Assembly: GCA_903891085.1 (NCBI GenBank)
Contig: CAITDJ010000149.1
Coordinates: forward strand, 1 to 64,000
DNA: 64,000 bases
Source of the DNA: an uncultured Bacteroidota bacterium
Lineage (GTDB): Bacteria > Bacteroidota > Bacteroidia > Bacteroidales > F082
Direction: 5' to 3'
Made by a program: the position numbers and the translations under genes. Shown piece after piece: positions 1 to 64,000 of the stretch (the stretch's first letter is position 1; every line of letters starts with the position of its first letter). The notes below the pieces were generated by a model. That model was not told the DNA's origin, ran no database searches, and saw only the letters and a list, made by a program, of their open reading frames with translations.

Positions 1-46
1 GCAGGATTCCCCGTCTGACCGGCAACAGCCGGGCAGGGAACCTACG
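1..46 (-). ncRNA. Candidate structured RNA, cut by the left window edge
   Basis: Read on the minus strand, this stretch folds on itself: an outer stem (GTAGGTTCCC with GGGGAATCCTGC, one bulged U) encloses an inner hairpin (CCGGC-TGTT-GCCGG). Upstream, around 51-84 on the minus strand, there is a TTTG box, about 20 bases, then a TTTTG box, which is compatible with a Bacteroidota promoter. Part of it (CTGTTGCCGGTCAG, then GGGGAA) resembles the apical region of bacterial SRP RNA. The halves GTCGTAGGTTC and GAATCCTGC also match the T-arm of the neighbouring tRNA-Lys, separated by about 28 bases. Because the 3' side lies outside the window, the identity is unresolved. Confidence 0.3.
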
Positions 47-80
47 ACCAACAAAACGTGGTGTTTGGTATTATACCAAC

Positions 81-114
81 AAAAACACCTACAGAAATAT
101 CATGCAGGTGTTTT
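81..114 (-). terminator. Hairpin terminator downstream of tRNA-Lys
   Basis: AACACCT at 84-90 pairs with AGGTGTT at 106-112, extended by CA/TG beyond one mismatch, with a nine-base loop. A-tracts and T-tracts flank both sides, so it could act in both directions. On the minus strand it ends about 11 bases after tRNA-Lys and is followed by five Ts. Confidence 0.6.
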
Positions 115-124
115 ATTTTAGATG

Positions 125-197
125 TCTCCCCGGTAGGATTCGAACCTACGACCCATTGATTAAGAGTCAATTGCTCTACCAACTGAGCTACGGAGAG
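125..197 (-). tRNA. tRNA-Lys (anticodon CTT)
   Basis: The minus strand folds as a complete cloverleaf of 73 bases. The acceptor is CTCTCCG with CGGGGAG and discriminator A. The D-arm starts TAGCTC and contains TTGGTAGAGC. The anticodon stem ATTGA/TCAAT holds the loop CTCTTAA, which gives anticodon CTT (Lys, AAG). The T-arm is GTAGG-TTCGAAT-CCTAC. No CCA is encoded directly after the discriminator. Confidence 0.97.
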
Positions 198-209
198 ATT
201 TTGGTGGGG

Positions 210-217
210 CAAAATTA
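210..217 (-). promoter_or_regulatory. -7 box of the tRNA-Lys promoter
   Basis: On the minus strand the sequence reads TAATTTTG followed by C, a match to the Bacteroidota -7 consensus TAnnTTTG. It lies 12 bases before the tRNA start. The -33 box is not clear. Confidence 0.45.
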
Positions 218-290
218 AGGATTTTTGGTTTTCATTCAGCATTTCGGGACTTTTATTCATTGTGTTTTTCCAATTCCATATTTAAAATCC

Positions 291-298
291 TACTTTTG
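291..298 (+). promoter_or_regulatory. -7 box upstream of meaB
   Basis: TACTTTTG followed by C matches TAnnTTTG and lies 21 bases before the meaB ATG. A T-rich -33-like stretch (TTTTTC at 265-270) sits about 20 bases upstream. Confidence 0.45.
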
Positions 299-319
299 CT
301 TTTGATAGAATAAGCCCAC

Positions 320-1432
320 ATGGACCGACACCATAAATTTGAAAGTGCGTTGAAAGTGAATGAAGGCATCGAACAGCCTGCGCAGGTAAACAGTGATGCC
401 GTGAACCGACTGAAAGCTTCAAGAAAGGAAATACTCTCACCTGAACAATATGTTGAGGGCATTCTGAAAGGTGATATTGTGATGCTTTCGAAAGCAATCA
501 CACTCATCGAAAGTGCTTTACCCGAACATCAGCAGACAGCGCAACGGATTATTGCTGCTTGTTTACCTAACTCAGGGAAAGCCGTCAGGGTGGGCATAAC
601 CGGTGTTCCGGGCGCCGGGAAGAGCACTTTTATTGAAGCACTTGGCATGTTTCTGATTGGCAAAGGAAGCAAGGTAGCAGTGTTGGCCATTGACCCGAGC
701 AGTCAACGTTCAAAAGGAAGTATTCTTGGTGATAAAACCCGCATGGAAAGACTTTCGATTCAATCAAATGCCTATATTCGTCCTTCAGCTGCCTCAGGCA
801 CGTTGGGCGGCGTTGCCCGCAAAACCCATGAGACAATCATTTTATGCGAGGTAGCAGGCTTCGATACCATCATCGTTGAGACGGTTGGTGTAGGACAGTC
901 GGAAACTGCCGTTCATTCAATGGTTGATTTTTTCCTTTTACTACTAATTTCAGGAGCCGGTGATGAGTTACAAGGCATCAAACGCGGTATCATGGAGATG
1001 GCCGACGGCGTTGCCGTGAACAAAGCCGATGGTGACAATATCACGAAAGCCAACCGTGCCAAAGCCGAATGTGAGAACGCTTTACACCTATTCCCACTAT
1101 CTGAATCGGGTGTAAGTCCGAAAGTGACTACTTGTTCTTCAACTGAAAATATAAGTATTGATACGGTTTGGCAGATGGTTACCGATTATATTGCTGCGAC
1201 CAGAGAGAATGGTTACTTCGACAAAAAGCGCGTTCAGCAAGCAGTCCAGATCATGTATAATTCAATCAACGAGCAGTTAAGGTCACGTTTTTACAACAAC
1301 AAAAAAATACAAATTGCCATCCCTCAGATTGAAGAATCTATCCGGTCAAATAATATGACATCTTATATGGCCGCGGCAATGCTGCTTGAAAAATATTTTG
1401 ATGAGGTAAAGGAGATTCCGAACCGAAAGTAA
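320..1432 (+). CDS. meaB: Methylmalonyl-CoA mutase-associated GTPase MeaB (ArgK family)
   Basis: A 370-residue G3E-type P-loop GTPase that, in characterised relatives, protects and reloads adenosylcobalamin-dependent methylmalonyl-CoA mutase. Visible motifs: Walker A GVPGAGKST at residues 95-103, DPSS at 125-128, the conserved GDKTRM at 137-142, the switch segment ETVGVGQSE at 187-195, and NKAD at 234-237 for guanine recognition. Length is slightly above the usual 310-340 because of an N-terminal extension of roughly 35 residues. The ATG at 320 follows a good -7 box. No mutase gene is in the window, so its partner must be encoded elsewhere. The next gene is unrelated glutamine synthetase after 160 bases, so it is probably monocistronic. 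Confidence 0.93.
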   Translation: MDRHHKFESALKVNEGIEQPAQVNSDAVNRLKASRKEILSPEQYVEGILKGDIVMLSKAITLIESALPEHQQTAQRIIAACLPNSGKAVRVGITGVPGAGKSTFIEALGMFLIGKGSKVAVLAIDPSSQRSKGSILGDKTRMERLSIQSNAYIRPSAASGTLGGVARKTHETIILCEVAGFDTIIVETVGVGQSETAVHSMVDFFLLLLISGAGDELQGIKRGIMEMADGVAVNKADGDNITKANRAKAECENALHLFPLSESGVSPKVTTCSSTENISIDTVWQMVTDYIAATRENGYFDKKRVQQAVQIMYNSINEQLRSRFYNNKKIQIAIPQIEESIRSNNMTSYMAAAMLLEKYFDEVKEIPNRK

Positions 1433-1559
1433 AAGTTATTTTTCATCGTTTTCTTACCAAAATAAAAACGCAGAACCCCCGAATTAACCTCAACACTAGA
1501 TTCATAAGTTTACCAATGTTTTTAATGGTTTGCGGTCGATGTTGGATTGGTAATTTCAT

Positions 1560-1567
1560 TAAATTTG
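1560..1567 (+). promoter_or_regulatory. -7 box upstream of glnA
   Basis: TAAATTTG followed by C matches TAnnTTTG and lies 25 bases before the glutamine synthetase ATG. Two TTGG elements lie at 1542-1550, a little closer than ideal for a -33 box. Confidence 0.4.
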
Positions 1568-1592
1568 CGTGCAAATCTGAAAACGTCAATTT

Positions 1593-3098
1593 ATGAATGA
1601 TCTCATTTCGATGAACCCGAACCCTTTGGTTCAATATCTCAACAAACCTTCACATGAATTCACACGCGACGATCTGATCCGTTATATCGAAGACAACAAC
1701 ATTGAAATGCTCAATTTCAGGTATGTGGCCTGGGATGGCCGCTTGAAAACATTGAATTTTATTATCAACAGTCGCCAGCACCTCGAAAATATTCTCACTG
1801 CAGGCGAACGCGTCGATGGATCAAGTCTTTTTCCTTTTGTTGAAGCCGGTTCAAGCGATCTATATGTGATGCCCAAATATAAAACCGCTTTCCTGAATCC
1901 ATTTGCCAAGGTCCCGACCCTGGACATTCTTTGTGCTTTTTACGACCGCAACGGGAAACCACTCGAAAGTTCACCGGAGTATATCTTAAAAAAAGCCCAC
2001 CGGAGTTTTCAGAAGGTAACCGGATTCACTTATGAAACCATGGGCGAACTCGAGTTTTATATCATTAGCAAAGTGGAAGACGAATTGTATCCTGCAGCGA
2101 ATCAGAAAGGCTACCACGAATCTTCGCCTTTCAATAAATTTGCCGATTATCGCCGGCAAGCCATGCGACTGATCGCCCAAAGTGGTGGTCAGATCAAATA
2201 TGGTCATTCCGAAGTCGGGAACTTCTCCACGGGCGGAAAGGTGTATGAACAAAACGAGATCGAATTTTTGCCCACGAATGTTGAGGACGCAGCTGATCAA
2301 TTGGTGATTGCAAAATGGATTATGCGGAAACTTGCATTCGAACATGGTATAACCATCACTTTTGCTCCAAAAATCATCGTTGGCAAAGCCGGAAGCGGGA
2401 TGCACGTGCACACCCGTTTGATGAAAAACGGTAAAAGTGTTATGACGAAAAACAATATTCTGAGCACCGAAGCCAGAACTGCCATTGCAGGTTATCTCAA
2501 ACTGGCAGCATCACTTACAGCTTTTGGCAATACCATACCTACCTCCTATTTCAGACTTGTTCCACACCAGGAAGCACCAACCAATATCTGCTGGGGCGAT
2601 CGTAACCGATCGGTGCTCGTGCGTGTTCCATTGGGATGGTCGGGATCGAATGATATGATCACCGATGCCAATCCACAGGAAAAAGTAGTTAAATTTGATT
2701 TCAGCCAAAAACAAACCGTCGAATTCCGTGCACCGGATGGGTCAGCGGATATTTATCTGCTGATGGCAGGATTGACCGTTGCAGCACGCACAGGTTTCGA
2801 AATGGAAAATCCGATTGCTTTCGCTGAAAAAACCTATGTTGACGTGAATATTTTCGACGATGCCAACAAGTCAATACAGCAGGAACTGGAACAATTGCCT
2901 ACATGTTGTGTTGAATCGGCAGACGCCCTGATCCGTCACAAAGAAAACTATTTAAAATACGGTGTTTTTACTGAACAGATTTTAAGCTTCATCGTCAACT
3001 ACCTGAAAGCTTACGACGACAAAGACCTGCGCGAAAAACTCGGAAACGACGAACAGAAAATTCTCGCATTGGTGACGCAGTATTTCCATTGCGGATAA
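1593..3098 (+). CDS. glnA: Glutamine synthetase, type I-like
   Basis: Makes glutamine from glutamate, ammonia and ATP in the cytoplasm. The 501-residue protein shows the family's beta-grasp N-domain followed by the catalytic barrel: the metal/substrate glutamates in MGELEFY and QNEIEF, the nucleotide-loop region APKIIVGKAGSGMHVH with the catalytic HxH, the arginine-rich RNRSVLVRVPLG, and EFRAPDGSADIYLL near the C-terminal third. It is slightly longer than the typical GSI subunit of about 470. I do not see the NLYDLPPEE-type loop that carries the adenylylation tyrosine in enterobacterial GlnA, so control by GlnE-type modification is unlikely (inference). No glnK, amtB or glutamate synthase lies nearby. 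Confidence 0.92.
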   Translation: MNDLISMNPNPLVQYLNKPSHEFTRDDLIRYIEDNNIEMLNFRYVAWDGRLKTLNFIINSRQHLENILTAGERVDGSSLFPFVEAGSSDLYVMPKYKTAFLNPFAKVPTLDILCAFYDRNGKPLESSPEYILKKAHRSFQKVTGFTYETMGELEFYIISKVEDELYPAANQKGYHESSPFNKFADYRRQAMRLIAQSGGQIKYGHSEVGNFSTGGKVYEQNEIEFLPTNVEDAADQLVIAKWIMRKLAFEHGITITFAPKIIVGKAGSGMHVHTRLMKNGKSVMTKNNILSTEARTAIAGYLKLAASLTAFGNTIPTSYFRLVPHQEAPTNICWGDRNRSVLVRVPLGWSGSNDMITDANPQEKVVKFDFSQKQTVEFRAPDGSADIYLLMAGLTVAARTGFEMENPIAFAEKTYVDVNIFDDANKSIQQELEQLPTCCVESADALIRHKENYLKYGVFTEQILSFIVNYLKAYDDKDLREKLGNDEQKILALVTQYFHCG

Positions 3099-3221
3099 AG
3101 GGTTTTCGGCTTGATTTTTAACCACAGCCTTACTATACGTTTTCACTTTTCGCTGTTTTTTACTAATGTTTCAAAATCTCTCCGATTTACAGGAACATTT
3201 TAACATTCTGGGTGTTCATGT

Positions 3222-3237
3222 AGGTAGTAATCTACCT
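3222..3237. repeat. Short palindromic hairpin before the SRPBCC gene
   Basis: AGGTAG-TAAT-CTACCT is a perfect 6-bp inverted repeat ending 15 bases before the ATG at 3252. It could be an operator half-site pair or an mRNA hairpin near the start codon. It is too short to be sure it is functional. Confidence 0.3.
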
Positions 3238-3251
3238 GAAAAAATATTTAA

Positions 3252-3719
3252 ATGAGCAAGCTATATACTTTTCAAGCCAAACAATTTATCCCTTCAACCA
3301 TTGATGAAGTGTGGGATTTCATCTCTTCTCCAAAAAACCTGAAAAAAATCACACCACCGTATATGGGTTTCGATATCGTTTCAGAATCACCGGTTGATAC
3401 CATGTACACCGGGATTATCGTGGCCTACAAGGTGAGTCCGATGTTTGGCATTAAAATGAACTGGGTGACTGAAATCACACATATTGAAGACAAACATTAC
3501 TTTATCGACGAGCAGCGTTTTGGGCCTTACACCTTCTGGCACCACAAACACTTCATCAAAGCCGTGGCCGGAGGTGTTGAAATGACAGATATTTTACACT
3601 ACAAAGTTCCATTTGGCTGGATTGGAGATTTGGTTAACTTCTTGTTCATCAGAAGCAAACTCAATGAGATATTCAATTACAGGTTCAAAAAAGCGGAAGA
3701 GATATTTGGGAAACAGTAA
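3252..3719 (+). CDS. SRPBCC (START-like) ligand-binding domain protein
   Basis: A 155-residue single-domain cytosolic protein with the SRPBCC helix-grip pattern. The N-terminal strand ends in IPSTIDEVWDFIS, followed by PKNLKKITPPYMGF, a typical opening of this family. The middle alternates strands (TGIIVAYKV, MNWVTEITHI, HYFIDEQRFGPYTFWHH), and a long C-terminal helix carries RSKLNEIFNYRFKKAEEIF. Related proteins bind small hydrophobic ligands, and many are annotated only as coenzyme Q-binding or cyclase/dehydrase-like. No catalytic residues can be assigned. It lies between glnA and gldA with its own spacing on both sides, so context gives no function. Confidence 0.75.
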   Translation: MSKLYTFQAKQFIPSTIDEVWDFISSPKNLKKITPPYMGFDIVSESPVDTMYTGIIVAYKVSPMFGIKMNWVTEITHIEDKHYFIDEQRFGPYTFWHHKHFIKAVAGGVEMTDILHYKVPFGWIGDLVNFLFIRSKLNEIFNYRFKKAEEIFGKQ

Positions 3720-4027
3720 ACCCTTTTTGTACATATTCAGTTTACCTTTTAACCGGATCAATTATTTTTATTAACAAACTTCTTCCTCAGCATCCAAACA
3801 AATCATCAGACAGGTTCCACTCTTTACAGTAAAAACATAATGCTTGTTGGCTTTTTGTTCGGATTCATTGCATTGTAAGGTATCTGGGAAAAGATTTCAA
3901 ATTGATGATTCGGATTCATTTAAAATTTCAAACCCACCGATTTTGTTCCTAATTTTGATTATCGACTTAAGGCTGATAATCGCACAGTAATTCGAATGAA
4001 ATTTATTTTGAAAAACAATAGAATCCA
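3720..4027. other. Intergenic region with a candidate gldA promoter
   Basis: This 308-base AT-rich gap has no convincing reading frame or RNA fold. The one interpretable site is TAATTTTG at 3950-3957, a match to TAnnTTTG 70 bases before the gldA start, which would serve gldA and the following Rossmann-fold gene. Confidence 0.4.
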
Positions 4028-5212
4028 ATGTTATTAATGAAATTGAACATGGAAAATGAAAGTGAAACATCAGAAAAAAACACCAAGAAAGCATCGGATA
4101 AATCCGGAATAAATCAAAACAGAGTCCTTAAGGCTGTTTTCCCCGGAAAATATATTCAGGGTGAGGGGCTTATTGCCGGATTACCCGCATCGATCCGTTC
4201 TTTTGGCAAGCATGGAATGATTTTATCATCCCATTCCGTAAAAAGCAATATTCTACCCAAATACCTTCAAACATTTGTCGGAAACAATATTTTGATCGAA
4301 GAGTTTCGGGGTGAATGCTGTGAAAAAGAATTGAAACGAGTATCTGATATTATTGTCCGGAACAACATCGATGTGGTGGTCGGTATGGGCGGCGGTAAAG
4401 TCATCGACACAGCAAAAATTGTATCTGACCGGGCCGGACTTCCTGTAATTATTGTTCCAACGATCGCCTCAACCGATGCGCCATGCAGCGGCTGTGCCGT
4501 CATTTATTCGGAGGTTGGTGTTTTTGAATCTGTCTATTATCAGAAAATGAATCCGCAGGTTGTATTGGTTGATATGCATGTAATTGCCGGTTCACCAGCC
4601 CGTTTTTTGGTTTCAGGAATGGGCGATGCCCTCGCAACCTGGTTTGAGGCCAGATCATGCGAACGCACGCAATCGATGAACGAATGTGGCGGTTACAGCA
4701 CAATGACTGGATTAAATCTTGCAAAACTCTGTTATGACACGCTCCTGCTTTACGGACATGCGGCTAAAACGGCCAATGAAAACAACATCATCACGCCTGC
4801 TTTATACAGAATCGTAGAAACGAATATTCTTCTCAGCGGGATTGGTTTTGAAAGTTCAGGCCTGGCCTCGGCACATTCAATTCATAATGGATTATCAGCG
4901 ATGGAGGAAACGCATGTCTTCTACCATGGTGAGAAAGTTGCATTTGGCGTACTTGCCGGATTGCATCTGACAGATGCGTTGCCATCTGAAATGGAAACGG
5001 TATACTCCTTTTGCGAAAAAATTGGTTTACCAACAACATTGAATGATATTGGATTGAAAAATATTGACAAATCGGGTTTGATGAAGGTGGCCACGAAAGC
5101 CTGCGCTCCCGCAGAAGGCATACATCACGAGGCCGGAACCATTACACCCGAAAAAGTTATGGATGCAATAATCGCAGCCGATGCGATGGGGAAAATCAGA
5201 AAAATGAATTAA
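4028..5212 (+). CDS. gldA: Glycerol dehydrogenase (iron/zinc-dependent alcohol dehydrogenase family)
   Basis: Oxidises glycerol to dihydroxyacetone with NAD+. The nucleotide-binding signature GMGGGKVIDTAK lies at residues 119-130, followed by VPTIASTDAPCSG. The three metal ligands expected of GldA are present: Asp200 in SGMGDALATW, His283 in ASAHSIHNG and His300 in FYHGEKVAFG. The protein has 394 residues against about 365 for E. coli GldA. The extra 30 or so are a polar, Lys/Ser-rich N-terminal stretch, so the true start may be a later ATG (for example codon 4 or 8). I considered sn-glycerol-1-phosphate dehydrogenase, which would fit the GGGP synthase elsewhere in the window, but STDAP and GMGDALATW are GldA hallmarks. 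A Rossmann-fold gene follows after 28 bases, probably in the same transcript. Confidence 0.88.
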   Translation: MLLMKLNMENESETSEKNTKKASDKSGINQNRVLKAVFPGKYIQGEGLIAGLPASIRSFGKHGMILSSHSVKSNILPKYLQTFVGNNILIEEFRGECCEKELKRVSDIIVRNNIDVVVGMGGGKVIDTAKIVSDRAGLPVIIVPTIASTDAPCSGCAVIYSEVGVFESVYYQKMNPQVVLVDMHVIAGSPARFLVSGMGDALATWFEARSCERTQSMNECGGYSTMTGLNLAKLCYDTLLLYGHAAKTANENNIITPALYRIVETNILLSGIGFESSGLASAHSIHNGLSAMEETHVFYHGEKVAFGVLAGLHLTDALPSEMETVYSFCEKIGLPTTLNDIGLKNIDKSGLMKVATKACAPAEGIHHEAGTITPEKVMDAIIAADAMGKIRKMN

Positions 5213-5240
5213 ATATTTCAATTATTGTAGGTTTTAAGAA

Positions 5241-5918
5241 ATGAAAATAAAAGCGGTATTATTTGGATCAACCGGAATGATCGGACAGGGCGTGTTGCGC
5301 GAATGCCTCAGCAACAGTGAAGTTGAATCCGTATTGGTGATCAACAGGCACACAACCAAGCTTAATCATCCAAAATTGAAAGAAATCATTCATACAGATC
5401 TTTTCGATTTATCGAAGCTTTCAACTGAACTGTCGGGTTATAATACCTGCTTTTTCTGTCTGGGTGTTTCATCAGCCGGACTTTCGGAAAAGGATTACCA
5501 CCATATAACATTTGATTTAACCTTGTATGTGGCTGAAACTTTATTGGCACGTAACACAAATCTGACGTTTTGTTATATCTCTGGCGCACAGACTGACAGC
5601 ACCGAAAAAGGCAAAGTGATGTGGGCAAGGGTGAAGGGAAAAACTGAAAACGCCTTGCTGGCCATGCCATTTGCGAATGCATATATATTCAGACCTGGTT
5701 ATATTCAGCCTTTGCACGGAATCAAATCAAAAACACTTTTGTACAATGTTTTATATACCGTTTTCAAACCCTTTTATTTTGTTTTGAAACACGCCAAAAA
5801 CTACGTTACAAACACTGAAATCCTTGGCAAAGCCATGATAAATGCAGTCGCGACCAATTATTCGGAAAAGAAAATATTGGAAAGTATTGATATTAATATG
5901 ATTGGAAATAAGGAATAA
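5241..5918 (+). CDS. NAD(P)-binding Rossmann-fold protein (atypical SDR, HTATIP2-like)
   Basis: A 225-residue single Rossmann domain. The dinucleotide loop GSTGMIGQG lies at residues 9-17. Next come an acidic end of strand 2/3 (LVINRHTTK), DLFDLSKL, the strand CFFCLGVSSAG, and a short-chain-dehydrogenase-like YISGAQTD near residue 113. A conserved K within WARVKGKTE takes the position where extended SDRs carry their lysine, but no clear YxxxK is visible. The segment FRPGYIQP matches NAD(P)H-binding atypical SDR proteins. Enzymatic activity is therefore uncertain. It may be a redox sensor or chaperone-type member. Position 28 bases after gldA suggests co-transcription. Confidence 0.75.
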   Translation: MKIKAVLFGSTGMIGQGVLRECLSNSEVESVLVINRHTTKLNHPKLKEIIHTDLFDLSKLSTELSGYNTCFFCLGVSSAGLSEKDYHHITFDLTLYVAETLLARNTNLTFCYISGAQTDSTEKGKVMWARVKGKTENALLAMPFANAYIFRPGYIQPLHGIKSKTLLYNVLYTVFKPFYFVLKHAKNYVTNTEILGKAMINAVATNYSEKKILESIDINMIGNKE

Positions 5919-5935
5919 GTATCAACCGGAACAAA

Positions 5936-6949
5936 TTATTTCATCTTCGCATCCAGCCATTCAAATATTACCTGATAGGCTTTTTCGCGCACTGGTTTAG
6001 GCGACAAAATAAGGTCGTGCATTCCGTTTTCGATGGTCATCACCTGGCAATCGCCCTTTATTTTATTACCAAGCTGTTCGATATGTTTCACATTTAGCAC
6101 AGCATCACCCTCAAAAAATTTCCTGTCCCATTCTTTGCCATACACAGATTTTGATGAATGCAACACCAAGGAGGGTTTATCAATCTCGAAACCTTTCCGC
6201 GCCTGCACCTGGCCTTTGTGGATGGCCCGAATCCAACCTTTATTCACTTCAGGCGAAACAATCTGTTTCCAGTTTGTATTGAAATCCCACTCACCATGCG
6301 CTGATGTATGCAAACTGCTGCCATAAATGCCGATATTACCTTTTTCATGAATAGTGTCGTTGGGATGCTTTTTACCCTGACAGGAAATAAACGGAACACC
6401 CAGTGCCCGCAACAAAAATCCCATATTCATATTATAAAACGGGCTGTTCATCAACACGGCATCGAACAATTCGCTGGCATGATGGTCGTTTGCATAGAGC
6501 GAAACGGTCAAACCGCCCGTCGAATGGCCCGATAACAGCACTTTCAGCTTGCCTTCGGCCCGAATGATCTTCAGTGCAGTATCGATGTCGGCATAATATT
6601 CTGACAGATCGCGGGCATTCGTGATTTTTTGGTTAGGGAGCCACGACCGTCCGTATTTTCGCAGGTCGAGGGCATAAAAATCATAGCCATGACTATTGAA
6701 TTGGTCGGCCATTTCCTCCTGAAAAAAATAATCGTTCAATCCGTGCACATACAACACTGCCTTGGTAGTTTCGGTGGCACAGCTTTTCTTCACCAGGGTG
6801 CAAACTACTTCACCTTCATAATCCGAAGGCTGATGAATGGTGGTTTGCAGAAATCCATTCCCCAGTATATCAGATTTGTACTGAATCTGGGCAGACACAC
6901 TTCCCAAAAAAAGGAAGAGAAACAGTAAAATTGCGTTACATTTTTTCAT
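5936..6949 (-). CDS. Secreted alpha/beta hydrolase (serine aminopeptidase S33/monoacylglycerol lipase-like)
   Basis: A 337-residue hydrolase with a signal peptide (MKKCNAILLFLFLFLGSVSA, cleavage near residue 20), so it acts in the periplasm or outside. The alpha/beta-hydrolase core shows the oxyanion strand VLYVHGLNDY, the nucleophile elbow LLSGHSTGG (Ser in GHSTG), and a C-terminal GMHDL histidine. The acid is probably the Asp in FFEGDAVL. The closest general pattern is the Hydrolase_4/lysophospholipase group. Substrate is unknown. It is convergent with the Rossmann-fold gene (17-base gap) and divergent from the GH5 gene (213 bases), so it forms its own transcript. Confidence 0.8.
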   Translation of the reverse strand: MKKCNAILLFLFLFLGSVSAQIQYKSDILGNGFLQTTIHQPSDYEGEVVCTLVKKSCATETTKAVLYVHGLNDYFFQEEMADQFNSHGYDFYALDLRKYGRSWLPNQKITNARDLSEYYADIDTALKIIRAEGKLKVLLSGHSTGGLTVSLYANDHHASELFDAVLMNSPFYNMNMGFLLRALGVPFISCQGKKHPNDTIHEKGNIGIYGSSLHTSAHGEWDFNTNWKQIVSPEVNKGWIRAIHKGQVQARKGFEIDKPSLVLHSSKSVYGKEWDRKFFEGDAVLNVKHIEQLGNKIKGDCQVMTIENGMHDLILSPKPVREKAYQVIFEWLDAKMK

Positions 6950-7162
6950 TACAATTACATTGAATTCATGATCAAATGTACGAAATCATTTAAAATCCAC
7001 ACATCTTGCTGCCGAACAACAGGCGGCGGGTTGTTAAAATCGGAAACTGGTATTTGAAAAAGGAAAACAAAATTTACGATTAAATTTCAACCTGTTTAAA
7101 ATAAGAATAGTAAATTGCAGCGATTGTAACAGATTAAAAAAACCGGTTTAATAATCATTTCC

Positions 7163-9130
7163 TTGAAAAAACTCATTCTAATTTTGCTTGGTTCCATATT
7201 CGGAATGTTCTCATATTCTCAGGCTCCTTTTCATAAAGGAGTGAACCTAACGGGTTGGTTTCAGACCACCGGTGCGCATAATATTCAATTTCGGAAATTC
7301 ACCAAAAAAGACTTTTCCGACATTAAAAGTCTGGGTTGTGATGTGATACGCCTGCCGATAAACATGCATGAAATGACACTGGGAGCACCTGATTATATCA
7401 TTGATCCATTGCTTCTTACCTTTATGGATTCGACTGTCACCTGGGCCGAAGAACTTCAGCTTCACCTGCTGATCGATAACCACAGCTTCGATCCGTCAAC
7501 GAACACAAGCCCTGATGTCGGTGATATTCTTACCCGTATCTGGCCGCAAATTGCTGAGAGATATAAAAATCGCTCCGATCTGATTTACTACGAAATACTG
7601 AATGAGCCGCATGGCATTACCAATGCTGTCTGGGGCGCTATCCAGCAGCAAACCATCGACGCCATCCGCGAAAAAGACAACAATCACACCATCATTGTCG
7701 GGCCATCGGGCTATAACAGCTACAATGACCTGGCGCAGATGCCCGTTTATGATGATCCAAACCTGCTTTACACCTTTCATTTTTATGATCCGTTTCTTTT
7801 TACACATCAGGGGGCAAGCTGGGTAAGCCCTTCGATGGAACCCCTTGCCGGCGTCCCCTTCCCTTACGATGCTGCTTCTATGCCCGAATGTCCGTCATCA
7901 TTAATTGGAACCTGGATCGAAAGCTCGTTGAATAACTACCCCAACGATGGCACTATTGCAAAGGTGAAATCGCTTATTGATATCGCAATTAATTTCCGTG
8001 AAACAAGAAACGTGAATATTTTCTGTGGTGAGTTTGGCGTTTATATCCCAAACAGCGATACAACCGACCGCGTAGCGTGGTATAAAGTGATAAAAGAATA
8101 TCTCGACGAAAAAGATATACCATGGACCAGCTGGGATTACAAAGGAGGTTTCGGAATTTTCGACAAAGGCTCCAATGAATTTTTTGAACATGACCTTAAT
8201 ATACCTCTCATTGAAGCCCTCGGTTTTAATGTACCGGTTCAGACCCCCTATTTTCTAAATCCTGATACCACAGGGTTCATCCTCTATGACGACTACCTCG
8301 GTTCAGGAATCAACGAAGCAAGTTGGGCACCTGTTACACTCGACTACTATTCGGAGTTGTATCCTAACAACGAAAATTACTGCATTTATGTGGCCGACGG
8401 ACCGCAATATCGCAATGTGGCCTTCAATTTTATTCCAAACCGTGATTTGAGTGCATTAAAAACCCAAGACTATGCCCTCGACTTTTTTGTCCGCGGAAAC
8501 GACCCTGACATACAGCTCGACCTACGTTTCGTTGATACCAAAACCGGCACAACAGACCATCCATGGCGCATGCGAACCACGCTTAACAACAGCAATACCG
8601 ATTTCGACAAACGCTGGCATCATTTGCACATACCGCTCATTGACTTCACTGAACAAGGTTCCTGGGACAATAACCAGTGGTACGAACCTGAAGGGAAATT
8701 TGACTGGACTGCCATTGACCGATTTGAGATAGTAGCAGAACATGCCCCACTCAACGGGTTAAAAATTTGGTTCGACAATATCATTATCACCAATCTTGAC
8801 ACTGCGCTGGTGCGCGAAACCGGAACACTCGGCGTGGTCATGATGGAAAATCAGGCAAAAAGCATCACGGCCTTTCCAAATCCTTTTACAGAAAAAGCCT
8901 CAATCACGTTTGAAAATGATGCTCCTGAGAATTTTTCCATCATCATTTATAATGTCGCTAACCAGAAAGTAGCGGATTTATTCCAGAGTAACATTTCTTC
9001 AGGAAGTCATACAATAAGTTGGGATGGACGTGACAATCAGGGTCGCACCGTGCCAAACGGAATCTATTTCTGTCACCTCATCTCGAGAAAAAACCATCAT
9101 ACCCTAAAACTGGTTTTTGCAGGAAATTAA
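7163..9130 (+). CDS. Glycoside hydrolase family 5 (cellulase/glucanase) with T9SS sorting domain
   Basis: A secreted endo-acting beta-glycanase of 655 residues. Signal peptide: residues 1-20. The GH5 barrel spans about 22-360, with the acid/base Glu148 in ILNEPHG, the nucleophile Glu290 in FCGEFGVY, and the supporting HFYDP at 206-210 and WDYKGG. Residues of about 370-545 form a beta-rich segment with DYLGSG, DFFVRGNDPDIQLDLR and IWFDNIII, consistent with a carbohydrate-binding module. The last 85 residues (PNPFTEKASITF ... NGIYFCHLI) are an FlgD-like type A sorting domain, so the enzyme should be exported by the type IX system and attached or released at the surface. The start codon is TTG, giving the canonical MKKLILILL signal start. 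I see no better ATG. Confidence 0.92.
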   Translation: MKKLILILLGSIFGMFSYSQAPFHKGVNLTGWFQTTGAHNIQFRKFTKKDFSDIKSLGCDVIRLPINMHEMTLGAPDYIIDPLLLTFMDSTVTWAEELQLHLLIDNHSFDPSTNTSPDVGDILTRIWPQIAERYKNRSDLIYYEILNEPHGITNAVWGAIQQQTIDAIREKDNNHTIIVGPSGYNSYNDLAQMPVYDDPNLLYTFHFYDPFLFTHQGASWVSPSMEPLAGVPFPYDAASMPECPSSLIGTWIESSLNNYPNDGTIAKVKSLIDIAINFRETRNVNIFCGEFGVYIPNSDTTDRVAWYKVIKEYLDEKDIPWTSWDYKGGFGIFDKGSNEFFEHDLNIPLIEALGFNVPVQTPYFLNPDTTGFILYDDYLGSGINEASWAPVTLDYYSELYPNNENYCIYVADGPQYRNVAFNFIPNRDLSALKTQDYALDFFVRGNDPDIQLDLRFVDTKTGTTDHPWRMRTTLNNSNTDFDKRWHHLHIPLIDFTEQGSWDNNQWYEPEGKFDWTAIDRFEIVAEHAPLNGLKIWFDNIIITNLDTALVRETGTLGVVMMENQAKSITAFPNPFTEKASITFENDAPENFSIIIYNVANQKVADLFQSNISSGSHTISWDGRDNQGRTVPNGIYFCHLISRKNHHTLKLVFAGN

Positions 9131-9303
9131 TACTAAGCTAAATCTCATACCTGTTGCCCGATTTCTGACTTATTTGCATGGAGTTTTTCGATAATCTGAA
9201 ATTCAGACATGGAATTTCCGATTGTATAGCTTTCGAGCATCTTTCAATAGCTGAATATTACGAATCGTTGCGCTAACCCTGATAATAACTTTGCAAAGTG
9301 ATA

Positions 9304-9809
9304 TTATTTCTTCAACCAGGCTTTTAATGTAGTCGATCCTACCAATATGGAATCCTCACTATACTTAACCTCTTTGGCATTTTCGAAATATTTCATGAAT
9401 GCACCGCTCCTTTTAGGGCTTTGCTTCCCGCTAGAAACGCATTAATATTGCCCACAGCATAGGGAGTACAATCCACCTTTTTTATCTCGGGTGCCTTGGC
9501 CTGAAAATATTTCGTCATGGCATCCTGAAAGGTAATTGCCTCAGGGCCAACAATTGCAAACGACTTATTGGGTTTGGTTTCGTCGTTATAGACTTTCGCA
9601 ACTATTCCGGCAAAATCTTTAGCTGCCACAAAAGGAACCGGATTGGGTTGTTTCCCAAAATAACTTGCTCTTCCTTTGTTCACAAACAATGGCAAACTCT
9701 CCATAAACCAATTTGGTTTAAAAATAGCGTAGTGTAAACCTGAGGAAGCAATCAGATTTTCGAATTCTGATTCATGTATTGAAAAAACAACCAAACAGGA
9801 CAATTTCAT
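9304..9809 (-). pseudogene. Decayed NmrA-like NAD(P)H-binding protein gene
   Basis: The minus strand carries the middle and end of an NmrA/NAD(P)H-binding family protein: the IHESEFENLI, FKPNWFME, PFVAAKDFAGI and SFAIVGPEAIT segments at 9393-9809. Two lesions are visible. The N-terminal Rossmann half, where the nucleotide-binding loop should be, is missing: the sequence upstream of 9809 is AT-rich non-coding. A frameshift near 9395-9410 ends the frame at a TGA (9393-9395), while the neighbouring frame continues SGAFMKYFENAKEVKYSED to a stop at 9304, which is the expected family C-terminus. The remnant covers roughly half of a 290-residue protein and is almost certainly non-functional. Confidence 0.72.
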
Positions 9810-9840
9810 AATTTACTGTAATTGTGTAACATATCCGTTG

Positions 9841-9882
9841 ACAAACGGTTACAAACGATTATATACGTATGTAACTGTTTGT
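9841..9882. repeat. Inverted repeat upstream of the ssb promoter (possible operator)
   Basis: ACAAACGGTTAC at 9841-9852 pairs with GTAACTGTTTGT at 9871-9882, 11 of 12 positions, with 18 bases between the arms. It sits 28 bases upstream of the ssb -7 box. It could be a regulator-binding site or a relic of the deletion that removed the NmrA gene's 5' half. Confidence 0.45.
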
Positions 9883-9909
9883 TATACGAGTATCCGGAAA
9901 GCACGACTA

Positions 9910-9917
9910 TAATTTTG
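9910..9917 (+). promoter_or_regulatory. -7 box upstream of the first ssb
   Basis: TAATTTTG followed by C matches TAnnTTTG and is 66 bases before the ATG of the first ssb. The second copy lacks this box in its 60-base leader, so both genes are likely read from here. Confidence 0.45.
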
Positions 9918-9940
9918 CTCCATCGTTCTTTCACAAAACT

Positions 9941-10434
9941 TTAAACTTTCAAACTTTACAAACTTTCAAACTTTTCAAACTCATGACAACAATCCGCAAC
10001 TCCGTTCAACTCATTGGCCGTCCGGGCATGGACCCAGAAGTTAAAACTATCGCCAATGACCGCAAGATGGCCCGTTTCACTCTTGCCACCAACGATTACT
10101 ATTACAACCACAAGGGCGAACGCGTCGAAGAAACCCAATGGCACAATCTTGTCGCCTGGGGGAAAACAGCCGAAATCGTCGAAAAACTTGTCAAAAAAGG
10201 CAAGGAAGTCGTGATTGAGGGCAAGCTCGCCTCCAACACCTGGGAAGACAAGGAAGGCGTGAAACACTTCAATGTTCAGGTAGTAATCAATGAATTACTC
10301 GCCATCGAAAAAGCATCGTAACTATCGAATTACAAAACGTTAAACTTTCAAACTTTACAAACTTTCAAACTTTTCAAACTCATGACAACAATCCGCAACT
10401 CCGTTCAACTCATTGGCCGTCCGGGCATGGACCC
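9941..10434 (+). repeat. Direct duplication of ssb leader and 5' coding region
   Basis: Bases 9941-10035 and 10340-10434 are identical over 95 positions, at an offset of 399. The identical block includes the leader, built from repeated AAACTTTC-like units, and the first 50 or so coding bases. Similarity continues with scattered substitutions through the rest of both genes. This marks a recent tandem duplication or gene conversion, with the short leader repeats as a plausible cause of slippage or unequal exchange. Confidence 0.9.
9983..10321 (+). CDS. ssb: Single-stranded DNA-binding protein, copy 1 (short, no acidic tail)
   Basis: A 112-residue SSB made only of the OB fold. It opens with TTIRNSVQLIGRPGMDPEV, contains the family's MARFTLATND strand and the TQWHNLVAWGKTAEIVEK helix, and closes with strands GKEVVIEGKL and FNVQVVINELL. 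Replicative SSBs have a Gly/Gln-rich linker and an acidic tip (DDDIPF type) that recruits partner proteins. Here the protein stops after the OB fold (IEKAS), so the partner-binding tail is absent. It is therefore more likely an accessory SSB used in recombination, repair or competence than the essential replicative one. A near-identical copy follows 60 bases downstream. Confidence 0.92.
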   Translation: MTTIRNSVQLIGRPGMDPEVKTIANDRKMARFTLATNDYYYNHKGERVEETQWHNLVAWGKTAEIVEKLVKKGKEVVIEGKLASNTWEDKEGVKHFNVQVVINELLAIEKAS

Positions 10435-10708
10435 CGAAGTAAAAACTATCGCCAATGACCGCAAAATGGCCCGTTTCACCCTTGCCACCAACGACTTTTA
10501 TGTCAACAACAAAGGTGAACGCGTCGAAGAAACCCAATGGCACAACCTCGTCGCCTGGGGGAAAACAGCCGAAATCGTCGAAAAACTTGTCAAAAAAGGC
10601 AAGGAAATCGTGATCGAGGGCAAACTCACCACCAACACCTGGGAAGACAAGGAAGGCGTGAAACACAGCAATGTTGAAGTCGTTATCAACGAAATCCTCA
10701 GCCTGTAA
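10382..10708 (+). CDS. ssb: Single-stranded DNA-binding protein, copy 2 (short, no acidic tail)
   Basis: A 108-residue OB-fold SSB that differs from the upstream copy at about ten positions, for example Tyr/Phe and Tyr/Val in the TND loop, Ala-Ser to Thr-Thr after EGKL, and Phe to Ser and Gln to Glu in the last strands. It ends VVINEILSL, again with no linker or acidic tip. The changes cluster in the second half. The N-terminal third is unchanged. Both copies keep the aromatic WHN and WGK positions of the DNA-binding face, so both look functional and could form mixed oligomers (inference). A strong terminator 18 bases after the stop ends the pair. Confidence 0.92.
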   Translation: MTTIRNSVQLIGRPGMDPEVKTIANDRKMARFTLATNDFYVNNKGERVEETQWHNLVAWGKTAEIVEKLVKKGKEIVIEGKLTTNTWEDKEGVKHSNVEVVINEILSL

Positions 10709-10726
10709 TTGTTTTCTGATTTCATT

Positions 10727-10771
10727 AAAAAGTCCGGATTGTGGTGTAAACGACTACAATCCGGACTTTTT
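10727..10771. terminator. Strong bidirectional terminator after the ssb pair
   Basis: AAAAAGTCCGGATTGT at 10727-10742 pairs perfectly with ACAATCCGGACTTTTT at 10756-10771 (16 bp, 13-base loop). T-runs on both strands let it serve the ssb genes and the TonB-domain gene converging from the right. Confidence 0.9.
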
Positions 10772-10819
10772 AATATCTCCTTATTACGACATTCAGCATT
10801 ATACTGATGCTGTCAGGTT

Positions 10820-11623
10820 CTAACAACCAATACCACCCCCAAACGGAATAGTAAATTCCTGTTTAACTTTTATACCTTTCGAATTTTCAGCAGGTCTCCA
10901 TACAGGCATTTTATTCATCGCATCAAGTATGAGTTTGTCTATTTTTTGATCGGTTGATGTATTGGATATTTTAGCATCGACAATTTGACCTTGCTCGTCA
11001 ACCGTGAATTTCACAATTGTACGTTGGATTTTCTCAACACTACTTTCTTTGGAAATTTTATTTATAATGTTCTCCATCATATATTTCGTAAGTTGATTAA
11101 ATCCACCCGGAAATTCAGCTTCTGTCTCCGGAATTACTGTAACCACAACGACACCTTCCATAATCGAACGGTCACTTCCGGGATTGTCCTTTTGCCCGTT
11201 TTTATAAGTGTATTTAATTTTTATACTGATATCGGACCCCATGTCGGCAGTATTGATAATGTTTTTTTGTCCGGCAGTCAACTTTTCATTTGTACTTTGA
11301 GACGTCAGGACTTGACCATTACAGATGACTGAAATTTCAACAGAAACATAATCGACAAGATTATCATAACCATCCAGTGGGTAAAGATAATAACCCACAG
11401 CGTATTCCATCTTTCTTCGCTTTTCAAGCTCAACACGATCTTTGTAAGGCAATACCAGGTTAATCCATAATGATGGCAGCATATCATGGATGGTGGTGGC
11501 TTCGGGCAGTTTTTCCTTTTTAACAGGAGGAGTTAGTCTTCCGAAATAATAATTACCGGAATTTTGCGAGAATCCGGAAATTAAAATCAAGAGTAATAGC
11601 AGTGTAATCAGGCTTTTCTTCAT
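10820..11623 (-). CDS. Periplasmic protein with TonB C-terminal domain
   Basis: About 267 residues from the ATG at 11623, chosen because it directly starts a signal peptide (MKKSLITLLLLLILISGFSQ). An upstream in-frame start at 11647 would put eight unlikely residues before it. The C-terminal 80 residues (AEFPGGFNQLTKYM, VKFTVDEQGQIVDAKI, MPVWRPAENSKGIKVKQEFTIPF) form a TonB_C domain, the module that touches TonB boxes of outer-membrane receptors. Unlike true TonB it has no membrane anchor with proline-rich spacer, so it may be an accessory or stand-alone TonB-like protein. The N-terminal 170 residues are not recognised. No exbB or exbD lies nearby. Confidence 0.8.
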   Translation of the reverse strand: MKKSLITLLLLLILISGFSQNSGNYYFGRLTPPVKKEKLPEATTIHDMLPSLWINLVLPYKDRVELEKRRKMEYAVGYYLYPLDGYDNLVDYVSVEISVICNGQVLTSQSTNEKLTAGQKNIINTADMGSDISIKIKYTYKNGQKDNPGSDRSIMEGVVVVTVIPETEAEFPGGFNQLTKYMMENIINKISKESSVEKIQRTIVKFTVDEQGQIVDAKISNTSTDQKIDKLILDAMNKMPVWRPAENSKGIKVKQEFTIPFGGGIGC

Positions 11624-11826
11624 ATGGCAGATAAAATATTTTGTCAAAAGTAGTTTTTATCCATTGGTATCTTGTTAGTGGGTAGTTAATGCTTTGTTAA
11701 CGACTTGTTAATGCCGGTTATAAACCACTGTTGAAACCTATTCAAAAATTGATTTGTGCTGTATTGATCATTCAGGAAGCGCTATATCAGCATATCTTAA
11801 TAAATTTCTGCGGTTAAATACCCGGA

Positions 11827-11857
11827 TTTGTTGGTTTCACATAAAACACTACCTTTG
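11827..11857 (+). promoter_or_regulatory. Promoter of tRNA-Pro
   Basis: TTTG at 11827-11830 and TACCTTTG at 11850-11857 are separated by 19 bases, a full match to the Bacteroidota TTTG/TAnnTTTG promoter. The tRNA begins 15 bases further on. This is the clearest promoter in the window. Confidence 0.7.
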
Positions 11858-11872
11858 CAGTCTCAATTACCG

Positions 11873-11947
11873 CGGGGTGTAGCGCAGCCCGGTTAGCGCG
11901 CGTCGTTCGGGACGACGAGGCCGATGGTTCGAATCCATTCACCCCGA
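11873..11947 (+). tRNA. tRNA-Pro (anticodon CGG)
   Basis: A 75-base cloverleaf: acceptor CGGGGTG with CACCCCG and discriminator A. The D-arm is GCGC-AGCCCGGTTA-GCGC. The anticodon stem CGTCG/CGACG holds loop TTCGGGA, giving anticodon CGG (Pro, CCG). The T-arm is GATGG-TTCGAAT-CCATT. CCA is not encoded. No integrase or direct repeat marks it as an attachment site. Confidence 0.97.
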
Positions 11948-11972
11948 CAATTTCACAAAATTTTGATTTTGT

Positions 11973-12004
11973 AATTGTTGGCAAGCAAAGGCTGACAATT
12001 TTTT
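11973..12004 (+). terminator. Possible terminator after tRNA-Pro
   Basis: AATTGT at 11973-11978 pairs with ACAATT at 11995-12000, with a partial inner GGC/GCT pairing, and is followed by TTTTAT. The stem is weak, so this is tentative. Confidence 0.35.
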
Positions 12005-12325
12005 ATCGAAAAACTGAAGGTAATTGAGAGGCTTACGAAACTTTTGCTCATGTCGAAAAGCAATAAAACCGTAAAGTGAAATGTAGTTTTCGACAATAAA
12101 TACTTTGAAGAACCAAACAGGTTTTTAGTCGAAAACACTTACAGTTTACCTATGATGACATCAACGATCCTTAACGGATCAAACAAATACATCGCCTGAA
12201 AAATCCCAGGCAATTTTCCGGAATAAAACATATTCCCACCTTGCTGATGCAAATACCTTGCACGCAAAACCCTTTGAAGGCAATTCTTTGCGTTCACAGC
12301 TATCATTACATTTATTAAATACACT
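12005..12325. other. Intergenic region without a recognised gene
   Basis: AT-rich sequence between tRNA-Pro and the RhlE helicase. Short open frames on the minus strand (11953-12138 and 12139-12360) have no family resemblance, and the second overlaps the helicase start. TTGC...TACCTTG near 12241-12260 could be a weak promoter for the helicase. Confidence 0.4.
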
Positions 12326-13573
12326 ATGAAATTCGAATCATTAAACATTATTGAACCCATTTTAAGATCACTGCAGGAAGAGGGTTATTCCATACCTACA
12401 CCCATACAGGCTGAATCAATTCCAATTATTTTACAGGGAACCGACCTGCTTGGCTGTGCCCAGACAGGAACCGGTAAAACCGCGGCATTTGCCATTCCAA
12501 TCCTTCAATTATTGAGTGCAGACAAGATATTTGCCAAAAAAAGAAAGATAAGAAGTTTGATCGTCACACCCACCCGTGAACTTGCCATTCAGATTGGCGA
12601 AAGTTTCGATGCCTATGGCCGGCATACCGATTTAACCAATACTGTCATTTACGGCGGTGTGAACCAGAATCCGCAAACCACACTATTAACCCGTGGTGTC
12701 GACATACTGATTGCTACGCCGGGAAGGCTGCTTGACCTGATGAACCAGGGATTTCTATCGCTGCGCGATGTGGAAATATTTGTGTTGGACGAAGCCGACC
12801 GTATGCTCGACATGGGTTTTATCCACGATGTGAAACGTCTGCTCGAAGTACTACCAAAAAAGAAACAATCACTTTTCTTTTCGGCTACCATGCCACCCGA
12901 AATAGTGAAACTTGCAGGTTCCATTTTGCACCATCCCAGGGAAGTTTCTGTGACGCCAGTATCCTCCACTGTTGACATTATTAAACAGTATATCTATTTT
13001 GTCGACAAGGGAAACAAAAACGCCTTGCTGGTCGAACTGCTGAAAAATGAATTCATCAAGACAGTGCTTGTCTTTACCCGCACCAAACATGGCGCCGATC
13101 ATGTAGTGAAAATGCTGCTGAAACACAATATCAATGCCGAAGCCATTCATGGCAACAAGGCACAGAATGCGCGTCAGCGGGCCTTGTCAAATTTCAAGGC
13201 GCAAATCACACGGGTGCTTGTAGCGACAGATATTGCCGCCCGTGGTATTGATGTGGACGACCTTGAGTATGTAATCAATTTCGAAATTTCGAATATTGCT
13301 GAGACCTATGTGCACCGTATCGGGCGAACCGGCAGGGCCGGCGCCAAAGGCACCGCGATTTCGTTTTGCGATGCTGAAGAAAAGGCCTATCTGAAAGACA
13401 TTGAGAAACTTATTTCAAAACGAATCCAGGTGATTCATGATCATCCATTTCCGCTGATGGACCATAATCCGGTGAAAACACCCAAGGTTCAGTTTGTCAG
13501 GAGAAATGCCGGTCACCAGGGACCGAAACCCGCGGCAGCAGCCAGTTCGGGCAAAAGGTGGTCGGGGAGGTAA
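12326..13573 (+). CDS. rhlE: DEAD-box ATP-dependent RNA helicase, RhlE type
   Basis: A 415-residue cytosolic RNA helicase involved in ribosome assembly and RNA turnover in related bacteria. All motifs are present: Q-motif GYSIPTPIQ (20-28), motif I AQTGTGKT (45-52), Ia PTRELA (82-87), Ib TPGR (131-134), II DEAD (155-158), III SAT (186-188), IV VLVFTRTKHGAD, V ATDIAARGID, VI HRIGRTGRAG. The C-terminal 50 residues are a short basic tail (FVRRNAGHQ ... SGKRWSGR), typical of Bacteroidota RhlE and cold-shock helicases, which likely adds RNA affinity. It stands alone between a tRNA and a lipoprotein gene. Confidence 0.95.
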   Translation: MKFESLNIIEPILRSLQEEGYSIPTPIQAESIPIILQGTDLLGCAQTGTGKTAAFAIPILQLLSADKIFAKKRKIRSLIVTPTRELAIQIGESFDAYGRHTDLTNTVIYGGVNQNPQTTLLTRGVDILIATPGRLLDLMNQGFLSLRDVEIFVLDEADRMLDMGFIHDVKRLLEVLPKKKQSLFFSATMPPEIVKLAGSILHHPREVSVTPVSSTVDIIKQYIYFVDKGNKNALLVELLKNEFIKTVLVFTRTKHGADHVVKMLLKHNINAEAIHGNKAQNARQRALSNFKAQITRVLVATDIAARGIDVDDLEYVINFEISNIAETYVHRIGRTGRAGAKGTAISFCDAEEKAYLKDIEKLISKRIQVIHDHPFPLMDHNPVKTPKVQFVRRNAGHQGPKPAAAASSGKRWSGR

Positions 13574-14031
13574 TGCAAAGTGGGGAGTGTGGAATGCGGA
13601 GTTCGGAGTTGAAAAAATGTAAAATGTAAATTGCAAAACGAAGTTCGTTGGTGACCAATAGCAAATGCACGTTGAAAGAGATTTGCATAAAGGCCAACTT
13701 TAAAACGCTTGTAAATAATCAGGACTTCATTTGACCCATCATACTGACATGCTGAATACATAGTTCATCCATGCCTGCATGCAGGCAAATTCCTGTCTTT
13801 TACTACCTGATATCTGCATTTCGATCGCTGTTTTTCACTCCAAAATTTATTTACATTCAAGCTGTGGCAATTGACCGGATATTTTTAAATTTGTAAGCGA
13901 TTGGCAAAAACTTTGTCAGTGAAAAAACAAATCCAATGGGGGCCTGCAAATCGAAGCAAAGATTTTTCGGGTAGGGGCATTTTCGTTGGATGGATTTCGA
14001 TTGAACGATTAACTAAAAAATAAATATACGC
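13574..14031. other. Intergenic region with a 16-bp perfect palindrome
   Basis: This 458-base gap has no credible gene. It starts with low-complexity GA-rich and AATGTAAA-type sequence. TGCCTGCATGCAGGCA at 13772-13787 is a perfect 16-bp palindrome, too tight for an RNA hairpin and more like a dyad protein-binding site or repeat relic. No promoter consensus is obvious before the lipoprotein at 14032. Confidence 0.45.
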
Positions 14032-14400
14032 ATGAAAAAAATTCTTGTTTGCCTGGTAATGTGTTTTTCCCTTTCGATGGTATTCAATTCCTGTACAAAA
14101 GAGGAAGCTTCCTTCGACGAAACCCTTTTAATCGGAAAATGGGTGTCGGGTACAGTTTTTTACAAATATATCAACGATTATACCGGAGGAACCTGGGACA
14201 CTGCCGACGATGTTACCGAAGAAGAAGCGCAGCCATTTACATGGACACTGGTGAAGTCGCAACTGACACATATTCACATTATGGAAGTGGGTGGAAACAT
14301 ACCGAAAGTGTATACAGTGACCGAACTTACCGCCAATTCACTGAAATATAAGGATGACTTTGGGACAACATTTTCGTTCACAAAAGTGGTAGCCCAATAA
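14032..14400 (+). CDS. Small lipocalin-like lipoprotein
   Basis: A 122-residue exported lipoprotein. The type II signal peptide MKKILVCLVMCFSLSMVFNS precedes the lipobox cysteine at residue 21 (FNSC). The mature part opens LLIGKWVSGTVFYKYI, the GKW motif common in lipocalin-like Bacteroidota lipoproteins, and continues as beta strands to TFSFTKVV. Such proteins usually sit on the inner face of the outer membrane or the surface. Ligand and function are unknown. It is followed after 113 bases by the AsmA-like gene, so a shared transcript is possible but not shown. Confidence 0.72.
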   Translation: MKKILVCLVMCFSLSMVFNSCTKEEASFDETLLIGKWVSGTVFYKYINDYTGGTWDTADDVTEEEAQPFTWTLVKSQLTHIHIMEVGGNIPKVYTVTELTANSLKYKDDFGTTFSFTKVVAQ

Positions 14401-14513
14401 ACTGATATACAAATGATTTTCGTTAAAGCTTGATAAACAGAGCGTTACGCGAATATCAATATATTGCAGCCAATATTGTTTCCTGTGGTAAGTAATTGAC
14501 AAATTCAAGACAG

Positions 14514-17500
14514 ATGAAAAAGGTTTTTATATGGATAGGCATCACCCTTGCGGGTCTGGTTGCTGTGGTAGCTATTGTGATCGGCATTGCCGTCTGGTTT
14601 ATTTTTACTCCGGAAAAAATTACGCCCATTATTCGTTCCCAGGCGGCCAATTACCTCACTTGCAAATCGCAGATTGGTGAGGTGGAACTTACTTTTTTCA
14701 GTACTTTCCCCCGTTTCGGATTAAAAGTGAAGCAATTTGCCCTGATGAATCATATTGAGGGCGTACAATCAGATACCCTAATTCAGGCCGAAGAATTTGT
14801 CGGAACCGTTGACTTGAAGGCATTTTGGAATCGCAATGAACTGGTTTTAAACGAAATGCAGCTCCGTAATGGAGTGCTGAACGTGTTTATCGACAGCACA
14901 GGACGCACCAATCTTGATATCATGAAAGCCGATACTGTCGCTGCACCGGCAGAAGCGGAAACGTCGGTCAGTTTCATTCAGCTCGACAAAGTCAATCTGG
15001 AAAACGTTGGTTTATCCTACATCGACCACGAGCTCGGCATGGTAACCGATATCCGTGATCTGACAGCCGTGATTTCGGGTAAGATGATCTCCGACACCAT
15101 CAATACACGCATCAATGTCAGCAAAGGGGTGTTATCCGTAAATTACGATGGGGAGCAATACCTGACGAATGCAACAATAACCACACAAACAACGGCAAAG
15201 GTTATTGTATCGAAAATGCAATTCACCTTCGACAAATCTGAAGCATCGGTCAACAATATGAGCCTTACCTACAGCGGCACGGCCATGTATATCGACACGC
15301 CTTTTGAAGTGGTTACTGATATCTCGTATCAAAGTAAAGAGCTTCCTTTATCGGATGTCCTTGCCCTGGTACCTCCCTCCTACCAATCCTATTTTGAAGG
15401 GGTGGTAGCCGACGGAAAAGTTACTTCGGATGGCAGATTTTCGGGATCCTATACCGATTTTGTCTATCCCCTGATGGATATGCACATTCTGCTTCGGGAT
15501 GGCACCATGACCTACGAAGGATTCCCGCTTCCGCTCAATGCCCTGAATGGCGAGTTTGTGTTTTATTCTGATCTGACCAACGATGAAACCTCTTATTTCC
15601 GTATCGATCAGTTCAACGCCAAAACACCTCAGTCAGATTTTCAGACGAGTGGAAGCATTACCCATATGTTCACCGATATGCATTGTGACCTGAAATTTGG
15701 AGGAAACCTGACCTTAGAAGAATTTGCTTCGATGCTTCCAGCGCAACCGAAAATGAAAATAAGCGGAAAAGCTTCGGTTGAGGTATTGTCGCAGTTCTCG
15801 ATGTCGGAGCTCGATAAGATGCAGCTCGATAAAATGAAGTTTGCCGGTTCGGTACAACTGACCAATTTCAGCACCCTGTACGATACAATTTCGATGCAAA
15901 CCGATGATTCTCATATCGATTTTGAGATCCCGAATTTGCACCCCATTTCGAAAAAAACGCAGTTCATTGCAGCAAAAATATCATCCAAAAACTTTCAGGT
16001 GAGCACCTTGCACAGTACGAATGCCCAGTTGAAAAATGCCTCTATCGCTTTCGAAACCTCGGATGTGATGGATAGTACACGCATTCCTGATGTGATTTGT
16101 TCGTTCAGGATGGATTCGCTTTCGGCACGCATGGACACCATCACCATGATGGCACAACAGCCGGTTGGTAAGTTTGAAATGATGCCACAGAAAGGAAAAG
16201 ACCTTGAGGCTGAAATGAACGTCGATATCACGGGTGATGCGCTGAAGGCTTCGTTCGGATCGGGAAGCAGCAGCATGAAACAGTTGAAGTTAAAAGCACA
16301 TGTGCTCGACAATGCGGTTATGCCTAAGATGAAGATTGAGTATTATGGAGAAAATCTGAAAATGGCGATGGGCGCCGATTCAGCCAGCATGGATAAGATT
16401 GATATGTCTGCCGATCTGGTGAACGACCCGAATCAGAAGGAAATTCTTCAGCAATGGCAGGTCACCGGATTTTTGAAGATGGATAAAGGGCTGATCACGC
16501 TGGAAGCGGTTCCGTTTTTGATTGACATCCCTTCTATTCAGATGGATTTCGATCCGGAAGTATTTAACATCCACGAGAGCAAACTGAAAATTGACAATTC
16601 CGATTTCAGTCTTGAGGGAAAACTCAGTAATATCGCCTCCTATTTCAGAAACGACTCGCTGCTGCGGGGTGATTTCAATTTCGTAAGCAATACCTCCGAC
16701 CTGGTGCAGCTCATGGGGCTTACGAGCGGCCTAGGTGAAGAAGAAGGTGCGCAGCCAACCGCAGAAGAAGCATCCACCGGACCCTATATGGTTCCAAAAG
16801 GCGTTGATTTCACGCTCAACGTGAATGTTGGGCTGGCGCATTTTGGCTCTGGGATAGCCACTGATATCACAGGAAAAATGCGTATAAAAGACGGACTGAT
16901 GGTGCTGGATGACTTCAACTTTGTTACGCCGGCAGCCAAAATGAATCTGACAGCCATGTACCGCACACCCCGAAAGAACCATCTCTTCATGGGGCTCGAA
17001 TTTCATATGCTCGACATAGAGATCAGCGAATTGCTGAAAATTATTCCGGATGTTGATTCCATCATGCCAATGTTACGTTCATTCAGCGGCAAGGGCGAAT
17101 ACCATATGGCTGCCGAAACCTATCTCGATTCGCTGTATAATGTCAAAAAATCGACCATACGCGGAGCCGCATCCATCAGGGGTCAGGATCTCGTGTTGAT
17201 GGATGGTGAAACCTTCACGGAAATCGCCAAGACATTGAAATTCAATAAACAAACCCACAACAAAGTGGATAGTTTATCTGCCGAGTTTACTGTATTCAAA
17301 CAGGAAATTGATGTTTATCCTTTCCTGATTGTGATGGACAAATACAAAGCCGTGGTGGCCGGAAGGCATAACCTGGACATGAGTTTCGATTACCATATTT
17401 CGGTGGTCGACAGTCCTTTGCCTGTTAAATTTGGCATCGACATTACCGGAACCCTCGACGATATGAAATACCGTCCTGCCAAATGCAGGTATCCCGAGTT

Positions 17501-17597
17501 ATATCGCCCTGTTGCACGGGGAGAAGTTAAAAACAGTCAGCTGGACTTGCGAAAGCTGATTCGTGATTCACTCACCGAAAAAGTCCCTAAAGAGTAG
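14514..17597 (+). CDS. Large AsmA-family protein
   Basis: A 1027-residue membrane-anchored periplasmic protein. I start at the ATG at 14514, which immediately begins MKKVFIWIGITLAGLVAVVA, a single N-terminal transmembrane anchor. A TTG six codons upstream is less likely. The N-terminal AsmA domain follows (FTPEKITPIIRSQAANYLTC, FFSTFPRFGLKVKQFAL), then long stretches of repeated beta strands resembling the repeating-beta-groove architecture of AsmA/TamB/YhdP proteins, ending in FGIDITGTLDDMKYRPAKC. Known relatives span the periplasm and are implicated in phospholipid or outer-membrane protein transport. A terminator follows 31 bases after the stop, so it ends its transcript. Confidence 0.85.
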   Translation: MKKVFIWIGITLAGLVAVVAIVIGIAVWFIFTPEKITPIIRSQAANYLTCKSQIGEVELTFFSTFPRFGLKVKQFALMNHIEGVQSDTLIQAEEFVGTVDLKAFWNRNELVLNEMQLRNGVLNVFIDSTGRTNLDIMKADTVAAPAEAETSVSFIQLDKVNLENVGLSYIDHELGMVTDIRDLTAVISGKMISDTINTRINVSKGVLSVNYDGEQYLTNATITTQTTAKVIVSKMQFTFDKSEASVNNMSLTYSGTAMYIDTPFEVVTDISYQSKELPLSDVLALVPPSYQSYFEGVVADGKVTSDGRFSGSYTDFVYPLMDMHILLRDGTMTYEGFPLPLNALNGEFVFYSDLTNDETSYFRIDQFNAKTPQSDFQTSGSITHMFTDMHCDLKFGGNLTLEEFASMLPAQPKMKISGKASVEVLSQFSMSELDKMQLDKMKFAGSVQLTNFSTLYDTISMQTDDSHIDFEIPNLHPISKKTQFIAAKISSKNFQVSTLHSTNAQLKNASIAFETSDVMDSTRIPDVICSFRMDSLSARMDTITMMAQQPVGKFEMMPQKGKDLEAEMNVDITGDALKASFGSGSSSMKQLKLKAHVLDNAVMPKMKIEYYGENLKMAMGADSASMDKIDMSADLVNDPNQKEILQQWQVTGFLKMDKGLITLEAVPFLIDIPSIQMDFDPEVFNIHESKLKIDNSDFSLEGKLSNIASYFRNDSLLRGDFNFVSNTSDLVQLMGLTSGLGEEEGAQPTAEEASTGPYMVPKGVDFTLNVNVGLAHFGSGIATDITGKMRIKDGLMVLDDFNFVTPAAKMNLTAMYRTPRKNHLFMGLEFHMLDIEISELLKIIPDVDSIMPMLRSFSGKGEYHMAAETYLDSLYNVKKSTIRGAASIRGQDLVLMDGETFTEIAKTLKFNKQTHNKVDSLSAEFTVFKQEIDVYPFLIVMDKYKAVVAGRHNLDMSFDYHISVVDSPLPVKFGIDITGTLDDMKYRPAKCRYPELYRPVARGEVKNSQLDLRKLIRDSLTEKVPKE

Positions 17598-17627
17598 CCA
17601 TAATAATTGTTATAGCATGAAGCTTTT

Positions 17628-17670
17628 ATCCTGTTCACGATCACAAGTAGTAATCATGAACAGGATTTTT
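17628..17670 (+). terminator. Terminator after the AsmA-like gene
   Basis: ATCCTGTTCA at 17628-17637 pairs with TGAACAGGAT at 17656-17665 (10 bp, extended by GAT/ATC inside), followed by a run of Ts. Confidence 0.8.
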
Positions 17671-17755
17671 AATTGTGAATATTGCCGTTTTATTGTTGCG
17701 TTTAGATATGCCATTCACCTTCAATAGTTTTACCTTTGGATAAACTTATTCAAAC

Positions 17756-18397
17756 ATGCTTCCCGGTCCCAATTACATTTATAAATGTCCCAACTGCGAA
17801 ACCCTCGTTTCAAAAGGAAGTCTGATGAGTGGTAATACCATTGGCGCCGATTTCTATTCGGATGGAAGTTTTTTCGCGCCCATGATGCCGGTGTTTCCTC
17901 AGATCACCATCTGCCATGATTGCGATACCATTTTCTGGCTCAATGAAACCAACGAAACAGGGATGTGGCATTGGGGCGAAAAAACCAATCCGGCATGGGA
18001 GAATGCCGTTTATGCCCGTTTTCTCTCTATTGAAGAATATTTTTCGGCCCTCGAAATGAACCTTGCCAACAACAAAGCAGATGAATTTTACATCAGACAA
18101 CAAATCTGGTGGGGCTTTAATAATGCCCACCGTTACAAAAATGAAAGCAATACCGATGCATCAGAAAACATCCTGTGGACAGTCAATATCCATAAATTAC
18201 TTGGTTTGCTCGATAGTAGTAATAATAACGACCTCATCATGAAAGCTGAACTTCACCGCAACCTCGGAAACTTTGACACATGCCTTCAGGTGCTTGACAG
18301 CATTGTGAATCCGGAAGTTGAATGGCTGAAAAATATCATGATAAAAGCCTGTAAGGCAAAAAACAGAAAAGTCATACAGCTAAAACAAAATACTTAA
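17756..18397 (+). CDS. Hypothetical protein with two Cys-pair (zinc-ribbon-like) motifs
   Basis: A 213-residue soluble protein I do not recognise. Its first 60 residues contain CPNC (11-14) and CHDC (53-56), a spacing that fits a zinc ribbon. After DTIFWLNE there is an aromatic-rich stretch (MWHWGEKTNPAWENA, IWWGFNNAHRY). The C-terminal third (LHRNLGNFDTCLQVLDSI) resembles one TPR-like helical hairpin. It carries no signal peptide. It precedes the lipoprotein/radical-SAM pair by 82 bases on the same strand, but no shared function can be claimed. Possible roles include a metal-binding adaptor or a nucleic-acid-binding protein. Both are guesses. Confidence 0.7.
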   Translation: MLPGPNYIYKCPNCETLVSKGSLMSGNTIGADFYSDGSFFAPMMPVFPQITICHDCDTIFWLNETNETGMWHWGEKTNPAWENAVYARFLSIEEYFSALEMNLANNKADEFYIRQQIWWGFNNAHRYKNESNTDASENILWTVNIHKLLGLLDSSNNNDLIMKAELHRNLGNFDTCLQVLDSIVNPEVEWLKNIMIKACKAKNRKVIQLKQNT

Positions 18398-18479
18398 GCG
18401 ATAGCTTCGGTCAAAACTCAGTTTTTATTGCATCGAAACATAAATTGCTCGTATCTTTAACATCTAAAGTATCTTTTCG

Positions 18480-18845
18480 ATGAAAAGCAAATGGATCAGA
18501 AATATACTCCGCGGATTGAGTGTCACCTCCATGGTATTTATCTTTCAGGCTTGTTATGGCTCACCACAGGACATGAAATATGATATGTTTATCGAGGGTC
18601 TTGTGAAAGCCAGTGCAACCGGCGAGCCGATTCAAGGAATCAAGGTTTCACTTACCGACACAGATCAATATGAATTTACAGACGAAATGGGCAAATTTTC
18701 CTTTTATACCGATCTCTCCGGGAGCTATCCTATCCTTTTTGAGGATACTGACGGTGGTCAAAACGGGGTTTTCATGGCCGTTGATACGGTGCTCATTCCC
18801 GAAAACAATTCAGTGTACTTCGAAATGTTACTGGATCGCCCATAG
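18480..18845 (+). CDS. Putative lipoprotein of the radical SAM/lipoprotein pair
   Basis: A 121-residue exported lipoprotein: a basic N-terminus (MKSKWIRNILRG), a hydrophobic segment, and a lipobox cysteine at residue 25 (IFQACYGSP). The mature domain (IEGLVKASATGEPIQGIKVSLTD, TDEMGKFSFYTD) is a carboxypeptidase-regulatory-like beta sandwich. The stop codon at 18843-18845 is followed without a gap by the ATG of a radical SAM enzyme, so the two are almost certainly co-translated. From memory, TIGRFAMs describe a Bacteroidota 'rSAM/lipoprotein system' with this arrangement. The proposed idea is that the lipoprotein is the enzyme's substrate or partner, but no product is known. The N-terminal NYGS/CYGSP neighbourhood of the lipidated Cys is conserved in that family as I recall it. 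Confidence 0.8.
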   Translation: MKSKWIRNILRGLSVTSMVFIFQACYGSPQDMKYDMFIEGLVKASATGEPIQGIKVSLTDTDQYEFTDEMGKFSFYTDLSGSYPILFEDTDGGQNGVFMAVDTVLIPENNSVYFEMLLDRP

Positions 18846-19904
18846 ATGTTCGGACTATTTAAAAACAGAATCTTCCGGCGATTTAAAAAAACCGAGGCAA
18901 GCATTCACGAATTGAATTATCTTTTCTGGGAATGCACCACACGCTGCAACCTGAATTGTTTGCATTGTGGCAGTGATTGTTCCAAGGACAGTTCGACTCA
19001 GGACATGCCTCTCTCCGACTTTCTGCTGGCGCTCGACACGATTGAACCCAAGTCAGAAAACCTAATGGTTGTGCTCACCGGAGGCGAACCACTCATGCGG
19101 AAAGATATTGAACAATGCGGACGCGAAATCAGAAAACACGGAGCGCGTTGGGGAATGGTCACCAACGGATATCTATACAACCAGGACAAACACAATGCCT
19201 TGATTAATGCCGGAATGGGTGCATTGACGATCAGTCTCGACGGCCTCGAAATCAACCACAACTGGCTGCGAAATAATAATAACAGTTTTGCCCGGACCGA
19301 CAGTGCCATTGCCCTGGCCAGAGGTTCAACCCGATTGAATTTTGATGTAGTGACCTGCGTAAACGCCAGAAATATTGATGAGATTCCGCTGATTTACAAT
19401 TATTTACTTTCGCAAAGCGTGAAAGCCTGGCGGTTGTTTACGATTGTCCCGATAGGAAGGGCCGCAAATAGTCCGGACCTGGTGTTGACAAATCAACAAT
19501 TCAAATACTTACTCGATTTCATCAGCCACACAAGAAAACTGAAAACGATCGACATCAAATTCAGTTGCGAAGGCTACGTGGGGCCTTATGAATCAAAAGT
19601 GCGCGATACAGGATTTTTCTGCAGGGCCGGCATCAATATCGGTTCGGTACTGATCGATGGTTCCATCTCAGCCTGCCCCAATATCGACCGAAGTTTTGTG
19701 CAGGGGAATATTTACACCGACAATTTTTTTGAGGTGTGGAACACGAAATTTCAGGTTTTCCGCGACCGGAAGTGGACAAAAACCGGCCGATGTGCCAACT
19801 GTAATCAATACGCTGATTGTCAGGGAAACGGCATGCATAACTGGTATGGTGACAAAGCAAACGTGCTGGTTTGCCACAACGAAAAAATAAATCCTGCAGG
19901 ATAA
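18846..19904 (+). CDS. Radical SAM enzyme with SPASM-like domain, lipoprotein-associated
   Basis: A 352-residue cytosolic radical S-adenosylmethionine enzyme. The [4Fe-4S] motif CNLNCLHC spans Cys34-Cys38-Cys41, preceded by Cys30. GGEP (79-82) binds SAM, and TISLDG (128-133) is a typical barrel strand. The C-terminal region has Cys259, Cys277, Cys316, Cys319, Cys325 and Cys343, the pattern of a SPASM domain with auxiliary Fe-S clusters, as in peptide-modifying maturases. Cys-rich auxiliary domains usually act on peptide substrates, so the neighbouring lipoprotein (zero-base spacing) or its precursor is a natural candidate. The actual reaction is unknown. No peptide-precursor gene or transporter is adjacent. 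Confidence 0.9.
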   Translation: MFGLFKNRIFRRFKKTEASIHELNYLFWECTTRCNLNCLHCGSDCSKDSSTQDMPLSDFLLALDTIEPKSENLMVVLTGGEPLMRKDIEQCGREIRKHGARWGMVTNGYLYNQDKHNALINAGMGALTISLDGLEINHNWLRNNNNSFARTDSAIALARGSTRLNFDVVTCVNARNIDEIPLIYNYLLSQSVKAWRLFTIVPIGRAANSPDLVLTNQQFKYLLDFISHTRKLKTIDIKFSCEGYVGPYESKVRDTGFFCRAGINIGSVLIDGSISACPNIDRSFVQGNIYTDNFFEVWNTKFQVFRDRKWTKTGRCANCNQYADCQGNGMHNWYGDKANVLVCHNEKINPAG

Positions 19905-19964
19905 ATACTGTTTAGGGACAACGATCACATTGACCGGGAAAATTCTTCGGTACCGGAAAATTTG

Positions 19965-21476
19965 TTACCAGTTGATATAGTGAATCTTAAACTCGTCATT
20001 GGTATAACCACCAATCACCTGTAGCCTGCCTTCCTCGGCATCTTTCACGCTGGTAAAGGCATTCGAGGTTCGATGTCCGCGGTCGGACCATGGCCAGCCC
20101 GGAAATTTATCCAACAGTATCTCGTTGAATTTATAGGTAAGATTAAAATCATCTTTCTCCTTGTGTATGTTACTGATGAGCATATTATATGATTTCTCAC
20201 CTTTTCCTTCAATATCGCAGAAACATGAGGAAAAAACAAAATAAAAGTACGGCCCCCGGCTATAATCAACAATGGGTGATTCGATAAAAATATCCATTTC
20301 ATCCTCCTGCCGGTCAATTTCCGGATTCAGATTGTTACGGTAAATATTACCGATCAGGTTGAAACAAACATCAATCCCTGTGATAAACAAATCAAAATCA
20401 CCATCGCCATCATAATCGCCCCAGCGTGCCATACCGTTCGACACACCGGTCAAACCAGCCATATAATCGATGAATCCAACGTCTTTACGGTTTTCGAAAA
20501 CAATTGTATAGGGTCGTTCCAAACTTTCACCTGTAATGATGAAATCGGGGTCGCCATCGGCATCAAAATCACTTACATCAATTTTCGAGTTCATCAACTG
20601 CCGCATACCATTTTCACGCTGTTCGTCAAACTGAAGATCTTTATACGCCCTGAAAACACGCGTATACGGCAAACCGGAACTGTTTAAACCGCTGATTACA
20701 AAATCAATCTTATTGTCGAGGTTATAATCGAACCAGGCTCCATCACTGTGTTTGAGTCCGGGAAACATTTGCGGAAGCAGTTTGTAAGCGCCGTTTTGAT
20801 AGATGTAGATGCGCGTGACAGGACCTGCAGAGGTAAGGCCGGTTAGCAATATATCAAGATTCCCATCCCGGTTGGCATCTCCCCAGCGCGCAGTGCCAAA
20901 TTGCAGACCGGGCAGGCTGATATCGCTTTCTGTGAGGCGTCCTTCGACGTTTTCATAAATCCTGGTAGAGATCATTTTATTGTTGTCACTGCCTGCGATC
21001 AATACATCAATGTCTTCATCCTTATCAAAATCACCAAACTCAACCGAACCGTCAATTAATCCATTAATATTCGAGGGTAGTCGGGTAAAAGTACCATTGC
21101 TTTGTTGAAGAAAAACGCCAGCTACCGGCTTATTGTTAGATCCCAAACCTGTAATTACAATATCCTGAAGTCCGTCCTTATTGAAATCGGCCACATCCAT
21201 ATCACCCCGGCTGACAGCAGGAAGACTTGAATTTGCAGCTGTAAACTGATCCTGTCCGGTTTGTTTATAGAAGCTTGTTTTGGGCTGCATCTTACTATGA
21301 ACCAGTTCACCACTGTGAACCAAGCCCAATTTACCATCACTGATAATCCAAACAGCAGATGCATTTGCTAATCCCTGGGGCTGTTTGTTTATTTCAGTAA
21401 AAACCTGCCCGTTTAATCCCAACAATGTCAAATTGAAGGCGATCAATAAAAATAACTTATTCGAAAATTTTGTCAC
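19965..21476 (-). CDS. Secreted FG-GAP/VCBS-repeat protein
   Basis: A 503-residue exported protein with a signal peptide (about residues 1-23, LLIAFNLTLLGLNG). It holds six calcium-binding VCBS/FG-GAP motifs in order: DFNKDGLQDI, DFDKDEDIDV, DANRDGNLDI, DYNLDNKIDF, DFDADGDPDF and DYDGDGDFDL. These normally fold as blades of an integrin-like propeller. The last 120 residues are distinct and contain a CFC motif. No type A sorting domain is visible at the C-terminus (ending FKIHYINW), so export beyond the outer membrane is not assured. The gene starts only 9 bases after the histidine kinase stop, so the two are co-transcribed. It may be a ligand-binding partner or output of that system. Confidence 0.85.
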   Translation of the reverse strand: MTKFSNKLFLLIAFNLTLLGLNGQVFTEINKQPQGLANASAVWIISDGKLGLVHSGELVHSKMQPKTSFYKQTGQDQFTAANSSLPAVSRGDMDVADFNKDGLQDIVITGLGSNNKPVAGVFLQQSNGTFTRLPSNINGLIDGSVEFGDFDKDEDIDVLIAGSDNNKMISTRIYENVEGRLTESDISLPGLQFGTARWGDANRDGNLDILLTGLTSAGPVTRIYIYQNGAYKLLPQMFPGLKHSDGAWFDYNLDNKIDFVISGLNSSGLPYTRVFRAYKDLQFDEQRENGMRQLMNSKIDVSDFDADGDPDFIITGESLERPYTIVFENRKDVGFIDYMAGLTGVSNGMARWGDYDGDGDFDLFITGIDVCFNLIGNIYRNNLNPEIDRQEDEMDIFIESPIVDYSRGPYFYFVFSSCFCDIEGKGEKSYNMLISNIHKEKDDFNLTYKFNEILLDKFPGWPWSDRGHRTSNAFTSVKDAEEGRLQVIGGYTNDEFKIHYINW

Positions 21477-21485
21477 GTAAGTGAA

Positions 21486-24284
21486 TTATTGTTTTTCAAA
21501 ATTAAATATTTTTTTGAATGTATTGATCAATGTCTCAAGATTAAAGGGCTTACTGATGAAACCATCGAAACCCATGTCGAGATATTTTTGGACTTCATCG
21601 AGCATAGCAAAGGCCGTAACTGCAATCATGGGTACAGTTAGTTTGAGTTCCTTAATCTTTTTCATGGCTGCAATACCATCCATTTCCGGCATCTGAATAT
21701 CCATCAGAATTAGGTCAACCTTGGTTTTAGAGGCAACATCAACGGTAATTATTCCATTTCCTGCAAACAAAACATGGCAATTCAAATGCTTGAGTAACAA
21801 ACCGGCAAGGTGTCGGTTTGTTTCATTATCTTCAGCAATGAGAATTGTTTTCTCGCTAAAATCATCTTTTTGATCGGATTGTAAAAACTTAACAACAACA
21901 TCAGCATTGCTCTTCTCGTGGTTGGCGGGTAGTGTAAAGTAAAATACAGTTCCATGGCCTTCCTTTGACTCGACCCAGATTTCACCACCAAGCAATTGGG
22001 TCAGGTTCCGGGTAATGGCCAGTCCCAATCCGGTACCACCATAGAGTCTTGTGTGGGAATCATCAGCCTGTCTGAATCGTTCGAAAACAACATCAAGCTT
22101 TGTATTTGGAATACCTATGCCCGAATCGCGGACATAAAATTCAAAATATTCGCCAATATGTAACACGCCAAACTCTACTTCGCCCTCATGGGTAAATTTG
22201 AGTGCATTACTTAATAAATTGGTCAATATCTGTTGTAAGCGTAATTTGTCGGTCGTTATTTGGGTATTCTCTATTGCTCCCCGATGGTTCAGTATAAGGT
22301 TTACTCCTTTTCTATCACTACGGTCGAGTTGTTGCCTGAAGGTGTTATAAGTATCATCAAGCACAAGCGTTACATCAAAAGTAGTTGGTTGAATTTTCAA
22401 TTCCCCTGCCTCAATTTTCGAAATATCGATGATATCGTTGATCAGATTAAGCAGCAATCTGCCACTTGATTTGATCATATTTATAAAATCCATTTTTTCT
22501 TCTTCATCATATTCGTTTGAAGAAAGCAAGTCGGAAAAACCAAGAATGGCATTCATCGGGGTTCGGATCTCGTGCGACATATTTGCCAAAAATGCCGATT
22601 TCAGTTTGTCTGATTCTTCCGCCTTATTTTTTGAACGGATTAATTCGAATTCAAATTCTTTTTGCGAAGTAATATTATCAACTACCGCGACAAATCCGAT
22701 AAACAATTTGTCGTTAAACATGGGTGCAACCTTCAGATGAAACCAATTAACATTCTCATTCCTGATCATCCGAAAAGAAATCTCTCCTACCTGGTGGTTG
22801 ATCCGGTGAATTGTATTCCAGAAGGTGATTGCATCGGCCTGGTCATCAATAAAGATATTATCGAGCCAGACACCTTCAAAAAACTGCTCTTTTTCAATAG
22901 CTGTTAATTCAAGCAGTCTTTCATTGATGAAAACAATTTGTCCGTTTTCGTTTGTAACGGCTATCCCTGAAGGAGATGTTTCAGATATGGTTTTGAATTT
23001 TTCTTCGCTCTTTCGCAGTGAAATCAAGGTTTCTTCACGTGCACGTATTTGTTCGCTTAATGCAGTTGTACGTTCATTCACCCTTCTTTCAAGTGACAGG
23101 TTTACCTGAGCAAGATCCTGATTCATCTTACGGTTGATAAGATATCTCCAAACAAAAAACAACGCAATTAAAATAAAGGTTGAACCGATGAGCAGAATAA
23201 CAAAATATCTCAACTGCATATCCTGTTCCTTCACTCTCAACCTTAGAATCTCATTATCTGCATCCAATTTGCTTGTTTCGTACCTCACCCTGATTTCGGC
23301 CAACTCATAAAATTTGCGCGTATTCATTAATGAGTCTTTTATTGCATTCGCCTTATTGGTAAACAGTAATGCTTCTTCAAACAGTTTCTTTTTTACTAAA
23401 ATTTTACTTCGTAGATTGTAATTTGTCAGTAAAAAACCTAAGTTATGCTGGCTCAAAGCAATACTTTCTGCCTTTTTCAGCAGGTTGTATGATTTGTCAG
23501 GCTCATTGAGCAAATAATAAACTTCAGCTTCCCGGTTATATATTATTGCTAAACCATATTCAGCATTTTTTTGAAAATAGATTCTTTCGGCAAGTAATAA
23601 ATAGTTTAATGCATCCTCATAGCGTTTAAGTGCAACCATAGCATCGCCCATATTGCCATATATATTTGCTTCCTCAATTATTTCATTCCTTTTTTGGCGC
23701 AAAATGATTGCATTATTAAAATATTTAATTGCCTGATTTTGATCATTCAATTTAATCAGCACCATACCAATAGCATTATATGAATAGGCTATCTGTGATT
23801 CATCTTTAAGATACTCTTTGATAGCAAGTGATTTATAATGGTATGTCAACGCATCTTCAATTTCATTTATTCCATAATAAACATTTCCGATATTGGCATA
23901 AGTGAAAGCAATTCCCATGCTATCGTTAAGTTTTTCGAAGATTTTAAGTGCCTCGAAATGAAGCATCAACGAATTTTCGTAAATATTAAGTTTGCAATAG
24001 CACACGGCTTCCTCATTTAATAGAATGGCCTTGTATTTTTCATTACCAAGTTTGTCGGCATATTTTATGGATTCGCGGGCGATATCGATTCCACGGGCAG
24101 GATTTATATTATTAAGCGACTGAATTAACTGATTGTATACTTCAAGTCTTTCTGTGCCGCTTGTTGTTTCTAGGAGTAAGAATAAACTATCACTATCATG
24201 ATTGCTGTCTCCCAAAACCATTTTTGGTATCAAAAAGCACAACAATATCAATTTAAAGGACAGAAGCATCAGTTTGCTTCGCAT
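21486..24284 (-). CDS. Hybrid histidine kinase (TPR-TM-PAS-HisKA-HATPase-REC)
   Basis: A 932-residue membrane sensor kinase. Order: signal peptide (1-25), tetratricopeptide repeats in the periplasm (about 40-330), coiled coil, one transmembrane helix (360-383), second coiled coil, PAS domain (about 425-540), HisKA with phospho-acceptor His571 in ANMSHEIRTP, HATPase with N-box NLLSNALKF, G1 DSGIGIP and G2 GGTGLGLAI, and a C-terminal receiver with Asp862 in LILMDIQMPEMDG and Lys in SKPF. Phosphorelay from His571 to Asp862 is expected. TPR sensor input is common in Bacteroidota kinases without a known ligand. It lies between a single-domain receiver (upstream) and the VCBS gene (downstream), and has its own -7 box. 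Confidence 0.93.
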   Translation of the reverse strand: MRSKLMLLSFKLILLCFLIPKMVLGDSNHDSDSLFLLLETTSGTERLEVYNQLIQSLNNINPARGIDIARESIKYADKLGNEKYKAILLNEEAVCYCKLNIYENSLMLHFEALKIFEKLNDSMGIAFTYANIGNVYYGINEIEDALTYHYKSLAIKEYLKDESQIAYSYNAIGMVLIKLNDQNQAIKYFNNAIILRQKRNEIIEEANIYGNMGDAMVALKRYEDALNYLLLAERIYFQKNAEYGLAIIYNREAEVYYLLNEPDKSYNLLKKAESIALSQHNLGFLLTNYNLRSKILVKKKLFEEALLFTNKANAIKDSLMNTRKFYELAEIRVRYETSKLDADNEILRLRVKEQDMQLRYFVILLIGSTFILIALFFVWRYLINRKMNQDLAQVNLSLERRVNERTTALSEQIRAREETLISLRKSEEKFKTISETSPSGIAVTNENGQIVFINERLLELTAIEKEQFFEGVWLDNIFIDDQADAITFWNTIHRINHQVGEISFRMIRNENVNWFHLKVAPMFNDKLFIGFVAVVDNITSQKEFEFELIRSKNKAEESDKLKSAFLANMSHEIRTPMNAILGFSDLLSSNEYDEEEKMDFINMIKSSGRLLLNLINDIIDISKIEAGELKIQPTTFDVTLVLDDTYNTFRQQLDRSDRKGVNLILNHRGAIENTQITTDKLRLQQILTNLLSNALKFTHEGEVEFGVLHIGEYFEFYVRDSGIGIPNTKLDVVFERFRQADDSHTRLYGGTGLGLAITRNLTQLLGGEIWVESKEGHGTVFYFTLPANHEKSNADVVVKFLQSDQKDDFSEKTILIAEDNETNRHLAGLLLKHLNCHVLFAGNGIITVDVASKTKVDLILMDIQMPEMDGIAAMKKIKELKLTVPMIAVTAFAMLDEVQKYLDMGFDGFISKPFNLETLINTFKKIFNFEKQ

Positions 24285-24319
24285 AACTCAGGCTATTACA
24301 GATGGTTACTATTTCATTG

Positions 24320-24327
24320 CAAAGATA
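24320..24327 (-). promoter_or_regulatory. -7 box between the receiver and the hybrid kinase
   Basis: On the minus strand TATCTTTG followed by C matches TAnnTTTG, with a TTG about 20 bases upstream. It lies 35 bases before the kinase start, so the kinase-VCBS pair can be transcribed separately from the receiver gene. Confidence 0.5.
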
Positions 24328-24360
24328 GTAAAAACAATAATAAGACTCAAAATCAATAAT

Positions 24361-24774
24361 TTAAAAGACAAATTTCGAGATTTCCTCGATGAGTGATTTA
24401 GGAAGAATCGGTTTTGTGATATAGGCATCAAACGGAGCATGTGCCCGGTCGAAAAGAGGTGAATCAGTGTAAGTGCTCTGTGAAAGTACCGGCAAATCTG
24501 ATTTAATCCTTTTTATCCTGATGGTTGTTTCAAGTCCATCCATAACAGGCATATTAAAATCCATCAGTACAACATCGACGTTGATTTCTGAAGAAAGAAT
24601 ATCCAGGGCCTTAAAACCATCCTCCGCCCAAACAATGCACGCACCTGTTCGCATCAGCATTGCTTTGATGAGTAAATAATTAACTTTCACATCATCCACA
24701 ACCAAAATTGTTTTGTCCTTAAAAACAGCCTCCAGTTGTTCTGAATTCTCGTTTGTTTTCTTGTTTGTTTCCAT
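24361..24774 (-). CDS. Single-domain response regulator (receiver only)
   Basis: A 137-residue CheY-like receiver. The acidic pocket is DD at 27-28, the phospho-acceptor is Asp72 in VVLMDFNMPVMDG, and the conserved lysine is Lys121 in ITKPI. There is no output domain, so it must act through protein contacts or as a phosphate shuttle or sink. The switch Thr/Ser region (VLSQSTYTD) is atypical: the usual hydrophobic-Thr/Ser-Ala is replaced by SQST, and a longer loop follows, so signalling behaviour may differ. The gene sits 76 bases upstream of the hybrid kinase on the same strand, which makes that kinase its likely partner. Confidence 0.9.
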   Translation of the reverse strand: METNKKTNENSEQLEAVFKDKTILVVDDVKVNYLLIKAMLMRTGACIVWAEDGFKALDILSSEINVDVVLMDFNMPVMDGLETTIRIKRIKSDLPVLSQSTYTDSPLFDRAHAPFDAYITKPILPKSLIEEISKFVF

Positions 24775-24877
24775 GGTAAAAAGTATTCAATAACGTTGAT
24801 TACCTTTATACGATAAGCATACCAAACAATTAACACTCACATATTCAATTATTTACAAATTATATAAACAAATGAAC

Positions 24878-24915
24878 TATTCCCATATTGGACTTATAAT
24901 CTCAATATGGGAATA
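24878..24915. repeat. Perfect 13-bp inverted repeat between the DPP IV gene and the receiver gene
   Basis: TATTCCCATATTG (24878-24890) and CAATATGGGAATA (24903-24915) are perfect complements with 12 bases between. It follows the DPP IV stop by 20 bases on the minus strand but has no T-run, so it is either a weak terminator or a dyad operator for the receiver gene. Confidence 0.6.
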
Positions 24916-24935
24916 ACAAAGATTTTGGAACAATA

Positions 24936-27071
24936 TTACAGATTTTCCTGGAAATAAGTAGCTATTTTCTTTATTAGGTGGGCTCTGTCCTTGCCTCGAA
25001 CGTTATGTTCATAACCGGGATAAACAAAATAATCCACCAAAACGCCTTCATCAATACACTTTTTCAGGAAGGAAAGGCTGTTTTGCCAAACAACAGTGTT
25101 GTCCGAAGTTCCATGAATGATCATTAGTTTTCCTTTCAGGTTTTTTGCCTGACCAATCAAACTGGCATTGGCATAACCTTCTGGATTGGTTTGGGGTGTA
25201 TCCATATAACGTTCGCCGTACATCACTTCGTAAAATTTCCAATCAACAACCGGTCCGCCGGCAACAGCCACTTTAAATATTTCAGGGTGCTGCAGTTTTA
25301 AGGTCATCGCAAGAAAACCACCATAGCTCCATCCATCCACACCAATGCGGGCAGAATCTACATAACTGAGAGATTTCAGGTAATCGACCCCAAGAAGCTG
25401 GTCTTCAATCTCTATTTTTCCTACATTCCGGAAAATTGCCTGTTCGAATTTTTTTCCACGGTTTGCCGAACCTCTATTGTCCATTGTAAAAACCACATAG
25501 CCCAATTGGGCAAGATAATTGAGATAATTGTTGGCCCCACCAAGCCAGCTTTCAGTAACCAATTGCGCGTGTGGACCACCATAAACATATACAATTACAG
25601 GGTATTTCTTCAGGGAATCAAAATCAATCGGTTGAATAATACGGCAATACAAATCAGTACCATCATTGGCTTTCAGCGAAAAAATCGACGTTAAGCCCAT
25701 CTTGTATTCCTTCAATAGATTCGTTTCAGCCTTTATAAGATCAGATTTATTGCTTTTTGTATTGATCAGGGAAATAGTCCGTGGAGTTTCGCGGTTACTA
25801 TACACATCGATCACATATTTTCCCGAACTACTTAATAGCGCCCGGTGCGTTCCTTTTTCAGCACTTAATCGCTCCAATTTACCCGATTTAAGGCTTGTTT
25901 TATAAATATTTTGCTCGAGTGGACTTTCCTTGGTGGCTGTAAAATATACAGCATCATTTTCTTTGTCAAAGCCATGCAAATCAGTCACAACCCATTCTCC
26001 CTGTGTAAGTTGCCTGATTAATTTTCCCGTTGTATCATACAGATACAAATGATTAAAACCATCACGCTGACTCATCCATATAAAATGCGTATTCTGCATG
26101 GGGACAAAATACAATGGATCCATCGGTTCGACATATTTTTCATCAGTTTCTTCAAACAGCGTTGATGTAATATCCCCCGATGCAACTTCAAAAGCCTTCA
26201 ATGCCAAATGATTTTGATCATGATTTAGAATCCCAATATAAATTGTTTTATTATCGGGGTTCCAGGTAACTGCAGTAAGATATTGTTCAGAGGGCTCACC
26301 TGTTTTCATGAATACAGTATTTTTTGCTGCCAGATTATATACGCCCAATATTACTTCATGACTTTTCTCTCCAGCCATGGGATATTTTTCATTGTTAACC
26401 TCAGCAATCCGTTTGTCGATATCTACAATCGGATAATTGGCAACCATCCGTTCATCCATTCTGTAAAAGGCGATGCTGTTGCCATCAGGTGACCAAAATA
26501 TTCCTCCGTTGATTCCAAACTCATTGCGATGAACCGATTGACCACAAACAATTCCTTCAGGCTCGATTGTTATTTGTGTATGTATTTGTCCTTCTGAAAC
26601 ATACAAATTATTTTCGATGGTATAAGCAACACGTAGTGAAGGCAGATTCACTGAAAAATTCCCGGCTTTTTCCGGAAAATCAGAAATCTTTTGTATTTGC
26701 TTGTCCGATAGATTGAAAACAAAAAGTCTGTTTTGTGCAATGAAATACAACTTCGCAGCGTCAATCCAGTTTAACTGAGGAATCTTCAACAGTGAGTCAC
26801 AATCATTTTTTACCAAAGCACTGTTTAATTCATTCAGACTAAATAATGTTTCAGTGACATTTGATCCGGCAATAGTTTTCTTCACCAACTTTTTGTCGGT
26901 AAAAGTGAATTCGTCCTGTCCTTTTATCCATTGCAACTGGCCATATCCGCTTGGGCTTAACTGAGGGTTCATACCCACCGCTTCTTCGGGGGTAAATATT
27001 TTATCCTGACCAACAACATCGGATGTTGTAAAAACCAGTAAAAGACTGATAATAAACAGAAACTTAATCAT
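24936..27071 (-). CDS. Dipeptidyl peptidase IV-type S9 serine peptidase
   Basis: A 711-residue exported prolyl-type dipeptidyl peptidase (S9B), with a signal peptide (1-21). An N-terminal eight-bladed beta-propeller spans about 30-440 and includes the FYRMDERMV segment, in the place where DPP IV family members hold the glutamates that clamp the substrate amino terminus. The C-terminal alpha/beta-hydrolase domain has the catalytic triad Ser582 (GWSYGG), Asp657 (HGTSDNTV) and His689 (YEHNVRG). It would release X-Pro or X-Ala dipeptides in the periplasm, feeding peptide catabolism. It lies upstream of the receiver gene on the same strand but is separated by a long inverted repeat and 161 bases. 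Confidence 0.93.
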   Translation of the reverse strand: MIKFLFIISLLLVFTTSDVVGQDKIFTPEEAVGMNPQLSPSGYGQLQWIKGQDEFTFTDKKLVKKTIAGSNVTETLFSLNELNSALVKNDCDSLLKIPQLNWIDAAKLYFIAQNRLFVFNLSDKQIQKISDFPEKAGNFSVNLPSLRVAYTIENNLYVSEGQIHTQITIEPEGIVCGQSVHRNEFGINGGIFWSPDGNSIAFYRMDERMVANYPIVDIDKRIAEVNNEKYPMAGEKSHEVILGVYNLAAKNTVFMKTGEPSEQYLTAVTWNPDNKTIYIGILNHDQNHLALKAFEVASGDITSTLFEETDEKYVEPMDPLYFVPMQNTHFIWMSQRDGFNHLYLYDTTGKLIRQLTQGEWVVTDLHGFDKENDAVYFTATKESPLEQNIYKTSLKSGKLERLSAEKGTHRALLSSSGKYVIDVYSNRETPRTISLINTKSNKSDLIKAETNLLKEYKMGLTSIFSLKANDGTDLYCRIIQPIDFDSLKKYPVIVYVYGGPHAQLVTESWLGGANNYLNYLAQLGYVVFTMDNRGSANRGKKFEQAIFRNVGKIEIEDQLLGVDYLKSLSYVDSARIGVDGWSYGGFLAMTLKLQHPEIFKVAVAGGPVVDWKFYEVMYGERYMDTPQTNPEGYANASLIGQAKNLKGKLMIIHGTSDNTVVWQNSLSFLKKCIDEGVLVDYFVYPGYEHNVRGKDRAHLIKKIATYFQENL

Positions 27072-27158
27072 TTATTCTGATTTTAAATTTAGTTTTGAAA
27101 TAATCAAATAACCTTCAGTCTGGTTATTCACTGCCGACTGCTGACTCACTGTATTTTC

Positions 27159-27887
27159 TCAAACCACCCCATGCACTGCATCGGCAAACTCTTTAAGCAA
27201 GCCCGGTTTTTTTTCAAGGGCATTCCCGATAACTATTACATTGGCTCCTGCCAGTGCACATTGGGCAGCGCGTTCGGGGGTGCGAATGCCACCACCAACG
27301 ATTAATGGAATATTAATACTTCCATGTACCATGCGTATCATTTCATCGGAAACAGAAAGTTCAGCACCGGAACCGCCCTCGAGGAAAATGAGTTTCATTC
27401 CTAACATTTCGCCTGCCATGGCGGTGGAGATGGCGATATCAAATTTGTCGCTGGGGATTGGGAAAGTATTACTCATATAACTCACTGATGTAGGTTTACC
27501 ACTGTCGATCAGCATATAACCGGTTGGTAAAATTTCCAACCCGCTTAATTTCAAATAAGGGGCGGCTATGACATGGCGTCCTATCAGCATCTCAGCATTC
27601 CGGCCAGAAATCAAGGATAGAAACAGAAATCCATCCGCTTTATAACTCAACTGGTTTGTGTTTCCAGGAAACAATATAACCGGAATTTGCGCATGCTTTT
27701 TAAGCAACATAATGCAGCTATCAAGATTGTCGTTGGTGAGTAAACTGCCTCCAACAAAGAAAAAATCAACCCCTGATTCCTGCGACTTAGTAGCTAATTG
27801 AATAATTTCCTCATTAGTTGGTTTATCCGGATCAACCAACACTGCAATTTTTTTTCCGGGCCTGGTGAATATATCGTAGAGCTTCAT
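27159..27887 (-). CDS. Geranylgeranylglyceryl phosphate synthase (GGGPS/PcrB family)
   Basis: A 242-residue TIM-barrel prenyltransferase joining sn-glycerol-1-phosphate to a polyprenyl diphosphate, the first ether-lipid step known from archaea. Motifs: VLVDPDKPT near residue 16 (Mg2+ and substrate), FFFVGGSL, VILFPGNTNQLS, the FLFLSLISGRNAE strand, YMLIDSGKPTSV, KLIFLEGGSGAE, and the phosphate-binding LIVGGGIRTPE and NVIVIGNALE. A known group of Bacteroidota homologues has this enzyme activity in vitro. The physiological lipid in bacteria is unclear. No other ether-lipid gene is adjacent: the glycerol dehydrogenase at 4028 is not G1P dehydrogenase. It stands between the DPP IV and metF genes with its own intergenic space. 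Confidence 0.9.
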   Translation of the reverse strand: MKLYDIFTRPGKKIAVLVDPDKPTNEEIIQLATKSQESGVDFFFVGGSLLTNDNLDSCIMLLKKHAQIPVILFPGNTNQLSYKADGFLFLSLISGRNAEMLIGRHVIAAPYLKLSGLEILPTGYMLIDSGKPTSVSYMSNTFPIPSDKFDIAISTAMAGEMLGMKLIFLEGGSGAELSVSDEMIRMVHGSINIPLIVGGGIRTPERAAQCALAGANVIVIGNALEKKPGLLKEFADAVHGVV

Positions 27888-28022
27888 ATTGTTTTTATTC
27901 GATCCCCAAAAATAGAAATTTAACAGATTGAAGAACTAAAAATAGTGAAAGGCTAACGAAATAGTAATATCGTGCAAGTGAACAGAAAATACTAATTGCC
28001 GAATAGTCAAATTACCGAATAC

Positions 28023-28988
28023 TTAAAAAACAGCTTCCGCAATCTTTCTGATATTATCCGAATTTCCCATTGTGTAAAAGTGCAGTACAGGCGCGCCTTT
28101 CGCAATTAATTCGCGTGACTGGGCAATCGCCCATTCAATACCAAGTTTGCGAATCTGCTTGTTATCCGTACATTTCTGAACTTCTTTTACCAATTCCTGG
28201 GGCAAATCAATATTGAATGTCTGGGGCAGTATATTCAGATGATTTAAGGTAGAAATAGGTTTCAAGCCAGGGATGATGGGAACAGTGATTCCAATAGCAC
28301 GGCACCTGTCAACAAAATCAAAATACTTTTTATTGTCGTAAAACATCTGTGTAACAACAAATTCGGCACCCGCTTCGATTTTCATTTTTAAGAACTTCAG
28401 ATCACTTTCCAGATTGGGGGCTTCGATATGTTTTTCGGGATATCCGGCGACGCCAACACTGAAGTTGGTTGGAGTGGCATTCAATAAATCTTCCTCGATG
28501 TATTTTCCATTATTCAGTTTCATGATCTGGTCTACCAGATCGATAGAATGGGAGTGTCCGCCAGGTTCCGCGCGGAAATACTTCATGGATGGTTGTGCAT
28601 CGCCACGTACCACCAACAGGTTTTTTACACCCAGAAAATGCAGGTCGATAAGTGCATTCTCGGTTTCTTCCTGGTTAAATCCCCCACAGATGATATGAGG
28701 TACCACATTCAGCCGGTAACGATACATAATGGCGGCCGTAATACCAACGGTACCCGGGCGTTTTCTTATCGTTTTTTTCTCGAGCAATCCGTTGCTAAGT
28801 GGTTTATAATGAAACTCCTCCTGATGATAGGTTACATTCACAAAAGCAGGATTAAACTCCATCAACGGATCGATGGCGCTTTCGATATGTTCGATATTCT
28901 GCCCTTTCAAAGGGGGTAATAACTCGAACGAGAACAGTGTTTTATCTGCTCTTTCGATGGCTTCGTTAACTTTTAGGAAACTATGCAT
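28023..28988 (-). CDS. metF: 5,10-Methylenetetrahydrofolate reductase
   Basis: Reduces methylenetetrahydrofolate to 5-methyltetrahydrofolate, using FAD, to supply methyl groups to MetH. The 321-residue TIM barrel shows FSFELLPPLKG near the N-terminus (FEFFPP motif region with the catalytic Glu), PAFVNVTYH, PHIICGGFNQEE, NLLVVRGD, FSVGVAGYPEKH, EAGAEFVVTQMFYDN and IPGLKPIS. It is slightly longer than E. coli MetF (296). The gene starts 9 bases after the metH stop and is surely co-transcribed with it, thus also under the SAM riboswitch. Confidence 0.96.
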   Translation of the reverse strand: MHSFLKVNEAIERADKTLFSFELLPPLKGQNIEHIESAIDPLMEFNPAFVNVTYHQEEFHYKPLSNGLLEKKTIRKRPGTVGITAAIMYRYRLNVVPHIICGGFNQEETENALIDLHFLGVKNLLVVRGDAQPSMKYFRAEPGGHSHSIDLVDQIMKLNNGKYIEEDLLNATPTNFSVGVAGYPEKHIEAPNLESDLKFLKMKIEAGAEFVVTQMFYDNKKYFDFVDRCRAIGITVPIIPGLKPISTLNHLNILPQTFNIDLPQELVKEVQKCTDNKQIRKLGIEWAIAQSRELIAKGAPVLHFYTMGNSDNIRKIAEAVF

Positions 28989-28997
28989 AGCAAGGTA

Positions 28998-31900
28998 TTA
29001 TTTGTAGTTCAAATTAGAATTTAGCAGTCGTTCCATTTCAGTAATACTGATTTGTTTGCGTTGCGAATAATCATAAAGTTGGTCGCGACCAATTTTTCCG
29101 ACATTAAAATATTGTGAATCAGGGTGTGCAAAATAGAAACCGCTTACGGCCGCTGTAGGTGTCATCGCAAAATTCTCGGTCAATGAAACACCGGTAAACT
29201 TTTCTGCATCGAGCAAATCGAAAATGATTTGTTTTTCGGAATGCTCCGGACAGGCCGGATAGCCTGGCGCCGGACGGATACCCTGGTATTCTTCGCCAAG
29301 AATCTGGAATATTTCGAATGGTTCGTCGGGTGAATAACCCCAATATTCCTTCCTGACTTTATAATGCAAAAATTCGGCAAATGCTTCGGCCAATCGGTCA
29401 GCTAATACCTTGGCCATGATGGCATTGTAGTCGTCATTTTCCAATTCAAATTGTTGAACAATCGGGTCTAATCCAATTCCCGCTGTCACCACAAAACAAC
29501 CCAGAAAATCTTTTATACCTGCTGAGGTTGGTGCAATAAAATCGGCCAGGCACAAATTCGGAATGTCATCATTCTTTTTTTGCTGGTTACGGAGGAATTC
29601 AAATGTGGCAATTTGACTGTCGGGTGATGCTGGATTAAATATAAGGACCGAATCGCCTTCTGAATTTGCCGGAAATATTCCGACCGAACCTTTTGCCACC
29701 AGTAGTTTTTCGTTCACGATCCTTTTCAACAACACCTGAGCGTCATCGAACAATTTGCGGGCTTCTTCACCTTTCAACGGATCTTCAAAAATCTGTGGGT
29801 ATTTTCCGCTGATCCGCCACGAATGAAAAAAGAAAGTCCAATCGATAAATGGAACCAACTCTTCAAGTGATTGGTTTTCAATGTGTATTACACCTTGTTT
29901 TGAAGGCGTAAAAACGCTGTCTTTATCAAACTGACCAACAAATTTGTTTCGGCGAGCCTCATCAATTCCCAGATAAGTTTCTTCGCTGCGGTTGTCATGA
30001 TGTTTTTTCCGAAGTATTTCGTATCTTTCATTCAGGTCGCTGATATAGTCGGCGGTTCTCGTTTTGTCTCCCAATAAATTTGAAATAACCTGTGTCACTT
30101 TTGACGCATCGCGCACATGAACGACCGGTTTTTTATATGCAGGCGCAATCTTCACGGCAGTGTGGATCTCCGATGTGGTGGCTCCACCAATCAGTAACGG
30201 CCAATGCAGGTTCAAACGCTCCATTTCAGCGGCAACGTGCACCATTTCTTCCAGTGATGGCGTAATCAATCCACTGAGGCCAATGATATCTACATTTTGT
30301 TCCAGTGCTGTCTGCAATATTTTTGATGCCGGAACCATCACACCTAAATCAATCACTTCGAAGTTATTACATGCCAATACAACACCAACAATATTTTTCC
30401 CGATGTCGTGCACATCCCCTTTCACGGTGGCAAGCAGCACCTTTCCGGCCGAACTTGATTCGGTTACCTTTTCGGCTTCTATATAAGGAAGTAGCACAGC
30501 CACGGCTTTTTTCATCACACGGGCACTTTTCACCACTTGTGGCAAAAACATTTTTCCTGCGCCAAACAAATCACCAACTACACCCATTCCATCCATTAAT
30601 GGTTGCTCAATCACATCTAATGCCCGTGGATATTGGGTTCTGGCCTCCAATGTATCTTCTTCGATGAATTCGGTGATTCCTTTAATCAATGAATGTTTCA
30701 ATCTTTCACTCACAGAAGTATCGCGCCATGCATCATGTTTTTCTTCTTTTTTTGCGCCGGTTTTAATGTTCTCGGCAAAAACAAGCAATCGTTCGGTGGC
30801 ATCGGCGCGGCGATTCAACACCAGATCTTCGGTAAGCTGAAGCAATTCGGGCTCAATTTCATCATAAATCTGCAACATACCCGGATTGACGATGCCCATG
30901 TCCATACCTGCCTTGATGGTGTGAAACAGAAAAACCGAATGAATGGCTTCACGAACCGTATCATTTCCGCGAAAAGAAAAAGACAGGTTACTCACGCCTC
31001 CGCTTGTTTTGGCGTATGGCAGATTTTGTTTGATCCAGGCGACCGCATTGATATAATCGACGGCATAATTGGAATGCTCTTCAATGCCAGTTCCAATGGC
31101 TAGAATATTCGCATCGAAAATTATGTCCTGTGGCGGGAAATTCACTCTTTCGGTCAGGATGAGGTAGGCACGCTGACAGATTTCAATTTTACGTTCCAAT
31201 GATGATGCTTGTCCTTCTTCGTCAAAGGCCATCACTACCGCTGCCGCACCGTATTTCCGGATTAGTTTTGCGTGATGGATAAACTGTTCTTCGCCTTCTT
31301 TCAGACTGATGGAGTTTACAATGGCTTTGCCCTGCAGACATTTCAGCCCCCGTTCGATCACCGACCATTTTGAAGAGTCGATCATCACCGGGAGGCGGGC
31401 AATCTCAGGATCGGACATCAGGATATGAAGAAATTTTTCCATTTCAACTTCCGCATCCAACATCCCGTCGTCCATATTCACATCAATCACCTGGGCACCA
31501 CCTTCCACCTGATGACGGGCGATGGTGAGTGCTTCTTCATATTTTTTATCGCGTATCAACCGGGCGAATTTGATCGAACCGCTCACATTGGTACGCTCAC
31601 CAATATTGACAAAATTGGTTTCGCGCTGCACTTTTAATGGTTCGAGTCCGGTAAAAACAGTTGTTGGTTGAATAGCAGGTTGTTGATGACTTTTCTGCTT
31701 GTTGGCAACTTTCACAAACTCACGTATATGATCGGGCGTGGTGCCACAGCAACCACCTACAATATTCACGAAACCATGACTCACAAAATCATGAATATGA
31801 ACGCCCATTTGTTCGGGCGATTCATCATAACCACCAAACTGATTGGGCAATCCGGCATTGGGATAAGCGCTGATGGCGAATGTCGATTTTTGTGAAAGTT

Positions 31901-32678
31901 CTTCAATATAAGGACGCATTTGCTCTGCACCGAGGGCGCAGTTTAAACCAATACTAAGTAAATCGAAATGCGAAACAGAATGCAGAAACGCCTCCACGGT
32001 CTGTCCCGAAAGGGTCCGTCCGCTGGCATCGGTGATTGTACCGGATATCATCACCGGAATCCGGAGACCAGTTTTTTCCTGTAATTGCTGAATCGCAAAC
32101 AGGGCCGCTTTCGCATTGAGCGTGTCAAAAATGGTCTCTACCAACAAAATATCCACACCACCTTCGATAAGGGCTGCGGCTTGCTGGTAATAATTTTCGA
32201 CAAGCTGATCGTACGAAATAGCACGAAATCCCGGATCATTCACGTCGGGCGACATGGAAGCAGTTTTGTTTGTGGGACCGATAGCACCAGCCACATAGCG
32301 CGGTTTGTCTGGGTTTTGAAGTGTAAATTCGTTGGCAACAGCACATGCAATCTTCGCTGCTGCAATATTAATTTCGGTGACATAGTTCTCAAGGTGATAA
32401 TCCGATTGAGAAATTTGTGTTCCATTGAAGGTATTGGTTTCAATGATATCTGCGCCCGCCTCGAGGTAATCGCGGTGAATGGCCGAGATAATATGTGGCT
32501 GTGTGAGACAGAGCAGGTCGTTGTTGCCTTTTAGGTCGGAATGATGGTTTTTAAACTGTTCACCACGATAATCTTTTTCGGTAAGGTTATAGCGCTGAAT
32601 CATCGTGCCCATGGCACCATCGAGCACCAATACGCGGTCGGTGAGTAATTCCTTTATTGCAGGTTTTAGCAAGGTCAT
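28998..32678 (-). CDS. metH: Cobalamin-dependent methionine synthase
   Basis: Transfers methyl from 5-methyltetrahydrofolate to homocysteine through methylcobalamin. The full-length 1226-residue protein has all four modules: homocysteine domain (1-325) with zinc cysteines Cys247, Cys310 and Cys311; pterin-binding domain (about 350-620, [11 protein letters not shown]); cobalamin cap and Rossmann domain with DVHDIG at 755-760, where His757 is the axial ligand, and the downstream SGL and GGA signatures; and the reactivation domain (about 900-1226), which binds SAM near [12 protein letters not shown]. Length equals E. coli MetH (1227). It heads the metH-metF transcript and is preceded by a SAM-I-type leader ending about 125 bases upstream. 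Confidence 0.97.
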
Positions 32679-32801
32679 AATTTTACGTTTTTACGTTGAA
32701 ATCAAGCCAATAAATTAAATAATAAGTTTGATAGAATTCTCTAACTTACCCGTAAGCAACACATTAGCATAAATTTACAACAATCATTCAACATTCGTCT
32801 A

Positions 32802-32918
32802 ATTTATAATCTCCCTTCAGGTTTCCCTGTCAGGTTAGGTATTAGCACCACTCCCGAACGGGTCGGGAAGGTTGCTAGAGCTTCGTTGAGCCTAATCTCT
32901 CCACTCTTCTTTATAAAT
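32802..32918 (-). promoter_or_regulatory. SAM-I (S-box) riboswitch upstream of metH-metF
   Basis: On the minus strand the sequence carries the S-box signature: AAGAGTGGAGAGATTAGGCTC, then GAAGC, TAGCAACC, a variable hairpin (CCCGACC-CGTTCGGG), then GGTGCTAATACC. Paired ends TTATAAAT at both limits (32802-32809 with 32911-32918) close a P1 helix. S-box RNAs bind S-adenosylmethionine and shut off methionine biosynthesis genes, which fits metH and metF. About 120 bases separate it from the metH ATG. I see no obvious intrinsic terminator there, so control may be at translation or by another mechanism. A weak TTACTTTG promoter box lies about 45 bases upstream of P1 (32961-32968). Confidence 0.88.
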
Positions 32919-33015
32919 CAAAAGACCTTTTTTGAGGAGGGCATTTGAAATACGCGACTGCAAAGTAACGACAATTTTATGATTTTTGCAACTATCAGGA
33001 TTAATTCTAAATTGG

Positions 33016-33084
33016 ATAATTCGACGATTTGACAATTCGACAATTCGACAATTCGACAATTCGGCAATTTGAAAATTTGAAAAT
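33016..33084. repeat. Octamer tandem repeat array
   Basis: Roughly nine consecutive 8-base units, centred on ACAATTCG (four exact in the middle) and drifting to ACGATTTG, GCAATTTG and AAAATTTG at the ends. There are no spacers, so it is not a CRISPR. It lies upstream of the metH leader. The array makes a misleading repetitive reading frame (ELSNRR-like) on the minus strand. Confidence 0.8.
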
Positions 33085-33112
33085 GCACTACTATAGCAAA
33101 TCAGTCTCTCAT

Positions 33113-33274
33113 TTAGGCAAATAAACATTCGTTTTCAAGCATTAACTCCCTGTCAGAAACTATAATTCCTGTTTCATTCATTTTGGAAAGCATCTCAGTG
33201 CTGGTTGGAAATTTAGACTTTTCAATACATTGAAGAATCTGCGCATAACGTTTGATTTTCGCCTGGTATGACAT
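33113..33274 (-). pseudogene. Small remnant resembling the N-terminal HTH of a WYL-type regulator
   Basis: A 53-codon frame reads MSYQAKIKRYAQILQCIEKS ... TSTEMLSKMNETGIIVSDR. The RY-x-x-I opening, the helix-turn-helix spacing and the terminal SDR resemble the first 45 residues of WYL-domain transcriptional regulators, where the segment is normally followed by RTLQRDI. Here the similarity stops at SDR and the frame ends 11 codons later. It is best read as a truncated gene. A stand-alone micro-protein is possible but less likely. The stop lies 28 bases from the octamer array, which may have replaced the rest. Confidence 0.4.
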
Positions 33275-33549
33275 TTTTGATCTATGAATTAATGACTATA
33301 AGCATTGATATATTTTAAGAAATCAAACAAACATCAAGGATTAAACCATCTCCTCTATCGGTTTGAAAAGTTAAAATTACTAAAAATATTGCTTCTTAAA
33401 AAGTTGATTTGCTGCCTTTTAATATCTTGACACAACAAGCGATTTGTTTATTAAATACCTTGTAATCAATGAATTGTCATTTTCCTAGAAATCTTTCTTT
33501 TTAATCGAACAAATCTCTTACACAATTGTTTCAACAGTACAATAGAAAC

Positions 33550-33581
33550 TTGGAAACGAAAATAGTTTTTTTCGTTTCCAA
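33550..33581. promoter_or_regulatory. Palindromic operator at the efflux operon promoter
   Basis: TTGGAAACGAA (33550-33560) and TTCGTTTCCAA (33571-33581) form a perfect 11-bp dyad with a 10-base spacer. It covers the -33 area of the promoter whose -7 box is at 33589. Position and symmetry suit a TetR-family dimer, most simply the product of the first gene, giving autorepression of the whole operon (inference). Confidence 0.65.
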
Positions 33582-33588
33582 AAATATG

Positions 33589-33596
33589 TACTTTTG
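33589..33596 (+). promoter_or_regulatory. -7 box of the tetR-tolC-hlyD-RND operon
   Basis: TACTTTTG followed by C matches TAnnTTTG and lies 17 bases before the tetR ATG at 33613. The expected start point would be near 33604, which excludes the in-frame upstream start at 33526. Confidence 0.6.
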
Positions 33597-33612
33597 CAAA
33601 AAAATACTCCCG

Positions 33613-34239
33613 ATGGAAGCAAATTTGGAATTAATTCTGAAAGGCGCAGGTGCACTGTTTAAGAAATATGGCATCCGCAGCATTTCGATGGACGATATCG
33701 CCAGAGAGCTTGGTATATCAAAGAAAACACTTTACCAATTTGTCGACAACAAGGCAGTTTTGGTGGAGCATTTATTGAGGTTTATGCTCGAAAAAGGCGA
33801 TTATAGTTGTTTGGAAGGTTCTATTACAGGCCTGAACGCCATCGATGTATTATTGGCTGTCAGTAAAAAAGTGAGCGAGGAAATCAAAGAAATCAATCCT
33901 TCACTCGCCTTCGATCTTCAAAAATTTTATCCTGTCATCTACCGTGAATTTGTCCTAAACAAGCGTGACCATGTTTTTGAACAAATAAAACGAAATTTTG
34001 AACAGGGAATCAGCGAAGGTCTTTACAGGAATGACCTGGATACTGAATTGGTTTCGAGACTATATGTGCAGAAACTGATTGATGTTCACAATCCTGAATT
34101 TCTTTCATCCATCGATTTCGCATTTGATAAAATATTCCAGGTGATGTTCGACAACCACATAAGAGGTATCGCCAATGCCAACGGATTGGCTTATTACGAA
34201 AATCAAATTATTCATTTAAAAATTAATACTAATCCATGA
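33613..34239 (+). CDS. TetR/AcrR-family regulator of the efflux operon
   Basis: About 208 residues from the ATG at 33613. The longer frame from 33526 would cover the promoter, so I reject it. The N-terminal DNA-binding domain is intact: GAGALFKKYGIRSISMDDIA, then ELGISKKTLYQFVDNKAVLVEH, the classic TetR helix-turn-helix. The C-terminal ligand domain is all-helical and includes GLYRNDLDTELVSRLY and LIDVHNPEF. Its stop overlaps the tolC-like start by four bases (ATGA), so repressor and pump are translationally coupled. The palindrome at 33550-33581 is its likely site. The inducing ligand is unknown. Confidence 0.9.
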   Translation: MEANLELILKGAGALFKKYGIRSISMDDIARELGISKKTLYQFVDNKAVLVEHLLRFMLEKGDYSCLEGSITGLNAIDVLLAVSKKVSEEIKEINPSLAFDLQKFYPVIYREFVLNKRDHVFEQIKRNFEQGISEGLYRNDLDTELVSRLYVQKLIDVHNPEFLSSIDFAFDKIFQVMFDNHIRGIANANGLAYYENQIIHLKINTNP

Positions 34240-35639
34240 AATTATCAATTTTAACTGCTTTGATAGCGGGCATGTTGATGGTAAATGTGCCAAAACACGC
34301 ATCGGCACAAGAAACCAAGCCAACCTCTGTTTTTCTTAGTCTGCAACAAGCACAGGAATATGCTATCACCAACAATATGCAAATCAGAAATTCGATACTC
34401 GATATCGATATTGCTAAAAAGAAAATCAAAGAAATCACTTCCATTGGCTTACCCCAGATAAACGCGCAGGCCAACTACACCCATTTATTTAAGGTGCCTG
34501 AGTTAAGCATCGGAGGGATTACCTATTTAGGAACCACCTTGCCGGCCGGCACACCGGTTACTTCAGACGACATTCTGAACCAAAGTGTTTTTCTTGGATA
34601 TAAACCAATGGATCCAATTCAGTTGGGGGTGCCGGATAATTTAACACTCGATATCACTGTTTCGCAGCTCATTTTCAGTGGTGAATATATTGTTGGTTTG
34701 CAAGCTTCCAGGGTTTTTTATCAGATTTCTGAACAGGGCAAACAACTCACTGAACTCAATGTAAAAGAGTCTGTTTCTAACACTTACAATCTGGTTCTTG
34801 TACTAAAGCAAACACACGATATTTTGAACAAATCGTACAACAACCTCATGACTACGCTTGCCGAAATGCGTGCAATGAACGAGCAGGGTTTTATTGAAAA
34901 TACGGATGTGGATCAAATTGAGTTAACGAGCCTGAACCTCGAAAATGGATTAAATTCACTTCAACGACAAATGGAGGCTTCAAATTTGCTACTTAAGTTT
35001 CAGATTGGCATGTCATACGATCAGGAATTGATACTCACTGATAGCCTCGAAGCGACAACGGCCGGTATTAGCCTCGAATCGCTCACAAACGAAAAACTCA
35101 ATCTGAGCAAAAACATTACTTATCAAATATTAACAACCCAGGAATCACTGGCAGAATTAAGCCTCAAACGCGAAAAAAGCACCTATTTACCTTCGCTGGC
35201 AGCCGTTTACCGTCACCAGGAAAAAGTGAATGCTCCTGCTTTCGATTTTAATCCGAAAGACGTATTTGCTATTTCGATGAACATTCCGATTTTCTCAAGT
35301 GGAACACGAAGCACGAAAGTGAGCCAGCGAAAATTCGAATTGGAAAAAGCAGTCAACACCAAAAATAATGTTGCAAATGGCCTGGAACTCGAATTTATCA
35401 ACTCCCAAAATGAGTTAAAGAGTGCTTATGAAAAATACCTGAACGACAAAAAGAATATTGATCTCACACAAAGGGTTTATGACAAAACCTTGGTCAAATT
35501 CAAAGAAGGGATGTCATCAAGCCTTGATCTTACTAATGCTCAAAATCAATATCTTACAGCACAGTCAAATTATTTTAACGCAGTATATACCTTGATTACT
35601 GCAAAAAACAAATTGGATAAATTAACAAATAATCAGTAA
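34236..35639 (+). CDS. TolC-family outer-membrane efflux channel
   Basis: A 467-residue outer-membrane factor with a signal peptide (1-24, ending HASAQ). Two OEP repeats are visible: a first half with SLQQAQEYAITNNMQIRNS and IGLPQINAQANYTH, and a second with NITYQILTTQESLAELSLKREKSTYLPSLAAVY and the closing FKEGMSSSLDLTNAQNQYL. It would form the trimeric channel-tunnel through which the RND pump below expels substrates. Translation is coupled to tetR by an ATGA overlap, and the adaptor gene follows within a few bases. Confidence 0.93.
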   Translation: MKLSILTALIAGMLMVNVPKHASAQETKPTSVFLSLQQAQEYAITNNMQIRNSILDIDIAKKKIKEITSIGLPQINAQANYTHLFKVPELSIGGITYLGTTLPAGTPVTSDDILNQSVFLGYKPMDPIQLGVPDNLTLDITVSQLIFSGEYIVGLQASRVFYQISEQGKQLTELNVKESVSNTYNLVLVLKQTHDILNKSYNNLMTTLAEMRAMNEQGFIENTDVDQIELTSLNLENGLNSLQRQMEASNLLLKFQIGMSYDQELILTDSLEATTAGISLESLTNEKLNLSKNITYQILTTQESLAELSLKREKSTYLPSLAAVYRHQEKVNAPAFDFNPKDVFAISMNIPIFSSGTRSTKVSQRKFELEKAVNTKNNVANGLELEFINSQNELKSAYEKYLNDKKNIDLTQRVYDKTLVKFKEGMSSSLDLTNAQNQYLTAQSNYFNAVYTLITAKNKLDKLTNNQ

Positions 35640-35670
35640 TCAGATGTTAACACGAAATACCTTGAAAATC

Positions 35671-36786
35671 ATGAATAAAAACTTAATGTTCGTTGCCTTG
35701 ATGGCATTGGCTGTATCCTGCAGCAATTCTACCGATAAAAAATCTGAACTTTCCAAACTTAAAAAGCAGCATGACGAATTGGCTGTGCAGATCAGGGCGC
35801 TGGAATCGGAATTATCAACTACCGGTGAAGTTATGGGAAAAAACCTTGTAAATGTTGTCATTACTGAGGCAAAACAGGTCGAATTCAACCATTATATTGA
35901 AGTGCAGGGCAAAGTTGATGGAGAAGACAATATCGCTGTATCAGCACAAATGCCAGGCACCATCACAGCTGTATTTGTAAAAGAAGGACAATCGGTACGT
36001 AAAGGACAGGTATTGGCCCAGATCGACAACAATGTAATGCAGCAGCAGCTCTCCAATATGGAACAACAGCTGGAGTTTGTCACAAATCTGTACAACAAAC
36101 AGAAAACCCTTTGGGATCAAAAGATTGGCAGCGAAGTACAATTCCTAACAGCAAAAAACAATAAAGAAAGTCTCGAAAAAAACCTGGCGGCACTGAAAGA
36201 TCAGATTGAAATGACCAGGATAAAATCGCCCATCAATGGCAGCGTTGAGGAAATCAACCTGAAAGTTGGACAAATGGCTTCACCCGGCTTGCCAGCAGTG
36301 CGCGTTGTCAATTTCAACACCGTGAAAGTTGTGGCTGAAATGGCTGAGGCATACTCATCCAAAATAGCTCCTGGCAATAATGTAGTCATCTACTTCCCCG
36401 ATTATAAATCAGAAGTTGCCTCAGAAATTAGTTTCACCAGTAAGTACATTAATCCGGTGAACCGCACCTTTCTCACAGAGGTTAAATTATCTCCCGGAGA
36501 GATTGAGTACCGGGCAAATATGATTGCCGTTGTAAAAATCAATGATTATCAGAATACCTCTGCTTTTACGGTTCCGATTACGCTTATCAGGGATTCCCCA
36601 AAAGGCAATTTTATTTATGTTGCCCGCCAGGAAGGTGGAAATATGGTTGCCCGCAGACTTCCTGTGACAATAGGAAGCACATACAATGGTCTGGCTGAAA
36701 TTTTAACCGGAATCAATGCCGGGGAAAAAATAATCACAACAGGGTTTAATAACTTGATTGAAGGACAGTTAATACTTGCCAACTAA
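35671..36786 (+). CDS. RND efflux membrane-fusion (adaptor) lipoprotein
   Basis: About 371 residues from the ATG at 35671, which starts the lipoprotein signal MNKNLMFVALMALAVSC (lipobox Cys17). An ATG nine codons earlier (35644) is possible. It has a coiled-coil N-terminus, the lipoyl/biotinyl-like half-motifs AQMPGTITAVFVKEGQSVRK and RIKSPINGSVEEINLKVGQM flanking an alpha-hairpin, then beta-barrel and membrane-proximal domains ending IITTGFNNLIEGQLI. It would link the inner-membrane pump to the TolC-like channel. The gene lies 31 bases after tolC (four with the upstream start) and 44 before the pump. Confidence 0.92.
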   Translation: MNKNLMFVALMALAVSCSNSTDKKSELSKLKKQHDELAVQIRALESELSTTGEVMGKNLVNVVITEAKQVEFNHYIEVQGKVDGEDNIAVSAQMPGTITAVFVKEGQSVRKGQVLAQIDNNVMQQQLSNMEQQLEFVTNLYNKQKTLWDQKIGSEVQFLTAKNNKESLEKNLAALKDQIEMTRIKSPINGSVEEINLKVGQMASPGLPAVRVVNFNTVKVVAEMAEAYSSKIAPGNNVVIYFPDYKSEVASEISFTSKYINPVNRTFLTEVKLSPGEIEYRANMIAVVKINDYQNTSAFTVPITLIRDSPKGNFIYVARQEGGNMVARRLPVTIGSTYNGLAEILTGINAGEKIITTGFNNLIEGQLILAN

Positions 36787-36830
36787 TCGAAAGTTGAAAA
36801 AATCATCCTAATCTAATTAATTGAAAAATA

Positions 36831-39800
36831 ATGAAAAAGAATAATTTCAAGGAGTTTTTTGCAACGAGTTGGGCTATTGATAATAAAACCAGTATTTATG
36901 TATTGGCCATCTTTATCACCTTACTGGGCATCAACGCCTACCAAACTATCCCAAAGGAACAATTTCCCGAAATTGTTATTCCTACGATTCTTGTTAACAC
37001 GATTTATCCAGGCACATCGCCTGTGGATATGGAAAACCTCGTGACACGCCCAATTGAAAAGCAGTTGAAAGGCATCAATGGAGTAAAAAAGATAACCAGT
37101 AATTCATTACAGGATTTTTCATCCATTGCCATTGAGTTTAATACTGATATTGATGTTCCGGATGCAAAACAAAGGGTAAAGGATGCCGTCGACCGATCCA
37201 TGACCAATCTACCGAATAACCTGCTCACCGATCCGAACGTCATGGATATCGACTTTTCAGAGATTCCCATCATGTATATTCAGATTTCGGGTGATTATGA
37301 TCTCGATCAATTAAAGAAATATGCTGAATTGGCGCAAGATCGCATCGAAGGACTCAGCGAAATCACCCGCGTTGACATAGTGGGTGCACTCGAGCGCGAA
37401 ATTCAGGTAAATGTTGATATGTATAAGGCCCAGGCCGTAGCTGTCACACTCACTGATATAGAGCGCGCTGTTTCGGCCGAAAACATTACTATTTCGGCAG
37501 GCAATGTCAGCACATTCGGCATGAAACGATCCATCCGGGTGCAGGGCCAGTTTACCAATCTTGATATGATACGCAATATCATTATTAAAACAGGTAGCGG
37601 GGCCGCAGTATATTTAAAGGATGTTGCTGATGTTACCGACAGTTATAAAGAACAGGAAAGTTTTTCGCGATTGTTTGGCAAAAATGTGATCACCCTGAAT
37701 GTGGTGAAAAAGAGTGGCCGGAATCTTATTGAAGCATCCGACAAGATTAAAGAAATTCTTGACAAGGAACTGGTTAACAAACAATTTCCAACTGATTTGA
37801 AAGTACAAATTTCAGGCGATCAATCCCGTTTTACCCGCAATACACTTGAGGAACTCAATAATACCATCATCTTTGGTTTTCTTTTGGTAACCATCGTGCT
37901 GATGTTTTTCATGGGATTTACCAACGCATTTTTCGTGGCAATGGCTGTTCCGCTTTCGATGTTTGTTGCCTTCCTGGCAATGCCTGCCATGGGATTCACC
38001 ATGAACATGATTGTGATGTTCGGATTTATTTTTGCACTTGGAATTGTGGTTGACGATGCCATCGTTGTTATCGAAAACATTCACCGACTTCATCAGGAAG
38101 AACCTAATATTGTGTTGGCTGCCAAACGGGCAGCCGGAGAGGTTTTTATGCCAATTTTATCAGGCACTCTCACCACCCTGGCACCATTCTTCCCTCTTGC
38201 ATTCTGGCCAGGCATCACCGGCAAATTCATGTTCTATATTCCAGTAACACTGATTCTTACCCTATTTGCATCATTGTTTGTTGCTTATGTTATCAATCCA
38301 GTGTTTGCCATTTCGTTTATGAAAAACGAATATGTAGCACCTGATAAGAAACGTGTTCGGAAACGTATGGCGTATGAAATACTTATTCTGCTGAGCATGG
38401 CCATTGCAAGTTATACTTTCTATGCAATCAACCACAGCATGCTGGCAATTGGAATCGCGAATTTTCTGGTTATAGCCGCTGTTCTGGTGCTCTTCTTCCA
38501 TACTTTACTCAATCCGTACATCAAATGGTGGCAGGAAAAAGGCTGGCCATGGTTTATTAAAATGTACGAAACGCAATTAAGGTTTACCCTTCGAAAGAAT
38601 AATCCATGGTATTTGTTAGTTGGTATTGTTGCATTGTTGTTTTTTACCTTCTATATTGTTGGTGTAAGGAGCCCAAAGGTGGTTTTCTTCCCCGATAATA
38701 TGCCAAATAGCGTGAGTGTTCGCTTACAAATGCCGGTCGGAACCGATCAGCGTGTTACCGATTCCGTTACCCGTATCGTTGAAAAAAGCGTAATAACAGT
38801 ATTGGGAGAGAACAATCCGATTGTTGAATCGGTGATCAGTAATGTTGCTCTCGGAGCTGGAGATGATATGGATTTTACCCGCTCTTTAAGCCCTGAGAAA
38901 GGAAAAGTGACGGTGAACTTCGTTGAATATAAATACCGTAACGGTGCCAATACAAGTGATTACCTCGATAGAATTCGTGAAGAAGTGAAAGGTATTCCTG
39001 GTGTTGAAATCTTCACCGGAAAAAACACCATGGGACCTCCAGTTGGTAAACCGATCAATATTGAGATTACGGGCGAAAACCTTGGAGAGTTGATTGTTTC
39101 GGCAGGTGCCTTTAAAAACTATCTCGATTCGTTGCAGATACCGGGTATCGAAGAGCTGAAAAGCGATTTTCAGGAAAATAAACCCGAAATTGCAATCAAT
39201 ATCGACCGTGAACGTGCCAACAAAGAAGGCCTAATGACCGGACAGATTGCCATGGAAATACGTACCGCAGTGCTTGGAAAAGAGATTTCCAAATATAAAA
39301 TTGATGAAGATGAATTTCCAATACAGTTGCGTTATTCTGAAGCTACCCGTCAGAATATCAACAACCTGATTAATATGAAAATCACTTACCGTGATATGGC
39401 GACCGGAATGCTAAGATCAATCCCATTGTCATCTGTGGCTACCATCGATTATACCGACTCGTATGGCGGTATCAAACGCCAGAACCTGAAAAGGATTATC
39501 ACTATTTCGAGCGATGTGCTTACTGGTTATACAGCCAACGAGATTGTTCCGCAGATCGAACGGCTTGCAGCAGGATTCCCGCTTCCAGATGGTATTCAGA
39601 TCAGTTTGACCGGCGAACGTGTCGATCAGGAAGAGACTGCATCATTCTTATTAAAAGCGATGTTAATTGCCATCGGATTGATCTTTTTTATCCTGATTTC
39701 ACAATTCAATTCAATCAGTAAAACGGTGATTATTTTGAGTGAGGTAATATTCAGTATCATCGGTGTTTTACTCGGTATCGTCATTTTCAATATGTCAATT

Positions 39801-40232
39801 TCCATCATCATGACCGGACTAGGTATTGTGGCCCTGGGCGGTATTGTTGTTCGAAACGGTATCTTGATTGTAGAATTTATTGATGTGTTGAAAGAACGCG
39901 GATTAAAAACCCGTGAGGCCATCATTGAAGCTGGAAAAACCCGTATCACACCTGTTATCCTTACTGCAACAGCGACAATTCTCGGCTTGGTTCCGTTGGC
40001 AATTGGTTTTAACCTGAACTTCGAAACATTGTTTACACATTTCGATCCACAGATACATATTGGTGGTGATAATGTCATGTTTTGGGGTCCATTGGCCTGG
40101 TCAATCATTTTCGGATTGAGTTTTGCTACCTTCCTAACCCTGGTTTTTGTGCCAGCGATGTATTTGTTAGCCTATGAAATGAAAGTGAGATTGAAAAGAC
40201 GGAAATCAAACCGATCGGTCAGAATTTCATAA
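36831..40232 (+). CDS. RND-family efflux transporter (AcrB/HAE-1 type)
   Basis: A 1133-residue inner-membrane proton-driven exporter with the two-fold RND layout: TM1 (TSIYVLAIFITLLGINAYQT), a periplasmic porter loop, TM2-6 with the proton-relay aspartates in FALGIVVDDAIVVIENIH, a second half with TM7 (WYLLVGIVALLFFTFYIVG), a second loop, and TM8-12 including GGIVVRNGILIVEFIDVLKERG. It is about 90 residues longer than AcrB, mostly from an insert after TM6 (MAYEILILLSMAIASYTFYA), which adds hydrophobic segments. The family exports hydrophobic drugs, bile salts or lipids. The substrate cannot be read. It is the last gene of the operon, with a terminator 18 bases downstream. Confidence 0.94.
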   Translation: MKKNNFKEFFATSWAIDNKTSIYVLAIFITLLGINAYQTIPKEQFPEIVIPTILVNTIYPGTSPVDMENLVTRPIEKQLKGINGVKKITSNSLQDFSSIAIEFNTDIDVPDAKQRVKDAVDRSMTNLPNNLLTDPNVMDIDFSEIPIMYIQISGDYDLDQLKKYAELAQDRIEGLSEITRVDIVGALEREIQVNVDMYKAQAVAVTLTDIERAVSAENITISAGNVSTFGMKRSIRVQGQFTNLDMIRNIIIKTGSGAAVYLKDVADVTDSYKEQESFSRLFGKNVITLNVVKKSGRNLIEASDKIKEILDKELVNKQFPTDLKVQISGDQSRFTRNTLEELNNTIIFGFLLVTIVLMFFMGFTNAFFVAMAVPLSMFVAFLAMPAMGFTMNMIVMFGFIFALGIVVDDAIVVIENIHRLHQEEPNIVLAAKRAAGEVFMPILSGTLTTLAPFFPLAFWPGITGKFMFYIPVTLILTLFASLFVAYVINPVFAISFMKNEYVAPDKKRVRKRMAYEILILLSMAIASYTFYAINHSMLAIGIANFLVIAAVLVLFFHTLLNPYIKWWQEKGWPWFIKMYETQLRFTLRKNNPWYLLVGIVALLFFTFYIVGVRSPKVVFFPDNMPNSVSVRLQMPVGTDQRVTDSVTRIVEKSVITVLGENNPIVESVISNVALGAGDDMDFTRSLSPEKGKVTVNFVEYKYRNGANTSDYLDRIREEVKGIPGVEIFTGKNTMGPPVGKPINIEITGENLGELIVSAGAFKNYLDSLQIPGIEELKSDFQENKPEIAINIDRERANKEGLMTGQIAMEIRTAVLGKEISKYKIDEDEFPIQLRYSEATRQNINNLINMKITYRDMATGMLRSIPLSSVATIDYTDSYGGIKRQNLKRIITISSDVLTGYTANEIVPQIERLAAGFPLPDGIQISLTGERVDQEETASFLLKAMLIAIGLIFFILISQFNSISKTVIILSEVIFSIIGVLLGIVIFNMSISIIMTGLGIVALGGIVVRNGILIVEFIDVLKERGLKTREAIIEAGKTRITPVILTATATILGLVPLAIGFNLNFETLFTHFDPQIHIGGDNVMFWGPLAWSIIFGLSFATFLTLVFVPAMYLLAYEMKVRLKRRKSNRSVRIS

Positions 40233-40250
40233 ACTGAAAAAATAAAACTG

Positions 40251-40289
40251 AAAAAGGTGATGCCGAAAATTCTGCATCACCTTTTTTTT
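40251..40289 (+). terminator. Terminator of the efflux operon
   Basis: AAAAAGGTGATGC (40251-40263) pairs perfectly with GCATCACCTTTTT (40274-40286), 13 bp with a 10-base loop, followed by more Ts. It can also serve the convergent regulator gene. Confidence 0.9.
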
Positions 40290-40336
40290 GTAAATATCTG
40301 GTCTGAAATCCGTGTACTGATTTCTGAATCAATCGT

Positions 40337-40954
40337 TTAGAATTGGGAACTTTTCCTTTTTAAATCGTAATAGGCCAGTCCTTCAGGTGTGCAGACGCTG
40401 CGGATGAAGCTTTCGAACATTTGATCGAATAGTGTTGAAAAGGAAAACTCTTTTGGTGGAAAAAAATCAGGGTTATGCATGTCGATCAGCCGGCTGATAT
40501 ATAAACGGGCGATCAGTTCGATGCTTAAATCGCTGCGGTACATTCCCTGACTGATACCTTTGGTAAGGTTAATCCTGATTTTGTCGGAAATAAACTGTAT
40601 TCGTTTATCAAAATGGTCATGGTATATATCAGGGAAAAGCCACCTTAATTCGGAAGTGATGGAAGGACTTAGTTCATTGAATTTTTTGGCCATCTCTTTA
40701 GAAACGATCATGAGAATATCAATGGCATTCATGCCTTCAAAATCAAATTCAATGAAAATAACCGAGAACTTTTCCCTTTCAAGTTCCAGCGTCTTTTCGA
40801 CCAATTCGTCGTTTGAATGGATGTATTTCTTTAAAATATCATCCTGTACTTCAGGATGTTTTTTTAGTTTTTCTAGAGATAAATTACGTACCCCGACTTT
40901 AAGCGCGAGGCGTCTGATAGTTTCGAGTATTGGCTTTAGTTCTTCCTGAATCAT
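40337..40954 (-). CDS. TetR-like regulator paralogue with degenerate DNA-binding domain
   Basis: A 205-residue protein whose C-terminal half is clearly paralogous to the regulator at 33613: GMYRSDLSIELIARLY versus GLYRNDLDTELVSRLY, LIDMHNPDF versus LIDVHNPEF, and a GLAYYD/GLAYYE end. The same layout holds at the N-terminus (VGVRNLSLEKL versus YGIRSISMDDI), but the recognition helix (GISKKTLYQFVDNK in the first) is replaced by VQDDILKKYIHSND, without the typical S-x-x-T/G-x-x-Y pattern. It may thus bind ligand but not standard DNA, for instance as a partner or antagonist of the first regulator. It converges on the efflux operon, sharing the terminator. Confidence 0.82.
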   Translation of the reverse strand: MIQEELKPILETIRRLALKVGVRNLSLEKLKKHPEVQDDILKKYIHSNDELVEKTLELEREKFSVIFIEFDFEGMNAIDILMIVSKEMAKKFNELSPSITSELRWLFPDIYHDHFDKRIQFISDKIRINLTKGISQGMYRSDLSIELIARLYISRLIDMHNPDFFPPKEFSFSTLFDQMFESFIRSVCTPEGLAYYDLKRKSSQF

Positions 40955-41032
40955 ACTATCCTATTGAATTAATAATAAGCAAATATAAATAAAAATCCCA
41001 AAACACATCGTTTTGGTTCAAAATGTTATCAA

Positions 41033-42583
41033 TCAATCATTTGCAATAACCATTTTACGCTTGAAGTTTTTATTATTACTTTGGAGATTAAAATAATACA
41101 CACCTGGACTGAGGTGGTATTTAAATGTATCGAAACTGAAGGTGTATTTACCACGAACCATATATTCCTCTTTTAATACAATGATTTCTTTTCCCAATTG
41201 ATCAATCACTGAAAGTTTAACATCACCCGGTCTGGTGATTTTGAACGAGAAAACTGTTGATTCCCGAAAAGGATTGGGATAGTTTTGCTCGAGTGAAGAA
41301 GGTGTCATATCCCTTTCAGGAAGTCCGACACTCATGTCAATAATAGCGGTGTAAATTGATAAATTACCGTTTTCGTTGCGTGTCCAGATGGGTCTTACCA
41401 TATTGTTCACAACCGAAATATTGTTGTAATCGCCAAAAAACACACCTGAATAAGGATTGAATGGCGAGTCACTGATCACAAAATTATTGAAAGTTTGACC
41501 GCCATCGGGCGAAACCGCCAGAAAAACATCGGTTTGGTTGTTGCTATAGTTCCTGCGGTCATAAAAAACAAAATACAGATAACCGTTTGATTGATCAACC
41601 GCCATCCAGGTAAGGAATTGGTGTTTCCCCGGAGGATCGTCGTTCACACGTATGGGAGCCGACCATGTTTCGCCACCATCACTAGATTTCAACACCCATA
41701 CGTCGGTATCGTTCGATCCGTTGATCTGATCGGTGTAGTTAACATAGATAGCACCGCGATTCGGTCCATTGCTCAAATCACAAACAGTGACAGGCAATCC
41801 GTTTGAACGGTAAATACCCGGTATGGCCATGTCCCAGCCACCACCCTGTTCGCACACAAATATTTCATTATCGAGCCAGGTTTCGCCTGCATCAAGCGAT
41901 TTATTGAAAACAATACCATTCGGGCCCGACCATGCAACGTAGATTTCACCATTTGGACCAACTGCAGGCACAGCACCTTCAACGGTGTTATCGCTGTCGA
42001 CACAATCACCTGCATCATGGTTAATTTGTTTCACCTGACTCCAGCTGACACTCCCATCAGTCGATTTACTAAACATGATATTGCTCTGACAAAATGCATC
42101 CGGACTGCCGTATGAATCAAATTGCGTCCAGGTAACATATATTGCATTTGTGTTTTGGTCAACTACCGCCCAGTGCTTATCCTGCGCTTTGTTACCGTTC
42201 AGTCCCATATAACTGCCGTCGTTCCAGGTTCCCGTAAGTTTATTGTATTTCTGACATACAATACGGTCAATCCAGTTACCTGCAGGTGGATCAGCAAGGT
42301 GGAAATAGTAAAAATTGCCTGCTGTATCGGTAATCGTCATTGGATCGCCATAAACACCATAAGAGGGTGAAACAAGGGTTCCCTGCAGCCACGAATACCC
42401 ACCATCATCTGAGTAGTAGTAGCGGTTGAGATTTGCTCCTCCCATCAGCTGCAATGGATTCTTAGGATTGATATAAATAGTAGGTTCGTTTGGACTGCTA
42501 ATGTCAGAAATTTCAATATTTTGATATTGAGCTTGTAAATTACTGAATATCAAAACACTGAGAATGAATAGAAAATTTTTCAT
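41033..42583 (-). CDS. Secreted BNR/Asp-box repeat protein with T9SS sorting domain
   Basis: A 516-residue exported protein. A signal peptide (1-18) is followed by a sialidase-like beta-propeller with repeated Asp-box motifs (YSDDGGYSW, STDGSVSW, SLDAGETW, SSDGGETW, SPDGGQTF). The C-terminal 85 residues (LEQNYPNPFRESTVFSFKI ... LSPGVYYFNLQS) are a type A T9SS sorting domain. The Asp-boxes alone do not prove sialidase activity. The usual arginine triad and Tyr/Glu pair cannot be placed with confidence, so it may be an exo-alpha-sialidase-like fold with binding or other hydrolase role. It stands alone between the second regulator and pfkA. Confidence 0.85.
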   Translation of the reverse strand: MKNFLFILSVLIFSNLQAQYQNIEISDISSPNEPTIYINPKNPLQLMGGANLNRYYYSDDGGYSWLQGTLVSPSYGVYGDPMTITDTAGNFYYFHLADPPAGNWIDRIVCQKYNKLTGTWNDGSYMGLNGNKAQDKHWAVVDQNTNAIYVTWTQFDSYGSPDAFCQSNIMFSKSTDGSVSWSQVKQINHDAGDCVDSDNTVEGAVPAVGPNGEIYVAWSGPNGIVFNKSLDAGETWLDNEIFVCEQGGGWDMAIPGIYRSNGLPVTVCDLSNGPNRGAIYVNYTDQINGSNDTDVWVLKSSDGGETWSAPIRVNDDPPGKHQFLTWMAVDQSNGYLYFVFYDRRNYSNNQTDVFLAVSPDGGQTFNNFVISDSPFNPYSGVFFGDYNNISVVNNMVRPIWTRNENGNLSIYTAIIDMSVGLPERDMTPSSLEQNYPNPFRESTVFSFKITRPGDVKLSVIDQLGKEIIVLKEEYMVRGKYTFSFDTFKYHLSPGVYYFNLQSNNKNFKRKMVIAND

Positions 42584-42779
42584 GGGTGAATTTTTTACTA
42601 AATGTCGAAAGATGAAAAAATTTGAACAAACTGCATTGGGTTTAATTCAAATTATTATCACACCTTTCCTGAATATTTTTTTCAATCAATTGTCTTCAGA
42701 CTTCTGTCTGACTGCCTTTTAAACCTTTACCTTCTACAAACTTACAATAAGTTAATATGTGATGGGAGGATTTACCAAT

Positions 42780-42787
42780 TAATTTTG
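42780..42787 (+). promoter_or_regulatory. -7 box upstream of pfkA
   Basis: TAATTTTG followed by C matches TAnnTTTG, 27 bases before the pfkA ATG. A second near-match (TATTTTG) begins ten bases later. Confidence 0.45.
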
Positions 42788-42813
42788 CTTATTTTGCGGT
42801 CAAATTCACAGCA

Positions 42814-43842
42814 ATGGCAAAACCAAAACGAATTGGAATTCTTACTGCCGGTGGCGATTGTCCGGGCATCAATGCAGCTATTCGTGGCGTTGGCAAAACT
42901 GCTATCTCTCAATATGGGATGGAGGTTTTTGGCATCGCCTCCGGGTTTTCGGGGCTGATTAACAACGAATTTATCTCCCTTACAGAGTCGAATTTATCGG
43001 GTATTTTGACGCTTGGTGGTACCATACTGGGCACTTCACGTGAGAAACCTTTCAAGAAAAATAACGATCAGGGGAGCGATAAACCCGAATTGATCAAGAA
43101 GAATTACAAGGATATGAAACTCGATTGTGTGGTTTGCATTGGTGGCAACGGCACACAAAAAACCGCCAGTATGTTGTCGGATATCGGGTTGAATATTGTC
43201 GGGATTCCTAAAACTATCGACAACGATGTGTGGGGAACAGATTTTACTTTTGGCTTCGATTCGGCCGTGAATATTGCCACCGAAGCCATCGACCGGCTGC
43301 ACACGACCGCCAATTCGCACCAGCGCATCATGGTGATCGAAGTGATGGGACACGCTGCAGGATGGTTAACGCTTTATGCCGGAATGGCAGGCGGCGGTGA
43401 TGTTATCCTGATTCCCGAACTGAAACACGATTTGAAGGACATGAACCGATATCTAATGTCAAGATATAACAGAAAGAAATCCTATTCGATTGTAGTCATA
43501 GCTGAAGGCATTGAGTTTCCTAAAGAATTCCGCTCGGCAGCCGATTATATTGCTTACAGCATTGAGAGCGAGACAAAAATAGAAACCCGGAAAACCATTC
43601 TTGGTTATGTGCAGCGCGGCGGCAGCCCTTCGCCCATGGACAGGATTCTGGCCACCCGTTTCGGATCGAGTGCAGCGCGGCTCATCGCCAGCGATGACTA
43701 TGGCAAAATGGTTGCTATCAAAGACAGTCATACCATTAGTATCCCACTGAAAGAAGTCAGTGGCAAACTGAATCTCGTTCCGGCCAATTTAGGATTAATA
43801 GAGAAAGCAAGGGCACTGGATATTTTTATGGGGGGAAATTGA
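42814..43842 (+). CDS. pfkA: 6-Phosphofructokinase (PfkA family, Gly/Lys group)
   Basis: Phosphorylates fructose 6-phosphate in glycolysis. The 342-residue single domain shows TAGGDCPGINAAIRG at the N-terminus, GGNGT at 110-114, PKTIDND at 132-138 with the catalytic Asp136, SHQRIMVIEVMG, and AEGIEF. In this family a Gly at the second position after GG-x and a Gly in P-G-TIDND mark ATP enzymes, whereas Asp and Lys mark PPi enzymes. Here the pair is Gly113 plus Lys133, the combination reported for the mixed ATP/actinobacterial-type group, and the preceding residue is Asn instead of Asp. I would call it ATP-dependent with moderate certainty. A small membrane-protein gene follows. Confidence 0.93.
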   Translation: MAKPKRIGILTAGGDCPGINAAIRGVGKTAISQYGMEVFGIASGFSGLINNEFISLTESNLSGILTLGGTILGTSREKPFKKNNDQGSDKPELIKKNYKDMKLDCVVCIGGNGTQKTASMLSDIGLNIVGIPKTIDNDVWGTDFTFGFDSAVNIATEAIDRLHTTANSHQRIMVIEVMGHAAGWLTLYAGMAGGGDVILIPELKHDLKDMNRYLMSRYNRKKSYSIVVIAEGIEFPKEFRSAADYIAYSIESETKIETRKTILGYVQRGGSPSPMDRILATRFGSSAARLIASDDYGKMVAIKDSHTISIPLKEVSGKLNLVPANLGLIEKARALDIFMGGN

Positions 43843-43938
43843 AAGTGAGTGAAAGTTCGGAGTGAGCTACCTGCCTCGTACGCAGGACGAGGAGCTAAAG
43901 TTTAGAGCGTACAAAACTATTTTTAATAAAATATTAAG

Positions 43939-44355
43939 ATGTCAATCGTTTGGTTTGCAGGGTTGTTGTTGTCGGGAAGCATGCTGGTACTCGCTATTAT
44001 TTCGTGGGTTGTGTTGCTTCTCGGTAAATTTCGCACATGGTTCATCATGCCTGCAACGGATAAAGATGAACGGATAAAAGGCAAAAAATGGTTTATCATG
44101 CAGTCGTTTGCGCTGCTGGCCGGGAGTTTCATTATCATTGTCCGTACCTGGCAAAAAAGTGAGGCCCATTCGGACAATGTGAGCGAAAATATGATCTACC
44201 TGATTGCCGGGCTGTTACTTTTCAGGGCGGTTGGCGAGTTCAAGGTGATGGGCTTGTTTCGCACTGAAATGCATGACGATTTCACCCAAATTGATAAAAA
44301 ACTGCTCACGCCCCTTGCAATTATCATGTTTTTATTGTGCCTTCCACTGATTTAA
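43939..44355 (+). CDS. Small integral membrane protein, DUF3995-like
   Basis: A 138-residue protein with four hydrophobic helices (about 5-29, 52-70, 84-97 and 118-137). The C-terminal pattern LLLFRAVGEFKVMGLFR followed by a polar loop and LLTPLAIIMFL resembles the DUF3995 family as I remember it. No catalytic motif is present, and the function of this family is unknown. The gene is 96 bases downstream of pfkA and convergent with the permease gene (8-base gap). Confidence 0.65.
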   Translation: MSIVWFAGLLLSGSMLVLAIISWVVLLLGKFRTWFIMPATDKDERIKGKKWFIMQSFALLAGSFIIIVRTWQKSEAHSDNVSENMIYLIAGLLLFRAVGEFKVMGLFRTEMHDDFTQIDKKLLTPLAIIMFLLCLPLI

Positions 44356-44363
44356 CATCAAAA

Positions 44364-45812
44364 TCAGAGGGTCTGTCTGTTAATTCGTTTCCAGATAAAA
44401 AACACAGGCACACCCATCAACACAATTCCTAATCCCGGCCAGGTATAATTTGGTTTGTAATAAAGCAGGTCGAGCATAATCAAGGTGGCGACAATAATAT
44501 ACAACGCAGGTATTACAGGATAACCAAATGCCTTGTAGGGCCGCTCGGCATCGGGGCGTTTTTTGCGCAACACGAAAATACCGGCAATAGTCAGTACATA
44601 GAAAATGAGTACGGCAAAGATTACATAATCGAGCAATTCGCTATAGGTGCCTGATAAACAAAGCAATCCGGCCCAGATTCCCTGAAAAATCAAACCAGCT
44701 GCCGGCACGCCATTTTTATTGAGTGAACCGGCTTTTTGAAAGAATAATTTATCCTGTGCCATGGCGTAATAAACGCGTGCGCCTGATAAGATCAATCCAT
44801 TGTTACAGCCAAAAGTGGAGATCATGATAAAAATTGCCATGATAACGGCAGCACTTTCACCAAGGAAACTAACGATAGTGGCGGTTCCCAGCCTGTCGTT
44901 GGTTGCAAACTGAATACCTTTCTCAAAAACAGAAATGCCTTCAGGATTACCGCGTAAGGGTAAAACCTGAATATAAACCAGGTTAGCTAAAATAAACAAA
45001 ACGGTAACAATGCTTGTCCCCAGAAACAGGCTGAGCGGGATGTTGCGTTTGGGATTGATTACCTCACCGGCTGTAAAAGTGATGTTATTCCAGGCATCAG
45101 ACGAAAAAAGGGAACCAACCATGGCGGTGCCAATAGCGGCAATCAGCGCGAAACCGGCTAAGGATGTTGTTACCCCTTCAGTCATTTGTGACGCATCCCA
45201 AAAAATACTGCTGTTGATTTTTATTGCCTCCTCATTTCTGGCAATGAATAATCCAATCAGGATAAAACCAATGAGAACAATTGTCTTAGTTATGGTAAAA
45301 GAATTCTGCACCAATTTTCCCAATCGGATGCCGCGGGTATTAATCCAGGTTAGGAAGAAAACGGAAAATACGGCCAGAAGCTGCGTTGTATTGATTTTTA
45401 TGAAACCGGCATCAAACAACACATTTTGTTCGGAAAACCATGGAATCAGCACACTCGTGAATTTTGCAAAAGCCATGGCAACCGCGGCTATTGTCCCGGT
45501 TTGTATGACAAGAAAAAGTGTCCATCCATAAAGGAAACCCGAAAGCGGGTTATACGCCTCACGCAGATAAACATATTGGCCACCGGCTTTGGGCATCATG
45601 GCAGCCAGTTCGCCATAGCTGAGTGCGGCGAAAATTGTCAGAACGCCTGTGATGAGCCAGGCTATCATCAGCCAACCGGGTGATCCAAGCGCACGGGCCA
45701 TATCCGATCCTACAATAAATACCCCGGAGCCAATCATTGAACCAACCACGATTGCAGTTGAATCGAACAAAGTAAGACTTTTCTTGAATTCTGTTTTCGT
45801 TTCAGGTTTCAT
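44364..45812 (-). CDS. APC-superfamily amino acid permease
   Basis: A 482-residue inner-membrane transporter with about 12 transmembrane helices. The substrate-site loop GSMIGSGVFIVGSDMARALG in TM1 and the following PGWLMIAWLITGVLTIFAALSYGELAAMMP in TM2 are diagnostic of the LAT/CAT-type APC family. TM6 contains the broken helix near FALIAAIGTAMVGSLFSSDAWNN, a typical APC unwound segment. The substrate is unknown. LAT-like bacterial members exchange or import neutral amino acids. The gene starts at 45812, 122 bases from the end of the helicase gene on the same strand, so a joint transcript is possible but unproven. Confidence 0.9.
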   Translation of the reverse strand: MKPETKTEFKKSLTLFDSTAIVVGSMIGSGVFIVGSDMARALGSPGWLMIAWLITGVLTIFAALSYGELAAMMPKAGGQYVYLREAYNPLSGFLYGWTLFLVIQTGTIAAVAMAFAKFTSVLIPWFSEQNVLFDAGFIKINTTQLLAVFSVFFLTWINTRGIRLGKLVQNSFTITKTIVLIGFILIGLFIARNEEAIKINSSIFWDASQMTEGVTTSLAGFALIAAIGTAMVGSLFSSDAWNNITFTAGEVINPKRNIPLSLFLGTSIVTVLFILANLVYIQVLPLRGNPEGISVFEKGIQFATNDRLGTATIVSFLGESAAVIMAIFIMISTFGCNNGLILSGARVYYAMAQDKLFFQKAGSLNKNGVPAAGLIFQGIWAGLLCLSGTYSELLDYVIFAVLIFYVLTIAGIFVLRKKRPDAERPYKAFGYPVIPALYIIVATLIMLDLLYYKPNYTWPGLGIVLMGVPVFFIWKRINRQTL

Positions 45813-45934
45813 ACCTTATAGTTTTTGGATTGATAACCACGTAAAAAAAATGAAATTTACATTTTTTCATCTATGTTTTTCACGATTGTGCATCGTTCAA
45901 AAAAATATTCCCAAATTGCATATGAAATATCGAA

Positions 45935-48445
45935 TTAATTATACGATTCATCAATTTGTCCAAGGTATTCCAAATGACTCAACACCAATTTAATATCTCC
46001 GTATGAAACCTCATCTCCCAGCACATGTTTGGCACTGCCCAGGCTCAGATCGCGTGTTTCGGTGAAATATTCGGAAATCAACTCAATTTTGGCCTTCGTT
46101 AGCAAATCTTCCACCCATAGCTGGCCGGTTTTCACAAAAGCCGCCAGATGTCCGATAATGGTTGTAACAGCAAAGTTTCGCTCTGCGGCAATTTCTTCCA
46201 GGGTTTTTCCGGCTTTATACATATCGAAACTGACCTGTTTGGTATCTGCTTTTTGTAATTTTTGTTCAGTGGGTTGTTCATTGGCATCAATAGTCAAACC
46301 AAGGTTGTTACTGTTGTTGTAATCCGAAATCAGCTCAAGAATGACACCACCATAGGCCGCCAATTTCTTTTTTCCGATGCCTTTTATCTGCTTCAGTTCG
46401 ATCAGATTGACCGGCATTTCCTCGCCGATACCGTTTAAGGCTTTCCATGGCAGAATGAGGTCGGGACGGACATTTAATTCTTCGGCCAGGTTGTCGCGCC
46501 ACTTTTTTAATAGTCGGTACAAACCAGGATTTTTCTGATTACCAACGCTATCTTTAATTTCCTTTTTCTTCATCATAGGCATCTCAATAGCCGACTTGGC
46601 ACGGGTTTCAACAAAAGCCGAAACCGAAAAACCGTTTTTTGAAACCAGCAGACATTGCTGGCGGATGTAGAGTTCCGAAAGCAACCGGTCATGGGCGTCA
46701 TTTAAGGTTTTACGCACAGTGGTATTGTCGGTAACAAACTCAATTTGTGCAAGTTTTATGGTTTCAGCCATTTTTGGACTAAAATACTCAACCGCTTTAC
46801 CGATGCGCTCCTGCAAGGCTGTATTATGTTCAATATCCGTTTGTTGTGAAGTAAACTGAACCATCTGCCGGCGAAACTTTTCACCAATTTCAGCCACTTC
46901 CATCTTGTATTTTTGGATAAGTGTATCCATCAAAGTCTGGGCAGAGGCATCCATGGCTCCGATGTTTTCGCTCAATATCCTACTCAACGAATACATGCGT
47001 TTCAGTTGTGGTTCAAAGTCGAATAGTTCGTGTAGCAGCGATTGTTGGTAACCAATTTTTGCCTCTTCAAGTTGTTGCATATCGGGTGGATTTTCCTGAA
47101 TCTGGTGCACAAAATGATTCACACCGGCATCGTGTCGAATCGAACGCTTCATGATAGGTGAACTTAACACCATACCTTCGAGTGTTTTACACCGGCTGAG
47201 TGCTACATACACCTGTCCATGGGTGAATGATGCGTTGGCATCGATGATGGCTTTTTCGAAAGTGAGCCCCTGGCTTTTGTGGATGGTGATGGCCCAGGCG
47301 AGTTTCAGCGGATATTGCGTAAACGACCCGATAATAGTTTCATTGATCTCTTTGGTGACCTCGTTTAATGAATATTTGCAATTATTCCATTCCAAAGGCA
47401 TCACCTCAATTTCTTCATCATCGTCCTTGCATTGCACCTTAAGCAATTTATCAGAAATTTGAACTAAGGTACCGATTTTTCCATTGTAAAAAGCCTTTGC
47501 CGGATTCGGATCGTTTTTAACGAACATCACCTGCGCACCGGTTTTCAGCACGAGTTCATAGTCTGTTGGGTAGGCATATTCCGGAAAATCGCCGCTCACC
47601 GTGGCTTCAAACCGCTTTGGTTTCCCTTTCAGGGCTTCTAACTTTGCCTCATTAATTTTCTGACTCTGGATATTATGTGTTGTGAGCCTGATATAACCTT
47701 CATCATCCGCCGGATCAAAATCGGGTAAATATCGTTTGTTCAATTCAACAATGGCAGCATCATCCAGTTCATTTTCGCGTACCTTGTTGAGCATGGCGAT
47801 AAACTCCTTGTCCTGCTGCCTGAAAACTTCGGTGAGTTCAAGGCTGATATAATCCGTTTTTTTGAGTGCAAGGCTACTGAAGAAATACACGGAATCATAA
47901 TAAGGACGCAACATTTCCCACTCCTCTTCTTTGGCAACGGGCGCCAATTGCTGCACATCACCAATCATTAACAACTGCACCCCACCAAATGGTAACGAAC
48001 GATAGCGGTAACGCCGCAACACACTATCGATGGCATCGAGCAAATCGGCGCGCACCATACTGATCTCGTCAATCACCAGCAAATCGAGGCTCTTGATGAT
48101 GTTGATTTTCTCGCGGGTCATTTTCTGGTACCGCGAAGCTGCGGTTTTGTCATTGTTTGCCGACATTTGAAACCGGCCCGAACGGGCGATATCGGCTGCA
48201 AACTCTTCAGGAATCTGCGGGCCAAAGGGCAATTGAAAGAAAGAATGAATCGTTACACCGCCTGCATTGATAGCAGCAACTCCTGTTGGAGCAACAATGA
48301 CCATGCGTTTGGCAGTTTTTAGTCGCAACTGGTGCAAAAAAGTAGTTTTTCCTGTTCCTGCTTTACCGGTTAAAAACAGGTGTTTACCAGTGAAATTAAC
48401 AAAATCGAAGGCAAGTTTTAGCTGGTCCGTTGAAATGAAAGTCAT
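45935..48445 (-). CDS. Pif1/RecD2-like helicase with HRDC and C-terminal HTH domains
   Basis: An 836-residue SF1B DNA helicase. Motif I LTGKAGTGKTTFLHQ (26-40), Ia VVAPTGVAAINA, II LLVIDEISMVRADLLDAI (123-139), III FGGVQLLMIGDVQQLAPV, and the late motifs AITIHKSQGLTFEKAI and VYVALSRCKTLEGMVL identify the Pif1 group. After a coiled linker there is an HRDC domain (about 640-725, with LKQIKGIGKKKLAAYG) and a terminal HTH (VSFDMYKAGKTLEEIAAERN, a wHTH of the HTH_40 type). This combination is typical of Bacteroidota. It should unwind G-quadruplexes or stalled-fork structures (from studied Pif1 relatives). It is divergent from the YdeI-like gene. Confidence 0.9.
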   Translation of the reverse strand: MTFISTDQLKLAFDFVNFTGKHLFLTGKAGTGKTTFLHQLRLKTAKRMVIVAPTGVAAINAGGVTIHSFFQLPFGPQIPEEFAADIARSGRFQMSANNDKTAASRYQKMTREKINIIKSLDLLVIDEISMVRADLLDAIDSVLRRYRYRSLPFGGVQLLMIGDVQQLAPVAKEEEWEMLRPYYDSVYFFSSLALKKTDYISLELTEVFRQQDKEFIAMLNKVRENELDDAAIVELNKRYLPDFDPADDEGYIRLTTHNIQSQKINEAKLEALKGKPKRFEATVSGDFPEYAYPTDYELVLKTGAQVMFVKNDPNPAKAFYNGKIGTLVQISDKLLKVQCKDDDEEIEVMPLEWNNCKYSLNEVTKEINETIIGSFTQYPLKLAWAITIHKSQGLTFEKAIIDANASFTHGQVYVALSRCKTLEGMVLSSPIMKRSIRHDAGVNHFVHQIQENPPDMQQLEEAKIGYQQSLLHELFDFEPQLKRMYSLSRILSENIGAMDASAQTLMDTLIQKYKMEVAEIGEKFRRQMVQFTSQQTDIEHNTALQERIGKAVEYFSPKMAETIKLAQIEFVTDNTTVRKTLNDAHDRLLSELYIRQQCLLVSKNGFSVSAFVETRAKSAIEMPMMKKKEIKDSVGNQKNPGLYRLLKKWRDNLAEELNVRPDLILPWKALNGIGEEMPVNLIELKQIKGIGKKKLAAYGGVILELISDYNNSNNLGLTIDANEQPTEQKLQKADTKQVSFDMYKAGKTLEEIAAERNFAVTTIIGHLAAFVKTGQLWVEDLLTKAKIELISEYFTETRDLSLGSAKHVLGDEVSYGDIKLVLSHLEYLGQIDESYN

Positions 48446-48560
48446 TGCAGATTGTTTGATACTGTAACCGCACTAAAGTAAAGAAAATGTCAACACGATG
48501 CAAAGTTATTGTTTGTCGCAATATGAATGGCCTGATGTAAGTATATCAATTCAGGAAATC

Positions 48561-48568
48561 TAATTTTG
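48561..48568 (+). promoter_or_regulatory. -7 box upstream of the YdeI-like gene
   Basis: TAATTTTG followed by C matches TAnnTTTG, 93 bases before the start at 48662. No convincing -33 TTTG is visible. Confidence 0.4.
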
Positions 48569-48661
48569 CTATTTTTGAATAGTTGAAATGTCAAGTTTCA
48601 CTGCAAATCGATAAGGCTTTCATATTAATATGTCCGAATATCCAAAAAACCAATACATAAT

Positions 48662-49276
48662 ATGACCGAAAAAAATGTTGTAATAGATCAATACATAGCG
48701 GGGGCCGCACCCTTTGCCCGGGAAATACTTATTCATTTACGGGCCTTGGTACATCAGGCTTGTCCGCAAGTTGTTGAAAGCTGGAAATGGAGTTTCCCGC
48801 ATTTCGACTACAAGGGAGCTATTTTGTGTAGCATGGCCGCCTTCAAAAACCATTGTGCTTTTGGTTTCTGGCTGGGGAGCAACATGACTAACGGCTTTAA
48901 ACTGATGGATGTAAATGGAAAAACAGGAATGGGAAATTTCGGGAAGTTGAAATCATTGAATGATTTACCAGCAGATGAAATATTGATTCTGTATATCCGT
49001 GAAGCCATGCAACTGAACGAGCAGGGTGTAAAATTGATAAAAGCGAAACCTGCTTCACCGCTGCATATTGCTGTTCCTGAAGATCTTGCAAAAGCAATTG
49101 CACAGAATGCAAAGGTCAGAACTGTATTTGATTCATTCAGCCCGGGTAAAAAAAAGGAATATATCCTTTGGATAAGTGAATCAAAAACCGAAGCAACCCG
49201 ACAAAAACGGCTTGATCAGGCATTGGAATGGATTGCCGAAGGAAAATCGAGAAACTGGAAATATGAAAAGTGTTAG
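48662..49276 (+). CDS. YdeI/OmdA-like protein with DUF1801 domain
   Basis: A 204-residue cytosolic protein. The first 120 residues (IDQYIAGAAPFAREILIHLR, VHQACPQVVESWKWSFPHFDYKG, SMAAFKNHCAFGFW) are a DUF1801/YdhG fold, often annotated as iron chaperone-like. The tail LAKAIAQNAKVRTVFDSFSPGKKKEYILWISESKTEATRQKRLDQA is the OmdA/YdeI C-terminal helical motif with its SPGKKKEY signature. Homologues such as Bacillus YdeI affect peptide resistance or oxidative stress, but the biochemical role is unknown. It stands alone, divergent from the helicase gene, with its own promoter box. Confidence 0.8.
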   Translation: MTEKNVVIDQYIAGAAPFAREILIHLRALVHQACPQVVESWKWSFPHFDYKGAILCSMAAFKNHCAFGFWLGSNMTNGFKLMDVNGKTGMGNFGKLKSLNDLPADEILILYIREAMQLNEQGVKLIKAKPASPLHIAVPEDLAKAIAQNAKVRTVFDSFSPGKKKEYILWISESKTEATRQKRLDQALEWIAEGKSRNWKYEKC

Positions 49277-49326
49277 AAAGTGATTTTTTCTCTTTCTAAA
49301 AAACAGGCAAAATATCCATTACTCAT

Positions 49327-49710
49327 TCAGGATCGGCTATTATTGCTGTATTTTTTGATCGTAAACTGAACTATCTTGTTCAATCCCAGAAAAAAGCAGA
49401 CCACACCAAAAGCAACCATGAGTCCGCCCATGAAAAAAGCCATTTTTGCCTGAACAGATTGAGGTAACACCCTTGCCAATCGCTGTGCCAATGTATAACC
49501 CATCGAGCCGGAAGCACCTTCGGGCACTGTCATGGTAGCCCAAATAATCAATGTACCTAATCCCACAAAAACAACCATCATGCCCCAGGCAAGCAACAAA
49601 GCATCCTTATCAAACCTGACAGCCGCCGGTTTCTTATGTTTTATGGTTTTCTTTTTTGTCCTTTTGTCAGCATAATCCTGAACCGTTCCTGCTTTTTCAT
49701 TTATTTTCAT
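49327..49710 (-). CDS. Small two-helix membrane protein
   Basis: A 127-residue protein I do not recognise. It has a polar, Lys-rich N-terminus (RTKKKTIKHKKPAAVRFDKD) predicted to remain in the cytoplasm, a hydrophobic helix (about 38-60: LLLAWGMMVVFVGLGTLIIW), an outer loop (MTVPEGASGSMGYTLAQRL), and a second helix (about 92-110: MAFFMGGLMVAFGVVCFFLG) before a short basic tail. No catalytic motif is present. The convergent YdeI gene and the deacetylase upstream on the same strand (95 bases) give no clear clue. Confidence 0.6.
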   Translation of the reverse strand: MKINEKAGTVQDYADKRTKKKTIKHKKPAAVRFDKDALLLAWGMMVVFVGLGTLIIWATMTVPEGASGSMGYTLAQRLARVLPQSVQAKMAFFMGGLMVAFGVVCFFLGLNKIVQFTIKKYSNNSRS

Positions 49711-49805
49711 TGATTGACTTCTTATAAAATGATTGATGAATAATAGATTCCAGATTAAACAGAAGAAAATACCTTTACTATTCTGTTGTTTACAACAAAC
49801 AGCCG

Positions 49806-50699
49806 CTATTCACCGACTGATTTCAGGCCATTGTATCCGATCAACTGAATATTACTTTCTTTAATAATTTTTATGACGTCCTTATCTGTAAAAACATCCG
49901 TTACCCCCTGACGATCAAACGCAACACTTTCATATCCGATATGAAACATGGCCTGCAACTCAACATTATCAAATCCCGGATGATCGACAAATAAATAGGA
50001 TTTCCCGGACTCAAGTGTTTCAAGCATCCGGATAAATCCCGATTTTTTTTCGTCAAAAGTATTACTTGGTCCACCATACCCCAGCGAAATCACTTGAAAT
50101 TCATCAGGTTCAATATCTATATGGTAATATTTGGCGAGTTGTTTCGTGATATTTCTCACCTCCTCGCTCAGTTCTGTGCAACCCATATGCGCTGAAACAT
50201 GCGACAGTTGGGGAATATTTCGTTGGGCAAGTTCAATCTGCGCGCGAAATTCATTTTCAATATCATTCAATTTCCAATTTATTTCATCCAGCGATTGATT
50301 GGGATAATTTTCATTTGCTGAACGCATTGGAAAGAAATAGCCATTGCTGTCTACCAAACTACGACAGGGTGTTAATGGTCTCCATTTGATGTTTTCCCAT
50401 TCGCTGGTAAGTGTCAGATGCACCCCAACATCAAGACCGGGTTTTTGTTTCAGAAGTTTAACTGCTTCTGGAAACCAGGGTGCATTCACCATTACTTCAG
50501 CAGAGGTTACGATTCCTTCCTTAAACGCTTTAATAATCGCCTGATTTGCTGTATGACTGCTTCCCATATCATCACCACGGACGATTAATTTTGCAGGGAT
50601 GGTCTGAGCGCCTGCACGTATTGTCAATAACATTGATAAAACCATCAAGGCTGGTGATACTACGTTCATTATTCGGCGCGATAAATTGAATTCTCCCAT
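49806..50699 (-). CDS. Secreted ChbG/HpnK-family (YdjC-like) carbohydrate deacetylase
   Basis: A 297-residue exported hydrolase with a signal peptide (about 1-31, after MGEFNLSRRIMNVVSP; ATG codon 11 would also start it). The fold's metal-binding sites appear in order: KLIVRGDDMGSSHTAN (the DD pair), LDVGVHLTL (His), and LSHVSAHMGC (His). Relatives remove acetyl groups from chito-oligosaccharides (ChbG), or act on hopanoid or related glycolipids (HpnK). An exported version suggests a glycan substrate in the periplasm. It is divergent from the M14 peptidase gene (154 bases apart). Confidence 0.85.
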   Translation of the reverse strand: MGEFNLSRRIMNVVSPALMVLSMLLTIRAGAQTIPAKLIVRGDDMGSSHTANQAIIKAFKEGIVTSAEVMVNAPWFPEAVKLLKQKPGLDVGVHLTLTSEWENIKWRPLTPCRSLVDSNGYFFPMRSANENYPNQSLDEINWKLNDIENEFRAQIELAQRNIPQLSHVSAHMGCTELSEEVRNITKQLAKYYHIDIEPDEFQVISLGYGGPSNTFDEKKSGFIRMLETLESGKSYLFVDHPGFDNVELQAMFHIGYESVAFDRQGVTDVFTDKDVIKIIKESNIQLIGYNGLKSVGE

Positions 50700-50853
50700 G
50701 ACTTTTTATTCAAAAATAGTAAAAAGTGAAGGCAATCTCGAAATCATATATGAAAAATGCCGGATTCTGGAAAGCCTGAAATATGGAAATCGTTTACATT
50801 TGTTAACGAAAAAAATGTAAAATATACTTTATCTACCTGATAATTATTAATAT

Positions 50854-52617
50854 ATGAAATTATATCGAAGTCTGCTCCTGTCATTGATGACCTTTCTGTT
50901 TTTACAAAGCTATTGTCAAAGCAGTGATTGGTTAACATTTTACGAGAAATCGGGCGGTCTTGCCACCCCGGGTTATAACGAAACCATCGATTTTGTCAGG
51001 CGGCTCGATAGCCAATCAAATGAACTATATGTAGAAGTTTTTGGCAAAAGCCCGCAACAACGTGATTTGATTTATGCCGTTTACGACAGAGATGGCTTCA
51101 CCAACCCTGAAGAAATCAGAAAAAAGGGCCGTGTTATCCTGATGGTGGAAGCATGCATCCATGCAGGAGAATCGGAAGGAAAGGATGCAATGTTATTGTT
51201 ATTGAGAGATTTGATTATCAATAAAACCAACGAAACATTTTTCACCCACGTCAGTGTGGTATTTATTCCCATTTTTAACGTTGACGGTCATGAACGATTT
51301 GGCAAATTTGGCCGTATCAATCAGAATGGCCCGGTAGAGATGGGATGGCGCACCACGGCACAAAACCTGAACCTGAACCGTGATTTTCTGAAAGCCGATG
51401 CTCCTGAAATGAAATCGTGGTTACAGCTTTTCAATCGTTGGCAACCTGATTTTTTCATTGATACACATACCACTGATGGAGCTGATTATCAATACGTTTT
51501 GACATATGGCATCGAAACAGGTGAAAATATGGATGAAAACCTGAATCACTGGCAAACTGAAGTTTTTCTACCTTTTGTTAACAGGGAAATGGAACAAAAA
51601 AACATGCCTATCTTTCCGTATGTCTACTTCCGGAACTGGCATGATCCGCGTAGTGGTTTGCTGTCGGGTGTGGCAGGACCCATGTTTTCACAAGGATATA
51701 CTGGCACACGTAACCGTCCGGGACTGCTTATCGAAACCCATATGCTTAAACCTTACAATCAGCGTGTTGAGGCTACAAAAGAGATTATCCTTGCTTCGAT
51801 TCAACTCCTGAATCAGGAACACCAACAACTCTCAAATCTGATTGAGGAAGCGGATATTTACACTTCCTCAAAAGAGTTCAGAAAAAAACCTTTTGCAACC
51901 CGATATATGGTTGACATGAATGATAGCATTTTCGTCACCTTCAAAGGCTTTGATTATGAAGTAAAAAAAAGTGACTTAACCGGCGGTGAATGGTTTGTTT
52001 ACGACAATCAGAAACCTGTTGACATGGAACTTCCAATGTTTGATCATAATAAGCCCACTTTATTCGTAAACCTACCCGAAGCTTATGTTATTCCAGCAGA
52101 ATGGCATGACATCATCGAAAGGCTTCAATACCATGGTGTTCGTATGACAACACTCGCCGAATCAAAAACCCTGGGAGTTGAAACCTATGTTTTTACTTCC
52201 GTTGATTGGCAAAAAACATCATACGAAGGACGGTTTCGACTTACTAAAATGGAGTTTGAAACAAAAAAGACAAACACCTTATTCCCAAAAGGTAGTATGA
52301 TAGTGCCTATGAATCAACCACTTGCCAAAGTAATCGCACATCTTTTGGAGCCTCGGGGAAATGGTTCGTTGGTCGAATGGGGGTTTTTTAATCAGATTTT
52401 CGAGCAAAAAGAATACGCAGAATCCTATGTAATGGAACCAATGGCCCGCAAAATGCTCGATTCGATACCAGGTCTGAAGTCGGAATTCGAATTGAAAAAA
52501 CAGAATGATTCCGTTTTTGCCAAAGATGCATGGGAGCAACTAAATTGGTTCTATAGCAAAACCCCATGGTGGGATCAAAAGTATATGGTGTATCCCATTG
52601 GCAGAATTGTTGAATAA
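50854..52617 (+). CDS. Secreted M14-family zinc carboxypeptidase
   Basis: A 587-residue exported peptidase with a signal peptide (1-21, LFLQSYCQ). The M14 core is at residues 30-330: zinc ligands His103 and Glu106 in IHAGESEGKD and His205 in IDTHTTDG; the substrate-carboxylate arginine in NLNLNRDF (Arg176); and the catalytic Glu294 in LLIETHML. The C-terminal half (about 340-587) is a beta-rich domain of unknown role, also seen in longer Bacteroidota M14 members. It should cleave C-terminal residues from peptides or peptidoglycan-related peptides in the periplasm. It is in divergent orientation to the deacetylase. Confidence 0.9.
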   Translation: MKLYRSLLLSLMTFLFLQSYCQSSDWLTFYEKSGGLATPGYNETIDFVRRLDSQSNELYVEVFGKSPQQRDLIYAVYDRDGFTNPEEIRKKGRVILMVEACIHAGESEGKDAMLLLLRDLIINKTNETFFTHVSVVFIPIFNVDGHERFGKFGRINQNGPVEMGWRTTAQNLNLNRDFLKADAPEMKSWLQLFNRWQPDFFIDTHTTDGADYQYVLTYGIETGENMDENLNHWQTEVFLPFVNREMEQKNMPIFPYVYFRNWHDPRSGLLSGVAGPMFSQGYTGTRNRPGLLIETHMLKPYNQRVEATKEIILASIQLLNQEHQQLSNLIEEADIYTSSKEFRKKPFATRYMVDMNDSIFVTFKGFDYEVKKSDLTGGEWFVYDNQKPVDMELPMFDHNKPTLFVNLPEAYVIPAEWHDIIERLQYHGVRMTTLAESKTLGVETYVFTSVDWQKTSYEGRFRLTKMEFETKKTNTLFPKGSMIVPMNQPLAKVIAHLLEPRGNGSLVEWGFFNQIFEQKEYAESYVMEPMARKMLDSIPGLKSEFELKKQNDSVFAKDAWEQLNWFYSKTPWWDQKYMVYPIGRIVE

Positions 52618-52737
52618 GCAGTGGATGACATACAAAACGGATAATGAACAATGATTGAAATCTGTTGAAATTCAAACAAATTATAAATAATCCTCATGGC
52701 TTACACCAAAGATTATGCGTTTGCAATCATTAATCGG

Positions 52738-54363
52738 CTAAAACCCGTTTAACTTCATTGTCACTGTCGGGATAAGCATCAACATACCGAGCAAAAACAA
52801 AATCACTATTAATGGCCATACCCATTTGAACCATTTCTGATATGGGATTCTGGCCACGCCTAAAACGCCAATTAATACACCCGAAGTTGGAGTAATCATG
52901 TTTGTAAAACCATCGCCGAACTGATATGCCATCACCGTTGCCTGACGCGAAATACCTATCAGATCGCTGAAAGGAGCCATGATGGGCATCGTTATTGCAG
53001 CTTTTGCAGATCCCGATGGCAACACCAGGTTGATGATGGTTTGAATCACATACATGGTATTTACTGAGGCAATATCTCCAAAGTCCTGCATCGACTTTGA
53101 CAATCCAAACAAAATAGAGTCAATTACACCACCATTTTCAAGTATTACGATAATACCTCCTGCAAGTCCTACAATAATGGCTGCAGAAGAAATATCATTT
53201 ACACCTTCAAGAAACAGTTTTGCGATATCATCTGCTGTCTTGTTGGTAGCCAAACCACTCGTGATACCAAGAGCAAGAAACAGAGTCGCAATTTCCATTA
53301 CATACCAATTATACCCCATCACACCAACAATTAATAAAACAACAGTATAAGTTAATAGGAGCAGGATGAAATAATGAACACTTTTTAGAAGCGAGAAGAA
53401 ACCGGCAATTCCAAAAATGATTGTTAACACAGGTAGTACATTGAATTTGAATTCTACCAAACCAATCTTCATCACTGTAAGCGGATAATACCACGAAAAA
53501 GTAATCAGAGCTGCCAAAACACCAGCATAAATATACCATGCTGCTTTGGGGGTATAATATTCAATTTTACTATCTTCTCCCATCTCCTTATTTCTCCAAT
53601 ACATATCGTCTTCATACATCGATGAAGATGTCGGGTTCTTTTTTACTTTATGTGCGTACCTTAGAACGAATGTAAAACCAACAATATTGATCAAAATCCA
53701 ACAAAAGATTCTGTATTCAATTCCGGAAAACAAGGGAATTTCGGCCAAGCCTTGGGCAATTCCTATTGTGAATGGGTTCAAAATAGCGCCTGCAAAACCA
53801 AGATGTGCCCCAACATATACCATACAAACCCCAACAATTGAGTCATATCCCATTGATATTGCAAGTGGTATGAATATGATTGTAAAGGCAATAGTTTCTT
53901 CACTCATACCAAAAATGGCACCAAATGAACTAAACAGGGTCATTATTAAAACAATAACCAGATTATCGACACCCACCGATCGCATAAAGGCATTGCGTTC
54001 TAGTTTTCGGACTAACCTGAGAAATGTGAATATTGCCACATCAATGGCTTTACTTTGATTCATGATCCAAAAAGCTCCACCAATAATCAGGATAAACGCG
54101 ATAATATTACTTTGCTTTACAAATCCCTTAAATAAAGCCGAAAATATCTGCCAGGTTTGTGGTTGGCTTTTCACAGTAGTCTGATAAGCAGCAGGTATAT
54201 CTTTTTCATGGTAATAAGTTACCGTTTGCTTTTCAACCCCATTCACCAATTTTGTTTCCTTAATATACTTTCCGGCAGGTATAATCCAGGTCAGTATTGC
54301 GGACATCAGGATGATTGAGAAAACAATAACGTAGGTGTGTGGTACTTTGCCCTTTTTAAACAT
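52738..54363 (-). CDS. YfcC/DcuC-family membrane carrier
   Basis: A 541-residue inner-membrane carrier with about 12-13 hydrophobic helices, belonging to the YfcC (C4-dicarboxylate anaerobic carrier) group. Visible family traits: KKGKVPHTYVIVFSIILMSAILTWIIPAG at the N-terminus, the re-entrant FGMSEETIAFTIIFIPLAI region, VYVGAHLGFAGAILNPFTIG, and the C-terminal VLPSGSAKAAITMPIMAPFSD, with the PSGSAKA signature. A soluble insert of about 45 residues (PTSSSMYEDDMYWRNKEMGE) sits in the middle. Substrate not assignable. Homologues transport dicarboxylates, basic amino acids or peptides. The gene is convergent with the M14 gene (120 bases). Confidence 0.88.
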   Translation of the reverse strand: MFKKGKVPHTYVIVFSIILMSAILTWIIPAGKYIKETKLVNGVEKQTVTYYHEKDIPAAYQTTVKSQPQTWQIFSALFKGFVKQSNIIAFILIIGGAFWIMNQSKAIDVAIFTFLRLVRKLERNAFMRSVGVDNLVIVLIMTLFSSFGAIFGMSEETIAFTIIFIPLAISMGYDSIVGVCMVYVGAHLGFAGAILNPFTIGIAQGLAEIPLFSGIEYRIFCWILINIVGFTFVLRYAHKVKKNPTSSSMYEDDMYWRNKEMGEDSKIEYYTPKAAWYIYAGVLAALITFSWYYPLTVMKIGLVEFKFNVLPVLTIIFGIAGFFSLLKSVHYFILLLLTYTVVLLIVGVMGYNWYVMEIATLFLALGITSGLATNKTADDIAKLFLEGVNDISSAAIIVGLAGGIIVILENGGVIDSILFGLSKSMQDFGDIASVNTMYVIQTIINLVLPSGSAKAAITMPIMAPFSDLIGISRQATVMAYQFGDGFTNMITPTSGVLIGVLGVARIPYQKWFKWVWPLIVILFLLGMLMLIPTVTMKLNGF

Positions 54364-54553
54364 AACTAATTGATTATTGCTATATTAATACTATTTTAAT
54401 CTTCAATTTTAAGCGTGAAAAAAAACAAAATCTTTTATTGGATGTCAAAACCTGAACTACATTTGGCATTTCCAAATTCTTCAATTAATGTAATACAGTA
54501 TTCTGAATTCCACCTCTATAATCATTGATTTCACTAATATCATTAATTATACA

Positions 54554-55003
54554 TTACTTCATCCATTCGTACACCTGATAATGTTCGCCATTCATCCCCA
54601 TGGAAGCATATGTTACCTGTGCATTCAAATTTGTCCGGTCGACATACAATCGGATACCACCCACAGAAACATCTTTTTTTGCAATTTCCTGAATATGAAG
54701 ATACATCTGCCTGTAAACACCTTTTCGCCGGTGTACCGGATCGACAAATACCGACTGAATCCAGTAAATGGTTTTATTTCTCCAGTCGCTCCATTCATAG
54801 GTAATCAACAGAGATGCAATCAATTTATCATTATGGATAGCGACATAATACCGACCTTTTAAAACATCTTTAAACAGAGCCTTAACACCATCGGTCAATA
54901 TCTGATTATCGAGTACGACACCCTCTGTTTCAAAGGCCATTCTCTCCTGAAAACTTACCAATACCGGAATATCCTTTTCAACCGCATCTCTGATCGTAAT
55001 CAT
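54554..55003 (-). CDS. GNAT-family N-acetyltransferase
   Basis: A 149-residue acetyl-CoA-dependent N-acyltransferase. The GNAT core is seen from MITIRDAVEKDIPVLVSFQE through strand SLLITYEWSDWRNKTIYWI, with the acetyl-CoA pyrophosphate loop SVFVDPVHRRKGVYRQMYLHI (R-x-x-G-x-Y) and the last strand RLYVDRTNLNAQVTYASMGM. The acceptor is unknown: family members acetylate amines of antibiotics, polyamines, peptides or metabolites. It is divergent from the purF-like gene, with 70 bases between starts. Confidence 0.88.
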   Translation of the reverse strand: MITIRDAVEKDIPVLVSFQERMAFETEGVVLDNQILTDGVKALFKDVLKGRYYVAIHNDKLIASLLITYEWSDWRNKTIYWIQSVFVDPVHRRKGVYRQMYLHIQEIAKKDVSVGGIRLYVDRTNLNAQVTYASMGMNGEHYQVYEWMK

Positions 55004-55016
55004 AATTGAATTTGAT

Positions 55017-55024
55017 TAATTTTG
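55017..55024 (+). promoter_or_regulatory. -7 box upstream of the PurF-like gene
   Basis: TAATTTTG followed by C matches TAnnTTTG. Its expected start point (about 55032) lies downstream of the in-frame TTG at 55029, so it supports translation from the ATG at 55074. Confidence 0.45.
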
Positions 55025-55073
55025 CACTTTGCTTCATGCAAATTTATCATTTATTCAATTAAGCCATACACGA

Positions 55074-56975
55074 ATGAGCGACCAAATAAAACACGAATGT
55101 GGTATTGCCCTGATTCGTTTACTCAAACCTCTCGATTTTTACCTTGACAAGTACGGTACTGCATTTTATGGTCTGCAAAAACTGCATTTGCTGATGCAGA
55201 AACAGCATAACAGGGGGCAGGATGGTGCTGGTATCGCTTCTATTAAATTTGACATGCAACCCGGCACAAAGTATATCAATCGTATCCGGTCGAACTCCAC
55301 GACACCTATCAAGGATATTTTTAATCAGGTGTACGACAAACTACATGAAGTGTCCGAAAAACAGCCCATGGGATTAAAAGATGTTCATTGGTTGAAGCAA
55401 AACCTCGACTTTTCGGGTGAATTATTCATGGGTCATTTACGTTATGGCACCTTTGGACAAAACAGCATCTCCAATCTGCATCCTTTTGTCAGGGCTAACA
55501 ACTGGATGACACGTAACCTTGTATTGGCAGGTAACTTCAACATGACTAATGTGGATGAACTTTTCAATAAACTGGTCGATTTGGGACAGTATCCCATTGA
55601 AACATCTGACACGGTTACTGTGTTGGAAAAAATCGGACATTTTCTGGATGAAGAAAATGAACGCGTATATTGGAACTTTAAGAAAGCAGGATTTTCGAAA
55701 AAAGAAATTACTTCAAAAATTGCCGATGATCTTGATATTCAGCGCATTCTTACGGAAGCATCCCAGTATTGGGATGGTGGATATGTGATCACCGGTATGT
55801 TTGGTCACGGCGATGCATTCGTGATGCGCGACCCGGCAGGGATTCGCCCTGCTTATTATTACCATGATGATGAAATCGTTGTGGTGACTTCTGAGCGTCC
55901 GCCGATACAGACTGCTTTTGATATTGAAGCTAAAAATATCCATGAAATAAAACCCGGTCATGCATTAATCATAAAAAAGAACGGTCATTTCTCTGAAATG
56001 GAGTTTAAAACGCCTAAAGAAAGAAAAGCCTGTTCCTTTGAGCGGATATATTTTTCACGCGGAACTGATGCAGATATCTATCAGGAACGTAAAATGCTTG
56101 GTTGTTTGCTCACACCCCAGATTTTAGAAGCGATCGATCACAACCTGAAAGAAACAGTGTTTTCTTATATCCCCAACACTGCCTCGGCAGCTTTCAGGGG
56201 TTTGGTTCAGGAGTTAAACAATCAATGCCTGCAGATAAAAAAAGAGCGTATTATTGAGCTAGGGTCTGCTATCACAAAAGAGCAACTGGACGAAATATTT
56301 GAAATCAGGCTCAGGGTGGAGGAAATAGCAGTGAAGGACATGAAACTGCGTACTTTTATCACACAGGATAACCAACGCGAAGACCTGGTGGCACATATCT
56401 ACGATGTCACTTATGGCGTTGTAAACCGAAATGTTGATACGCTGGTCGTACTCGATGACTCAATTGTACGCGGAACAACACTACGTAACAGCATCATCCG
56501 GATTCTCGATCGGCTGGGCCCGAAACATATCATCATAACCTCCTCAGCTCCCCAAATACGTTATCCTGATTGTTATGGTATTGATATGGCCAAACTGGGT
56601 GACTTTGTTGCTTTCCGGGCTGCCATGGCTCTACTGAAGGAAACTAACAGGGACAGTGTTATTACTGAAGTGTATGAGCGCTGTAAAGAACAGGAACATC
56701 TGCCGAAGGAACAGATTGTCAATAGTGTGAAAGCAATTTACAAACCCTTTACTGCCCAGCAAATCTCAGATAAAATTGCCCAGTTAATCACAACCCCGGA
56801 AGTGAGTGCTAAGGTGAGCATTGTTTACCAAACAATTGAAAACCTGCATCTGGCTATCCCAAATCATACAGGTGACTGGTATTTTACGGGTAACTATCCC
56901 ACTCCTGGCGGAAATAAAGTTGTAAATAAATCCTTTATTAATTTTATTGAAGGCAGAAACCAACGCGCTTATTAA
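55074..56975 (+). CDS. purF: Amidophosphoribosyltransferase-like protein (long form)
   Basis: About 633 residues from the ATG at 55074. It has a class II glutaminase domain with catalytic Cys9 in MSDQIKHECGIALIRL, FMGHLRYGT, AGNFNMTN, and MRDPAGIRPAYYY. The phosphoribosyltransferase half has KACSFERIYFSRGTDADIYQ, IPNTASAAFRG and the PRPP loop LVVLDDSIVRGTTLRN. PurF makes phosphoribosylamine in purine synthesis. It is longer than E. coli PurF (505): extra segments lie in the glutaminase (the KPLDFYLDKYGTAFYG strand region) and the PRT domain. Cys9 is not at the mature N-terminus unless eight residues are removed. Bacteroidota commonly have this long form, perhaps alongside a standard PurF. Confidence 0.88.
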   Translation: MSDQIKHECGIALIRLLKPLDFYLDKYGTAFYGLQKLHLLMQKQHNRGQDGAGIASIKFDMQPGTKYINRIRSNSTTPIKDIFNQVYDKLHEVSEKQPMGLKDVHWLKQNLDFSGELFMGHLRYGTFGQNSISNLHPFVRANNWMTRNLVLAGNFNMTNVDELFNKLVDLGQYPIETSDTVTVLEKIGHFLDEENERVYWNFKKAGFSKKEITSKIADDLDIQRILTEASQYWDGGYVITGMFGHGDAFVMRDPAGIRPAYYYHDDEIVVVTSERPPIQTAFDIEAKNIHEIKPGHALIIKKNGHFSEMEFKTPKERKACSFERIYFSRGTDADIYQERKMLGCLLTPQILEAIDHNLKETVFSYIPNTASAAFRGLVQELNNQCLQIKKERIIELGSAITKEQLDEIFEIRLRVEEIAVKDMKLRTFITQDNQREDLVAHIYDVTYGVVNRNVDTLVVLDDSIVRGTTLRNSIIRILDRLGPKHIIITSSAPQIRYPDCYGIDMAKLGDFVAFRAAMALLKETNRDSVITEVYERCKEQEHLPKEQIVNSVKAIYKPFTAQQISDKIAQLITTPEVSAKVSIVYQTIENLHLAIPNHTGDWYFTGNYPTPGGNKVVNKSFINFIEGRNQRAY

Positions 56976-57023
56976 AGTGATAAGAACATTAAAGTTCACC
57001 TTCAAACGTTGAAATCATAACTA

Positions 57024-57416
57024 CTACAAGGCAGCTTTAATCAATTCACAGATTTCGGCCAGTTCGGCATCCGACAATTTTAATTTTGGCCGGCTGAACT
57101 CCATATCGCTGATCGCATTGATAGGAATAAGGTGAATATGGGTGTGAGGCACTTCAAGGCCAATCACTGTGAGTCCGATACGCTTGCACGATACCACCTT
57201 TTCGATCGCATTTCCGATTTTTTTAGCAAAAATAATCAGACCCGATAGTTCAGCATCCTCCATACGTAGCAGATAATCACTCTCTTTCTTAGGGATAACC
57301 AGGGTGTGGCCTTTGGCCAGGGGATTAATATCGAGAAAGGCGAAATAATCGTTGTCTTCGGCAATTTTGTAACAAGGAATTTCACCCTGAATGATACGTG
57401 TGAAAATAGTTGCCAT
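57024..57416 (-). CDS. HIT-family nucleotide hydrolase/transferase
   Basis: A 130-residue HIT-domain protein. ATIFTRIIQGEIPCYKI, DDNDYFAFLDINPLAKGHTLVIPK and the histidine triad VPHTHIHLIPI give a full HINT-type domain. The C-terminal KLKLSDAELAEICELI is helical. HINT enzymes hydrolyse AMP-lysine or other adenosine phosphoramidates. Role in bacteria is not settled. The gene starts 11 bases after the greA stop, so greA and this gene form an operon. Confidence 0.93.
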   Translation of the reverse strand: MATIFTRIIQGEIPCYKIAEDNDYFAFLDINPLAKGHTLVIPKKESDYLLRMEDAELSGLIIFAKKIGNAIEKVVSCKRIGLTVIGLEVPHTHIHLIPINAISDMEFSRPKLKLSDAELAEICELIKAAL

Positions 57417-57427
57417 TTCTTTACAGT

Positions 57428-57901
57428 TTAGCGTGATATTTCAATAATCTCAAAGGTAATATTTCCGGCAGGAACGGTAATTGTGGTTTGATCGCCCACA
57501 CTTTTACCAAGCAATCCTTTGGCGATTGGAGAGTTTACAGAAATTTTTCCATTCCTGACTTCGGCTTCCTTTTCAGGAACAAGGGTATAAGACAAGGTAG
57601 TTCCGTTATTCAAATTCTTAATGGTAACTTTTGAAAACAGCAATGCCTTTGTTGAATCCATCTTCGATTCATCAATCACCCTAGCATTGATAACAAGGTC
57701 CTGCAACTTGGATATTTTTAATTCAAGCATACCCTGTGCATCTTTGGCGGCATCATATTCGGCATTTTCAGACAAATCACCTTTGTCTCGTGCCTCCGCT
57801 ATCATTTGCGAAATCTTTGGTCTCTCCTTCGAGATAAGTTCTTCCAGCTCTTTCTTCAATTTCTGGAGACCCTCCTCTGTAAAATACTTTGTATCAGACA
57901 T
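57428..57901 (-). CDS. greA: Transcript cleavage factor GreA
   Basis: A 157-residue elongation factor that enters the RNA polymerase secondary channel and stimulates cleavage of backtracked RNA. The N-terminal coiled coil opens with TKYFTEEGLQKLKKELEELI and contains the acidic tip GDLSENAEYDAAKDAQ, with Asp and Glu at the tip as in GreA. The C-terminal FKBP-like domain carries INSPIAKGLLGKSVGD (as NSPIAKGLLGKSVGDQ). Length is the family norm (158). It is followed 11 bases later by the HIT gene. A terminator just upstream ends the preceding PorV-type transcript. Confidence 0.96.
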   Translation of the reverse strand: MSDTKYFTEEGLQKLKKELEELISKERPKISQMIAEARDKGDLSENAEYDAAKDAQGMLELKISKLQDLVINARVIDESKMDSTKALLFSKVTIKNLNNGTTLSYTLVPEKEAEVRNGKISVNSPIAKGLLGKSVGDQTTITVPAGNITFEIIEISR

Positions 57902-57924
57902 GTGTTAGTGTATTAAATAAGATA

Positions 57925-57951
57925 AAAGCCCTTAATGTATTAAGGGCCTTT
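57925..57951 (-). terminator. Terminator between the PorV-like gene and greA
   Basis: On the minus strand GGCCCTTAAT and ATTAAGGGC pair (stem GCCCTTAA/TTAAGGGC, four-base loop) before TTTTATC. It lies 41 bases after the PorV-like stop and 24 bases before the greA start. Confidence 0.7.
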
Positions 57952-57991
57952 ACCGCAGTAAAATTACAATTTTTTTTAAGCTACAACCGTA

Positions 57992-59059
57992 CTAGAAACT
58001 TATACGTGCTCCAATAGTATGATTTCCGTTAAAATGATCCGTATCGCGATACGAATAATCTATTGAAAAAACTGAGCCTGTTTCCTTGTTTAATGGCACC
58101 TGTATCGAAATACCAGCACTTAAGCCTTTTGATACATTGGTGCGATCGGTGGTTTCAATATCGCTCCAAATACCATTTTCGTAGGTATAACCTGCACGTA
58201 ATAGAAGATATTCACGCAGACTGAATTCACCACCAAGGGTTATCTGGTCCTTCGTAAATGAATTTGAAGTAAAGTTAGCAGCCAATGTTAATCTGCTTTC
58301 TTTCTCAAAATTGAAATCATAGGCCGTTCCGATAACCAATTGGGTAGGCAATTCGAACGCTTCAGAGCGCTGTTCTGCAGTGAACTGCGTTTCCTGACCA
58401 GGAATGAAAGCACGAAGAGATAAACCATCACCCGAAAATTTCATGGTAGGTCCGATATTCTTCATCGATATACCAAAGTGAATATTTTCAGTATTTCCCG
58501 TAACATACTGGATACCTGCATCAATGGCTACACCTTGCGCACTTATATCGGAAATGCTTTCTGAAATGATTTTCAACACAAAGCCTGCATGGATACTGTT
58601 TGAAAATGATTTTGCATAGGACAAACCGATATTCATCAAACTAGGCGTAAAATTTCCAAGGCCACCATCAGGATCATCGTTGGTCGTAATTGGAATATCA
58701 CCATAATTCATCGACATCACAGCCAAACCAAATGCACCTGATTCGCCAACGCGCTGGGATAAACCAAACGAGAATACATTCACGCCTGAGCCTTTGAGCC
58801 AGGTCGTGTGTGAAAAAATCAGTTCTGTCTTTTTTGTAAATGCGGTACCTCCCACATTACTCCAGATTGCTTCCAATCCTTTAATATTAGACATGCCGGC
58901 ATTTCCCCAACCTGTACTTCTCGCCCAGGGATTGATCAAAAGCTCAGAGGCTCCAGCCTGGCCGGAACGGTCTTTATTACCTGCAAAAGACTTCAGTCCG
59001 AAAGAACTTATCGTTAGCAGCAGGCTCGTTGCGATCAGATATCTATAAAAAGTATTCAT
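57992..59059 (-). CDS. PorV/PorQ-family outer-membrane protein
   Basis: About 355 residues from the ATG at 59059. A TTG nine codons earlier is less likely because the ATG starts the signal peptide MNTFYRYLIATSLLLTISSFG directly. The mature protein is a FadL-like beta barrel, the PorV/PorQ family: GASELLINPWARSTGWGNAGMSNIKGLEAIWSNVGG near the N-terminus, repeated amphipathic strands, LREYLLLRAGYTYENG, and a C-terminal phenylalanine (TIGARISF). PorV is the shuttle of the T9SS. Paralogues are often encoded next to T9SS cargo. Here it follows a large cargo gene on the same strand by 35 bases and is probably co-transcribed. Confidence 0.88.
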   Translation of the reverse strand: MNTFYRYLIATSLLLTISSFGLKSFAGNKDRSGQAGASELLINPWARSTGWGNAGMSNIKGLEAIWSNVGGTAFTKKTELIFSHTTWLKGSGVNVFSFGLSQRVGESGAFGLAVMSMNYGDIPITTNDDPDGGLGNFTPSLMNIGLSYAKSFSNSIHAGFVLKIISESISDISAQGVAIDAGIQYVTGNTENIHFGISMKNIGPTMKFSGDGLSLRAFIPGQETQFTAEQRSEAFELPTQLVIGTAYDFNFEKESRLTLAANFTSNSFTKDQITLGGEFSLREYLLLRAGYTYENGIWSDIETTDRTNVSKGLSAGISIQVPLNKETGSVFSIDYSYRDTDHFNGNHTIGARISF

Positions 59060-59094
59060 ATTGTAGATTATTTTTTTTTTTCGCAATTCGTGGA

Positions 59095-62000
59095 TTAGAA
59101 TGTATTAAGGTCAATCGGACGCATCGTTCCAAACCACTTGATGATTCTTTCACCATCCTCAGATTTTATATGGATAAGATAGATTCCACTTGCAATTGGA
59201 ACGCCGGCAAAATTTTTCAAATCCCAATCAATTGATGTTTTGGGCTCATCCTTCTTAAATTGCCTTACTTTAACTCCGCTCATATTGTAAATAGTAACTA
59301 CACATCGCTCGGGTAAATTGGTTATTTTAACCCTGTTATCCAAGGCATTCCGTTCGTACGAGGAATAGGCATAATAAGGATTAGGAACAATATTAATCAG
59401 ATCCAGATCCGTTTGCAACTTATCAGGATTTGCCATTTCTGAGGCAATTCCTTTGGTTGAGAAGGCATATTTTGGCAAATACTTATTTACATCCATTCCT
59501 GCCGGAACAGTATCGAGTGGCAAAATTGAGAAATATTGCTGGTATTGTTTTGCGACACGAATTTTTATTTTCGCATCATTCGACAACCAATCTTGTCCCT
59601 TTATCCCCATTGGCATACCAACATACATCACCTGTGAAAAGAAATAAGAAACAGTCTGAGGTATAATTGACTGGAATATTGTATCCAACATACTATAAGC
59701 ATAATGGCCCGCATCATACGCCGGTGAAGGAAAATTGAAAATGATATTTCCAACGTTAAACACATTATTATCATGGCGCATAACGTATACATAATGTTTA
59801 CCCCCCATCAACGGATCGAAACCTACCTGCGAGAAAATATTCGGGTCTAATACCTGACTTATGGCATCCATATCCTTTTCGGTTGGATTGAATTTCATAT
59901 CGCGTCCATTTTGTGCGGACAGATAGGAATCTTCACCAAACATCAAATTGAGCCTTTCACCGGTTTCGATATTAATGGCATAACCAGGGAACCAACCCAT
60001 ACCCATACTACCAATATAGTTTGCGTCATTTGGATTATCACTTGGAGGAGCAGTCATATCAGCTGCTGGATTTCCATCCTTATCTACAGAGGCCGACTTG
60101 CGTAAACTGAAACGGTATGCATTTCCTTCAGCCAGGGCCAAATCAGACTGCATCTCAAGAACAGGACAGCGTGACCATTTCGTTCTATCCGGTGTAAATA
60201 CGATATCAACACTGGAGATGTTTTCAAATGCACTGTTAGGTTTCGAATCAGAACTAAAGGCAGGTCCAACAGCACTTTGGATGGAACCTTGTCCAAAATT
60301 ATTACCAAAACTTACCAATGAATAAGGAGCCCAGGTTCTGTTCACTATTTTTTCATACGACTCATCTGGATCTGAAGGTCTGTCAGGATCAACTGACATA
60401 TTCCAGTCATCATTCCCACCATTTTCCTGATCCTTGTAAGTTCCTGAACGAATCCAGTTCGTAGGCCAACCAGGAATATCCTCGTCACGGATACCATCGA
60501 GCCATTGACGCGAGCTATCTGCATAAACAATACTTGATTCAATAAAGCCATTGTTATCGGCCAACACACGGAACATAGCTTTACTGGCAGCATTTTGCCC
60601 AACTTTGTATGGTCCGGGCACAAATGGCTGTTCAATCTGGATAGCGATTCCCCTGCTAAGGAAAAGTTGTTCATCATTTGCCAGAGTTGTTGTATCAGAT
60701 TTAAACACTTCACCTGTTTCCATATCTTTCAGGTACCAGTGTGAAATATACTTACTTGCTGTGTCACCCTTAATTTCAGGCTCACCGGTAACCCCATACA
60801 ACCTGACGAATTGCAGCGTATCGAACCAGAGTTCATAGTTTGCTGATTTCACATTCAAAGGATCAACAACACGAATGTTTACTGGTCCTTTACCAGCTTC
60901 ATATACAGGATTGTAAGCAATAGGATAAGTCGGGCTTCCGTATTTATTATTCGGGCCGGCAGGTTCTTTGCTCATAATTTCGTCAATCGTCTCCTGTTTC
61001 AATTCAAGTGTCATGCCACCGTTTCCATTACCTGCCAACCGTGTAATTTCGGGGCCATCTCCATAGTCAGAATTAAACAATAAGCCATTGATAGTTTTAT
61101 GTGGTATTGCAGTGTAAAGTCTGATGTTTTTTCTACCTGCCAGATAAGGTTTCTTCTGACCCATAAGACCGTTGATGATTGCTGGTTCCAATGAATATGG
61201 CATGTATTCATTATAGGCATAGGCAATGGCGAGATAATAATACTGTTTGTGGTTAATCAGTCGCACATCATCGGTGGCAAAAGCATCCTGGGTGAGGGTA
61301 ACTGAGTGTAGGATACCATTATCACCTCCGTCCACTTCAACTACCGGGACACCAGCTCCAATGTATTCATCAAATTTGAAATTAACAAGCTTACCCACAC
61401 CATTTTTTTTATCAAATTGAGCCACAAGTCGAACCAAATCAGCATCGTGCAAACTTTCCACTCCTACAGTTGCATTTTTTAACTGGAAAATCTGATACCC
61501 TTCAAAACGATACAATGAATCGCTGCGTATCGAATTGTCAATAGGATGAGGTTGTGTTATATTCGGGTCATATTCCTGATATCTTTCGCCAAAATTGTTA
61601 GAAACAGGTGAGTTTGAGATATAGAGTATAATCTCGCGATCAAGTTCCTGAAAAGTAAGATCCGGAGCATTTGGCCCGTCAATTACTTTAAAACAGTTAT
61701 CAAACAATGATTGGGCTTTATCGTCTACCACACGTAATAATGTAACAGAAGCAAAGGCTCCGCCTGAAGTAGCGCGTGCCCAAGGAAGACCAACAGTAAT
61801 ATAATTTACTGCACCCGGTCTCAGTGTAAATGGTCCGGCCGACTGCATAAATCGGCGGTCACCGGGGGGATTTGGCGAGCCGGCATTACCGGTTTCTTCA
61901 GTCCAATAGACTCCATTTTGATTAAAACCACCATTGGGAGGTGTACCACCTGTGGCCCAATTACATGGATCAGAATCACCAGGAAACATAAAATCCGTTT

Positions 62001-63429
62001 CAGGACCTACAGTACCAGCGCCATTCCAGTGCCCGTCACCACCATATTGCATCTTTGTTCCATCTTTCCAAATACCACGCAGGTAATTGTAATAGGCTGA
62101 AGCAATGTCAGGGTCACCAGTCACACCAGATGAGTTGTTATGGTAAACAAAGCGACGCATTCCAAATCGTTCATTGTTAGGAATACCATCACCAAAATTC
62201 ACCCCATTGATGGCCATTTGGTCAAGGTTATATTCGCTATTTAATATTGAGCAATCACCCGTGAATTTAGGATTATCACGTGGGGAGCCATCACTGCTAT
62301 AATCAGGATCCATATAGGGTCCCTGGAAAAAGTCCACTCCGATAGCCGGTGGCTGAGCACCATAAGACTCCGGGGTACCACTACCATCAACGGCTTTACC
62401 ATTATAACAATAACCCAGCCCACGATCAACATCACAACCAACAAAATCATCGGCCGCATAACCAAGGTCAGTATCAATCCAGGGCGAGAAATAGGTCTCA
62501 GTAAGTTCAAAAGTAGATCTGTTGATAATTTCGTAGCTATAAAAGGACATATTGTTTACCTCATCGTTCGTAGCAAAAGCAAAAGCCTGCGCCCTGATTT
62601 CCAGTCCAATAGCAGCACCACTAGTTTCAGAATGGAAATTGCCTTTATCGTTAAACACCCACCAGATTGTTTGGTCACCTTTTATTACCTGGTCAGCGAG
62701 GATTGATCCATTTATAGTTCCTTCAATGGATTCGTCCATTGTTGGGGTTTTTGTACGACAGAGGCTGTTGTCAATATCATAGTAAGGATAGTCTCCGGTA
62801 GTGGGTGAATATTCACCATCCCCGTCCACATCATAAAAAGGAGCAAGATAATAACTTTGATTCTTTGAAACATCACCATGTGCTGGCCATTGCAAAATTT
62901 CGTTTGGGATTACATAACCATCTGAAGGGATGAAAGCACCGGTAACCGCATCGACATGCGACAGGTATTCATCAACCACCGCGCGGGTAATTTTGAAATG
63001 TTTGTCATATTGGGCACAAACTTCATTGTCAATAGCTGCTGTACCATCAATCGTCAATGGACCTGTAAAATAATCGTTACCAACCTGACGAAAACGGATA
63101 GCAGCCAGCTTCAACTGATTGTTTATATCCAATCCACCGATCCAAAGTGATCCGGCAAATACGGAGGTTGCCGAACCGTTCTTAGGAATAAAATATTTTC
63201 CTGTTCCATCCAAATCCCACCACATATCACCTCCGGCATTGATACGGGCATTTACATTATTAATGTTGAGCCACTCAAAGGCAGATGATGGAGAACACCC
63301 TGCAGTTGTTTCTTTAAGTGTGTAGGAAGATTTCTGACCGTCCGGAAGCTGAAGTTCGCGGGCCCATCCTTGATTATAAAGCAGTAAAATGAATAATGCT
63401 ACTATAACTTTTTGTAAAATATTCTTCAT
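59095..63429 (-). CDS. Giant secreted protein with T9SS type A sorting domain
   Basis: About 1444 residues from the ATG at 63429, which starts a signal peptide (MKNILQKVIVALFILLLYNQG). Thirteen preceding codons in frame are not needed. The main body is beta-rich without a recognised enzyme motif: a repeated GDMWWDLDGTGKYFIPK style, a conserved FFQGPYMDP and the DVDGDGEYSPTTGDYP calcium-binding-like loop, several Cys-pairs, and long spacers. The last 100 residues (VPNPYYAYSSYERNALDNRV, IYNMSGVKVRQF, SGIYLIHIKSEDG) are a type A sorting domain. It belongs to the large, uncharacterised T9SS cargo family found in many Bacteroidota, next to barrels of the PorV/TonB type. Likely cell-surface. Confidence 0.85.
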   Translation of the reverse strand: MKNILQKVIVALFILLLYNQGWARELQLPDGQKSSYTLKETTAGCSPSSAFEWLNINNVNARINAGGDMWWDLDGTGKYFIPKNGSATSVFAGSLWIGGLDINNQLKLAAIRFRQVGNDYFTGPLTIDGTAAIDNEVCAQYDKHFKITRAVVDEYLSHVDAVTGAFIPSDGYVIPNEILQWPAHGDVSKNQSYYLAPFYDVDGDGEYSPTTGDYPYYDIDNSLCRTKTPTMDESIEGTINGSILADQVIKGDQTIWWVFNDKGNFHSETSGAAIGLEIRAQAFAFATNDEVNNMSFYSYEIINRSTFELTETYFSPWIDTDLGYAADDFVGCDVDRGLGYCYNGKAVDGSGTPESYGAQPPAIGVDFFQGPYMDPDYSSDGSPRDNPKFTGDCSILNSEYNLDQMAINGVNFGDGIPNNERFGMRRFVYHNNSSGVTGDPDIASAYYNYLRGIWKDGTKMQYGGDGHWNGAGTVGPETDFMFPGDSDPCNWATGGTPPNGGFNQNGVYWTEETGNAGSPNPPGDRRFMQSAGPFTLRPGAVNYITVGLPWARATSGGAFASVTLLRVVDDKAQSLFDNCFKVIDGPNAPDLTFQELDREIILYISNSPVSNNFGERYQEYDPNITQPHPIDNSIRSDSLYRFEGYQIFQLKNATVGVESLHDADLVRLVAQFDKKNGVGKLVNFKFDEYIGAGVPVVEVDGGDNGILHSVTLTQDAFATDDVRLINHKQYYYLAIAYAYNEYMPYSLEPAIINGLMGQKKPYLAGRKNIRLYTAIPHKTINGLLFNSDYGDGPEITRLAGNGNGGMTLELKQETIDEIMSKEPAGPNNKYGSPTYPIAYNPVYEAGKGPVNIRVVDPLNVKSANYELWFDTLQFVRLYGVTGEPEIKGDTASKYISHWYLKDMETGEVFKSDTTTLANDEQLFLSRGIAIQIEQPFVPGPYKVGQNAASKAMFRVLADNNGFIESSIVYADSSRQWLDGIRDEDIPGWPTNWIRSGTYKDQENGGNDDWNMSVDPDRPSDPDESYEKIVNRTWAPYSLVSFGNNFGQGSIQSAVGPAFSSDSKPNSAFENISSVDIVFTPDRTKWSRCPVLEMQSDLALAEGNAYRFSLRKSASVDKDGNPAADMTAPPSDNPNDANYIGSMGMGWFPGYAINIETGERLNLMFGEDSYLSAQNGRDMKFNPTEKDMDAISQVLDPNIFSQVGFDPLMGGKHYVYVMRHDNNVFNVGNIIFNFPSPAYDAGHYAYSMLDTIFQSIIPQTVSYFFSQVMYVGMPMGIKGQDWLSNDAKIKIRVAKQYQQYFSILPLDTVPAGMDVNKYLPKYAFSTKGIASEMANPDKLQTDLDLINIVPNPYYAYSSYERNALDNRVKITNLPERCVVTIYNMSGVKVRQFKKDEPKTSIDWDLKNFAGVPIASGIYLIHIKSEDGERIIKWFGTMRPIDLNTF

Positions 63430-63482
63430 TTTCTCATTGATTTTTTTCGTGATTAAGTGGTGTTCCATAACCGAAATATTTT

Positions 63483-64000
63483 TTAGAAGTTAAACAAAAC
63501 ACCCAATCGAATCTGACGCGGTGAACTATAGTTACCCGGACTGTTTACATATACATCATACAATTCCCTGAAAGCTTCCGGATCGGTTTGATTATTAATC
63601 TGACGTTGCCATTCGGGTGCTGCCAGATAGCCGTCATCATCAGGATTACCAGTTGCGGAATAAACACCCATAATATTCTTTGTATCAAGCAAATTAAGCA
63701 CCTGAAGGTATACATTCAGGTAGGCAGCACGTTTATCTTTTTCCTCACTACCTCCAAATTTGAGGTTAATGTCTTTGTCAACACGTAAGTCTAAACGAAA
63801 TTGCCATGGCAGGCGTGAGCCAAAATAGCTTCCTTTCAACAAATTGCTACCAGTACTAATCGGAGAGATAACATTGCGTGATGCTGTATAAGGAGTTCCT
63901 GATCCACCAGCCACTGTTAATGAAAAACCAGTATTGGCAAGCAATTGTACTGGTGCTTTGTCCTTTTTCTCACGACGAATAACTGGTCCGTTGTATTCTT
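63483..64000 (-). CDS. TonB-dependent-receptor-like outer-membrane barrel, C-terminal part (cut by window edge)
   Basis: The frame stays open to the right edge, so only the last 170 or so residues are visible. They look like the final strands of a large beta barrel: FSLTVAGGSGTPYTASRNV, KGSYFGSRLPWQFRLDLRVDKDI, AYLNVYLQVLNLLDTKNIMGVY, and the end QIRLGVLFNF with a C-terminal Phe as required for BAM insertion. Such an end is typical of TonB-dependent receptors and SusC/CarboxypepD-type barrels. The gene lies 53 bases upstream of the T9SS cargo gene on the same strand. Confidence 0.75.
   Translation of the reverse strand, partial: EYNGPVIRREKKDKAPVQLLANTGFSLTVAGGSGTPYTASRNVISPISTGSNLLKGSYFGSRLPWQFRLDLRVDKDINLKFGGSEEKDKRAAYLNVYLQVLNLLDTKNIMGVYSATGNPDDDGYLAAPEWQRQINNQTDPEAFRELYDVYVNSPGNYSSPRQIRLGVLFNF

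Follow-up and report, generated by a model that had tools for sequence, protein, structure and literature searches.

Organization of the locus

The window, that is, the whole 64 000-nucleotide stretch of contig CAITDJ010000149.1 analysed here, comes from an uncultured bacterium of the order Bacteroidales. It carries a two-gene cassette coding for a lipoprotein precursor and a radical SAM/SPASM enzyme. The features of the cassette are reported in table 1. A preliminary description of the window had reported this pair as fused back to back with no gap. The open reading frames and the sequence confirm the pair, the zero spacing and the common frame; the word 'fused' does not hold, since a stop codon lies between the two genes.

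Table 1. Features of the lipoprotein/radical SAM cassette in the window.
Feature	Positions	Strand	Basis
Candidate substrate: lipoprotein precursor of 121 aa, similar to TIGR04134 but scoring below its cut-off	18480..18845	+	ORF, profile score, BLAST cluster
Signal peptide, residues 1–24, unusually conserved; possible enzyme leader	18480..18551	+	70% mean identity over residues 10–30, 72 sequences
Lipobox and putative target, F22-Q-A-C25-Y26-G27-S-P29	18543..18566	+	invariant residues in 72 relatives
Transthyretin-like/CarboxypepD_reg-like mature beta domain, approximately residues 36–118	18585..18833	+	AF2 model, fold matches, weak Pfam match
TAG stop (18843–18845), then ATG start (18846–18848), same frame, gap 0	18843..18848	+	sequence; 0-bp gap also at 33 loci with tandem genes
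Radical SAM/SPASM enzyme, 352 aa, TIGR04133	18846..19904	+	469.8 bits; fold matches
CxxxCxxC, Cys34/38/41, then Gly42-Ser43, common to PlpX/GDL group	18945..18974	+	column counts
GGEP, residues 79–82	19080..19091	+	sequence, alignment
GYVGPYE, residues 243–249; G-Y-Y-G-P-Y-E counterpart in PlpX/GDL group	19572..19592	+	alignment
SPASM cysteines 259, 277, 316, 319, 325, 343; Gly at 329, where Cys is expected	19620..19874	+	Pfam SPASM, column counts

Among the relatives with tandem genes, the 0-bp gap recurs at 33 loci and a 4-bp overlap is found at 17. The adjacency is therefore not due to chance and reflects ordinary translational coupling. The lipoprotein gene is on the opposite strand in 10 other relatives (L056, L057, L061, L065, L067, L070, L072, L073, L077 and L083). 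Two TIGR04133 enzymes (L160 and L161) are encoded in tandem, with an FQACYG lipoprotein directly upstream of the second only. Comparison of the neighbourhoods of 189 enzyme loci revealed no third conserved gene beside the cassette. In the window, the upstream gene (17756–18397) codes for a 213-aa protein with CxxC pairs, which has weak zinc-ribbon and TPR-like matches only, matches no NCBIfam family and is not kept beside the cassette.

The radical SAM/SPASM enzyme

The enzyme is a member of the NCBIfam family TIGR04133 (rSAM_w_lipo), with a score of 469.8 bits (469.3 in the genome search) for a cut-off of 425. It is also above the cut-off for Pfam Radical_SAM and for SPASM (PF13186; 33 bits, cut-off 21.5). 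The 'rSAM/lipoprotein system' mentioned in the preliminary description does exist and corresponds to TIGR04133 and TIGR04134, both classified by NCBIfam as 'hypothetical equivalog' with no reaction assigned. We found no paper naming TIGR04133, TIGR04134 or lipoprotein spliceases; the main splicease survey, Scott et al. 2022 (Chem), was outside the search and may mention the family.

The CxxxCxxC cluster, the GGEP motif and the number of further cysteines, six, had been correctly described. The enzyme departs from the seven-cysteine SPASM pattern including CX3C, position 329 being occupied by Gly, Ala or Ser in clades A–C. Cysteines 45 and 171 are, according to column counts, nearly confined to the TIGR04133 family. 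The best fold match of the enzyme model is a SPASM peptide maturase, and its closest folds include the SPASM peptide maturases anSMEcpe, SuiB, PqqE, SkfB and ChlB. As the enzyme lacks a signal peptide, its reaction should precede export of the lipoprotein.

Gly42-Ser43 and a number of the SPASM cysteines have been lost from three divergent TIGR04133-like enzymes (L157, L158 and L159; about 33% identity), which all belong to a single family of Bacteroidales. No XYG lipoprotein is encoded near them.

The lipoprotein and its conserved lipobox

The lipoprotein scores 28.2 bits against TIGR04134 (lipo_with_rSAM), below the cut-off of 39.8; the scores of its close relatives range from 31.7 to 39.7. 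As previously described, it has a signal peptide and a lipobox typical of bacterial lipoproteins: a basic n-region, a hydrophobic core (a helix over residues 2–24 in the model) and the sequence F22-Q-A-C25, from which Cys25 is the predicted site of lipidation and cleavage. This cysteine is also residue X of an X-Tyr-Gly-x-Pro motif.

An alignment of 72 related lipoproteins, a check suggested together with the preliminary description, revealed that Phe22, Ala24, Cys25, Tyr26 and Gly27 are the only invariant residues; Gln23 is present in 71 of the 72. Mean identity is 92% over residues 22–29 and 70% over residues 10–30, for 34% in the mature domain. Other lipoprotein-like ORFs of the same contigs display no preference for Gln at –2, Tyr at +2 or Gly at +3.

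The mature domain is modelled with a pLDDT above 90 over most of its length. It matches the folds of the carboxypeptidase D TTL domain and the SusC NTE domain, with a weak Pfam match to CarboxypepD_reg-like. In five relatives (L058, L063, L066, L074 and L075) a short acidic tail replaces this domain and the motif is kept.

Association of the enzyme with the XYGxP motif

A homologue of the lipoprotein, belonging to a single BLAST cluster, adjoins the enzyme at 154 of the 189 loci. A protein with a signal peptide and YGxP is adjacent to 145 of 174 enzymes, for 1–6% at control positions (2/70, 2/47, 11/170 and 1/77). When the vicinity of the enzyme was screened with an automatic filter, such a protein was found at 160 of the 189 distinct loci. 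The remaining 29 were read by eye: in about 14, XYG is followed by a different residue or the partner had escaped the filter, and the rest consists of six contig ends, three loci of a divergent clade, one CYA and five unexplained cases. Wide occurrence of the enzyme without the lipoprotein, which would have spoken against modification of the lipoprotein by the enzyme, was looked for, and a partner was found at nearly all loci.

In the wider family, the Tyr-Gly pair is constant and residue X can be Cys, Glu, Lys, Val, Met, Leu or Ala. At the core TIGR04133 loci, Tyr-Gly-x-Pro is not fixed to the cysteine (AEYGTP, MYGTP, VYGSP) and is sometimes present in two or three copies. The motif may stand beside the lipobox cysteine, further along, sometimes many residues away, or on unrelated scaffolds. 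Two such partner types, which form clusters separate from the main lipoprotein family, are the CVYGSPE type, found at 9 loci, and the KYGIP/EYGVP type, found at 6 loci. A signal peptide, a cysteine and XYGxP are all that the unrelated scaffolds have in common. By comparison of these sequences, the pairing of the enzyme with the XYG site is strongly supported.

Some TIGR04134-related proteins (L252 and L262–L266) have a signal peptide without cysteine that ends in A-QYG; QYG would be their mature N-terminus.

Distribution of the cassette

The enzyme is present in 97 of 393 sampled Bacteroidales genomes (about a quarter) and in only 3 of 396 genomes of a phylum-wide sample. TIGR04134 is found above cut-off in 57 of the 393 genomes, 54 of which also carry the enzyme; the other three (G619, G697 and G759) have background radical SAM matches only. 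The TIGR04134 proteins that are unlinked to the enzyme in enzyme-positive genomes mostly contain XYG (L255–L259 and L261), with the exception of L260.

Among the genomes without the enzyme, G697 and G759 have lipoprotein homologues that contain no Tyr-Gly. That of G759 resembles the Tyr-Gly-less paralogue L260 of an enzyme-positive genome, so that G697 alone counts, and this single case is suggestive. Two observations count against the function proposed below: G619 has an A-QYG protein, and G442 has an FEACYGPP lipoprotein without the enzyme. Other inspected FQACYG and FEACYG hits located away from the enzyme in the 393 genomes are not signal peptides of the family. The frequency of a YGxxP-type DNA pattern across the genome of the window was uninformative, being no higher than that of a reversed control.

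The cassette also occurs in Spirochaetota, on a plasmid of Treponema saccharophilum (L166:2607-4083), where an Mpi-family invertase adjoins it, and on a contig labelled Treponema (L068). These occurrences suggest horizontal transfer.

Relationship to spliceases and other maturases

A search of the PDB with the enzyme sequence gave distant radical SAM matches only. Outside TIGR04133, the nearest enzymes found by tblastn against plasmids are an Agathobacter enzyme, a Nostoc member of TIGR04103 (Nif11-class maturase 3, corresponding to IPR026482) and GDL-type maturases. The peptides encoded beside them contain VMYGTG (Agathobacter), ALYGLPPELF (Nostoc) and PYGVAI, LYAAGI and similar sequences (GDL). 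In a maximum-likelihood tree (C20, PMSF; midpoint-rooted for drawing, with long branches, and AhbD left out), a branch with a support of 96/97 separates TIGR04133 and these maturases from NirJ, TIGR04053, TIGR04347, MftC, PqqE and others. Gly42-Ser43 is common to TIGR04133 and the splicease-like group, and Gly42 occurs in none of 12 other enzymes. A G[YF]xGxYE segment preceding SPASM is found in most members of both groups.

PlpX, a member of IPR026482, has an RRE protein as its partner (PMC11002830). The site of tyramine excision by PlpXY is X-Tyr-Gly: MYG and LYG are its natural forms, an engineered GYG is accepted as well, and a short tag tested with PlpXY ends in LYGLPI (PMC10533398). The window's cassette resembles this system by its XYG(xP) partner, by the position of the enzyme on the same side of the 96/97 branch, and by Gly42-Ser43 and G[YF]xGxYE. 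It differs by the lack of a Nif11 leader and of the seventh SPASM cysteine, by an identity of 27% and by a reaction that here is a predicted one. No RRE partner similar to PlpY is conserved at the 189 loci, although one could be encoded elsewhere. The TIGR04103 score of the enzyme is 114.3 bits for a cut-off of 725 (a true member, L165, scores 853), lower than its NirJ2 (129) and AhbD (124) scores. The alignment columns occupied by R196, F198 and R205 in the family contain Q, Q and N in the splicease-like group. Because of this low score, the missing RRE partner and cysteine and these three residues, the enzyme is not classified in the PlpX family; our claim is that it probably works alike.

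The cassette also resembles the TIGR04133/TIGR04134 systems: the enzyme is above cut-off, and the lipoprotein lies directly upstream, has the transthyretin-like domain and contains XYGxP. It differs from them by a lipoprotein that does not reach the TIGR04134 cut-off and in which the motif has a constant place at the lipobox (FQACYG) instead of following it. The maturases of GDL-motif/DUF1843 peptides (TIGR03913) share the same neighbourhood in the tree, and their peptides have XYG or XYA near the N-terminus; unlike lipoproteins, these partners are small peptides of cytoplasmic type, often three per locus. NirJ/NirJ2 and AhbD, from the haem d1 and haem b pathways, have comparable profile scores and a similar radical SAM plus SPASM/twitch architecture. 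Their substrates are small molecules, however, and NirJ has no Gly42-Ser43 and stands across the 96/97 branch.

Proposed function of the cassette

The preliminary description had proposed that the enzyme modifies the lipoprotein, naming neither a site nor a chemistry. This proposal gains strong comparative support from the pairing of the partners, the conservation of the lipobox and Tyr-Gly, and the shared XYGxP, from which modification is deduced. We consider it highly probable that the enzyme acts at XYG. For the cassette as a whole we lean, with moderate confidence, towards a lipoprotein maturase that is directed by XYG, acts before export and most likely resembles the spliceases. Tyramine excision as the specific reaction is about an even call.

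The cytoplasmic enzyme would bind the unexported precursor, probably using the conserved signal peptide as a leader, and would act on X-Tyr-Gly-x-Pro at the lipidated cysteine or immediately beyond it, in the window on Cys25-Tyr26-Gly27-Ser-Pro29. Splicing would remove part of the backbone, with a predicted loss of C8H9NO (approx. 135 Da). The normal lipoprotein pathway could then take over the modified precursor for export, lipidation and cleavage, and the product in the window's clade would be a keto-homologated, lipidated cysteine. When the two proteins were modelled by AF2 as a single chain, reading through the TAG, the leader was not positioned within the enzyme; the leader and target site have a pLDDT below 50, and the model therefore gives no docking information.

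The constancy of Tyr and Gly, together with the variability of X and of the following residue, makes a side-chain crosslink unlikely and would favour chemistry at the Tyr backbone. A sactipeptide- or ranthipeptide-like thioether or other crosslink at Cys25, controlling lipidation, could be imagined from the invariance of Cys25 in the window's clade and from the best fold match, a SPASM peptide maturase. Since X is also Glu, Lys, Val, Met, Leu or Ala elsewhere, we rank this idea low, and the distance that can separate the motif from the lipidated cysteine makes it very improbable. The reading in which the lipoprotein is not modified at all is improbable too. The enzyme would then make a small molecule or cofactor bound by the lipoprotein, Tyr-Gly serving in export or sorting, in line with the scores of the small-molecule enzymes NirJ2 and AhbD and with the common binding-type fold of the mature domain. 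It accounts poorly for a motif that is kept by partners with unrelated scaffolds or no mature domain, for the lack of a similar preference in lipoproteins of the same contigs and for the absence of another conserved gene nearby.

A more serious alternative, if still rather unlikely, is another one-residue chemistry at the Tyr of XYG, such as epimerization, oxidation or side-chain loss, that leaves the backbone unspliced. All the evidence from the motif fits this alternative equally well, and R196, F198, R205 and the SPASM cluster, which are unlike those of the splicease-like group, as well as the lack of an RRE partner, are in its favour. Splicing is favoured over it by the grouping of the nearest enzymes with the PlpX family in the tree and by the invariant Gly after Tyr combined with a variable X, which is the XYG rule of PlpX and, by analogy with PlpXY, the pattern to be expected for splicing.

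The present analysis gives a probable target site and a proposed reaction to a family known in NCBIfam by number only. If splicing does take place, radical-enzyme backbone editing would act on cell-envelope lipoproteins, and splicease-like chemistry would extend to exported proteins whose leader is an ordinary signal peptide. The ketoamide residues of spliceotides confer protease inhibition (PMC10373908), which, speculatively, would suggest a role in the envelope.

Other candidate loci

On a plasmid of Agathobacter rectalis (L168:2733-4185), an unannotated short peptide ending in GPVMYGTGVRM is encoded just upstream of a radical SAM enzyme nearest to TIGR04103, and an MFS transporter gene follows the enzyme. 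This is a candidate spliceotide-like locus. At two further loci (L169:2153-2866 and L170:2028-2743), DUF1843 'GDL' peptides with N-terminal XYG, XYA or XYM (PYGVAI, LYAAGI, MYMATM) are encoded beside TIGR03913 enzymes, and these N-terminal motifs suggest that the chemistry may be related.
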